From an uncultured Spirochaetaceae bacterium (GTDB lineage Bacteria; Spirochaetota; Spirochaetia; Sphaerochaetales; Sphaerochaetaceae), in the NCBI GenBank assembly GCA_944389025.1, contig CALXKU010000022.1, positions 1 through 40,572 of the forward strand: a stretch of DNA of 40,572 bases. Direction: 5' to 3'. Below, piece after piece: positions 1-40,572 of the stretch (the stretch's first letter is position 1; every line of letters begins with the position of its first letter). The notes below the pieces were generated by a model, which searched no databases, was not told the DNA's origin, and was given only the letters and a program-made list of their open reading frames with translations. Made by a program: the position numbers and the translations under genes.

Positions 1-2
1 CT

Positions 3-18
3 CCTATTATAAAATAGG
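3..18. repeat. Left-end palindrome of the tnpB element
   Basis: CCTATT-ATAA-AATAGG is a perfect 6-bp stem with a 4-nt loop, just upstream of tnpB. IS200/IS605 elements carry subterminal hairpins recognised by TnpA, and this is in the right place for the left one. The assignment is positional only. Confidence 0.4.
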
Positions 19-31
19 ATATGATTGATGT

Positions 32-1267
32 ATGAGAAGGTCAATCACTGTTTTCCCGAAGCTCACTGACAAGGAGGTCTCCGCAATAGTGGAGACGAGG
101 AAGCAGTATGCGAAGGCCTTCAACATGTCTGTGGACTGTCTTGTCACCAACAACAGCACGTCCAAGAGGTTCCTCCACAAGGTCCAGTATGAGAGGATCA
201 AGGAGGAGTGTCCGACTCTTCCCACAGGACTCATACAGTGTGCCCGTGATGTCGCAGTGGAAGCGGTGAAGGCCTGGAATGTGAAGAGGACGAAGCTGAA
301 GCGGAAGCATCCGAAGAAGGCCGAGAGGATGAGAAGGCCCTCGATGAAGGAGAAGTGCACGATGCGCTATGATGTGCGCACAGTCACGCTGCGCGGCTCT
401 CAGCTCACATTCAGCACCTGCGGCAGGAGGGTGAAGGCAATCATATCGATTCCTGGGTTCTTCACTGAGCGCTATCCTGATTCGGAAGGCTGGAAGCTTA
501 AGGGAGCGGACATAGGAATCGACAGGAAAGGAAGGGTTTTCGTCAATCTCATCTACGAGTGCCCTGATTACGATACAGTCGAGAACGATGGGAGGATAGT
601 GGGGCTGGACAGGGGTGTCTACAACATTGTTACAACCTCTGATGGAACCCACTATGGAGCAAAGGATGCAAGGCGGGTGAAGAGGAAATACAACCACGTG
701 CGTTCTGAGCTGCAGGAGAAAGGCACCCGCAGCGCCAGGAGAAGGCTCAAGGCCATCTCGGGCTGCGAGAAGAGGTTTGTCCATGACCAGAACCACTGCA
801 TTTCCAAGAAGCTTGCCAACACTGATGGGGATGTCTCCATATACGTCCTTGAAGACCTGTCATCCATGAACATGCTGAGGCTCAGGGGAAAGAGCAACAA
901 GACCATGAGGAAATGGCTTTCCGCCTGGTCGTACTCCGACCTTGAGTTCAAGCTCATCTACAAGTGTCGGCGCAACGGCATAAGGGTGGAATTCGTCGAT
1001 GCAAGATACACAAGCCAGAAGTGCTCTGTGTGCAAGACGATCGACAAGGCTTCGAGGAAAGGGAACAGGTATGTCTGCAGGCATTGCGGCAACAGCATGC
1101 ATGCAGATGTGAATGCCGCCATCAACATCCGCGACAACTACATCACCCGGATCGAGCAATCCGGGCAGGCTGCAGTCAATCAGCCGTATGGATGGAGTGC
1201 CACAGGTGAACCGGCAACGGAGCCTGTGGGCAAAACGCTCACGTCCAAGCCTTCAGGCTTGTCCTGA
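32..1267 (+). CDS. tnpB: TnpB, RNA-guided DNA endonuclease of IS200/IS605 element
   Basis: TnpB is the RuvC-type nuclease ancestral to Cas12. It uses an RNA from the element's right end (reRNA/omegaRNA) to cut DNA next to a short motif. At 411 aa the length is normal. The RuvC residues are all visible: Asp193 in GLDRGVYN, Glu274 in VLEDLS and Asp359 in HADVNAA. A four-cysteine zinc ribbon lies between motifs II and III (Cys331, Cys334, Cys349, Cys352). The N-terminal half is basic and holds the helix-rich wedge region. The protein therefore looks active. The reading frame ends inside the right-end hairpin, as expected because the guide RNA overlaps the 3' end of tnpB. No strong ribosome binding site precedes the ATG at 32. 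Confidence 0.93.
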   Translation: MRRSITVFPKLTDKEVSAIVETRKQYAKAFNMSVDCLVTNNSTSKRFLHKVQYERIKEECPTLPTGLIQCARDVAVEAVKAWNVKRTKLKRKHPKKAERMRRPSMKEKCTMRYDVRTVTLRGSQLTFSTCGRRVKAIISIPGFFTERYPDSEGWKLKGADIGIDRKGRVFVNLIYECPDYDTVENDGRIVGLDRGVYNIVTTSDGTHYGAKDARRVKRKYNHVRSELQEKGTRSARRRLKAISGCEKRFVHDQNHCISKKLANTDGDVSIYVLEDLSSMNMLRLRGKSNKTMRKWLSAWSYSDLEFKLIYKCRRNGIRVEFVDARYTSQKCSVCKTIDKASRKGNRYVCRHCGNSMHADVNAAINIRDNYITRIEQSGQAAVNQPYGWSATGEPATEPVGKTLTSKPSGLS

Positions 1268-1270
1268 AGG
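1250..1270 (+). repeat. Right-end hairpin of tnpB element, probable 3' part of reRNA
   Basis: CCTTCAGG-CTTGT-CCTGAAGG is a perfect 8-bp stem containing the tnpB stop codon. In TnpB systems the RNA scaffold comes from this end, and the guide is the flanking sequence just outside it, here starting near 1271 inside the disrupted dehydrogenase. Confidence 0.6.
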
Positions 1271-1597
1271 TCGTTGACTTTCCTCAGCAAGTGAGATGAT
1301 GTTTTTCACCCCGTCAATGTTGACGGCTCTAAGATTCTTCTCTCCCTTTTCTCTGATGCTTATTATTCCTGCGGCATGTATGAGAAAAAGCTCTTCATCG
1401 TCCTTATGAGAGAAGAATGCTCTCAGGCTTTCTTTGTCCCGCACATCTCCCTCATAGTACAGTGCTCCAGAGTGACGTATTCCTTTTTCTCCGGCGAGGG
1501 TGAGCGCACGTACGCACTCTCCTCTTTCCAGCAGTTTCGCGACCAGAGTGTTTCCAAGATGGCCTGTTGTACCTGTTACAAGATATATTTTCTTCAT
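1271..1597 (-). pseudogene. NAD(P)-dependent short-chain dehydrogenase/epimerase, truncated by the tnpB insertion
   Basis: The start is the ATG at 1597, with GGAGG eight bases upstream. The protein begins MKKIYLVTGTTGHLGN, the Rossmann motif TGxxGxxG of extended short-chain dehydrogenases. It continues through GDVRDKESL and HAAGIISI to VNIDGVKNIISLAEES and then runs into IS sequence, ending after about eight foreign residues at 1253. About 107 native residues remain of a family usually near 300-330 aa, so the substrate domain and the catalytic Tyr-x3-Lys are missing. It is divergent from the TetR gene, which probably regulated it. Confidence 0.85.
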
Positions 1598-1625
1598 GGT
1601 ATTGACCTCCTTGATTACAATTCCA

Positions 1626-1734
1626 ATAATAGATACACGGTGTCGGTAAAACAACAGACAGTTTTTCTTAAAACGATGTGTTCTCAACACCTCCCTTTGT
1701 TGGTGTTGGTTTTACGACAGAAGAATTGTGTATT
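1626..1734. promoter_or_regulatory. Divergent promoters with a shared operator, dehydrogenase/TetR
   Basis: Leftward promoter: TTGTTT (1654-1649), 17-nt spacer, TATTAT (1631-1626). Rightward promoter: TTGGTT (1706-1711), 17-nt spacer, TGTATT (1729-1734). Each -35 is the start of the same motif, TTGTTTTACCGACA leftward and TTGGTTTTACGACA rightward. One regulator could therefore occlude both promoters. A palindrome GTGTT-CTC-AACAC (1678-1690) lies midway. The natural ligand of these sites is the adjacent TetR protein (inference). Confidence 0.55.
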
Positions 1735-1751
1735 TTTGTTGGAGGAGAGAG

Positions 1752-2279
1752 ATGGCGGTCAATAGAAGGGTGGTTCTGACAAACCGGATGATAAAGGATG
1801 CTCTGATATCCTTAATGGATGAGAAGGATTTCTCAAAAATCACGATAAGTGATATATGCAACAGGGCCGATGTCAACCGCTCTACATTCTATTCCCATTA
1901 CACAGACACTAAGCAGGTTCTGAATGAGATCGAGGATGACATACTTTCCCGTCTTCCCGTCGTTGAGGACAACAGCAGTGACCTCCGCCTTGCGATAGGT
2001 AACATCCTCTCATTCGTGAAAGACAACTCCGATCTGATATCGATAATGATGATAAAACGCAAGGATACGGGCTTTGTTGAGAAGCTCATAGGCTCTGTGT
2101 TTGAGCATTACGAGCACCTCTCATACGCTGATGATGAGACGAGGACCCGGCTTAATTACATTTTCTGTGTAAACGGGATAATCGGTATCATAAAGGAGTG
2201 GATTTCCTCCGATTTCTCCATATCTTTAGAGGCTTTTACCGATATCGTTCTCTCTCTTGCAGTCAAAGTTACAACTTGA
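1752..2279 (+). CDS. TetR-family transcriptional regulator
   Basis: This is a 175-aa DNA-binding repressor. The start at ATG 1752 is preferred because GGAGGAG (1741-1747) precedes it. The N-terminal 60 residues form the TetR helix-turn-helix: KITISDICNRADVNRSTFYSHYTDTKQVLNEI is typical, with the RSTFYSHY recognition helix. The C-terminal two thirds are helical and of the TetR_C type seen in regulators annotated beside short-chain dehydrogenases. The gene faces the truncated dehydrogenase, and the intergenic region carries paired motifs over both -35 boxes, so autoregulation plus control of the dehydrogenase is likely. The inducer is unknown. Confidence 0.88.
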   Translation: MAVNRRVVLTNRMIKDALISLMDEKDFSKITISDICNRADVNRSTFYSHYTDTKQVLNEIEDDILSRLPVVEDNSSDLRLAIGNILSFVKDNSDLISIMMIKRKDTGFVEKLIGSVFEHYEHLSYADDETRTRLNYIFCVNGIIGIIKEWISSDFSISLEAFTDIVLSLAVKVTT

Positions 2280-2339
2280 TGGAAAATCAGAAGTTAGCAT
2301 TGAGAAAGGGTGAAATGTTTTCTTTTTCTGAAAACTGAG

Positions 2340-2371
2340 TGAAACAAGGTTTCATTTATGATTTTTTCTCA
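2340..2371 (+). terminator. Weak terminator-like palindrome after TetR gene
   Basis: TGAAAC-AAG-GTTTCA (2340-2354) is a perfect 6-bp stem followed by a T-rich stretch (ATTTATGATTTTTTC). It is AT-rich and weak, so it may instead be an operator for nifJ. Confidence 0.3.
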
Positions 2372-2434
2372 AGCTTTCTCTCTCTTTACGGTTGTAAAGT
2401 CATTAAACTTGATTTATTCTTAAAGATGACATCG

Positions 2435-2452
2435 TCACGGCCTTTGCCGTGA
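2435..2452 (+). promoter_or_regulatory. Palindrome in the nifJ leader
   Basis: TCACGGC-CTTT-GCCGTGA is a perfect 7-bp inverted repeat ending 31 nt before the nifJ ATG. It could be an operator or an RNA hairpin in the leader. A short T-rich run follows (ATATATTTTTATT), so attenuation is also possible. The regulator was not recognised. Confidence 0.45.
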
Positions 2453-2483
2453 GCAATATATTTTTATTGGAGCGTAACTGAAA

Positions 2484-5400
2484 ATGGCAGACAAGAAAAT
2501 GGTTACAATCGACGGCAATACCGCGGCTGCGCATATAGCATACGCATTCAGCGAAGTTGCTGCAATTTACCCAATCACACCATCCTCACCAATGGGTGAG
2601 TATGCAGAGCAGTGGTCCTCCACAGGAAGGGAGAACCTTTGGGGCAAGAAGGTTGACATCATGGAGATGCAGTCTGAGGCTGGTGCCGCAGGTGCTGTAC
2701 ATGGTGCTCTAGCAGCTGGTGCTCTTACAACGACATTCACAGCTAGCCAGGGACTCCTTCTCATGATTCCAAACATGTATAAGATTGCAGGAGAGATGAT
2801 TCCTACAGTGTTCCATGTTTCCGCAAGAAGCCTTGCAGCTCAGTCTCTCTCAATCTTCGGAGACCATTCAGATGTAATGGCTTGTAGGAATACAGGTTTC
2901 GCGATGACATGTGCATCCTCAATCCAGGAAACGATGGATATCGCACTTGTTGCTCACCTCTCAACACTTGAGGCTGAGGTTCCTTTCCTTAACTTCTTTG
3001 ACGGTTTCAGAACAAGCCATGAGATTCAGAAGGTTGAGGAAATCAGCTATGACGATATCAGGACTCTCGTTGATGAGAAGTATATCGAGCGCTTCAGAGC
3101 AAGAGCACAGCGCCCTGAGCACCCGATGACAAAGGTCGCATCCCAGAACGAGGACGTATACTTCCAGGGTAGGGAGACTGTTAACAAGTACATGGACGCA
3201 GTTCCTGAGATCGTACAGAAGTACATGGACAAGGTAGCTGCTCTTACTGGAAGGCAGTATCACCTCTTCGACTATGTCGGAGCTCCAGATGCAACAGATA
3301 TCGTTATCGTAATGGGTAGTGCTGCCGATACGTTTGAATGGGTTGTTGATTATCTCAACGCAAACGGAAAGAAGACAGGACTTATCAAGGTAAGGCTTTA
3401 CAGGCCGTTCTCCGCAAAGGACTTCGTTGCTTGCATCCCTGCAACAGCAAAGAGAATCGCTGTTATGGACAGGACGAAGGAGCCAGGTGCTGTAGGCGAG
3501 CCTCTCTATGAGGATGTAGTATCAGCCCTTTCTCTCCAGGGAAGAACCGGACTTAAGGTAATTGGTGGACGCTATGGACTTTCCTCCAAGGATTTCACTC
3601 CTACCCATGCGAAGTCCGTATTCGATTTCCTTGAAAGAGATGATGCATGGCATGGTTTCACAGTTGGTATCAACGATGATGTCACACACCTTTCAATCCC
3701 TGTATGCGATAAGATCGACGTAACTCCGAAGGGAGTTGTATCCTGCATGTTCTGGGGTCTTGGTTCTGATGGTACCGTAGGTGCTAACAAGAACTCCATC
3801 AAGATCATCGGTGACAACACCGACATGAACGCACAGGCATATTTCGCATATGACTCAAAGAAGTCCGGTGGTATCACAATCTCCCACCTCAGATTCGGAA
3901 AAGAGAATCTCGACATGCCATGGCTCGTTGACCATGCAGACTTCGTAGCATGCCACAATCCGGCTTATATCGGACGCTATGACATGCTTTCAGCTCTCAA
4001 GGAAGGTGGTGTATTCCTCCTTAACAGCCAGATTCCTTCAGACGAGGTATTCGAGCACCTCACAAGGGATATGCAGGAGCAGATTATCAACAAGCACATC
4101 CACTTCTACAATATCGATGCTCTCGATATCGCAAGAAGCGTAGGTCTTGGATCAAGAATCAACACTGTTATGCAGGCTGCATTCTTCAAGATTGCGAATG
4201 TTCTTCCTGAGGCAGAGGCAATTGACCTTATCAAGAAGTACATCAAGAAGACCTTCCTTAAGAAGGGTGAGGATGTTGTTAACAAGAACTGGGCAGCTGT
4301 AGACGCAGCTTCAGCAGCACTTGTCGAGGTTAAGGTTCCTGAGAAGATTACAAAGAGCTATGAGCCGAAGAAGCTCATCCCAGATAACGCCGATGCATTC
4401 GCAAAGAACGTTATCGAGCGCTCAATGCACCTCGAAGGAAATGACATCCCTGTATCTCAGATGTCCTACGATGGTAAGCTTCCAACTGGAACAGCAAAGC
4501 TTGAGAAGAGAGGAGTAGCCGCTTACGTACCACATTGGGACAGCTCAAAGTGTATCCAGTGTAACCAGTGCGTACAGTCATGTCCTCATGCTGCAATCAG
4601 GGCAAAGCAGATTCTTCCTGCAGACCTTGAGAAGGCACCAGCTACATTCCATACAATCAAGAGCAATACGAAGAACGACAGAGAGCTCCAGTTCAAGATT
4701 CAGGTTTATCCTGAGGACTGCCAGGGATGTGGAGTATGTATCGAAGCTTGTCCTGCAAAGGAGAAGGCCCTCTCCTTCAGCCCACTCACAGTGGAAAGAG
4801 AAGCTGGCGAGACTGCGAATGCGGAGTTCTTCGAAGCACTCACATATGATAACCTTGACGGACTCAATATGAGCACGGTTAAGGGACTTCAGTTCAAGCA
4901 GCCACTCTTCGAGTTCAGCGGTGCTTGCGCAGGATGCGGTGAGACTCCATATGTAAAGATGCTCTCACAGATCTGTGGAGAGAGAGCGGTAATCGCTAAC
5001 GCTACAGGTTGTTCCTCAATCTACTCTGGAACGTTCCCAACCATTCCTTACACGAAGAGAGCGGATGGAAGAGGACCGGCATGGGGTAACTCACTCTTCG
5101 AGGATAACGCTGAGTATGGTCTCGGTATGCGCCTTGCTATCGACAGCAACAGGAATCTGCTTAAGCTCAAGATTGACGAGCTCTTCGCTGCAGGATGTTC
5201 AGCAGAGCTTAAGAGCGCAATCGAGAAGTGCCTCTCCCTCTGGGATGATGATACTGAGGCTTCAATCACAGCTCAGAAGGAAGTACAGAAGGTTCTCGCA
5301 GAAGAGAAGGAGACAGAGGCTAACAAGGCAGCTCTTTCCAAGATCAAGGAACTTCAGGACTTCTTCTCAGACAAGGCTGTTCTCATCATCGGTGGAGACG

Positions 5401-6023
5401 GATGGGCTTACGATATCGGATACGGTGGTGTTGACCATGTTGTCGCTTCTGGCAAGAACGTCACAATCCTCGTTCTCGATACCGAGGTTTACTCCAACAC
5501 GGGTGGACAGGCTTCCAAGTCAACACCTATCGCAGCTGTTGCTAAGTTCGCAAACGCTGGTAAGCAGGTCGGAAAGAAGAACATGGGCTTCATGTGCATG
5601 AGCTACGGCCACGTATATGTAGCATCCTGTGCTCTCGGATACAACAGGCAGCAGGCTCAGAAGTGCCTCCAGGAAGCTGTAGCTTACAAGGGACCTTCAA
5701 TCGTATTCTGCTATGCTCCATGTATCAACCATGGTATCAACATGAGATACTCTCAGGTAGAGGCTAAGAAGGCTGTCGAGGCTGGATACTGGCCACTTTA
5801 CCGCTTCAATCCTGCTGCAGAGGCTGGAAAGAAGTTCACTTGGGAAACCAAGCCGGCAACAGGCGATTATGAGGAATTCATCAAGGGAGAAGTCAGGTAC
5901 TCATCCCTTTACAAGACCAACCCAGAGCATGCTGACGAGCTCTTCGCAAAAGCTGCTGAGGATGCTAAGGAACGTCTTGAGTTCTATCAGAGATGTGGAG
6001 AGGTTCTTGGAGAGATTCTCTAA
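2484..6023 (+). CDS. nifJ: Pyruvate:ferredoxin (flavodoxin) oxidoreductase
   Basis: This cytosolic enzyme oxidatively decarboxylates pyruvate to acetyl-CoA and passes electrons to ferredoxin or flavodoxin. It is the central step of fermentative pyruvate metabolism in anaerobes. The single 1179-aa chain has the full fused domain order. The N-terminal TPP-binding pyrimidine domain starts with AAHIAYAFSEVAAIYPITPSSPM. Two ferredoxin-type 4Fe-4S motifs follow (CIQCNQCVQSCP near 690, CQGCGVCIEACP near 746). The C-terminal domain holds CAGCGETPY near 814, GDGWAYDIGYGG near 972 and the last cluster cysteine in CYAPCINHG. GGAG (2469-2472) precedes the ATG. Codon usage is markedly biased, consistent with high expression. 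It is a monocistronic unit closed by a strong terminator. Confidence 0.97.
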   Translation: MADKKMVTIDGNTAAAHIAYAFSEVAAIYPITPSSPMGEYAEQWSSTGRENLWGKKVDIMEMQSEAGAAGAVHGALAAGALTTTFTASQGLLLMIPNMYKIAGEMIPTVFHVSARSLAAQSLSIFGDHSDVMACRNTGFAMTCASSIQETMDIALVAHLSTLEAEVPFLNFFDGFRTSHEIQKVEEISYDDIRTLVDEKYIERFRARAQRPEHPMTKVASQNEDVYFQGRETVNKYMDAVPEIVQKYMDKVAALTGRQYHLFDYVGAPDATDIVIVMGSAADTFEWVVDYLNANGKKTGLIKVRLYRPFSAKDFVACIPATAKRIAVMDRTKEPGAVGEPLYEDVVSALSLQGRTGLKVIGGRYGLSSKDFTPTHAKSVFDFLERDDAWHGFTVGINDDVTHLSIPVCDKIDVTPKGVVSCMFWGLGSDGTVGANKNSIKIIGDNTDMNAQAYFAYDSKKSGGITISHLRFGKENLDMPWLVDHADFVACHNPAYIGRYDMLSALKEGGVFLLNSQIPSDEVFEHLTRDMQEQIINKHIHFYNIDALDIARSVGLGSRINTVMQAAFFKIANVLPEAEAIDLIKKYIKKTFLKKGEDVVNKNWAAVDAASAALVEVKVPEKITKSYEPKKLIPDNADAFAKNVIERSMHLEGNDIPVSQMSYDGKLPTGTAKLEKRGVAAYVPHWDSSKCIQCNQCVQSCPHAAIRAKQILPADLEKAPATFHTIKSNTKNDRELQFKIQVYPEDCQGCGVCIEACPAKEKALSFSPLTVEREAGETANAEFFEALTYDNLDGLNMSTVKGLQFKQPLFEFSGACAGCGETPYVKMLSQICGERAVIANATGCSSIYSGTFPTIPYTKRADGRGPAWGNSLFEDNAEYGLGMRLAIDSNRNLLKLKIDELFAAGCSAELKSAIEKCLSLWDDDTEASITAQKEVQKVLAEEKETEANKAALSKIKELQDFFSDKAVLIIGGDGWAYDIGYGGVDHVVASGKNVTILVLDTEVYSNTGGQASKSTPIAAVAKFANAGKQVGKKNMGFMCMSYGHVYVASCALGYNRQQAQKCLQEAVAYKGPSIVFCYAPCINHGINMRYSQVEAKKAVEAGYWPLYRFNPAAEAGKKFTWETKPATGDYEEFIKGEVRYSSLYKTNPEHADELFAKAAEDAKERLEFYQRCGEVLGEIL

Positions 6024-6045
6024 GCGATATCTGCACAAATCAGAG

Positions 6046-6075
6046 ACGGAGGGTTTAAACGCCCTCCGTTTTTTT
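6046..6075 (+). terminator. Rho-independent terminator of nifJ
   Basis: ACGGAGGG (6046-6053) pairs with CCCTCCGT (6062-6069) across an 8-nt loop and is followed by seven Ts. Confidence 0.92.
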
Positions 6076-6078
6076 ACA

Positions 6079-6138
6079 TGAAAATGTGAAAAACTTGACA
6101 CATTTCAAAACTTTTCGTGGCTTATTCTTTGCTATGAA
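6079..6138 (+). promoter_or_regulatory. Promoter and operator region of the PfkB sugar kinase
   Basis: An inverted repeat TGAAAATGTG (6079-6088) / CACATTTCA (6099-6107) is a candidate operator. Downstream, TGCTATGAA (6130-6138) is an extended -10 of the TGCTATNNT kind that recurs at other promoters in this window. A TTGACA at 6095-6100 lies too far upstream to pair with it. Confidence 0.45.
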
Positions 6139-6175
6139 TGTACACTTAATAAAAGAGCTTTAAAAAGGAGATGAT

Positions 6176-7132
6176 ATGATAGACGTTCTAGCAGTAGGGG
6201 AAATCCTGATAGACTTTACGGAAAACGGGTTAAGCGGTCAGAATAATAAGGTTTTTGAAGCCAATCCGGGAGGGGCTCCTGCGAATGTTCTTGCCGCCTT
6301 GAATAAGCATGGAAAGAGAGGGGCTCTGGTTGCAAAGGTTGGAAATGACGGCTTTGGCCGTATTCTTCTCTCTGCTCTAAAAGAGGCTGGAGTCGATTCA
6401 ACATATGTCGCGGTGGATGATAACGCACTTACTACACTTGCTTTCGTGCAGACGTTTGAAGGGGGAGAGAGGGAATTCTCTTTCTACAGGGACAGGACTG
6501 CGGATGTCATGCTTACTAGGGATGATATCCCGCTTGATGCTGTCCATGATAGCAGAATCATTCATTTCGGCTCTGTTTCCCTCAGCTCCGATCCTGCACG
6601 GGATGCTGTGCATTACATGATTGATGAAGCTCAGAGGATGGGTAAATTCATCTCTTTTGATCCAAACTACAGGCCATTTCTTTGGTCTGATGCCGAGGAG
6701 GCGAAAAAAGAGGTGCTCTGGGGTATTTCAAAGGCGAATCTCCTGAAGATCGCAGATAACGAGATTGAGTGGCTTCTTGGCACGACGGACTATGAGGCTG
6801 GGGCAAGGAAACTGCTTGATAATAACCCGGCCCTATTAGGTATCGCGGTGACATTGGGCCCTGATGGCAGTTTCCTCTTAAGCAGGGAAGAGAAGGTTTT
6901 TGCTCATACTTTCAATGAGATAAAGCCTGTTGAGAAGACCGGGGCAGGGGATACGTTCTTTGGAACATTCCTTCTGTCTGTCCTTGATAACAACCTAGCT
7001 CTGCCTGAAGGAAAAGAAGCAGAGTTCGCTCTACGCCGTGCGAATGCCGCTGCAACGCTCATAACAACGAAGAAGGGTGCTCTTAAGGTCATGCCGGAGA
7101 AAGAAGAGGTTGACGCACTTTTGAAGGCATGA
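6176..7132 (+). CDS. PfkB-family carbohydrate kinase, probable fructokinase
   Basis: This 318-aa ATP-dependent sugar kinase of the ribokinase fold probably phosphorylates fructose to fructose-6-phosphate. The N-terminus VLAVGEILIDFTENG and the substrate/lid segment NPGGAPANVLAAL with GKVGNDGFG-type spacing are characteristic. DPNYRPFLW near 161 is typical of the fructokinase subgroup. The C-terminal signature GAGDTFFGTFL near 256-266 carries the catalytic Asp and the anion hole. AAGGAG at 6165-6170 sets the start. It is an isolated gene between terminators, with no transporter beside it to name the sugar. The product could feed the phosphofructokinase encoded at 26149. Confidence 0.87.
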   Translation: MIDVLAVGEILIDFTENGLSGQNNKVFEANPGGAPANVLAALNKHGKRGALVAKVGNDGFGRILLSALKEAGVDSTYVAVDDNALTTLAFVQTFEGGEREFSFYRDRTADVMLTRDDIPLDAVHDSRIIHFGSVSLSSDPARDAVHYMIDEAQRMGKFISFDPNYRPFLWSDAEEAKKEVLWGISKANLLKIADNEIEWLLGTTDYEAGARKLLDNNPALLGIAVTLGPDGSFLLSREEKVFAHTFNEIKPVEKTGAGDTFFGTFLLSVLDNNLALPEGKEAEFALRRANAAATLITTKKGALKVMPEKEEVDALLKA

Positions 7133-7379
7133 AAAAAACCCCGTTAAAATTTAAAGGTATTTTCAACTTCAATCCTGCTGAAAATGCCTCTAAGAAGAGC
7201 TACCGGAATTAAATAGTTTACAAATAATTTTTGGTAGCTCAGCAAAGGGGGTGTAACCAAATAGGAGGCTACAGACTTAGGATAACAGTAAAATCAATAT
7301 TTTACAAATGAATTTTATAAAATTTTTTACTGCAATTATTTAACAGAGCGGTTTTTCGGATAATTTAGAGACCATATAT
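7133..7379. other. Intergenic region with three inverted repeats
   Basis: No gene was seen. GGTATTTTC (7156-7164) pairs with GAAAATGCC (7180-7188). GAGCTACC (7197-7204) pairs exactly with GGTAGCTC (7233-7240). CAGTAAAA (7286-7293) pairs with TTTTACTG (7325-7332). They may act as terminators for the convergent neighbours, but none has a clear T-tract. The 8-bp GAGCTACC pair with a 28-nt AT-rich loop is the least likely to be chance. Confidence 0.4.
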
Positions 7380-8336
7380 CTAGCGTCTGTATAGTGCTAG
7401 AATGTTCTCAAGGTAGTTTATAAGCCGTATCTTATAATCCTCTGGAGAGAGGATCTCAACGCTTGTTCCGCTCTGTATTATCCTGAGCATCAGCTCTATA
7501 GAGTTCTCAGCATCGAATGTGGCGATAAGTTCGCCTTTTTCGTTCCTGCTCAGATCCGGTTTGCCATGGATTATCGTGGAGAAGCTGTTGAGCGCCGATT
7601 TCTCTCTCAGCTTCAGCTTCAGAGGGATCATGTCGATAGCATCATACTCCCTCTCCTCCTGACTTTTCCTGAAAGGTTTGAGATTGTCAGGAATCGTGTA
7701 TGTCTCATCAAGCATCACGGCATCGGTCATCTTCGCAATGTCCAGTGTCACTATGTCCATCGTATGGCGGAGTCTTCCCGTTACAGTTATTGGGCGCCTT
7801 CCCTCTTTCTCCTCTTTGAAGCCGATGAAGTAGGGGGCTATCTCGATTTCTTCATTCCCGCTTGTGATGCGCGCGATATGTCCGCTTATCCAGCAGTCTA
7901 TCAGGACTTCAAGAATCTTGTTGAAAACCATGGACTGCCCCATGTTGTTTTTAAGTCCTTCGTCAATCTTATCTGCAAGAGCGAATATGTTTGCGCTTAC
8001 TTTCGGTGCGTAGGAGCGCATGTTCATCGCTATCTTTCTAAGCCCTGATGCAAGGTGTGGATTCTGTATCTCGATGTTGGATGCAAGGAGTTCGGCACTC
8101 ATGTTGAATGCCAGTGACTCATAGACGCTGAGAGCCTCCGGCCCCTCATCATCCCTGACCCTGATTTTTATCAGGTTGTTCTCCTCGTAAATGTCTATCT
8201 TCTCAGAAAGGTCTTCGACATACCGCGATATTGTAGAACGGTGCACGCCAAGCCGTCGTGCGATCTCAGCCCTCCGCATGCCCTCCGGATGGCTTCTTAA
8301 AAGCAGTTCAAGCTGTGCAACCCTTTCTCCCTTCAT
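7380..8336 (-). CDS. WYL-domain transcriptional regulator
   Basis: This 318-aa regulator starts with a winged helix-turn-helix (residues 5-45: LLLRSHPEGMRRAEIARRLGVHRSTISRYVEDL). A middle sensory region follows. The C-terminal WCX-type extension (about 255-315) contains ATFDAENSIELMLRIIQSGTSVEILSPEDYKIRLINYLENILALY, which closely follows the family pattern. The WYL core (about 130-220) is divergent and the eponymous W-Y-L triad is not clear, so ligand binding may differ. AAGGAG lies just before the ATG at 8336. WYL proteins sense nucleic acids or nucleotides in some systems, but nothing here names its target. It may be transcribed with the upstream lipoprotein gene, 101 nt away. Confidence 0.8.
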   Translation of the reverse strand: MKGERVAQLELLLRSHPEGMRRAEIARRLGVHRSTISRYVEDLSEKIDIYEENNLIKIRVRDDEGPEALSVYESLAFNMSAELLASNIEIQNPHLASGLRKIAMNMRSYAPKVSANIFALADKIDEGLKNNMGQSMVFNKILEVLIDCWISGHIARITSGNEEIEIAPYFIGFKEEKEGRRPITVTGRLRHTMDIVTLDIAKMTDAVMLDETYTIPDNLKPFRKSQEEREYDAIDMIPLKLKLREKSALNSFSTIIHGKPDLSRNEKGELIATFDAENSIELMLRIIQSGTSVEILSPEDYKIRLINYLENILALYRR

Positions 8337-8437
8337 TATTGTTCTCCTTTTTTAAGGATAACAGAAAAAACAGCAATTAGGGAAAATTTGTTGCGGTTTG
8401 TTTCATTTCCTTCAGAGCAACCTTCTTACGGCATATC

Positions 8438-11068
8438 TTACAGCCTCTCAAACTTCAGAGTGATAGAGCCGGGAGAACTTGCTTTAATCAATATCGCTTC
8501 AATGAATTCCTCTTCTCCGAGACTGCACTGATAACCGTTTTCCTCAAAAAGAGAACGGCTGGAGGTTCCAGAGCTCCCCGTTCTTGAAAGCTTTAGTGCT
8601 ACATCCGTGTTTCCTATGCTGCTATCACAGCTTATCTTCCAGTTCTTTGCATCCTCTGCATTTTCCGCTGCGAATATCACGAGAGTAAGTCCTTCGCTAA
8701 AGGCAATCTCCTTCTCAAAATCGGAGGATGAAAGGTTGATTTCTCTTATTAATGATTTTTCCTCTTCCGTAATCTGCCTTATTCTCATCTGTCCGCTGTT
8801 TGCCTTTCCAATGTAGGAATCGATTATGTAGGAAACAGTACCGTCTATTTTTCCAGCGTAAAGGAGTACGGTATTAGTGCTTGCATTCACTGAGAATGGA
8901 TAGAAGTATTGAGCCCGGCTTCCATCATCATAGACTGCAGTAGGATAGCGCAGAGCATCGGTATTGATAGCAGACCCGTCAAAAGCCAACTCAATAACAG
9001 CATCTGAGAGTCCAGTAGCTTCGATCTTGAAGAATCCAGGAAGTCTGAAATCATCAGGAACATCATCTGAATTGCAGTACTGGGCTTTTTCAAGATGGAA
9101 ATCATTTATGCAATTGCCTTCTATAAGACGGATATTGCTGATCATGATTACACTTTCCATTCCTGTGAAATCATAGACGTTATAGCTTATTCCTTCCTTT
9201 ATTTCCTCTCCTGTTGCAGCATTTATAAAATATCTTGAAGTGCTCATACTGCCACTTCCAAGACTCTGATTCATGAGGGCATATTCCCCATCCTCAGCTA
9301 TATCAAATCTGAAACAGTTCAGGTAAAGATCTCCATCTTCTGTCGCCATTACCGCTTTCATGTCATCCGTATTCTCACTAAAGCTATCGCTCATGTTAAG
9401 CTTCATGACATTTAATGTGGTATCACCTGACACTCTGAAGGAGGAAACATCGAATCTTTCTGTTTCATCGAGAGCGAGGAAAGCATAGAAATCCCTGTTC
9501 ACACGGATAAGGCGCTCATCTCTGCATGAAACTTTTTCTCCCGAATAGATGCCGTAAATGCTGCCTTTCTCAAGGTTGGCGAAAACAAGATTGCGGTTTT
9601 CTCCGAACTTAACCTCAGTAAAACCAGAAGAAAGCTTTGACGCATCAACTATGACATCTTCAACCTTAGGAGGTTCCTCAGGTTCGAATCCTGTTTTTGA
9701 GAAAGAGAGAGTCACATCCCCCTCTACATTGCCTTTGTTTGTGATGAAAGCATGTTCCAAGACATCATTTGAGAAGTCTGAATCTTTTATTTCATGGTTT
9801 TCCAGAGAGAACTGGCTGTATCCTTTGCCATTGGTATGTCCGTAAATCATTCTCACTCGATAGCTGTTATCTGTGAAATCACCTTTGACCTGCATTGCAT
9901 GAAGAGTAGCAGAATCAGAAGATGTGAATATCAAAGGGGTGAAGGCATCTTCCGCATTGATATGAATCGTTTCGCTTATGCCGTCTTTTGCTTCGATGAA
10001 GTGTATCTTACTTCTCTCTTCTTCTGTGATTTCTCTCAATTTGGCAGTACCTGGAGAAGAGACATTTTCATCCGTTATGATCTCGAAAATAAAATCTTCA
10101 TTAACCTCTCCGATATAAAGCAGCACTGATGAAGAGGTGCTGTCATAAGAAATAGGGAAGATGTATGTTTTTCTGTTTCCTGCATGATTACCATTTGCTA
10201 TGCGGCCATCTGTTGCACTGCTTGAGAAACGGTAATCCCAGATGTTGGAAGTCCCGATATTCAGTTCAATAACCATTTCCCCATTACAGGATGACTTGCG
10301 TACTTCATACAAATTTCTTAAAGGAGTAATATCCACACTTTGCCCATTTTCCAGCAGGATTGGACTCAGAGGAATGATTTCCTGAGTCCTGTAGCCCTCT
10401 CGCCTGATTACCTGGTTGAATATTCCAATCTCGTTCTCAGATGAGAAATCCATTATGCCGTTGAGCTCAGGGGCATTGGAAAGGGAGCCGTATGAGGGAT
10501 CTATGATGCCATAATCGGTACTGAACGAACCATTTCCAATACTGTAGTTCATAAGAGCAACACGTGATGGATCAAGGTCCTCATCTTTAAGACTGACCAC
10601 ATAGTATTCTTCATAGACAGGATATGTCTTTCCCCTCTCTTCGATAAAGTACAGAGGGGTATCACTTTCCGTATCAATCTTTCTATCACCTGTTTTGCTG
10701 TTGTATTTGATTATTCCCAGTGTCCCTTGTTCTCTTATCCCAAGCTCCCCAGCATGGAATGAAAAATCATGCCCGTCGGAAGGATGAAGATAAGTACCTC
10801 CCTTAGTTGAGATCAAACCTTGGCCACCTTCACGAGGGGAGAGGCTTCTTCCCGTTTTTGTGGCGGAAGGATAGATGCCGTAAAGAACACCATCCTCAAG
10901 ATCTGTAAGAGTTATCAGCGTATCCTTGGATACACTTATATTCTGTATCTCATTAGCTATATTGCTTACTGTCTGCTCTTCTGCAGGGGGAAGGTCTTCC
11001 TCTTGTAAGCAGGAAGCCAGCAACATGGCGCTCAGAATAACAATCAATACCGCACGCATCTTTTTCAT
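8438..11068 (-). CDS. Large lipoprotein with internal duplication, function unknown
   Basis: This 876-aa secreted lipoprotein is not recognised as a known family. The N-terminus is a lipoprotein signal (MKKMRAVLIVILSAMLLASC) with lipobox LASC and the lipidated Cys at 20. The mature protein is two copies of one module. DGVLYGIY near 59-66 matches KGSIYGIY near 495. VALMNYSIGNGSFST matches YALMNQSLGSGSMST. SVLLYIGEV matches TVLLYAGKI. RKLREITEEER-like and MRIRQITEEEK segments match in the same order. The modules look beta-rich and may form an envelope-exposed binding protein. A three-codon frame (ATG GCC ATA TGA) follows the ribosome binding site and overlaps the start codon as ATGA, which may couple translation. 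Confidence 0.75.
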   Translation of the reverse strand: MKKMRAVLIVILSAMLLASCLQEEDLPPAEEQTVSNIANEIQNISVSKDTLITLTDLEDGVLYGIYPSATKTGRSLSPREGGQGLISTKGGTYLHPSDGHDFSFHAGELGIREQGTLGIIKYNSKTGDRKIDTESDTPLYFIEERGKTYPVYEEYYVVSLKDEDLDPSRVALMNYSIGNGSFSTDYGIIDPSYGSLSNAPELNGIMDFSSENEIGIFNQVIRREGYRTQEIIPLSPILLENGQSVDITPLRNLYEVRKSSCNGEMVIELNIGTSNIWDYRFSSSATDGRIANGNHAGNRKTYIFPISYDSTSSSVLLYIGEVNEDFIFEIITDENVSSPGTAKLREITEEERSKIHFIEAKDGISETIHINAEDAFTPLIFTSSDSATLHAMQVKGDFTDNSYRVRMIYGHTNGKGYSQFSLENHEIKDSDFSNDVLEHAFITNKGNVEGDVTLSFSKTGFEPEEPPKVEDVIVDASKLSSGFTEVKFGENRNLVFANLEKGSIYGIYSGEKVSCRDERLIRVNRDFYAFLALDETERFDVSSFRVSGDTTLNVMKLNMSDSFSENTDDMKAVMATEDGDLYLNCFRFDIAEDGEYALMNQSLGSGSMSTSRYFINAATGEEIKEGISYNVYDFTGMESVIMISNIRLIEGNCINDFHLEKAQYCNSDDVPDDFRLPGFFKIEATGLSDAVIELAFDGSAINTDALRYPTAVYDDGSRAQYFYPFSVNASTNTVLLYAGKIDGTVSYIIDSYIGKANSGQMRIRQITEEEKSLIREINLSSSDFEKEIAFSEGLTLVIFAAENAEDAKNWKISCDSSIGNTDVALKLSRTGSSGTSSRSLFEENGYQCSLGEEEFIEAILIKASSPGSITLKFERL

Positions 11069-11142
11069 ATGGCCATCTCTCCTTGATACAGTATATCATG
11101 AACTTTCTTGCTTTTTATCCCTTCTTTGAGGATAATCGTCGT

Positions 11143-11343
11143 ATGAATGAAGAACTTGATGCTCTTGAGATAAAGGTGAGCTACCTGGAGCTGAAATTCG
11201 ATGAGCTTAATGAGGTCATCGTGGAGCAGCAGAAAGATATGAAGAAGATGAAAGCCCAGATTGAGGCGCTTGAGAAGAAGGTGCTGGATCTGGAGGAGGA
11301 GAGTGGCCAGGACAGGCCTAACAGGAAGCCTCCCCACTATTGA
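11143..11343 (+). CDS. slyX: SlyX-family coiled-coil protein
   Basis: This 66-aa protein is almost entirely a heptad coiled coil: ELDALEIKVSYLELKFDELNEVIVEQQKDMKKMKAQIEALEKKV in short stretches. It ends RKPPHY, matching the PPHY tail characteristic of SlyX. The start ATG 11143 is preferred over the upstream in-frame ATGs because GAGGA at 11128-11132 precedes it and the SlyX family starts here. The cellular role of SlyX is not established. It is divergent from the lipoprotein gene and convergent with the thioesterase. Confidence 0.82.
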   Translation: MNEELDALEIKVSYLELKFDELNEVIVEQQKDMKKMKAQIEALEKKVLDLEEESGQDRPNRKPPHY

Positions 11344-11357
11344 TGGGAAGGCTTTTG
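11326..11357. terminator. Bidirectional terminator between slyX and the thioesterase
   Basis: AAGCCT-C-CCCA (11326-11336) pairs with TGGG-A-AGGCTT (11344-11354) with one C/A mismatch and a 7-nt loop. Four Ts end the plus-strand side. The stem overlaps the slyX stop codon and sits between convergent genes. Confidence 0.55.
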
Positions 11358-11360
11358 CAA

Positions 11361-12146
11361 TCACTGTTTTCTTTTCCAGTCGGAGTTCGCTTCAAATACG
11401 ATCTTGTCGTCTGCTATCTTCTTGATCCTGTGAACCATGGATAGTGTGTTCTCATCCTTTGCCGTTACGGCCGTTTCAACCCTCACATTCTCTCCTTCGA
11501 ATGTCTGGCTTTCCCACTGGACGTCTATCATGCTTATCTGGTAGTCAAGGAAGATATCATCGGGAATCGACTCGCAGCACCATCTCGTATATGCTACGTT
11601 GTTCACATGCCTGTTGAGGTCTATATCGAAATAGTTCGGGCAGAAAGTCTTCTCCTCAAAGACTTCAATCTTCTCAGCTTCCTCATATTTTAAAAGCTTT
11701 CCGATATCAGGATTCTGGAATCTGTCCTCGTATTTCATGTTGAATCTTTCCTCAACCATCTTTGCTGGTATCGGTCTTTTTCTTGAAAGATCCATCAGAA
11801 CCCAGTGCGTCATCGCGTTCATCACGGGCTCTCCCTTCTCATCACGTGCCATCACGACTCGTGGACAGAAGAGCTTGTAGCCTTTCTGCGGGAAGGTTTC
11901 GAATGTGAGCTTTTCCCTCCACTTTGGAATGCGTGTGAAATCCATCCTTGTTCTGACGATGACCCAGGTTCTCATCTCTTTCTCATACATCTCTGATATC
12001 CCCATTCCGAAGAGGGTGGCATGCTCTCCTGCCACTTCCTGGCTGGATGAGAAGAAGAAGGGTATCGTCGCATCGTAGAAGCGGTCCGTATCTGATGCTC
12101 TGACCGCTATATCCTCAAGTCCGATGTTCTCTTCTGTAAGTCTCAT
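11361..12146 (-). CDS. Acyl-ACP thioesterase (FatA/FatB type)
   Basis: This 261-aa cytosolic double-hotdog thioesterase releases free fatty acids from acyl-carrier protein. The catalytic segment DIDLNRHVNNVAYTRW near 174-189 holds the conserved Asp, Asn and His, with a downstream Glu (CCESIP). The first hotdog has the family signature TWVIVRTRMDFTRIPKWREKL near 60-80 and THWVLMDL near 112. Bacterial members are typically about 240-260 aa. It is the last gene of a leftward cluster, and its ATG overlaps the rsmD stop codon by one base, so translation is coupled. The chain-length preference cannot be read from the sequence. Confidence 0.88.
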   Translation of the reverse strand: MRLTEENIGLEDIAVRASDTDRFYDATIPFFFSSSQEVAGEHATLFGMGISEMYEKEMRTWVIVRTRMDFTRIPKWREKLTFETFPQKGYKLFCPRVVMARDEKGEPVMNAMTHWVLMDLSRKRPIPAKMVEERFNMKYEDRFQNPDIGKLLKYEEAEKIEVFEEKTFCPNYFDIDLNRHVNNVAYTRWCCESIPDDIFLDYQISMIDVQWESQTFEGENVRVETAVTAKDENTLSMVHRIKKIADDKIVFEANSDWKRKQ

Positions 12147-12688
12147 TATTCCTCCAAATTTGCCATGTATATTCTAACTATCGAGCGTCCGTATTTTCTT
12201 TCCTCTACGAAGGACCATCCTTCGATATCTTCCCAGAGGCCTCTTTCTTCCTCGGGGTAGTGCATCATGAAAAGCCCGCCGGGTTTTAAGAGCTTCTTTT
12301 TCGCTATCTTCTTTGCAAGCTCGACCTTTTTCTCCATGTTGAACGGAGGATCGGCGTAGATCATTGAGTATCTCATGTCCGCCATGGCTATGAAGCGGTT
12401 CACATCCATTATAAAGAGCTTCTTATCCTCTTCAACGAAAGAGAGGTTCTTCTCTATGGTATCTTTCTTACCCCTGTCCATCTCCACAAGATGTATGGTA
12501 GAGGCTCCACGGCTGGCTGCCTCAATCGCGACACAGCCGCTTCCTGAGAAGAGGTCCAGGAAACTCTCTCCATCCAGTGGTCCGAGGTGTGCGAAAAGAG
12601 ACTCTCTCATCCTGTCCATCGCCGGCCTTATGATTCCGGGAGGGCATATGATATTCCTTCTGACATATTTTCCACCTGTGATGCGCAT
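12146..12688 (-). CDS. rsmD: 16S rRNA (guanine(966)-N(2))-methyltransferase
   Basis: This 180-aa SAM-dependent enzyme methylates G966 of 16S rRNA during 30S assembly. It starts MRITGGKYVRR, the usual RsmD opening (RIIGGxxRGR), followed by RPAMDRMRESLFAHLG. SAM motif I is FLDLFSGSGCVAIEAASRGA near 43-62, and the catalytic motif IV is DPPF near 117. The length matches the family. It lies 2 nt downstream of recG and overlaps the next gene by one base. The recG-rsmD neighbourhood is common in bacteria, which supports the call. Confidence 0.92.
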   Translation of the reverse strand: MRITGGKYVRRNIICPPGIIRPAMDRMRESLFAHLGPLDGESFLDLFSGSGCVAIEAASRGASTIHLVEMDRGKKDTIEKNLSFVEEDKKLFIMDVNRFIAMADMRYSMIYADPPFNMEKKVELAKKIAKKKLLKPGGLFMMHYPEEERGLWEDIEGWSFVEERKYGRSIVRIYMANLEE

Positions 12689-12690
12689 AG

Positions 12691-14709
12691 CTAAAAAATA
12701 TTCCCTTTGATGTGTTTTCGCAAGACGGCATTCTTCGCTTTTATGAGACCTCGGTCTGTTTCTGCGATTTTCTCCGCCTCTTCCTTTGCCTGTGCAATCA
12801 GATCAGTATCATCGACAAGGGAGGCGAACTTGAGACGGAAGAAACCTGACTGCCTTAGTCCTGAGATATCTCCGGGTCCCCTTATCTCAAGATCTTTCTC
12901 AGCGATCAGGAAGCCGTCGTTAGTGCTCTTCATCACTCTCAGCCTCTCTTTCGCATCATCACTTATTCCATCTGAATATACCAGGAAGCAGTAGGAGGGA
13001 AGGCTTGATCTTCCAACCCTTCCTCTCAGCTGATGCAGGGCTGCCAGTCCGAAGCGGTCCGCATGCTCTATTACCATGCATGTGGCATTGGGAATGTCTA
13101 TGCCGACCTCGATTACGCTGGTTGCAACAAGGTATGTGTACTCTCCATCTCTGAAGCGGTTGAGAATGTCGATCTTCTCATCATCCTTAAGACGGGAGTG
13201 TACCATCATCGATTTATATCCAGGATAGATATCCTTCAGCTCCTCGTACATCCTCTCAACAGCCTTGATACCTCCCTCCTCGTCCTCCTCTATGCGGGGA
13301 TAGACGAAATACGCCTGATGGCCGCGTTTGAATTCGACCTCTATGGAGGAGAACATGCTCGCTCTTTTCTTTTCTGATACGAGGTAGGTTGTGATCGGGA
13401 GCCTTCCGTTCGGCTTCGTCCTTATTACGGAGAGGTCCATGTTTGAGAAAAGTGTCAGTGCCAGACTTCTTGGAATAGGGGTTGCTGTCATGTTCAGGAC
13501 ATTTGGATCCTTTGCCTTCTGCATCAGCATGTTCCTCTGCTCAACACCGAATCTGTGCTGCTCATCGATTATCACATACCTGAGATTCTTAAAACTCACA
13601 TCTTCCGTAAATAGCGCATGGGTCCCTATCGCAAGGTCCACTTCGCCATTCTTCAAAGCCTCTAGAAGCAGTGCTCTTCCTTTCTGGGATATCGCACCGG
13701 TAAGGTAGCAGAGTCGGATACCTAACGGGGCTAAGAGAACGGCCGCATTCTCCGCGTGCTGTTTCGCCAGTAGTTCGGTTGGCGCCATGAATGCCACCTG
13801 TGCCCCTTTCGATATCTCATGCAGGGCGCTTATCCAGGCGACAAGCGTCTTTCCTGATCCGACATCCCCCTCAAGAAGACGGCTCATCGGCTCAGATGAG
13901 TCCAGATCCGCCCTTATCTCATCGAGTACCGTTTTCTGATCCCCGGTAAGGGAGAAAGGAAGCTCTTTTATGAGTTTCTTCTCAAGTGGAGTGATTACGG
14001 AGTTTTTTTTTCTTTCATGGTGATGCGCCCTTGAATTCTCAAGCTCAAGATAGAAGAGCTCTGTAAACGCGAGTGTCCTTTTTGCCAAGCTGACTTCTAT
14101 CATGCTATGAGGGTGGTGGAGGCGGTTATAAGCTAAGGCGTGATGCATCAGGTTGAGTCTCTCATAGAAATCATAGGGAAGCTCATCCTCGATTGGGGAT
14201 AGAGAATTAAGGGCGTAATCCACTGCGGCTCTAACCGCCTTCTGCGTCAGTTTTCCACTTAGAGGGTAGACAGGAAGAATTCGTCCAAAGCCAAGTTCCT
14301 CGGCCCTTTTTTTTATCTCAAATGCCCCTGAGCGGTATACACCTCTTTCCTTGCTCACCGTGGCTGTGATGTAGTACTCATCGTTTATCTGGACCGTCTT
14401 ATCGAGGTAGTCCCTGTTAAAGCAGTAGAGCTCTATGGTGCTTCCATCATCATCGGTGGCGCTTATCTTAAGCGTCCGTCCTTTTTTCAGCGGGATGTAA
14501 TCCTTTTTCCTTATACGTATGCGGCAATAGATGGTGGTGTTGCCGACGCTTAAAGAGCTAAGCCTGCGTTCCTCTCTTCTGTCCTCATAATCGCGCGGCA
14601 TGAGGGAAATGAGGTCTGTAGTCGTTCTTATTCCGAGATTCTCGAAATCGGCTTTTGCCGACTTTCCGATTCTCGGAATATTAAGCAGGTCGTCACTCTT
14701 TCCCCTCAT
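12691..14709 (-). CDS. recG: ATP-dependent DNA helicase RecG
   Basis: This 672-aa branch-migration helicase regresses stalled forks and processes Holliday junctions. The N-terminal wedge domain (about 1-160) contains an OB fold. The helicase motifs are clear: LEGDVGSGKT (motif I, near 278-287), DEQHRFGVEQR (motif II, near 380), MTATPIPRSL (motif III), ATSVIEVGIDIPNA (motif V) and QLRGRVGRS (motif VI), followed by the RecG C-terminal FFRLKFA region. The length is standard (about 670-700). It sits 3 nt from the YggT gene and 2 nt from rsmD in the leftward cluster. Confidence 0.96.
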   Translation of the reverse strand: MRGKSDDLLNIPRIGKSAKADFENLGIRTTTDLISLMPRDYEDRREERRLSSLSVGNTTIYCRIRIRKKDYIPLKKGRTLKISATDDDGSTIELYCFNRDYLDKTVQINDEYYITATVSKERGVYRSGAFEIKKRAEELGFGRILPVYPLSGKLTQKAVRAAVDYALNSLSPIEDELPYDFYERLNLMHHALAYNRLHHPHSMIEVSLAKRTLAFTELFYLELENSRAHHHERKKNSVITPLEKKLIKELPFSLTGDQKTVLDEIRADLDSSEPMSRLLEGDVGSGKTLVAWISALHEISKGAQVAFMAPTELLAKQHAENAAVLLAPLGIRLCYLTGAISQKGRALLLEALKNGEVDLAIGTHALFTEDVSFKNLRYVIIDEQHRFGVEQRNMLMQKAKDPNVLNMTATPIPRSLALTLFSNMDLSVIRTKPNGRLPITTYLVSEKKRASMFSSIEVEFKRGHQAYFVYPRIEEDEEGGIKAVERMYEELKDIYPGYKSMMVHSRLKDDEKIDILNRFRDGEYTYLVATSVIEVGIDIPNATCMVIEHADRFGLAALHQLRGRVGRSSLPSYCFLVYSDGISDDAKERLRVMKSTNDGFLIAEKDLEIRGPGDISGLRQSGFFRLKFASLVDDTDLIAQAKEEAEKIAETDRGLIKAKNAVLRKHIKGNIF

Positions 14710-14712
14710 ATG

Positions 14713-15303
14713 TCAGAACGGAATCCTTGCTGCGAGAGAGTAGAGTAGTGAGAACGCGTATCGTGAGACGAAATAGATTACCACGAAAACAAGGAGCGTT
14801 ATTATGTTGAGTGTCGTATCGCGTACGAATCTCGTCTTGAAGAATGTTCTCCTGATCCATGCGTTTATAGGGTCTGTGAAACTTCCCATCCGGCTCATTA
14901 TCATAGAGAAGTTCGAGCCGGACATGAATGAGGCTATGGTCTTCATCACAAGTATTATGAATCCGAATGTGAAGAAGATCTGCACGCCGTAGTTCCAGAA
15001 CGCGCTGAGAAACAGCATCACTATGAGCGACAGGCTCATCATGCCATATGTTCCGTATATCTCGAAAACGGACTGTACCACGGCAAGTACTCCGATTCCT
15101 ATGACTGGTGAGAAATCGAGCATTCCCGCTCTCAAATGCTTAGCGCGGAAAAAATTCAGATAAGGATCCACGATCATGGCAAGGTAGTAGGTGAATGAGC
15201 CAGCGCGTGGGAAAGGATTGATCCAGGATGCCATGATCCTTATCCATATGATGAACGAATATATGCTTAGCAGTCGTGCTATGAAAAGTGCTATGGTTGC
15301 CAT
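14713..15303 (-). CDS. YggT-family integral membrane protein
   Basis: This 196-aa membrane protein has two copies of the YggT repeat. The first is IWIRIMASWINPFP ... IVDPYLNFFRA near 20-55. The second is SFTDPINAWIRRTFF near 140-155, followed by a hydrophobic span. About five to six transmembrane segments can be seen. I place the start at ATG 15303 rather than the upstream TTG because GGAG lies six bases before it. YggT proteins are implicated in envelope, osmotic or division processes in some bacteria, but the mechanism is unclear. It lies between dnaE and recG in one transcription unit. Confidence 0.8.
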   Translation of the reverse strand: MATIALFIARLLSIYSFIIWIRIMASWINPFPRAGSFTYYLAMIVDPYLNFFRAKHLRAGMLDFSPVIGIGVLAVVQSVFEIYGTYGMMSLSLIVMLFLSAFWNYGVQIFFTFGFIILVMKTIASFMSGSNFSMIMSRMGSFTDPINAWIRRTFFKTRFVRDTTLNIITLLVFVVIYFVSRYAFSLLYSLAARIPF

Positions 15304-15325
15304 TTCTTTCTCCAATAGATAAAAG

Positions 15326-18300
15326 TTAATATACTCTTACGCTTTCGACAACCGGAAGCTCCTTAAGCTCCCTCATCCCATCTCCTGAGTACTGGATGTA
15401 CATGTCATAGTTAAGCTTGAGTCCTACCTTGTCCTCCTCGACCTCCAGGCTTACAGGGGTGTCCCCCTTGTAGCTTTCAAGGGTTCTCTTGAGCGCTTCC
15501 AGGTTTCCCTGTTCCATTATCTTCGCTTTTTTAAGTACGATCGCTATTCTCGATATGTTATCAGGGGTGAGCGTTTCCGGAGCGCATACCTCGTCTATCA
15601 TATAGTTGAGAGCCTCAGAACGTGGAGAGAACTTTCCCTTGAAGCCGTAGACATTGTTCTCCTCAATCATGGATTCGTACTTCTCATATGCGGTAGGAAA
15701 GCATACTGCTTCCATCTCCCCCTCCTTCGTCTGGAGGGTGTAAAGGCCCATCTTCTTATCCCCTTTATTGGTCTTTATGGTCTTCTTTGCGATAACGAGA
15801 GCGATCAGGGCCTCCGTTTTGGCCATAGGAATGTCCTCAGGGTGGTCAAGGCGTATTCTTACGCACTCCCTGATTTTCTCCTCATAGCTGTCCAGCGGAT
15901 GACCGGAGATATAGAAGCCGAGCATCTCCTTCTCGATTTTCAGTTTCTCTTCCTTGCTCCAGTCCTCGACGAATTTCATCTTGAAATCGTTCATCGCCTC
16001 ATCCTCATCTCCGAAAAGCGACATCTGTCCCCCGGCTGTCAGATCCCTTGTCGATTTACCATAGGCAAGGGCCTCCTCGAGGTTAGCCATCAGCGTTGCC
16101 CTGTTCTCTCCTGTCTCATCAAAGCATCCCGCTTTTATAAGGGATTCGCAAAGACGGGATGAAGGGGGTTCAGGCAGTCGTGTGATGAAGTTTATGAAGT
16201 CCTTGTAAGGGCCGTTCTCCATCCTCTCTTTGACGATCATGTCGGAGACCGCCTCTCCGACGTTCCTTACCCCTGATAGGCCATAAACTATGTCCCCGTT
16301 CGATACACCGAAATCCTTGTATGAACGGTTTATTGACGGGGGCAGTATCCTAAGCCCCATCTGAGGTGCGAGATTCAGGTATTCTGTGAACTTTCCCGGG
16401 TTGTTCTTTTCGTTGGTAAGGTTTGCCGCGAGGAATTCGGCAGGATAGTTAGCCTTCAGGTATGCCGTCTGATAAGCTACAATCGAGTAGGCAACCGCAT
16501 GGCTTTTATTGAATCCATATCCTGCGAAAGGCTCTAGGATGTGGAAGATCTCCTCGGCATGCTCGGCGGTATAACCACGCTTTACAGCACCCTCCCTGAA
16601 TTTCACAAGCTCCTCAGCGAGTTTCTCCGCCTGCTTCTTACCCATGATTCTTCTCAGGATGTCGGCCTGTCCGAGCGAGTAGCCTGCGATAATCTGGGCA
16701 ACCTGCATTACCTGTTCCTGATAGACGATTACCCCATATGTGTTTTTAAGTACGCTCTCAAGGCTGGGATCGGGGTACTTGATTGGAATAACACCGTTCT
16801 TGCTGTCGATGTACTGGTCGATGAACTGCATCGGGCCAGGACGGTAAAGGGCATTAAGAGCTACGAGATCTTCTATATTTGAAGGCCTGGCTCTTTTCAG
16901 GATCCTTCTCATTCCCTGGCTTTCGAACTGGAACACGCATGCACTGTCCCCGTCTGAGAGCATCTGGAACGTCTTCTTGTCGAGCTCATCGATCTTGTTG
17001 ATATCGAAATCGGGTTCCTTCATCCTTACGAGGTCCACTGCATGCTTAATCAGCGTGAGTGTCTTTAAGCCGAGGAAGTCCATCTTTACAAGGCCGCAGT
17101 CCTCGATCTGCTTCATGGTGTACTGGGTGGCTATTGCCCCCGTTGCCTTATCCGCACAGAACAGGGGAACGTATTTCTCCAGGTTCTCACGCCCGATAAC
17201 GACTCCTGCGGCGTGGAGGCTGGTATGCCTGTGAAGTCCTTCAAGCTTCATCGCAGTCTCAAAGAGCTCAGCGTATACTCCGCCCCTCTTCTGATACTCC
17301 TGCAGCCTCGGCTCCCCCTCTAGGGCCTTCTGTACCGTCATCTTCGGCTCGTCAGGGATGAACGAACAGATCTTGTTGGATTCGTCATACGGGATATCGA
17401 GAACCCTTGCGACATCCTTTACGACCTGTTTCGCTTTCAGCGTTCCGAATGTGACTATCTGACCGACACGGTCTTTCCCGTAGTGCTCGGTAACGTAGTC
17501 GATAACTTCCCCGCGCCTTTCGAAGCAGAAATCGATATCGAAATCGGGCATGCTTACCCTTTCGATATTCAGAAACCTTTCGAAAAGGAGTGAGTACTTC
17601 ATCGGTTCGACATCGGTGATCGTTATGGCGTAAGCAACAAGGCTTCCAGCTCCCGATCCCCTTCCTGGACCTACGGGGATGTCATGCGCTTTTGCCCAGG
17701 CGATGTAGTCACGGACTATGAGGAAGTAGCCTGGGAAGTCCATCTTTATGATTACCGAAAGCTCATAATCCAGCCTTGACTGGAGTTCCCTGGTAATTAC
17801 GGGGTATCTTTTTCCAAGCCCTTCGTTGGCTAGGTACACAAGGTATTCAGCCTCATTGTTAAATGGTTCCGGAATTTCACACTTTGGCAGGATAGGGCCG
17901 GGGAAATTGATTTCTATATTGCATTTTTCAGCAAGCTTTACCGTATTCTCAAGCGCCTCTGGACACCATGAGAACAGAGCCTCCATCTCCTCAGGGGTCT
18001 TGAAATAGAACTCCTGGTTGGGGAACCTCATCCTGTTTTCTTCGTTTTTCTTGCTGTTCGTGCCGATGCAGAGCAGTGTATCCTGTGCATTCGCATCATC
18101 CTTTTCTATGTAGTGGATATCATTAGTGCAGATGATTGGCACATCCATCTCATGTGCAAGCTCTACAAGAATCGGATTGGTGTATTTCTGCTCCTCAAGC
18201 CCATGGTCCTGAAGCTCTATGTAATACCGGTCAGGGAAGATGCTCTTAAACCATGCTATGCGTTCTTTTGCCGCCTGGTAGTTCTTCTTCGCCTGTTCCA

Positions 18301-18784
18301 CTCTTGGCTCGGTAAATGGCATGCCTTTCTGCTGTGGAGTCATGAGAATCTGAATGATTTCTCCCGCAAGACATGCGGAGGTGCATATTAAGTCCTCGCT
18401 ATGTGCGGCAAGGCTCTCATCATCGATTCTCGGCTTGGAGTAATAGCCTTCCTTGTATGCGATTGCATTGAGCTCCATCAGGTTATGGTAGCCGCGGTCG
18501 CTGGTGGCAAGAAGGATAAGGTGGTAGTACTTGCTGCCGCTGTCGGTGCTTTTGGCTCTCCTGTCCTTCGGATTGACATAGAATTCGCAGCCTATGATCG
18601 GCTTTATTCCAGCAGCACGGCATTCGTTATAGAAATATAATGCACCGAACATGTTTCCATGATCGGTTATCGCAAGGGATTCCATGCCGCATGCTTTCGC
18701 CTTTTTTACGTAGGCGGAGATGGAAGCGGCTCCATCAAGAAGTGAGAAATCTGTATGGTTGTGTAAATGTACGAACTTACTCAT
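15326..18784 (-). CDS. dnaE: DNA polymerase III subunit alpha
   Basis: This is the replicative polymerase catalytic subunit, 1152 aa, of the DnaE1 type. The N-terminal PHP domain opens FVHLHNHTDFSLLDGAASI with ITDHGNMFGA near 39. The palm contains PGRGSGAGSLVAYAI near 368 and PDFDIDFCFERR near 414, the latter with the catalytic aspartates. Fingers and beta-binding regions follow, with GYGFNKSHAVAYSIVAYQTAYLKANYPAEF broken over residues near 755-785. A C-terminal OB domain is present. AAGGAG precedes the ATG. An essential replication gene downstream of an XDH-like operon implies that their transcription may be coupled. Confidence 0.97.
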   Translation of the reverse strand: MSKFVHLHNHTDFSLLDGAASISAYVKKAKACGMESLAITDHGNMFGALYFYNECRAAGIKPIIGCEFYVNPKDRRAKSTDSGSKYYHLILLATSDRGYHNLMELNAIAYKEGYYSKPRIDDESLAAHSEDLICTSACLAGEIIQILMTPQQKGMPFTEPRVEQAKKNYQAAKERIAWFKSIFPDRYYIELQDHGLEEQKYTNPILVELAHEMDVPIICTNDIHYIEKDDANAQDTLLCIGTNSKKNEENRMRFPNQEFYFKTPEEMEALFSWCPEALENTVKLAEKCNIEINFPGPILPKCEIPEPFNNEAEYLVYLANEGLGKRYPVITRELQSRLDYELSVIIKMDFPGYFLIVRDYIAWAKAHDIPVGPGRGSGAGSLVAYAITITDVEPMKYSLLFERFLNIERVSMPDFDIDFCFERRGEVIDYVTEHYGKDRVGQIVTFGTLKAKQVVKDVARVLDIPYDESNKICSFIPDEPKMTVQKALEGEPRLQEYQKRGGVYAELFETAMKLEGLHRHTSLHAAGVVIGRENLEKYVPLFCADKATGAIATQYTMKQIEDCGLVKMDFLGLKTLTLIKHAVDLVRMKEPDFDINKIDELDKKTFQMLSDGDSACVFQFESQGMRRILKRARPSNIEDLVALNALYRPGPMQFIDQYIDSKNGVIPIKYPDPSLESVLKNTYGVIVYQEQVMQVAQIIAGYSLGQADILRRIMGKKQAEKLAEELVKFREGAVKRGYTAEHAEEIFHILEPFAGYGFNKSHAVAYSIVAYQTAYLKANYPAEFLAANLTNEKNNPGKFTEYLNLAPQMGLRILPPSINRSYKDFGVSNGDIVYGLSGVRNVGEAVSDMIVKERMENGPYKDFINFITRLPEPPSSRLCESLIKAGCFDETGENRATLMANLEEALAYGKSTRDLTAGGQMSLFGDEDEAMNDFKMKFVEDWSKEEKLKIEKEMLGFYISGHPLDSYEEKIRECVRIRLDHPEDIPMAKTEALIALVIAKKTIKTNKGDKKMGLYTLQTKEGEMEAVCFPTAYEKYESMIEENNVYGFKGKFSPRSEALNYMIDEVCAPETLTPDNISRIAIVLKKAKIMEQGNLEALKRTLESYKGDTPVSLEVEEDKVGLKLNYDMYIQYSGDGMRELKELPVVESVRVY

Positions 18785-18792
18785 GTCTCTCC

Positions 18793-19710
18793 TTATATGT
18801 TCGAACTTGTGTCTTCAATTGATGTTGTGGTAAGGGCGTTTATGTTCAGCTCATTGAGCATCTCCCTTACCAGGCCCCTTGTCCTTATTTTCTGAAGATG
18901 GCTTAAATGCGGGAATGTCGCACCTGCTATTTCAAGGATGGCCTCCTCAACGCTTCTGCTCTCACTCTGGTCTAATGGAAAGCGTGCGCTTGATAGCGTG
19001 TTATCCAGATCATGGTTCGATATGAAGCCGTAATCGGGGTATGTCAGGGAGAGCCTCGCATCATTGAAATTATCCTGATCGAGGTTTCCCGTTACCGCCA
19101 GGGATACCGCATTGTCGCTATGGGGGAAGAACTCACCTCGTACGAGGAATTTCTGGAAGCTCTTCTCTGCAAGGTTTATCCTGATTCTTGAAATCAGGGC
19201 GTTTGCCGGCAGATTGAGCCTTCCACTCTTATCGTAGATCTGCATGAGAGAAAACCATTTCGAATGCATCCTCTTTTTCTTCATGTACCTTACTTCGCAT
19301 GATGCGTCAAAGAGGTTCAGCGTTCCTGGAAGGGATGAGCGGAAATCCCTGGTGGCAAGACTTCCACCAATCGTGATTCTCCCTGTGGCTATATTGCCTC
19401 CAAAACTCTGTATCGTATCTACAAGGATTTTGGGAAGTATCGTCTTTCCTGTGGTTATGAGTTCATACAGGCTCACCATTGAGCCGAATTCTGCTACGCG
19501 GTCGTTTCTCTGGAATCTTCTCAGTTCTTCGATCGAGCCCAGGTATATGATCTCCTCATTGGTCGCATTGCTCGGATAGGAGAATTTCCTGCTCATGATG
19601 TATGTACCACCTGCCCAGAATGAGGATGTGGGGTAGTGCTGGATTATAGAAGAGAACTCGCTGAGGTTCTGCGGGGTATGGATGTTCGGTGACCTAAGAC
19701 CTTCTAGCAT
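18793..19710 (-). CDS. Xanthine dehydrogenase-like FAD-binding subunit
   Basis: This 305-aa protein matches the medium (FAD) subunit of the xanthine dehydrogenase / CO dehydrogenase family. WAGGTYIM near 32-39 is the pyrophosphate loop (usually AGGTDL). SFGGNIATGRITIGGSLATRD near 102-123 matches the second FAD motif (usually IRNxATxGGNL). The C-terminal CODH_C-like region is present but weak. Its start overlaps the 2Fe-2S subunit gene by 17 nt and it ends 8 nt before dnaE. The substitution of Asp by Tyr in AGGTD is unusual. It probably works with the next two gene products, but the substrate is unknown. Confidence 0.8.
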   Translation of the reverse strand: MLEGLRSPNIHTPQNLSEFSSIIQHYPTSSFWAGGTYIMSRKFSYPSNATNEEIIYLGSIEELRRFQRNDRVAEFGSMVSLYELITTGKTILPKILVDTIQSFGGNIATGRITIGGSLATRDFRSSLPGTLNLFDASCEVRYMKKKRMHSKWFSLMQIYDKSGRLNLPANALISRIRINLAEKSFQKFLVRGEFFPHSDNAVSLAVTGNLDQDNFNDARLSLTYPDYGFISNHDLDNTLSSARFPLDQSESRSVEEAILEIAGATFPHLSHLQKIRTRGLVREMLNELNINALTTTSIEDTSSNI

Positions 19711-20173
19711 GTCTCTTCCTCCTTATTTCGTTTGCAGCCTGAACGATTCTTACCATGTCGTTATATTCTAGACAGTGGCATTTCACGCACTCCATCTCCC
19801 TGATAATCTCCTCCCTGCTCGTCATGTTATTCGATAGCAGTGATTCTATTAAAAGTGTTCTGGCATTGTAGCACGTCGGACATGGCCTGATATGCATCAG
19901 CTCGTATGCTTTCTCTATGTCTTTCGCGTTCTTCGTCTTAGCATAACCGTCGAATGTGATGATTGATTTTCCCCTGATTTCAAACGCTGGAACAAGGCAG
20001 CTTAAAACGGCCTTGCCATCCATTAAGACGACACATAGTCCGCACAGCTCCCCGTTGCAGTGGCTGCTGATCGCCGGATTCTGTATGTCTTCCGAGAGTA
20101 TCAGAGAAAGCGGCTTGTTAGAGTTAAGATTCAAAAGAAGGCTTTTACCGTCTATGATGCAATCAACTTTCAT
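19694..20173 (-). CDS. Xanthine dehydrogenase-like [2Fe-2S] subunit
   Basis: This 159-aa small subunit would carry two [2Fe-2S] clusters. The plant-ferredoxin-type cluster uses Cys39, Cys44, Cys47 and Cys59 (CNGELCGLC...SC). The all-helical C-terminal cluster can use Cys98, Cys101, Cys132 and Cys134 (PCPTC ... KCHC), with an extra Cys129. The usual flanking residues GQCGYCTPG and CRCTGY are replaced, but all eight ligands are kept. Electron transfer therefore looks intact even though the neighbouring catalytic-type subunit is degenerate. It overlaps both neighbours (11 nt and 17 nt), a sign of tight translational coupling. Confidence 0.85.
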   Translation of the reverse strand: MKVDCIIDGKSLLLNLNSNKPLSLILSEDIQNPAISSHCNGELCGLCVVLMDGKAVLSCLVPAFEIRGKSIITFDGYAKTKNAKDIEKAYELMHIRPCPTCYNARTLLIESLLSNNMTSREEIIREMECVKCHCLEYNDMVRIVQAANEIRRKRHARRS

Positions 20174-22265
20174 TTGCTGATCTCCTGAGTCTGAATATCT
20201 CCTCCGCGTTTATAGGCAGACTCACCTTCTTACCGATTGCCTGCTCCAGTGCGGATTTCAAAGAACTGATGACAAGCCCCCTTGTTAGCGTTGTCACTGC
20301 CGCGATGCTATCAGAGTCCCTTCTTGAGAATGTGATGTGAAGGCTCATGTTCTTGTCCGTCTTCAGCCCGTTCTCATCAAGGCACTTGAGTATTATCTGC
20401 TTTACCGATGTCATGAGTATGTCGCTGTTGGCTATCGGACCGACACTGTAGTCCGCCCATACTTCTTTCACGACCGGAATGTACGAGGTGTCTGGGAGCA
20501 TCAGCTCGATTGCCATTGCTCCGAATGCGCTTTCATCGAATTCGCACGGGAAATAGCGGTTCTCAACATCGAATGTGATTGCTATCGGTAGCTTCTCCGT
20601 CTCTTTCAGGGCTTTGAGTTTCCTCGCTGTAGCATGAAGCTGTTTTGAGAAGCTGCAGATGAAGCGTGAGAGTATCCTTGGACCAGAGTCCAGGGAGCTG
20701 TGCTCAGCGTTTGAAAAGAGCACGCTATCCTCACTTGTAAGCTCAAGCTCATTTTTCAGCAGTTTCTTCCAGAATGTCACTGCTGTGCCCCTGCTGTAAG
20801 CTGAGGTGTCTATCACGATGGCCCCTCTCTGGGTGGCGGTCATCTTTGCCTGGTACTCATGTTCAGAGACGAATGAAGTGGAAAAGCCTGCGATGCCTAT
20901 CGCTGAGGCAAGCCCGATTCCCTTCGTATATCCCAGGAAGGAGGGATTGCTGCGCCCGAGATCGTTCGCACTCCATTTTCTGCTGAATGATGATTTCATC
21001 GCGATACTTGTCAGCAGTTTCTTTATCTCCGCCATCTGTATGGCCGGCAGGTAGTCGGTGAATTTCCTCTTGTCCTTATATGCCCAGAGTCTGAACTCAT
21101 ATGGACTCATTCCAATTTCCTTTGCCAGAGCGGAGCTATGATACTCGGTTGCCGCCATTGCCTCTGAGTATCCCATGCTGGAGAATATGAAGGAGGGGAA
21201 GGAGAAAGACTTTTCGATTTTGACAGATGCCTTGAATGCCTGAAGCGGGTAGCTTGGGATGATTCCTGTCATCGCCTGGCGTTCGACCTCCCTTTCAAGC
21301 ATCGGGTATGCTCCGATATCTATCGTATGGACCACTTCTTCCGCAAGAGGTTTGAGATCAGGGCTTAAGTATGTTATTCTCTTTGTCCTTATTCCACCAC
21401 GCCTGTTATAAGCTCTCGTCTTTATTTCCACGGGGCATTTCAGAATAAGCGATGCGTTTGCCGCTATGGCAGCGACTATGGCAGGGTAGAGCAGGTATTC
21501 ATCATAGCTTTCATGGTACTGACTCGTATGCACCACTATTTTCTTTCTCTCATATCCGGTTGCGGATGAGACGGTATCGGCAATGAACTGTGGATACTGG
21601 GTCGGTACCATCACATGGAGATTAGCTCCCTCACTCCAGCATGTTGCGGCGAAGAATGTGTAAGAGCTGTATTCGACAGGTTTGAGAATGAAAGAGGTCT
21701 CTGTCTTCCTGTATTCATGAATGATGACCTCCTCTTCCTCCTTCTCTTCCGGCTGTTCTTCCCCGTTTTCTCCCTCGCTTTCTTTGTTGGTCTCGCTCTC
21801 CTCTTTGTCTTCTGAGGAATGCTCGGTCTCTTCACTCTTTTCTTCCTGTGGGGCCTTCTCCTCAGTCTTTTCTTTCTTGATGACTTCCTTCCATCCGTTC
21901 CTGTAGTCCTCTATGTTGCCCCAGCCGTAGTCCTCCTGGTAGAGATTCTCCTCTTCTTCCTCGCTTTCTTCAGAAAAAGAGACGGATATGCTCCTCATGG
22001 CTATTGTTGCACTCTCGTAATCGGGGGCGATCAGGGCGACAAGAGGCTGCTCAGGATAGAGTACCGAGCCATCTGCCATGATGGGCATTTCAGAGCCCGC
22101 CAGACTCAGCTTGTTCTCCCCCAGAAGATCACCGGCTTTCATCACCAGGAACTTCTGGTCGAACTCTGGAATATTTATCTCGCTTATCTTTTTCCCCGCC
22201 TCATCAGAGGTGTAAAGCCGTCCATATCGCATGTTCAGCCTTGGAACGTTTGTTTTATCAGCCAT
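20163..22265 (-). CDS. Divergent molybdopterin-type large subunit (xanthine dehydrogenase-like), acidic linker
   Basis: By gene order this is the large subunit of an XDH-like complex, 700 aa. The N-terminal hammerhead-like domain is recognisable (KAGDLLGENK; VLYPEQPLVALIAPDYESA near 70-88). Residues about 98-185 are a Glu/Lys/Ser-rich low-complexity linker absent from ordinary members. The later region still resembles the family in SYPLQAFKASVKIE, GMSPYEFRLWAYK and GYTKGIGLASAIGIAGFSTSF. I cannot find the glycine-rich cofactor loop (GGGFGGK), and the C-terminal GVGEP segment with the catalytic Glu is missing: the end reads AIGKKVSLPINAEEIFRL. Hydroxylase activity is therefore doubtful. The start lies 7 nt after an extended -10 box, suggesting a leaderless message. 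Confidence 0.7.
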   Translation of the reverse strand: MADKTNVPRLNMRYGRLYTSDEAGKKISEINIPEFDQKFLVMKAGDLLGENKLSLAGSEMPIMADGSVLYPEQPLVALIAPDYESATIAMRSISVSFSEESEEEEENLYQEDYGWGNIEDYRNGWKEVIKKEKTEEKAPQEEKSEETEHSSEDKEESETNKESEGENGEEQPEEKEEEEVIIHEYRKTETSFILKPVEYSSYTFFAATCWSEGANLHVMVPTQYPQFIADTVSSATGYERKKIVVHTSQYHESYDEYLLYPAIVAAIAANASLILKCPVEIKTRAYNRRGGIRTKRITYLSPDLKPLAEEVVHTIDIGAYPMLEREVERQAMTGIIPSYPLQAFKASVKIEKSFSFPSFIFSSMGYSEAMAATEYHSSALAKEIGMSPYEFRLWAYKDKRKFTDYLPAIQMAEIKKLLTSIAMKSSFSRKWSANDLGRSNPSFLGYTKGIGLASAIGIAGFSTSFVSEHEYQAKMTATQRGAIVIDTSAYSRGTAVTFWKKLLKNELELTSEDSVLFSNAEHSSLDSGPRILSRFICSFSKQLHATARKLKALKETEKLPIAITFDVENRYFPCEFDESAFGAMAIELMLPDTSYIPVVKEVWADYSVGPIANSDILMTSVKQIILKCLDENGLKTDKNMSLHITFSRRDSDSIAAVTTLTRGLVISSLKSALEQAIGKKVSLPINAEEIFRLRRSANES

Positions 22266-22272
22266 ATATTAG

Positions 22273-22301
22273 AAGATAGCATAAGAGAGGGTATTTCTCA
22301 A
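22273..22301 (-). promoter_or_regulatory. Promoter of the XDH-like/dnaE cluster
   Basis: On the minus strand TTGAGA (22301-22296), 17-nt spacer and TATCTT (22278-22273) with an extended TGC form TGCTATCTT. Only seven bases separate the -10 from the ATG at 22265, so transcription should start at or beside the start codon. Confidence 0.6.
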
Positions 22302-22344
22302 TAAAATGAGATTGGACTGACTCTGCCTGTGCTCAATGGTTTTA

Positions 22345-22353
22345 TGCTATATT
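22345..22353 (+). promoter_or_regulatory. Extended -10 promoter of ligA
   Basis: TGCTATATT is an extended -10 box. The ATG of ligA begins seven bases later (22361) and there is no Shine-Dalgarno sequence, so the message is probably leaderless. No good -35 is visible, which is common for extended -10 promoters. Confidence 0.55.
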
Positions 22354-22360
22354 ATGCATT

Positions 22361-24454
22361 ATGGATATCAGAAAAGAGATGGAAAGACTGGTTAGCCAGC
22401 TCACAGAGTATCAGAAGGCATATTACGTGGATGCCAATCCGCTTGTAAGCGATATGGAGTATGACAGGCTCTATGATGAGCTCTTAGCCCTTGAGAAGGA
22501 GCATTCTGACATGGTCCTTCCAGATAGTCCGACGCATCGTGTCGGCTCCGATCTGAGCAATGATTTCCCGGAATTCAGACATACTATTCCTGTACTCTCC
22601 CTTGATAAAGCCTATAGCCGTGATGAGGTCATAGCCTTCATGGATAAGACGATCATCAGACAGCAAAAGGATCTCAGTTTCGTTGCGGAGGAGAAGATAG
22701 ACGGTATCTCAATGGTCCTCTATTACGAGAAAGGTGTGCTCGTGCGTGGTGTCACGCGTGGAAATGGTGAGGTCGGAAACGATGTTACGGAGAACATCCG
22801 GACGATAGCATCCGTTCCTCTTCGCCTTAGTGAGCCTGTAGATATCGCGGTCAGGGGTGAGGTCTTCATATCGAAGAAAGCTTTTCAGGAGGTGAACAGC
22901 CATCTTGATGAGGAGAAGAAGGCGGCAAATGCGAGAAATCTTGCAGCCGGTACCGTCAGAAGACAGAGAAGCATTGAGGCGGCCGCCGTTCCTCTCGACA
23001 TATTCTGTTATGAGGGATTCTGGAGCGAGGGCAAGGAGAGCCCTGAGAGTCATCTTGAGATCCTGAGCTTCCTAAAGAATCTTGGCTTCAAGATAAATCC
23101 TCATCTCGCATGTTTCTCTGAAAGCGAGGAGAAGAGCAGAGAAATGTTAAAGGAGGCTGGTCTTGAAGGCAGGGCTTATTCGTTTTCTCAGATGCAGGAC
23201 TACATAGATTTCAAGACAGCAGAGAGAAAAGGGCTCGAGTATGAGATAGACGGCCTCGTATTCAAGGTCAATGAGATAAGAGTCCGGGAGGAGCTTGGTT
23301 ATACGGAGCATCATCCGCGCTGGGCTATAGCATACAAATTCGAATCTCCTCAGGCGGTAAGCAGGCTCATCGGAATCACCGTACAGGTTGGACGCACCGG
23401 CAGGATAACACCTGTTGCCGAGCTGGAGCCGGTTGCTCTTGGCGGTTCCACGATACGGCGTGCGACACTGCATAACCAGGAATACATAGATTCCCTCGAG
23501 CTTGCGATAGGAGATACGGTCTCAATCGTCAAACGTGGTGATGTCATCCCCCAGGTCGAGGATGTGATTGAGAAGAACGAGGAAGGGAACACCGTCTACC
23601 ATATCGATCCGCTCTGCCCTTGCTGTAAGACCAGGCTTGAAAAGGAAGGGGCTCATCTTTTCTGCCCCAATCCACTCTGCCCTGAGCAGGAGATCGGTAA
23701 TCTCTCCTTCTTTTCCTCAAGATCTCAGATGGACATAGAGACGCTTGGTCCTAAGACGATAAGGATTTTCTATGATGCCGGCCTTCTTAGGAAGGTTGAG
23801 GACATATATACTGCAGATTATGCTTCAATGGTTGGTAGCAAAGGGATAGGGGAAAAGACGGTTGAGGCGATAATCAGGTCTGTGGAGGAGTCCAAGAGGC
23901 AGCCATTCAAGATTGTGCTATCTTCCCTGGGAATCAGCGAGATTGGAAAAAAGAGTGCCGAGATTCTCATCTCTGGCGGTTTCGATTCCATCGATAAGCT
24001 TGAGAATGCCCGTCTTGAGGACCTTGTAGCAATAGAAGGTATTGGAGAAAAGACAGCCACAATAATCATTGAGAGCTTTAAGAATCAGAGATTGCTGGAT
24101 ACTATCGAGGCTCTCAAGAAAGCCGGGGTGCATATGTCATCTGCTGAGGATGAGAGCGATGAGGCCCCCCTTGAGAAGACTCTGGAAGGCACAGTATGGT
24201 GCGTAACCGGATCTTTCGAGCATTTCAATCCGAGATCAAAAGCGATGGAAGAGGTTGAAAAAAGAGGTGGAAGGACGGTCTCCTCCGTCACCGGTAAAAC
24301 AACTCATCTTCTTGCTGGAAAAAACGGGGGAAGCAAGCTCGCGGAGGCTGAGCGGCTCGGGGTGAAGATTGTCAGCGAGGAGGAGTTTCTTCGCATGATA
24401 GGTGATGGTGGTGAAAAAAATGACAGCAAAGGTGGACAGCTTGAGCTTTTCTGA
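22361..24454 (+). CDS. ligA: NAD-dependent DNA ligase LigA
   Basis: This 697-aa enzyme seals nicks in replication and repair using NAD+. The N-terminal Ia domain contains YYVDANPLVSDMEYDRL near 22-38. The adenylated lysine lies in EEKIDGISM near 112. Next come an OB fold (VGRTGRITPVAELEPV near 345), a four-Cys zinc finger (CPCC...CPNPLCPEQ near 418-440), helix-hairpin-helix repeats (GIGEKT twice) and a C-terminal BRCT domain (about 610-690). The adenylation motif reads KIDG rather than the usual KLDG or KMDG, which is conservative. The ATG at 22361 fits the family's N-terminus and has no ribosome binding site. Confidence 0.96.
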   Translation: MDIRKEMERLVSQLTEYQKAYYVDANPLVSDMEYDRLYDELLALEKEHSDMVLPDSPTHRVGSDLSNDFPEFRHTIPVLSLDKAYSRDEVIAFMDKTIIRQQKDLSFVAEEKIDGISMVLYYEKGVLVRGVTRGNGEVGNDVTENIRTIASVPLRLSEPVDIAVRGEVFISKKAFQEVNSHLDEEKKAANARNLAAGTVRRQRSIEAAAVPLDIFCYEGFWSEGKESPESHLEILSFLKNLGFKINPHLACFSESEEKSREMLKEAGLEGRAYSFSQMQDYIDFKTAERKGLEYEIDGLVFKVNEIRVREELGYTEHHPRWAIAYKFESPQAVSRLIGITVQVGRTGRITPVAELEPVALGGSTIRRATLHNQEYIDSLELAIGDTVSIVKRGDVIPQVEDVIEKNEEGNTVYHIDPLCPCCKTRLEKEGAHLFCPNPLCPEQEIGNLSFFSSRSQMDIETLGPKTIRIFYDAGLLRKVEDIYTADYASMVGSKGIGEKTVEAIIRSVEESKRQPFKIVLSSLGISEIGKKSAEILISGGFDSIDKLENARLEDLVAIEGIGEKTATIIIESFKNQRLLDTIEALKKAGVHMSSAEDESDEAPLEKTLEGTVWCVTGSFEHFNPRSKAMEEVEKRGGRTVSSVTGKTTHLLAGKNGGSKLAEAERLGVKIVSEEEFLRMIGDGGEKNDSKGGQLELF

Positions 24455-24501
24455 GCATTGTTGTATTTTGGCCACAATAGAATATGTTTTTGGAGGACGC
24501 T

Positions 24502-25797
24502 ATGAATGAATTGGCTCGTGAACTGAATGAGGTTCTGGACAGAACCGTAGTCTCTTCCTTCCTTTCCCCTCTTGGAAGAAGGATGTATTTCCCTAAGGGA
24601 ATCGTCGCCCAGAGTGCGGAAGCCGGGGAGAAGGCGAAGAATTATAATGCGACTGTTGGTCTTGCGACGAAGAACGGGGAGCCGATACATCTGAGCGATA
24701 TCTATAACAGGTTTGAAAAGGATGTCTTCCGTCCTCGCGATATCTTCAACTATGCCCCTGGCGGTGGTGACAAGGCTCTCAGGGCACTATGGAAGGAGGA
24801 GATGATAAGGAAGAATCCAACACTGAAAGGAAAGAGTTTCTCCTCTCCTCTTGTTACCTCAGGTCTTACACATGCGATAAGCATGGCCGCTCAGCTTTTC
24901 GTCTCTAACGGAGACGAGGTCGTATGCCCCGACCTTTTTTGGGATAACTACGACCTTATCTTCTCAGAGCTGACAGATGCCAGAATGATACCTTTCACTT
25001 TCTTCAAGGATGGGGGATTCAATACAGAGGCTCTCAGAAGCGCTTTGCTGAGTGCAAAGGGAGATGCGGTACGTCTCATACTCAATTTCCCTAACAACCC
25101 TACGGGATACACCCCTAGTCATGAGGAGGTGCTCTCCATAGTTGCAATGCTTAAAGAGGTTGCGAAGGAAAAGAAGATTCTCATCATCGTCGATGATGCG
25201 TATTTCGGTCTTTTCTATGAAAAGGAGACCGAAAAGGAATCACTGTTTGCATATCTCTGCGATCTTGATGAGAACATTTTCGCTATAAAGGGAGATGCCG
25301 CTACCAAGGAGGAGATGGCTTGGGGCTTCAGAGTAGGATTTATCACATACGGAGGAAAAGGGCTCGATGAGGCTGCATATCAGGCACTTACGAACAAGAC
25401 GCTCGGCATGATCCGCTGCACGGTCTCCAACTGTGACCGTCCTGGACAGTCCCTCCTCTTGGATGCGATGAAAAACGGAAAACATTATGCAGAGGACAAG
25501 GAAAAGCTTTTTAAAGAGATGAATCTCCGTTATGATATTCTAAAAAAGGAACTGGAGAACTATAAGGATAGCAGCCTTTTAAAGCCGTATCCTTTCAACT
25601 CCGGTTACTTCATGGCCTTCGATACTCTCAGCAACAGTGCGGAGGAGCTGAGGTGCTACCTTCTGGATAAGTACGGGGTAGGAGCCGTAAGCATCTTTGA
25701 CAAGACTTTCCGTCTCGCATACTGCTCTGTTGAGCCTGAGAAGATCAAGGATCTGGTCGCTTTGGTTTACAAAGCGGCGGGGGAGTTATGGAGCTGA
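24502..25797 (+). CDS. PLP-dependent aminotransferase, class I/II
   Basis: This 431-aa fold-type I aminotransferase starts at ATG 24502 with GGAGG five bases upstream. LNFPNNPTGYTPS near 195 is the conserved Asn-Pro-Thr-Gly region. VDDAYFGLFYEKE holds the Asp/Tyr that contact the cofactor. TKEEMAWGFRVGF near 269-280 fits the K-x5-G-x-R-x-G lysine signature, and the C-terminal FRLAYCSVEPE carries the carboxylate-binding Arg. The amino acid substrate cannot be assigned. It is the first gene of an overlapping trio with a ModE-like protein (10-nt overlap) and a phosphofructokinase. Confidence 0.85.
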   Translation: MNELARELNEVLDRTVVSSFLSPLGRRMYFPKGIVAQSAEAGEKAKNYNATVGLATKNGEPIHLSDIYNRFEKDVFRPRDIFNYAPGGGDKALRALWKEEMIRKNPTLKGKSFSSPLVTSGLTHAISMAAQLFVSNGDEVVCPDLFWDNYDLIFSELTDARMIPFTFFKDGGFNTEALRSALLSAKGDAVRLILNFPNNPTGYTPSHEEVLSIVAMLKEVAKEKKILIIVDDAYFGLFYEKETEKESLFAYLCDLDENIFAIKGDAATKEEMAWGFRVGFITYGGKGLDEAAYQALTNKTLGMIRCTVSNCDRPGQSLLLDAMKNGKHYAEDKEKLFKEMNLRYDILKKELENYKDSSLLKPYPFNSGYFMAFDTLSNSAEELRCYLLDKYGVGAVSIFDKTFRLAYCSVEPEKIKDLVALVYKAAGELWS

Positions 25798-26162
25798 AGG
25801 TTAAGATATATCTTACCGATGAGGGTGGAGAGAAGTTCATGGGCATAGGTGTCATATGGCTTCTCGAGGAGATAGAGAGGGCCGGCTCTCTCAGAAAGGC
25901 CGCCATCAATCTCGGAATATCTTACACAAAAAGCTATGCCATGCTCTCTAAGGCGGAAGAGAATCTCGCCTTCCCCCTGATAGAAAGGAGGAAAGGCGGC
26001 TCATCCCATGATGGTGCCATCCTTACCGAGGATGCTAAAAAGTTCATTAAGCTCTACTGGGATTTCCAGTCACGGGCTAAGGAGAGAGTCAGTGAGGAGT
26101 ATGAGGATTTCAGAAAGTCCTATGCTGCTCTTTTCAAGGAGGATGTAAATGGCTCAGTATGA
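25788..26162 (+). CDS. ModE-like winged-helix DNA-binding protein without molybdate domain
   Basis: This 124-aa protein is a ModE N-terminal/LysR-type winged helix-turn-helix. FMGIGVIWLLEEIERAGSLRKAAINLGISYTKSYAMLSKAEENL has the G-S-L-R-KAA-x-LG-x-SY-x-KSY-x-M pattern of ModE. ERRKGGSSHDGAILTEDAKKFI is the wing. The molybdate-binding TOBE domains of full ModE (about 260 aa) are absent, so any signal must be sensed differently. It overlaps the aminotransferase by 10 nt and the phosphofructokinase by 14 nt, so all three are co-translated. The target promoters are unknown. A molybdo-enzyme-like operon lies 3.5 kb away. Confidence 0.8.
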   Translation: MELKVKIYLTDEGGEKFMGIGVIWLLEEIERAGSLRKAAINLGISYTKSYAMLSKAEENLAFPLIERRKGGSSHDGAILTEDAKKFIKLYWDFQSRAKERVSEEYEDFRKSYAALFKEDVNGSV

Positions 26163-27477
26163 TTTCACGGTTGACAGGCTGGGAGAGGCAAAACTCATCT
26201 CACCGATAAGAATGGGAAACAGGCAGGGGGACGGCATGTCCGATTATGTCTCCGATGATGACAGGATCCTTTACGATCTCGATACCGAGGTTGTCGATGG
26301 TAAGACCGTTCCTAAGAACTCGGAATCCCTTGAGCTTGCAGGTCCCAGGGAGAAGATCTATTTCAATCCCAGTCATGTTCATGCTGCCATCTGCACATGC
26401 GGTGGTATCTGTCCAGGGCTTAACAACGTCATACGTGCCGTTGTAAGATGCCTCTGGTACAGATACGGGGTAAGAAGGATCTCCGGTATCCAGTACGGTT
26501 ACCTCGGTCTTCTTGAGAACTCGCCATGGCCCCTTATCCCGCTCGATCCGGATGTAGTTGACGATATCCAGGAGAAAGGTGGTACCATTCTCGGCTCAGC
26601 TCGTGGTGGTGGAAAGCAGGTTGAGGAGATTGTTGACTCCCTTGAGCGTCTTAACATAAACATACTCATCTCTATCGGAGGAGATGGCACGCTTCGTGGT
26701 GCGTTCGATATCGGGGAGGAGATAAAGAAGAGAGGGCTGAAAATCGCTGTAGTGGGAGTTCCGAAGACTATTGATAACGACCTCTCGTTCATCGATTCCT
26801 CATTCGGTTTCGATACCGCGGTCACAAGCGCCGTTCCTTCCGTACGTGGTGCTCATGTCGAGGCTAAGAACAGCATAAACGGAATCGGGCTGGTAAAGGT
26901 TATGGGAAGGGAGTCCGGCTTCATCGCCGCCTCTACAGCCCTTGCCCAGTCGGATGTCAATTTCTGCCTCATCCCTGAGTCCCCGTTCGATCTCACAGGT
27001 CCTAACGGCTTTTTAGAGCATCTTAAGAACAGGATCCTCGACAGGGGTCATGCGGTTATTCTTGTGGCGGAGGGAGCTGGGCAGAACCTCGTTCCTCCCA
27101 CAGGCAAGTTCGATGCCTCAGGAAACAAGAAGTACCAGGATATCGGGCTGTTCTTGAAAGAGGAGATCGGAAAGTATTTTGCCGAGCAGGGAATCCCGAC
27201 TTCAATAAAGTACATCGATCCTTCGTACATAATCCGCTCAGCCCCTGCGAATAGCTACGATTCGATTTATTGTGCCCGTCTTGGAGCTCATGCAGTACAT
27301 GCCGCAATGGCTGGAAAGACGCAGTGCATCGCATCAAGGGTCAACAACCAGTTCGTATATCTTCCGATAAAGGTTGCCGTCTCAAAGCGCAGCCATGTGG
27401 ATATCGAAGGCTCTCTCTGGCGCGATGTGCTTGAGAATACAAGACAGCCATACAGCATGCTGAATTCCCAGCACTGA
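26149..27477 (+). CDS. 6-phosphofructokinase (spirochaete/plant type)
   Basis: This 442-aa enzyme phosphorylates fructose-6-phosphate in glycolysis. The motifs are CTCGGICPGLNNVIRAVV near 83, GGDGTLRGAFDIGEE near 177 and VGVPKTIDNDL near 201. The last carries the catalytic Asp. The phosphoryl-donor residues are mixed: Gly in GGDGT favours ATP, while Lys in PKTIDND is usual in PPi enzymes but also occurs in trypanosome- and plant-type ATP-PFKs. ATP may therefore be the donor despite family annotations as PPi-dependent. AAGGAGG before the ATG lies inside the preceding gene. A terminator follows directly. Confidence 0.9.
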   Translation: MAQYDFTVDRLGEAKLISPIRMGNRQGDGMSDYVSDDDRILYDLDTEVVDGKTVPKNSESLELAGPREKIYFNPSHVHAAICTCGGICPGLNNVIRAVVRCLWYRYGVRRISGIQYGYLGLLENSPWPLIPLDPDVVDDIQEKGGTILGSARGGGKQVEEIVDSLERLNINILISIGGDGTLRGAFDIGEEIKKRGLKIAVVGVPKTIDNDLSFIDSSFGFDTAVTSAVPSVRGAHVEAKNSINGIGLVKVMGRESGFIAASTALAQSDVNFCLIPESPFDLTGPNGFLEHLKNRILDRGHAVILVAEGAGQNLVPPTGKFDASGNKKYQDIGLFLKEEIGKYFAEQGIPTSIKYIDPSYIIRSAPANSYDSIYCARLGAHAVHAAMAGKTQCIASRVNNQFVYLPIKVAVSKRSHVDIEGSLWRDVLENTRQPYSMLNSQH

Positions 27478-27483
27478 GAAATC

Positions 27484-27510
27484 TCCCCATCCGGCGTGAT
27501 GGGGATTTTC
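27484..27510 (+). terminator. Terminator after the phosphofructokinase gene
   Basis: TCCCCATC (27484-27491) pairs with GATGGGGA (27498-27505) across the loop CGGCGT and is followed by TTTTC. Confidence 0.85.
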
Positions 27511-27527
27511 ATTTAAAGGGGGCAGGA

Positions 27528-28283
27528 ATGAACATCAGGTGGGACAGCGAGGAGTATAAGAGGAATTTTTCATTCGTCCCCTCTTACGGGGAGGATGTGC
27601 TTAGTCTTATCACAGTTGGAAAAGGGGCGCGAGCACTCGACCTTGGATGCGGTAACGGGCACCTTACATCCGCCCTCTATAAGAGAGGCTTCTCAGTCAT
27701 TGGCATCGATCAGTCCGATGATATGCTTTCTCTGGCAAGAAAGGACTATCCAGACCTTGAGTTCAGAAAAGGCGACGCCCTTACTTTCTCTCTTGAAAAG
27801 AAGGCCGATCTCATATTCTCTAACGCCGTATTCCATTGGATCGATGGGGAGAGGCAGGAAGATCTTATGGAGAACATCTCCCGGAATCTGAAAAGAGGAG
27901 GGGAGCTTGTTTTCGAGATGGGCGGGAAAGGTTGCGCGGAGAGCGTTCACTCCACCCTTGAAGAAGTATTCAAAGAAAAAGGATTGCTCTACAAGAGAAC
28001 ATTCTTCTTTCCCTCCATTGGTGAGTATGCTCCAATAATCGAACGCCATGGACTCAAAATAGATTATGCCATCCTCTTTGACCGCCCGACAGTGCAAAGT
28101 GCTAAAGACGGGCTTTCCTCCTGGATAAGGATGTTCGATAGTGCTCCATTCGAGGGCCTTGATGAGAGAAGGGTTGAAGAAATCATAAGGGAAGCGGAGA
28201 AAAGGCTTGAAAAAAGGCTCTTCATCAACGGAAGATGGACTATAGATTATGTCCGACTACGGATGAGAGCACACCGCCTTTGA
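27528..28283 (+). CDS. Class I SAM-dependent methyltransferase (trans-aconitate methyltransferase-like)
   Basis: This 251-aa cytosolic methyltransferase has SAM motif I at ALDLGCGNGHLTSAL near 35-49, the acidic loop GIDQSDDMLSLAR near 59, GDA near 82 and the family-typical FSNAVFHWI near 97. The N-terminus (WDSEEYKRNFSFVPSYGEDV) and the overall size resemble trans-aconitate 2-methyltransferase, but substrate choice in this family cannot be read from these motifs. A purine-rich ribosome binding site precedes the ATG. It is the last host gene before the sRNA and the integrated element. Confidence 0.8.
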   Translation: MNIRWDSEEYKRNFSFVPSYGEDVLSLITVGKGARALDLGCGNGHLTSALYKRGFSVIGIDQSDDMLSLARKDYPDLEFRKGDALTFSLEKKADLIFSNAVFHWIDGERQEDLMENISRNLKRGGELVFEMGGKGCAESVHSTLEEVFKEKGLLYKRTFFFPSIGEYAPIIERHGLKIDYAILFDRPTVQSAKDGLSSWIRMFDSAPFEGLDERRVEEIIREAEKRLEKRLFINGRWTIDYVRLRMRAHRL

Positions 28284-28581
28284 GCTTTCGGCTCTGAAAA
28301 ATAAGAAACGCATCAAACAGAAAGCAAAAATCATCCAAATCATGGCAGAAAAACGGATGAGAAAATATAAATTTCATGCAATTAAAAATTTTGTATACAA
28401 CATAAAAATATGTATACTTTACCTAAAGTCTTTAATTAATATGCATTGCTTTCTTATAAATAAGATAAAATGGAGTAAATTCTAGCTTTTAATGTGAAAA
28501 TTAATATATTAAATAGAAAATATAATCAAATTATTTAAAATAAAGAAAATAAAAGAAATTAAAAAATTTTTTCAAAACCTC
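28284..28581. other. AT-rich intergenic region with GTATAC palindromes
   Basis: No gene was seen. TTGTATACAA (28391-28400) is a perfect 10-bp palindrome and a related GTATAC lies 20 bp on (28412-28417). The pair is spaced like two operator sites on one helix face. A small GAGC-TTTCG-GCTC hairpin (28282-28294) may end the methyltransferase message weakly. Confidence 0.35.
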
Positions 28582-28610
28582 TTTACAAGCTTTTCTAAAG
28601 TCGATATAGT
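28582..28610 (+). promoter_or_regulatory. Promoter of the candidate sRNA
   Basis: TTTACA (28582-28587), 17-nt spacer, TATAGT (28605-28610). The predicted start at about 28617 falls exactly at the base of the first RNA hairpin (28618). Confidence 0.65.
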
Positions 28611-28616
28611 ACGAAT

Positions 28617-28706
28617 GGAAATAAGGAAGACGCATTCCTTATTTCGAACCTCCTTTTGTTCCCCACAGAGCGGTTTACCTCCTTTTGTCCGCAGTGGGGT
28701 TTTTTA
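28617..28706 (+). ncRNA. Candidate small RNA with two anti-Shine-Dalgarno motifs
   Basis: A promoter, two stem-loops and a terminator define an RNA of about 90 nt. Hairpin 1 is GAAATAAGGAA (28618-28628) / TTCCTTATTTC (28635-28645), 11 perfect pairs with a 6-nt loop. A linker holds ACCTCCTTTTGT (28648-28659). Hairpin 2 is CCCCAC-AGA-GCGG (28661-28673) / CCGC-A-GTGGGG (28689-28699) with loop TTTACCTCCTTTTGT, an exact second copy of the motif at 28677-28688, then six Ts. ACCTCCTTT is the 3' tail of 16S rRNA, so both exposed copies can pair with mRNA ribosome binding sites. C/U-rich single-stranded seeds are known from trans-acting sRNAs of the RsaE/RoxS type. A 46-codon frame crosses the region (ATG 28615) but would read through the terminator, so I favour non-coding RNA. 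Confidence 0.65.
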
Positions 28707-28710
28707 TTTT
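28661..28710 (+). terminator. Terminator of the candidate sRNA, overlapping attL
   Basis: The two-part stem CCCCAC/GTGGGG and GCGG/CCGC is followed by T6-A-T4. Its 3' arm and T-tract are the repeated attachment-site core. Confidence 0.88.
28691..28710 (+). repeat. attL candidate (20-bp core repeat, left copy)
   Basis: GCAGTGGGG followed by T6-A-T4, identical to 39005-39024. Here it forms the working 3' half of the sRNA terminator. Confidence 0.68.
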
Positions 28711-28886
28711 CTTTTGAAAATGAAAATGCTAAGTCAGCAAGCCTTTATTTTATAAAGAATTATGAACTTGACATTCTCTCTTGAAGATGTCAGGAACCCC
28801 CGACTTTAGATAGAATCTTGGACAAATCACCAAAATCCAGAAAAAGCTTTTCCTGAAAGCTCCTATTTCCAGTAGAAGGAGAGACT
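28711..28886. other. Leader between attL and the integrase gene, with an arm-type site candidate
   Basis: TGACAT (28769-28774) pairs with ATGTCA (28787-28792). TTTAGATAGAA (28805-28815) followed by a TTGGA element recurs near the right end at 38888-38910, suggesting arm-type integrase binding sites. GAAGGAGAG just before 28887 is the integrase ribosome binding site. No gene was seen. Confidence 0.4.
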
Positions 28887-30052
28887 ATGAGTAGAGCAAA
28901 GCTACCAGTTAAATACTGGAAGAATGGAGATTATTACTACTATAAGACACCGGAGATGTCTTGCTTCAAGACAACCGGTCAGACAAGCAAACCAATGGCT
29001 ATGAAGTATGTTAATGATCTGATGGTAAAGAAGATGTTAGGCAAAGCCAATCCTTTGTTCAAGGATTATGCAGAGCCTTACTTTGACTGGGACAGGTGTC
29101 CTCATGCAACGAGACTCAGGGCAGAGGGGAAGCATATTACTGAGAGATATTGCCATAACAACAGAAGGCTCCTTGAGAAGTATTTCTTTGATTCAGAGCT
29201 TGGGAGGATCCATATAGCAGATATCAGGAGAGGGGATATTCTCAGGTTCAGAGATAAGCTCCTGAATAACAAGGTCTCAAAGAATATTATCAATTCAACT
29301 ATCAGGACAATCTCTGTGATTCTTGGAGAGGCTGTTTACAGGGAAGATATACCTTATAACCCAGCAGAGAAAATAGGGAAGATGGTGACAGATAATAAAG
29401 AAGCAGGAGTATTCACAGCTCAGGAACTTGGAATGCTGTTTATCCATCCAGAATTGTCCCTAGCCTGGGAGACCCCTTCTGATTATATCTGTTACTTGAT
29501 AGCGGCTCTTACTGGTATGAGGAAGAGTGAGATACTCTGCCTGAAATGGGGGAACATAAGGTTCGATAATAATATCATATATGTTAAGGAAGCTTGGAAG
29601 GATGATTGCAACCATGTAGTAGGGCTTCCTAAAAGCTATAAGCCAAGAACTGTTATCCTCTGTGATTTCCTGAAGGAGAGAGGTTACAGCAATTCCGTGG
29701 CTATACAAAGTTTTCAGGGGAAGCAGACTTGGTTGTTTGCAATATGGATGGGACTCCGTATAGCCTCTGGCACTGGCAGAGGGCTTTTAATAGAGCTATA
29801 TCTGCTATCGGGATAACAAAGGAGGAGAAGGAATTCCGTCATCTGAAGCCTCATAGCTTCAGGCATACCCTGAACACTCTTCTTCTTGAAAAAGGAGAAA
29901 GTCCTGAGGTTATAAGGGCTATGACTGGGTGGAGTAATCCTCAGATGCAGAGAAACTACACCCACTATGATGCAGCTCGTATGGTGAATCAGGGAAAGGT
30001 GATTGATGCAATATTGATAGAGGGAACAGAGGAGAATCATAAGGAATCCTGA
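28887..30052 (+). pseudogene. Tyrosine-type site-specific integrase, frameshifted
   Basis: The first frame (28887-29816) encodes the N-terminal arm-binding and SAM-like core-binding domains and the catalytic Arg in LTGMRKSEILCLKW near residue 211. The second frame (open from before 29729 to 30052) encodes the rest: HSFRHT (His-x-x-Arg) and the nucleophile Tyr in RNYTHYD. Continuity requires a net -1 shift near 29690-29725. The G4 run at 29717-29720 is the likely place, giving ...SFQGEADLVVCNMDGTPYS. It is a single-base loss, a sequencing error or, less likely, slippage at GGGG. The start has a strong ribosome binding site. The gene sits 176 nt from attL. Confidence 0.88.
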
Positions 30053-30079
30053 TTGAACTATTTTCATCAGGAGGAAAAA

Positions 30080-30319
30080 ATGAAGAATCTCACTAATGAG
30101 TCAATTGTCTTTGATGAACCTGTCTTACCAGATAATTATTGGTTCAACCTTAAGGATTGCTGTAGGCTTAAAGGGCTTAACTACAAAACAGCCTGCAATA
30201 AGAAATGGCTACAGCCGAATAAGGGAATTCCAGATGGGACTGTAGGAGGAAGAAAGGTATGGGCATTCAAGACTGTTAAGGAGTGGATACTCAAGACAGA
30301 TTCTGAAATTAAGCTATGA
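30080..30319 (+). CDS. Excisionase-like small DNA-binding protein
   Basis: This 79-aa protein starts at ATG 30080 with AGGAGG upstream. LKDCCRLKGLNYKTACNKKWLQPNKG ... GGRKVWAFKTVKEWI has the layout of an excisionase/MerR-type winged helix: a helix-turn-helix that recognises DNA, then a wing with a conserved W. Its place immediately behind the integrase gene supports a role as recombination directionality factor. A terminator follows. The sequence match to any named Xis family is loose. Confidence 0.6.
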   Translation: MKNLTNESIVFDEPVLPDNYWFNLKDCCRLKGLNYKTACNKKWLQPNKGIPDGTVGGRKVWAFKTVKEWILKTDSEIKL

Positions 30320-30325
30320 GAGCTG

Positions 30326-30370
30326 AAGACGGCCTACAGGTGTTAATGATTGTTGCTGTAGGCTGTCTTT
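30326..30370 (+). terminator. Terminator after the integrase/Xis unit
   Basis: AAGACGGCCTACAG (30326-30339) pairs with CTGTAGGCTGTCTT (30356-30369), 14 bp with one G-U pair and a 16-nt loop, followed by T-rich sequence. It may also serve the leftward gene ending at 30422. Confidence 0.75.
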
Positions 30371-30421
30371 CCATTTATTTTAAGCTCCCTCATATAAGTA
30401 AGCCGGAGATCATATTTACGG

Positions 30422-31360
30422 TTATTTTTTAGTAACCTTTATTAGTATATCTTTTAGATAAGAATTCTCCTCAGGTAGAATCTCTATGATCTCATCAAGT
30501 TTCATATTAGTCTTCCTTCTGAGTCTTTTGATAGCATAGGGGATAAGAGTATCAGCTAGAGAAGAGTAATCCATGTTCAGAATATTAGGGTCTTTCAGCC
30601 TCGTGAAGTTCCTTCTGTTGAATCTGAATTCAAATCTCGTAACGTCCTCCTCTATCTTGTAACCTTGTTCCTCATATCTTGTCTTCTTATCATATATAAC
30701 AAAGGATGACTTCTCTTTATGGAAGTCCTCTGTAATATTATAGTCTCTGGAGTAAAGGCCATTATCATCTTCAATAAAGTCCTCTATCCTGAGCTTGCTC
30801 CTAATATCAAGGTAGGGGAGATATACATCAAAATATAGCTCTATACTATGAAGGGTTCTTATTCCCTTTATTTTCCCATAGAATTCTTCTAGTGTCTGAA
30901 CTCTGTTTTCTGGGAATTCCTCATCAGAGATAATCTCTCCCACTCTTAGAAGGTCTATAGATATCTTCCTAAGAGGAAGCTGGAAGATCCTTTTCTCTAT
31001 GGCATATCTGAAGAAAGTATCAGCTATTGAGCCAATATCTTGAAGAGACTTTGAAGAGATATACTCTCTGTTTATATTGAATAATTCATAAGCTCCTAGT
31101 GGAACTATCGATATTGGCCCTCTCTTATATTTCCTGCAATAATCTTTTTCATTGTAGTAATCCCTATCGATAGAAAAACCTATTCTATCAATACCTCTAT
31201 ACTTTATCTCATTAGGAGAGTTTCTCTTTATACCAAAGGAGGTATAAGATAGAGGCTTCCTGCATGGGGTTATAGCCTCATATTCAATCAGTTTTGTTTT
31301 AGTTATTCTGTCTTCTCCAATCCTATATGAATTGTAGTTTATGGTTTCAAATTCCTTCAT
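30422..31360 (-). CDS. Possible rolling-circle-type replication initiator
   Basis: This 312-aa protein is not recognised with certainty. It is rich in Ile, Arg, Tyr and Glu and has no signal or membrane segment. The segment SSFVIYDKKTRYEEQG ... DVTRFEFRFNRRNF near 210-250 resembles the core of plasmid/phage Rep_trans-type initiators, where a YDK motif and an R-x-E-x-R strand flank the active region. Its position at one edge of an 0.8-kb repeat-rich non-coding region, with a DnaB-like ATPase at the other edge, fits an initiator. No HUH motif was found, so a different nuclease class or a non-replication role remains possible. Confidence 0.45.
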   Translation of the reverse strand: MKEFETINYNSYRIGEDRITKTKLIEYEAITPCRKPLSYTSFGIKRNSPNEIKYRGIDRIGFSIDRDYYNEKDYCRKYKRGPISIVPLGAYELFNINREYISSKSLQDIGSIADTFFRYAIEKRIFQLPLRKISIDLLRVGEIISDEEFPENRVQTLEEFYGKIKGIRTLHSIELYFDVYLPYLDIRSKLRIEDFIEDDNGLYSRDYNITEDFHKEKSSFVIYDKKTRYEEQGYKIEEDVTRFEFRFNRRNFTRLKDPNILNMDYSSLADTLIPYAIKRLRRKTNMKLDEIIEILPEENSYLKDILIKVTKK

Positions 31361-31527
31361 GTTTATATTATACGAATTTTGTATTAATTTCTTTTATAAG
31401 AGACCAATATCGGTATATTTATTAATAAATAGAGTTTTTAGCTGAGACTTGTTCTTCTTAGATTTTATAGGAGGCTTATTATCTGATAACTCTCTTAACT
31501 TTCAGGAATTAGATTATTAAATAAAGC

Positions 31528-31595
31528 CTGGGGCTAGGCTGATAGCCTTGCAGGTTTTTATACTCTTGTTGTCAAGGAAGCTCCTAGAGCCCCAG
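31528..31595. repeat. Long inverted repeat in the origin region
   Basis: CTGGGGCTAGG (31528-31538) pairs with CCTAGAGCCCCAG (31583-31595), two unpaired bases, with a 44-nt loop. A smaller hairpin GGCTA-GGCTGA-TAGCC lies in the left arm. Confidence 0.55.
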
Positions 31596-31680
31596 TAAAT
31601 AGCCTTAGAGGGGAAACTAGGATTCATGTAAGTTATATCTTCTGAATTAAGGGAAATAAAACTTATAAGAGCTCTATCTT

Positions 31681-32165
31681 CTTATCTTAAAACTCCTGAT
31701 TATCTTATCTCTCTTAATCCCTTATCTGCTTGTTTCAGAGAGTCCTTCTTATTTTCTTAACCTTATTCTTAAAACAAGTGTTCTAGGCTATCCTCTATTC
31801 ATTCTGGGGAATCCATACCAGATTGCTAACAGGACCTCCTGATGGCTCAGGAAATAGTCTCTGAAGAGGAGATAGAGGTATAGTGAGTCTTGTTTTCAGA
31901 GTTAAGGGAGTTAACTTATTATGAGTCCCTTCTCACTGTCTTAATCCTCCTGATTAGCTTATCTTCCCTAAATCTCTTAGCTCTTAATCCAGAGAGGCTT
32001 CCCTATCCCTCTAAACATTCTTAGGCTTACTCTTAAATCAAGGGGCTATAGGCTATCCTTTAAATCTATACAAGATTGCTAATAGGACCTCTTGGTGACT
32101 CAGGAAACAACCTCTGAGAGGAAGCTAGGTGTATGAATAAAGGCTATAAGCCTTGGTATAGCCTA
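31681..32165. repeat. Two diverged tandem copies, period 253-254 bp
   Basis: Unit 1 is about 31681-31915 and unit 2 about 31934-32165. CTCCTGATTA occurs at 31693 and 31947. A 37-bp block starting AGATTGCTAA at 31820 and 32073 matches at 32 of 37 positions. In unit 1 it holds the hairpin TCCTGA-TGGC-TCAGGA (31837-31852). In unit 2 the changed bases still pair (with G-U wobbles), hinting at conserved structure. Confidence 0.6.
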
Positions 32166-32187
32166 TAGCCTTCTGTTGATAAGGGCT

Positions 32188-32853
32188 TTACCTTTCAAAC
32201 CTGAACCTTGTTGTCTTTGGATCATATGAAAGCTTTATATCTTTCTTATCCTTCAGGTTTACAAGCCTTGCCTCATTGCTATCCCTTTTCCTTTTCAGAC
32301 AGTAGAAGTTATCTATGAAAGGACTATCTATAATTACCTCTCCACTTCCCCTTGGAATCGGTTGTAGGGCTATTACCGCTATTTCTAACCTTTCTGCAAG
32401 GGCTTTCAGTTCCTTTATGATATCCTTTCCTTCATCCTTTATAAGCTCCAGATAATCGATGATGACTACTTCTGCCTTGCCTTCATTATGTATCTTCTCT
32501 ATAAGGGCTATTACCTCAGATAAGGAAGGAGTTATCATATCTTCTATTGTAAAGCGATAGAGAGCTAAATCAGCCTTAGTTTCAGCAATCTTTTTACTTT
32601 CTTCCTCTGAAAGGTTATCTTTCTCTATTTTCCTTAATTCTATCTGGGAGACAACAGAAAGAATCCTCTTCCTTAGCTTCTCCTCATCAAACTCAAAGGA
32701 GAGATAGATGGCTTGCTCATCCTTCTCTACAGAAGCGAGAAGGAAGTGAATCCCTAGTGCTGTCTTTCCTACAGAAGGCTCTGCTTCTATGAGTGAGAGA
32801 TTGCCTTTCTTTTCAAAAACCTGCTCAAATGAAACTAGATCAGTTTTTCCCAT
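32188..32853 (-). CDS. DnaB/RadA-like RecA-fold ATPase
   Basis: This 221-aa protein corresponds to a lone helicase C-terminal (RecA-like) domain. Walker A is AEPSVGKT at 24-31, followed by ALGIHFLLASVEKDEQAIYLSFEF, the DnaB-type first strand. Walker B is VVIID at 129-133. IAVIALQPIPRG near 170 resembles the DnaB sensor segment. The protein lacks the DnaB N-terminal domain and is much shorter than DnaB (about 450 aa). It is probably the element's replication ATPase or helicase loader. It is the last gene of a leftward unit with the nuclease and methylase genes (10-nt gap), so replication and RM genes may share a transcript. Confidence 0.72.
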   Translation of the reverse strand: MGKTDLVSFEQVFEKKGNLSLIEAEPSVGKTALGIHFLLASVEKDEQAIYLSFEFDEEKLRKRILSVVSQIELRKIEKDNLSEEESKKIAETKADLALYRFTIEDMITPSLSEVIALIEKIHNEGKAEVVIIDYLELIKDEGKDIIKELKALAERLEIAVIALQPIPRGSGEVIIDSPFIDNFYCLKRKRDSNEARLVNLKDKKDIKLSYDPKTTRFRFER

Positions 32854-32862
32854 AAATTTCTC

Positions 32863-34035
32863 CTATTTGTTTCCTTTCGACCTATTGTGGAACTTGCATA
32901 GCATCTGGCAGTTGGAGATATCAGTAGCTCCTCCTTTACTCCACGCTGTTACATGATCTGCATCCATTTCCTTGAGCTTGTATATTCGGATCTTTGTAGA
33001 CGGACTGCCGAATTGCACACACATAGGGCAGTTGGATATTCCTTGGGCTTCTGCTTCTTTTGTCTGTACTGTATAGACGGATTTGATGACAGCATCACTG
33101 AAAACTCTGATTTCAAGAAGTTTGCTATCTTCAATCCTGCATCCTCCTAGGACATATTCAAAGATTCCCGACTTCTTATGTACACAAGGATCTGCATAAA
33201 GCTCTTCTACCTTATCCCATACTTCATCTCTGTTGTATGGGGTGGTATGATATTGCTCATATAATCTGCCCCATTCAAGTCCTTGCATTTCATCCTTGAT
33301 GCCCTTGAACACAGAATCTGCCCATCCAAGCACAGAATTGAAATATCTCTTAAGCTCATTGATATCGGTATCCATTCGATGCTGTGACATATAATCACTA
33401 ACATTGCCTTTGCTTACCCATTCAAGAGCTGTAGCTAGATAATCTTGTCTGTTTGCACTGCCTCTGATATAAGCCCTCCATTTCTGTACATTGGAATTCT
33501 GTGAGTTGCTGAACTCTTTCTTGGCCAATGTCACGAAGGGGCCAGAGTATATGGCATTAAGAAGTTCCTGCTCATTAAGGGGAACACCAGCTATATTTAT
33601 AGTTTTAAACCATTCCTTTATCTCTTGTTCTGTCCCTTGGCAGGTATAAATGAGGAGCGGGGTGTCATTTATCTTCTGTTGAAGATTCTGTGGAAGACTG
33701 GAGAAATACTGAGGTACATTGTTTGTATCCATGATGGCAAACAGTCCTTCAATATAACGTCCAATACTTGTGATTCTCTGCTGTCCGTCAAGAACCTCAT
33801 ATCTTCCTGGACTTGGTTCATTGAAATATATAAGCCCTATGGGATAACCCTTGATAAGAGATTCAATTACAGCAACATCCTTCTGGCCATTAGCATAGAT
33901 GTAGTTCCTTTGGTATTCAGGTTGAATAGTGAGTTTACCTTTCCATCCGTACAATCCTTTTCCTTCAGTTTCATCGTAATGGAAACCTTCGCATATATCT
34001 TTTACAGTAACGTTAGTTAGAAGTGTTGTTTTCAT
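32863..34035 (-). CDS. DUF262-HNH protein, probable restriction endonuclease
   Basis: This 390-aa protein has an N-terminal DUF262 (GmrS/ParB-like) domain with [10 protein letters not shown] near 38-47 and the nucleotide-hydrolysis motif DGQQR at 83-87. The C-terminal HNH nuclease has CPMC near 330 and [19 protein letters not shown] near 357, with a second zinc pair in [13 protein letters not shown]. Such fusions occur as restriction enzymes and anti-phage nucleases. It overlaps the methylase gene by 4 nt, so it is the likely cognate nuclease. Whether it cuts unmodified sites, or modified phage DNA as GmrSD does, cannot be told from sequence. The methylase partner favours classical restriction. 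Confidence 0.83.
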
Positions 34036-35117
34036 TTATACCTCCTTCTTTGTTGTATGAATATGCGGCCATATTTAAGTTTCCCTCCAATATATGGCCC
34101 ATCTTTACCTGTTTTTGATTCAAGACCAGCCAAACCTCTTATATTTCCAGCCGTTAGACCAACTATATTAAACTGTTCGGGACTATATTTATCCATGAAT
34201 GTAATCGGGACACCCATAACTCCTTCATAATCAGAAGGAATAGCATCTGTATAAGGAACTTCTATAGCATCGTAGTTATCGTATTTCAGATAGCCTTGTT
34301 CTTTTATTTCCTTATGTTTGCTGTACTTCAGATTATCAGCCATTGTCATAAGGGATAGATATTCATGACGCTTTGCTAAGTCTATGTTGGTAAACCAGCA
34401 TATATTTCCCATGCTCCTCCATTTTTGCCCTGTCTCATCTACCCAGAAACGTGTTGAGCGAGGTTCATAATATGAAGGAACAGTAAAAGCCATATCTCCA
34501 GACTTCTTGCCAAGCCATATCTTATTTTCCTTTAGCAATGGAAATACTTCTTTATAGGTTATTGCGTTCTGATTCCCGATAATCAGGAACTTCTTATCCG
34601 CTTCGAGAATCCATTGCAGGAAATCTCTGAAAAGACTGAATGGCGGATTTGTTATGATGAAGTCAGCCTCATCCCTCAGCTTGCATACCTCTCTTGATCT
34701 GAAATCACCAGTACCATCAAGATAATTCCATTTGAGATCAGCTAGGTCTCTTCTATTATCAGAAGAATCCTTCTCAAGAGTGAAGATCTTTCCATGTGTC
34801 TTGGACATATCCTCATCGAATATCGGGCTTTCCTGCTCAAACAAAGAAGGCTGATAGTCCATATACTTCTTGCTTTCAGGAGCAAATGAAGTGCTTATCA
34901 GCTTCTTTAATCCGAATCTGTCAAAGTTCTGAGCAAAGAATTTAGTGAAATTCGACCATTCTGGATCGTCACACGGAAGCAATATTGTTTTATCCCTGAA
35001 TACATCGGGGTTGAAATCTACATAGGCATTAACCTCATTCTGAATATCAGCATATTGCGTGTAGAATTCATCCTCTTTGTTAGCCTTAGCCTGATTAAGC
35101 TGTCGTTGCAGTGCCAA
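34032..35117 (-). CDS. EcoRI-type adenine-specific DNA methyltransferase
   Basis: This 361-aa methylase starts at TTG 35117. AAGGAGG five bases upstream decides the start, and the protein then begins (M)[20 protein letters not shown], the conserved opening of EcoRI-methylase-like enzymes (N/K-KxDEFYTQxxDIxxE). [17 protein letters not shown] follows. The catalytic motif is NPPF near 157-160 with [10 protein letters not shown] after it. MTase motif I is unconventional, as in that family. The product is probably N6-methyladenine in a palindrome. It protects host DNA from the downstream HNH nuclease, whose start overlaps this stop by 4 nt. Confidence 0.87.
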
Positions 35118-35214
35118 ATATACCTCCTTGATGGCAGGAATCAAGCATGACTGCTGCCAGAAGAGACTTTTTGCTATGAATCCAGCCAAACCAGATGTAA
35201 AGTTTTTTTGCCAA

Positions 35215-35243
35215 ATTATAGCGTATATACACGCTAAAGTATA
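35215..35243 (-). promoter_or_regulatory. Promoter/operator of the restriction-modification operon
   Basis: The minus-strand -10 is TATAAT (35220-35215), preceded by the palindrome TAGCGT-GTATAT-ACGCTA (35236-35219) where a regulator would sit between -35 and -10. The -35 (TATACT) is weak, as expected for a controlled promoter. Confidence 0.6.
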
Positions 35244-35410
35244 GTAAAACGAGAAAGGCTCTTTCTCTGTTGAGGTGTTCCCTCACATGATTTCAAGATT
35301 TACTAAGATAAATTAGGAGGTGTGCTGTCTGAGTCTTATTACTGCTATTAGGCATATAAATTCAAAATCAGTAATTTCTATGGAGAAAAAAAGATATATA
35401 CCCAAATTAT

Positions 35411-35433
35411 AGACGTTATTCCGGCTATAGTAT
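35411..35433 (+). promoter_or_regulatory. Promoter of the control-protein gene
   Basis: AGACGT (35411-35416) and GCTATAGTAT (35424-35433) match the Nudix-operon promoter, AGACGT (36050-36055) and GCTATAATAT (36063-36072), at 16 of 23 aligned bases. TATAGT is the -10. No good -35 was seen. Confidence 0.5.
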
Positions 35434-35471
35434 GGTATTGCTTCCATTTGCTGACAGCTAAAATTAACTTT

Positions 35472-35771
35472 ATGAGATTGGCGAAGGAGATATTCATAGA
35501 GAACCTGAAAGCAATAAGGACTGCCCGTGGGTTATCACAGATAAAGCTATCGGAATTGGCGGATTTATCACCAAGCATCATAGGAGACATAGAGGTTGGA
35601 CGTAGGAATCCTACCCTGACCACTATAGAGAAGATAGCATTAGCTCTTGATATTCCTGTACAGCAGTTGTTCTATGATTCAGAAGCTGATTACCCACTGA
35701 GTGCTATAGAGTCAAGAGAAGAACTCAGATCGATTCTTCATAAGCTCGTTGATAAGGCTATAGACGGATAA
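35472..35771 (+). CDS. XRE-family control protein of the RM module
   Basis: This 99-aa Cro/CI-type regulator has its helix-turn-helix at residues 9-63: NLKAIRTARGLSQIKLSELADLSPSIIGDIEVGRRNPTLTTIEKIALALD, closely like C proteins of RM systems. It is divergent from the methylase gene, the classical place for a C protein that delays nuclease expression until methylation is complete. Palindromic sites overlap the RM promoter and a related sequence precedes its own gene. The start ATG 35472 has no clear ribosome binding site. An upstream in-frame ATG (35448) exists but the family begins here. Confidence 0.8.
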   Translation: MRLAKEIFIENLKAIRTARGLSQIKLSELADLSPSIIGDIEVGRRNPTLTTIEKIALALDIPVQQLFYDSEADYPLSAIESREELRSILHKLVDKAIDG

Positions 35772-36041
35772 TTCATGTTATCCACTAGATTCCAGCATAA
35801 TATAAGGTTTCAGTAAGCTATTCATGATTATGAATAAACGATTTCCTTGAAATATTGCTCCGGTTCTTAAATACCCAATCATAAAGCCTATATAGAAAGT
35901 TTATGAGGGGGCAAGTCCCGTAATCATAAGCAACCTAGATACATCATTGTTGATAGGAACAACGGAGAGGAGGAATTCACGTTCCGATTCTATTCCGAGA
36001 ATAATAACCTTGAAAGTATCTCAATCCCTATCGATTGATAA
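35772..36041. other. Intergenic region between the control protein and Nudix genes
   Basis: There is no convincing gene. A startless frame ending at about 36038 reads YIIVDRNNGEEEFTFRF and then SENNNLES, and could be a decayed coding remnant. GGAGAGGAGG near 35964 resembles a ribosome binding site but no start follows it. Confidence 0.3.
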
Positions 36042-36075
36042 TAAACAATAGACGTGTTACACGCTATAATATAAT
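36042..36075 (+). promoter_or_regulatory. Promoter of the Nudix-ankyrin operon with CGTGT-T-ACACG palindrome
   Basis: TAAACA (36042-36047), 17-nt spacer, TATAAT (36065-36070), with a second overlapping TATAAT at 36070-36075. CGTGTTACACG (36053-36063) is a perfect palindrome just upstream of the -10, in the same place as the palindrome in the RM promoter. The first ATG is 6-11 nt after the -10, so the message may be leaderless. Confidence 0.55.
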
Positions 36076-36081
36076 AGTGAT

Positions 36082-36498
36082 ATGGGCATGAGAAGCTATA
36101 AGGGAGCTGGTATGATCCTGTTCCATAAGGATGGTGATAGGCTGTCCGTACTGCTAGAGAAAAGATCTGATAACCACACATGGGCTATTCCCGGTGGAGG
36201 GTATTCCCCTGTTAAGGATAAAAGTCTTCTTGATACAGCTATAAGGGAGACGTTGGAGGAGACTGGAATACAGGTCAGAGAAGCTAGTCTTATCAGGACA
36301 TACAGGCTTCCTCTTTTCACCTATGCTGTCTATGCCTCTGAGTCAGGTTCTAAAGTTATTCCTAAAAAGAATTGGGAATCTGATGAGATACAGTGGTTCC
36401 ATATCAAGAAGCTTCCGAAAGGAATCAACTGGATGACAATGATTGAACTTAATGACTTCATAAGAAGGGAGGATAGAATATGTGGTCAAAAGAGCTAA
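36082..36498 (+). CDS. Nudix hydrolase
   Basis: This 138-aa Nudix-fold pyrophosphohydrolase would act on a nucleoside diphosphate-X compound of unknown identity. PGGGYSPVKDKSLLDTAIRETLEETGI near 38-63 contains the metal-binding core RETLEETGI. Relative to G-x5-E-x7-REUXEEXGU the loop is shifted and the first Glu is replaced, so the box is slightly irregular. The start may be ATG 36082 or 36088, with no ribosome binding site, consistent with a leaderless message. It overlaps the next gene by 19 nt and heads a three-gene operon inside the element. Confidence 0.82.
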   Translation: MGMRSYKGAGMILFHKDGDRLSVLLEKRSDNHTWAIPGGGYSPVKDKSLLDTAIRETLEETGIQVREASLIRTYRLPLFTYAVYASESGSKVIPKKNWESDEIQWFHIKKLPKGINWMTMIELNDFIRREDRICGQKS

Positions 36499-36737
36499 GA
36501 GATTATACGCTTGAGCATTTCAGTGAAGGCGGTTCAACGTTCCTGAAAAGTCAGAAGCCATGCCTATATGCGGTTGGCTACAATAAGGATGCTTTACCTG
36601 AAGAGTTTCTCAATAAGATGGTCCCCAAGTCATACAGAGAGTATCCGATAGTGCTTCTCAATCGGGATGGAATGGGATTCTTGACAGCATATAGGAGCTT
36701 AAAAGCCATGGTCGATGATGGTTGGGCGATAGACTGA
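36480..36737 (+). CDS. Small protein of unknown function in the Nudix-ankyrin operon
   Basis: This 85-aa protein is not recognised. The sequence MWSKELRDYTLEHFSEGG ... YREYPIVLLNRDGMGFLTAYRSLKAMVDDGWAID looks like a compact alpha/beta protein, neutral to acidic, with no signal peptide or membrane span. GGGAGG lies upstream of the ATG inside the Nudix gene. It overlaps that gene by 19 nt and is 16 nt before the ankyrin gene, so it is almost certainly part of the same operon. Confidence 0.6.
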   Translation: MWSKELRDYTLEHFSEGGSTFLKSQKPCLYAVGYNKDALPEEFLNKMVPKSYREYPIVLLNRDGMGFLTAYRSLKAMVDDGWAID

Positions 36738-36753
36738 GAGGGGGTAATAGGAA

Positions 36754-38049
36754 ATGAATAATGCGATTGCTGATTGTTATCTTGAACAGATGAAAACAAG
36801 GAATCTCTCGGAAAGAGAACTCAAGGAAGCGATCTATGCCTCAATCCGAAGCGACAATACCATGCTCCTTGAAGCCTGCATGGGGAAGTTACCCACAGAT
36901 GAAGGATACTGGGGAGAGGATAGGTATCCAACATATTTTGCAATCAGGGAAATGGCCTCTTCCAAGATCATCAGGATTCTTGTTGAAAACGGATACAAAC
37001 TTCCGTACCATCCTGACATTCTCCCTTGGAATGGAAGCCCTGAAGATAGCATCAATCTGATAATGAAAGATAATGGTGCAGATAAAGAAAAAGCTATTAC
37101 TTATTTCGTGTATTCAGTCTGCTATTATCTTGAGGTCATGAAAACAAGCTACTCTGGTTTCAGAGTTCCTTTCAATATGGAGACTGAGGATATATATAAG
37201 CCTTGCTTCTTCTCTTATCTGGACAATTGGCTTTCCGAGTTTGCAGTATTCCTTGAGAATGAATCTGTCAACTACAACTACAATGGGAAGGATATAGACC
37301 TTCTCATAGCTAAGATTGCTCAATACCAAGAACTTACGGGTGCATTGAAGACTTTCATCAATTCACCTTTGTTTGATAAAGAGAATGTAGGATGGTATCT
37401 GAGAATAGCTGTACTTAGTGATAATGAAGATGGATTCGATATCCTAGCAGAGATTGCAGATGAAAATGATTTCAAGGAGATAAAGCATTATCCGAAGCAT
37501 AATATGAGTCTTCTCAATAAGCTCTTTGAAAGGAATATACTCATCCCCGGAACGGATGAAGCTTATGAGGCCTTCGAGGGATTCTTCTCCTTCATGGAAA
37601 AAGTTGACGAAGAAGAGGAGGATATCCTGAAAGCCATCATGCATCCTTCATATGGGGATAAGCGAGATGAGTTTGGCCGGACAATCCTCATAAGGGCAAT
37701 AAAGAACAGACACTTTGAGCCTTATCTCTATCCTGTTCTGGTGACTTCTCCTATGGAACTTAATGCAAGAGACAATGAAGGAAGAACAGCGTTGTATTAT
37801 CTTGCAAGGACTGAATATCCTGAATGCCTTGAAATTCTTACAAGGATGGGAGCAATACCTTTCTGTATTGATGCGGAGGGAAACAATGTACTCCATATAC
37901 TGCTTGGAGGGGATTGGAAGATTACCCTTGATGATATTGTGTATGACATGGGCTATCTTCCTAAGGAGCTTATAACCATGAAGAATGCAGAAGGAAAGAC
38001 TCCTTTGGATATACTCAGAGACAGACTCTATGAGAGCAAGTCTGAATAA
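36754..38049 (+). CDS. Ankyrin-repeat protein
   Basis: This 431-aa cytosolic protein has no signal peptide. The C-terminal third (about 295-425) has ankyrin repeats: DEFGRTILIRAIKNRHFE, LNARDNEGRTALYYLART, CIDAEGNNVLHILLGG and MKNAEGKTPLDILRD. The N-terminal half is helical and may contain degenerate repeats (YPTYFAIREMASSKIIRILVENGYKLP near 68-95). Ankyrin proteins bind partner proteins, and in mobile elements they appear in conflict systems and toxin-immunity pairs, but no effector domain is visible here. It is the last gene of the operon. The context suggests a cargo or defence role. Confidence 0.78.
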   Translation: MNNAIADCYLEQMKTRNLSERELKEAIYASIRSDNTMLLEACMGKLPTDEGYWGEDRYPTYFAIREMASSKIIRILVENGYKLPYHPDILPWNGSPEDSINLIMKDNGADKEKAITYFVYSVCYYLEVMKTSYSGFRVPFNMETEDIYKPCFFSYLDNWLSEFAVFLENESVNYNYNGKDIDLLIAKIAQYQELTGALKTFINSPLFDKENVGWYLRIAVLSDNEDGFDILAEIADENDFKEIKHYPKHNMSLLNKLFERNILIPGTDEAYEAFEGFFSFMEKVDEEEEDILKAIMHPSYGDKRDEFGRTILIRAIKNRHFEPYLYPVLVTSPMELNARDNEGRTALYYLARTEYPECLEILTRMGAIPFCIDAEGNNVLHILLGGDWKITLDDIVYDMGYLPKELITMKNAEGKTPLDILRDRLYESKSE

Positions 38050-38061
38050 GAATCAGCGGGG

Positions 38062-38135
38062 TTGAGACCTTTCAGGATTGTATTATTAGGGTACACTCTA
38101 TTGATATTCCAGAAAGTTAAGGATTCCTGTCTCAA
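38062..38135. repeat. Interrupted inverted repeat upstream of the recombinase
   Basis: TTGAGA-CCTTT-CAGGA (38062-38077) pairs with TCCTG-TCTCAA (38125-38135). It lies 100-180 bp before a serine recombinase gene, where resolvase binding sites are often found. It may equally be the end of the ankyrin operon. Confidence 0.35.
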
Positions 38136-38184
38136 TAGGGTTGTTTCCTGATTCAAACCTCTATCAAAAACAAAACAGACCTTA

Positions 38185-38224
38185 TTGACAGACTATTTCT
38201 TCTTGAGATATGGTCCCAGGACCA
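38185..38224 (+). promoter_or_regulatory. Promoter and palindrome before the serine recombinase
   Basis: TTGACA (38185-38190), 18-nt spacer, TATGGT (38209-38214). The palindrome TGGTCC-CA-GGACCA (38211-38224) overlaps the -10 and start site, so binding there would block transcription. Confidence 0.6.
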
Positions 38225-38239
38225 AAAACAGGAGGAGAT

Positions 38240-38815
38240 ATGAAAGTAGCTTATATTAGAGTATCCACAGAGGAGCAGAACACAGCCAGACAGGAAGAAG
38301 CTATGAAGTCTCAGGGAGTTGAGAAAACCTTTATAGAGAAGATTTCAGGGAAGAGCATGGATCGTCCTCAGCTCAAGGCTATGCTTGATTATGTTAGGGA
38401 GGGAGACATTCTTGTGGTTGAATCCTATTCAAGGCTTGCTAGGAATACTAAAGACCTTCTATCTATCGTTGAGGAGCTTGAGAAGAAGAGTGTAGCCTTT
38501 GTCTCCCTTAAGGAGAATATAGATACCTCAACCCCTCAGGGTAAGCTCATGCTTACAATCTTTGCAGGGCTTGCTCAGTTTGAGAGGGAATGTACTCTGC
38601 AGAGACAGAAAGAAGGAATAGCTATAGCTAAGGCAGAGGGAAAGTATAAGGGAAGGAAGCCTGTAGCTATCCCTGATAATTGGAAGGAGACTATTGCCCT
38701 TTGGAAGAATGGGGAGATAACAGCCAGGGTTGCTCAGAAGAAACTAGGAATGACTCCTGCTACCTTTTACAGAAAGGCAAAAAGAGAAGGCTTCAGTAGA
38801 GAGCTTGGAATTTAA
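38240..38815 (+). CDS. Serine recombinase (resolvase/invertase family)
   Basis: This 191-aa small serine recombinase starts at ATG 38240, preferred because GGAGGAG (38231-38237) precedes it. The catalytic Ser9 lies in YIRVSTEEQ. The conserved Arg lies in ESYSRLARNTKDLL near 66-78. GLAQFERE and the E-helix follow near 113. The C-terminal helix-turn-helix is ITARVAQKKLGMTPATFYRKAKREG. Length and layout are typical of Tn3-resolvase/Hin enzymes. In the element it may resolve multimers or invert DNA. No invertible segment was recognised. Confidence 0.9.
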   Translation: MKVAYIRVSTEEQNTARQEEAMKSQGVEKTFIEKISGKSMDRPQLKAMLDYVREGDILVVESYSRLARNTKDLLSIVEELEKKSVAFVSLKENIDTSTPQGKLMLTIFAGLAQFERECTLQRQKEGIAIAKAEGKYKGRKPVAIPDNWKETIALWKNGEITARVAQKKLGMTPATFYRKAKREGFSRELGI

Positions 38816-39004
38816 GAAGCTAAAGGAGCTGATATCTATGTAGAGAGTATCTTTATGAAATTCGAAGCTGAAAAGATTGGACCATATTTTAGATAGAACC
38901 CTTGGAACAATAGGGAATATTAGGGATTCCAATTATCTGAAATCTACACTTAATTACTTGGTATATGGAACTTTAAGGAACAGCAGGGAATTAAATGAAA
39001 TAGG
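38816..39004. other. Right end of the element, with second arm-type site candidate
   Basis: No supported gene was seen. TTTAGATAGAA (38888-38898) followed by CCCTTGGAACAA repeats the sequence at 28805-28825 near the left end (11 identical bases, then similar). A frame at 38877-39089 crosses attR and has no ribosome binding site. Confidence 0.4.
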
Positions 39005-39024
39005 GCAGTGGGGTTTTTTATTTT
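39005..39024 (+). repeat. attR candidate (20-bp core repeat, right copy)
   Basis: The sequence is identical to 28691-28710. No CCCCAC arm lies upstream, so this copy cannot form the terminator, which argues that it arose by site-specific duplication. Confidence 0.68.
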
Positions 39025-39208
39025 ACATAGCTTTTGCAAATACAATATTGCCTATCTGGTCTGATGAAGACATTCAAAAAAATGGTTAAGCAGTGGGAGA
39101 TGATAGACGCTGTGTTTATAGAGCAAAAGGCATTACAGCTGGTACAAAATTAAAAAGTTGATTGTAATATTCAGAAAACAAGAATAACTTTTTCAAAATC
39201 TGTTTTCA
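39025..39208. other. Non-coding stretch right of attR
   Basis: A 29-residue frame (39064-39153) has no ribosome binding site or recognisable product. Nothing else is seen before the RNA promoter at 39209. Confidence 0.3.
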
Positions 39209-39217
39209 TGCTATATT
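39209..39217 (+). promoter_or_regulatory. Extended -10 promoter of the DUF3800-linked RNA
   Basis: TGCTATATT is identical to the ligA extended -10. It places the RNA start at about 39222-39224. Confidence 0.5.
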
Positions 39218-39221
39218 ATAG

Positions 39222-39297
39222 ACAGGTCGGACACCAAGCCGAACAGGGGCGAGTTCCCCGCCGAAAAGCCGGAGGCTGCCTCCGGCAATTTTCTTTG
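39222..39297 (+). ncRNA. Structured RNA upstream of DUF3800 gene (DUF3800-motif candidate)
   Basis: This GC-rich, folded stretch lies in AT-rich surroundings. Hairpin 1 is TCGG (39227-39230) / CCGA (39239-39242), hairpin 2 is GGGG (39246-39249) / CCCC (39256-39259), and hairpin 3 is GCCGGAGG-CTG-CCTCCGGC (39268-39286) followed by AATTTTCTTT, terminator-like. It ends about 15 nt before a DUF3800 gene. Conserved RNA motifs associated with DUF3800 genes (several numbered types) have been reported. I cannot assign a type without covariance models. Confidence 0.55.
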
Positions 39298-39310
39298 TAA
39301 GGGGCTTGTA

Positions 39311-39986
39311 TTGTCTGTACTGTCAATCCATATCGATGAAAGCGGTAATCTGAATCTTTCTAACAGGCAGAATCCTACATTGTCTCACTATGGTTTTCCA
39401 TAATCAGAATGATGATATCTCCTCGGAACTTCAATTCTTAAACAAGAGACTTTCAGATATAAACTGTAATGTTCCTTTTATTCATACATCACCTCTTATA
39501 AGACAAGATGAGCCATTTGAAGATCTTCTTATGACAGACAGGATGTACATCTTCAGGATATTTTCCAGATTTGTGGAACAGCTTCCAATTACTTATATAT
39601 CTTTTTCTGTTACGAAGACCTTCTATCAGGAAGATAAGCGAATAGAGGAAGCTTTCAGACATCAGATAAGGAACTTTATCGAAGATAATCTCGAATGCTT
39701 TCAAAGCTTTGGAAAAATCACCGTGTATTATGACTGTGGTCAGTCCATCATAAGTAAGATTCTCAGAGATACATTTGGAAAGATATTTGGAAGTAGTATG
39801 GATTTCCGTACAGCGCATTAGAAAGATTACAGGCTTATGCAGGTTGCTGATTTTATATGTACTCTTGAACAATCAAAGATCAGATGGGATGAACATAGAC
39901 CAACAAAATCTGAAAAGGATTTCTTCCTTACTCGTCAGATGTTCATGAAGAACTTTTATAAGAAAATAAGCAGGAAACATATCTGA
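39311..39986 (+). pseudogene. DUF3800 protein gene, frameshifted and with an internal stop
   Basis: A TTG start at 39311 with AAGGGG upstream gives (M)SVLSIHIDESGNLNLSNRQ, the DESG opening of DUF3800 (RNase H-like fold, common near mobile elements). This frame stops at about 39404. The continuation MVFHNQNDDISSELQFLNKRL begins one frame over at 39390 and runs to an in-frame TAG at 39819-39821, passing KITVYYDCGQSIISKIL. After the TAG the same frame continues KDYRLMQVADFICTLEQSK, the conserved QVAD motif, to TGA at 39984. At least two lesions, so it is inactive unless the assembly is wrong. Confidence 0.78.
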
Positions 39987-40016
39987 TTCAGCTTAGATAA
40001 TATCTTATGTGAAGTA

Positions 40017-40048
40017 CTCCATCCTACGTTAACGCATAGAGGATGGAG
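40017..40048. repeat. IS right-end hairpin next to the TnpB remnant
   Basis: CTCCATCCT (40017-40025) pairs with AGGATGGAG (40040-40048) across a 14-nt loop that holds the remnant's TAA stop. This is the same arrangement as the intact element's end at 1250-1270. Confidence 0.55.
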
Positions 40049-40253
40049 CTTCCGGTCTCTTAGCAGAAAGCTTCCATGCCTCATACGAGGCGGAGAAGTC
40101 TAACTTCCGCTCCTCCGGAGTACGTGTCCCTTCCAGACAGGTGCAGGATGTTTCATGTCTTCCTGCAAGTAGCAGTGTTTTCGCACTTTTTATATCACGG
40201 TCATCGGTGTAATTGATATATATAGAATCTAGAGATTCTACGCAATTCATCAC
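40029..40253 (-). pseudogene. C-terminal remnant of a second TnpB
   Basis: A 74-residue frame contains TDDRDIKSAKTLLLAG, similar to the TnpB RuvC-III segment (xDRDxNAAxNIL). It ends KRPEAPSSMR, similar to the KQEAP tail common in IS605-type TnpB. The RuvC I and II parts and the full zinc ribbon are missing to the right. It is unrelated in detail to the TnpB at position 32, so it is a separate, older insertion. Confidence 0.55.
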
Positions 40254-40380
40254 AATCTTTCATTGCGTTCAGAAGATGGTGTCTTCTTACTGGTTTTTTT
40301 AATAATGTGACTGGCCCACCGATTTGAGGAGGCATAGCCTTAACCTTGGTGGGCACTTTCATTTATAACATACATCACAT
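40254..40380. other. Non-coding region with two terminator-like hairpins
   Basis: AGAAGA-TGGTG-TCTTCT (40271-40287) is followed by TACTGG and seven Ts. GCCCACC (40314-40320) pairs with GGTGGGC (40348-40354) over a 27-nt loop containing AGGC-ATA-GCCT, and ACTTTCATTT follows. No gene was seen. Confidence 0.45.
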
Positions 40381-40385
40381 TTTAG

Positions 40386-40405
40386 AATTTGTGTATATAC
40401 AAATT
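40386..40405. repeat. Palindrome AATTTGT-GTATAT-ACAAATT
   Basis: Perfect 7-bp arms with a 6-bp centre. It is a possible operator upstream of a gene beyond the window. Confidence 0.45.
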
Positions 40406-40424
40406 AGCTTCCGCTGGATTGTGT

Positions 40425-40495
40425 ATCAAATTTGGTCTTTTTCTATCAAAAATGCGGAAAATCCAATCAAAAATTTGATTCTTGATATCAAAAAT
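40425..40495. repeat. Phased ATCAAAAAT repeats, 21-bp period
   Basis: ATCAAAAAT occurs at 40445, 40466 and 40487, exactly 21 bp apart, with a variant ATCAAATTT at 40425. The phasing places A-tracts on one face of the helix, as in bent regulatory or origin DNA. The window ends 77 bp later. Confidence 0.6.
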
Positions 40496-40572
40496 TGGTT
40501 ATTCGCTATTTCTGGTGGGTAAATAGTCATCAATCCATAATGGGGATGAATGGGAAATCAAATCCGCCCATG

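Follow-up and report, generated by a model that had tools for sequence, protein, structure and literature searches.

Background

The locus described here raises two questions: whether it is the gene of a small RNA, and what such an RNA would do with two copies of a word resembling the 3' tail of 16S rRNA. It lies in the genome of an uncultured Spirochaetaceae bacterium, within a stretch of 40,572 nucleotides that was analysed as a whole (the window). To our knowledge, post-transcriptional control is poorly understood in spirochaetes other than Borrelia. In this study, we report that the locus, as judged from comparison with its homologues, is a conserved non-coding RNA gene and no chance match, and propose that its product may act in trans on strong Shine-Dalgarno (SD) sites.

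Anatomy of the small RNA gene

The first-pass annotation had described a promoter, an 11-bp hairpin, a linker, a terminator and two exact copies of ACCTCCTTTTGT, and each of these was recovered by motif search and folding (Table 1). The -35 and -10 elements are kept at the same positions across the alignment of the genus, where they read TTTTCA or TTTACA and TATATT or TATAGT, respectively. Hairpin 1, whose loop (GACGCA) is without the anti-SD motif, has a fold z of -5.3 in the window's own sequence; it is kept with changed sequence in the genus and is weak or absent in more distant homologues. In the terminator stem, obtained by folding positions 28617-28706, 28661-28666 pairs with 28694-28699 and 28670-28673 with 28689-28692. 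This terminator was missed by a simple terminator scan because its loop has 15 nt and the scan permits only 3-8.

Table 1. Positions of the small RNA gene, its parts and its flanking features in the window
Feature	Position	Strand	Evidence or remark
pfk, ATP-dependent 6-phosphofructokinase, conserved upstream neighbour	26149..27477	+	
Promoter TTTACA-17-TATAGT	28582..28610	+	-35 TTTACA 28582-28587, 17-nt spacer, -10 TATAGT 28605-28610
Predicted small RNA, ~89 nt	28617..28705	+	Promoter, fold, terminator, conservation; putative transcription start
Hairpin 1, 11 bp, 6-nt loop	28618..28645	+	Folding; 28618-28628 pairs with 28635-28645
Single-stranded linker GAACCTCCTTTTGTT	28646..28660	+	Holds first anti-SD copy, 28648-28659
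Intrinsic terminator hairpin and T6 tail	28661..28705	+	Folding; compensatory changes
Terminator loop TTTACCTCCTTTTGT	28674..28688	+	Holds second anti-SD copy, 28677-28688
attL-like copy of 20-bp exact direct repeat GCAGTGGGGTTTTTTATTTT	28691..28710	+	Overlaps RNA terminator
attR-like copy of 20-bp repeat GCAGTGGGGTTTTTTATTTT	39005..39024	+	10,314 bp from first copy

The same folding gave the linker and loop copies mean unpaired probabilities of 0.87 and 0.91, in agreement with the earlier prediction that both are single-stranded. A longer folded region was more stable than its shuffles (z -2.63; 4 of 200 shuffles were as good). With at most one mismatch, the 12-mer was found four times in the window, against a mean of 0.27 in shuffled windows, and two of the four matches are the exact copies inside the RNA gene. 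The locus is present as a single copy in its own genome.

Match to the 16S rRNA tail

Since no 16S gene was detectable in the window's own assembly (2.31 Mb, 39 contigs, 97.6% complete), the tail was taken from five related genomes, in all of which it reads GGATCACCTCCTTTCT. The word common to the RNA and this tail is therefore ACCUCCUUU (9 nt), and the proposed mimicry of the 16S anti-SD tail stands at that length in the five relatives.

Conservation and covariation

A query of 156 bases recovered the locus in nearly all genomes of the same genus, with compensatory changes in the stems. The 14-nt linker sequence AACCTCCTTTTGTT is invariant throughout the genus. Ten letters, ACCTCCTTTT, are invariant at both sites in 42 aligned homologues, part of which came from a pattern scan that itself required ACCTCCTTTT; the same-genus and model searches did not require it. 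Runs of U flank the anti-SD word in nearly all homologues, UUU before it and UUU(U) after it.

In the terminator stem of the 42-homologue alignment, 25 double-changed cells were counted, compared with 11.7 in shuffles, and when the stem partner was shifted by one column, 63-72% of cells paired instead of 88%. Of the stem cells within the genus, 96% pair. The class-level alignment (27 sequences) gave 33 double-changed cells against 9.1 in shuffles. Within the window's own family both motifs are invariant and stay single-stranded in the predicted fold, and the stems covary.

The start-to-start distance of the motifs varies between 26 and 33 nt, and the loci fall into groups of 17, 18 and 29 by its remainder on division by three. 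This spread over all three frames indicates that the locus is not coding. The first-pass annotation had held that homologues keeping a reading frame rather than the stems and motifs would speak against an RNA gene; the homologues keep the stems and motifs, at spacings that do not preserve a frame.

Distribution among spirochaetes

A pattern scan covered about 85,000 species genomes; among the matches listed, which also include unrelated chance matches, the same module was found in Sphaerochaeta, Pleomorphochaeta, Candidatus Ornithospirochaeta and other Spirochaetes. A first covariance model, built from these homologues, was applied to 393 genomes of the phylum and matched 83 of them; most of these matches, including all strong ones, were in one class. 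A second model, built from 27 sequences with class-level matches included, was then applied at E <= 0.001. The custom search suggested earlier thus yielded matches in 204 of 391 Spirochaetia genomes (83 of 128 genera), including most members of the window's own family. A fixed anti-SD terminator loop in about half of the searched Spirochaetia genomes makes the RNA a defined candidate regulator, and the window's own genome has no Hfq recognisable by Pfam PF17209.

When 40 more distant matches were read, the most constant element was the terminator-loop word, GGGTTT-(N)ACCTCCTTT-CCC or near it. Distant relatives often lack the linker copy and retain the one in the terminator loop; in one set of 20 distant matches, 13 had two C-rich words and 7 had one. 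Both copies lie in hairpin loops in two related genomes (L194 and L196), and at another locus (L199) only the linker copy is present. Several of the distant matches are in single-contig genomes of 2.7-2.9 Mb. The earlier claim that the tail is mimicked twice is accordingly true of the window's own family, where both copies are invariant, but is no class-wide rule, the linker copy being optional in distant relatives.

Several families carry two to four copies of the RNA per genome. Such numbers of model matches per genome were seen in G047, in G436 and in the genomes of family f33, and are reminiscent of the multicopy LhrC. In addition, TGTAAC(C/T) was seen upstream, at a similar distance, in many homologues outside Sphaerochaetaceae (L182-L201 and L388-L407), and could possibly be a shared activator site or promoter element.

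Genomic neighbourhood

Of the 64 locus records, in which some genomes are counted twice, 41 have pfk as the first or second same-strand upstream gene. In the window a methyltransferase gene (27528-28283) stands between pfk and the RNA, and the pfk homologue is itself preceded by a LysR-type helix-turn-helix protein. Beyond the terminator, glucose-6-phosphate isomerase (pgi) follows in several lineages, five of which were verified over the full length; about nine genomes of the genus have a tyrosine recombinase directly downstream of the RNA instead. The presence of pfk upstream in most loci and of pgi adjoining in several suggests, from synteny, a link of the small RNA to sugar metabolism and glycolysis. 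A cis-acting leader was ruled out, as the downstream genes vary between genomes.

Comparison with known anti-SD RNAs

The locus encodes a conserved, unpaired complement of the SD sequence in a structured and independently terminated RNA, as anti-SD small RNAs do. Two described groups come close to it. LhrC has CUCCC...UUUU at three places, namely a hairpin loop, the linker and the terminator loop, each of which can bind the same mRNA site (PMC4132741). The NfeR1/alpha-r14 or 'cuckoo' RNAs carry an identical anti-SD motif, CCUCCUCCC, in three hairpins, and the rhizobial NfeR1 represses periplasmic ABC transporter components independently of Hfq (PMC10746234).

The Listeria RNAs LhrC1-5 (RF00616) share with the spirochaete RNA a hairpin, a single-stranded linker with the motif and a terminator loop with the motif, as well as a C-rich word followed by a U run and redundant sites that block, or in the spirochaete RNA would block, an SD site. 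They differ in having three sites (CUCCC/UCCC), one of them in the loop of the first hairpin, and five gene copies; in place of a CU-rich motif in loop A, linker and terminator loop, the spirochaete RNA has it in the linker and terminator loop only, hairpin 1 being without it. The LhrC model scored 24.9 bits against a gathering cut-off of 110 (E 0.15), and identity with LhrC or with anti-hemB was rejected on Rfam scores far below the cut-off.

With NfeR1/alpha-r14, which are Hfq-independent and have ABC transporter components as predicted and partly verified targets, the RNA shares redundant, identical and unpaired anti-SD motifs, which NfeR1/alpha-r14 hold in hairpins of differing stem sequence. 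NfeR1/alpha-r14 are alphaproteobacterial and have an ultraconserved CCUCCUCCC in three hairpins, whereas the spirochaete RNA has ACCUCCUUU(U) in linker and terminator loop, its homologues carrying the motif ACCUCCUUUU in one or two copies.

RsaE and FsrA pair with the start regions of mRNAs through C-rich unpaired seeds (PMC4132741). Such seeds are common to RsaE/RoxS, FsrA, other Firmicutes RNAs with UCCC loops and the spirochaete RNA, but those RNAs use UCCC and not the 16S word CCUCC. No family of Rfam 15, RsaE-type RNAs included, reached its gathering score for the window or for nine homologous loci, in keeping with the earlier view that the RNA is apparently unrelated to the RsaE type.

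The annotation's further statement that no described family with this architecture is known is not supported: LhrC has nearly the same layout (PMC4132741) and NfeR1 the same logic (PMC10746234). In the open papers searched, no fitting small RNA from Sphaerochaeta or Treponema was found. By the Rfam tests, the family is uncatalogued in Rfam 15 and not homologous to LhrC or NfeR1, and its presumed functional kind is already known; the anti-SD logic itself is not new, as LhrC and NfeR1 use redundant anti-SD loops. The finding suggests that mimicry by redundant anti-SD loops arose in a third, unrelated bacterial lineage.

Target survey

Targets were surveyed in 1.18 Mb, half of the window's own genome, comprising 1117 open reading frames with mechanically called gene starts. 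Start regions paired with the linker or loop at <= -10 kcal/mol in 45% of genes and at <= -12 kcal/mol in 21%. Genes with a solute-binding-protein signature, a category chosen after the matches were seen although defined without using the pairing sites, had stronger predicted pairing than the others (median -12.05 vs -9.3, p 1.4e-4). Among the 17 genes whose best-pairing site contains AAAAGGAGG, 5 carry this signature, compared with 25 of 1100 (p 5e-5). The 17-18 genes with AAAAGGAGG at the SD position include five solute-binding proteins, one sugar permease-like protein and, by reading of the protein sequence only, a sugar isomerase and a galactokinase.

Pairing with the 16S tail is likewise stronger for the solute-binding-protein genes (p 9e-4), which do not differ from other genes in the excess of RNA over 16S pairing (p 0.17), so that the enrichment may reflect only highly expressed genes. 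In a related genome, of which half was read, extended SD sites are rare and pairing with the RNA tracks pairing with the 16S tail (r 0.88). What the survey supports is thus pairing with strong SD sites, including those of solute-binding proteins; it does not support selective targeting.

The full 12-nt complement ACAAAAGGAGGT was found nowhere else in the window's own genome, and a single extended target was rejected for this reason. Avoidance of extended SD words was likewise rejected: a depletion that seemed strong in a relative was only mild against a proper background, and in the window's own genome AAAAGGAGG and its reversed control were about equally frequent (92 vs 95).

Proposed function and alternatives

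The best available reading, resting on anatomy, predicted pairing and analogy, is that of a trans-acting anti-SD RNA. An independent RNA of about 89 nt would be transcribed from its own promoter, and the flanking stems would hold the anti-SD words of linker and terminator loop unpaired as redundant seeds. These would pair in vivo with strong purine-rich SD sites (AAGGAGG and longer), where either seed could occlude the site and block ribosome binding without Hfq. The location beside pfk and pgi, together with the best-matching sites, suggests that the RNA damps the uptake of sugars and other solutes, presumably when glycolytic flux changes; the glycolytic neighbourhood would thereby indicate the condition under which the RNA matters. 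We give this reading as a whole a probability of roughly 0.6. A wider version, which we put forward tentatively and regard as somewhat doubtful, makes it an ancient Hfq-independent RNA of Spirochaetia that carries a copy of the 16S tail in its terminator loop and, by its placement between pfk and pgi, couples the translation of solute-uptake genes to the state of glycolysis. If this were true, few small regulatory RNAs of Spirochaetia would be conserved more widely.

The survey figures could also be read as those of a general brake, with the RNA competing under stress for the SD sites of much of the transcriptome and having no preferred targets. The ~21% of genes reaching -12 kcal/mol and the correlation with 16S-tail pairing in the related genome are in keeping with this, but an RNA present at ordinary levels would be spread thinly over hundreds of sites, and NfeR1, with similar logic, has defined and verified targets (PMC10746234). 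We consider such a brake unlikely.

CsrB-type RNAs titrate CsrA, and the UUUACCUCCUUUU repeats might in a similar way be a decoy for a protein that reads the 16S tail, e.g. a ribosomal, initiation or cold-shock protein. Titration is consistent with the repeated, identical single-stranded sites and with a conserved loop that extends past the anti-SD word into U runs in nearly all homologues. A decoy is nevertheless improbable, given that many homologues are down to one copy, which would be unusual for a decoy, that the conserved word is exactly the one that pairs with SD sites, that described RNAs of like shape act by pairing, and that no protein candidate was identified.

The invariance of all 14 nt of the linker sequence in the genus exceeds what general SD pairing needs, and would be explained if the RNA bound one SD-like partner, either another small RNA or a single mRNA, or were sponged by it. 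This is a still poorer prospect, as no perfect 12-nt complement was found elsewhere in the window's own genome and distant homologues retain only the anti-SD core. That there is no RNA gene, only the terminator of the upstream operon (pfk stands upstream on the same strand) or a small open reading frame (one beginning with the ATG at 28615 runs through the terminator), can hardly be credited in view of the conserved promoter just upstream, the conserved linker and loop, and motif spacings over all three frames.

Integrative element at the 3' end

Two copies of a 20-bp repeat bracket about 10.3 kb, with a tyrosine recombinase gene at the start of this segment. The segment is an integrative element whose attachment site is the 3' end of the small RNA gene, the terminator being left intact. 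In two other genomes (G029:C13:38217 and G017:C1:225650) the terminator tail occurs again 6-7 kb downstream, and at nine loci a related recombinase adjoins the RNA on its downstream side. The recombinase (28887-30052) is broken into two frames (28887-29816 and 29729-30052), which match consecutive portions of the Phage_integrase profile, and is for this reason probably frameshifted or misassembled. The cargo of the element (32188-35189 and 38210-38815) is restriction-modification-like, and comprises an EcoRI-type adenine methyltransferase, a GmrSD_N/HNH nuclease, a DnaB-like ATPase and a serine resolvase.
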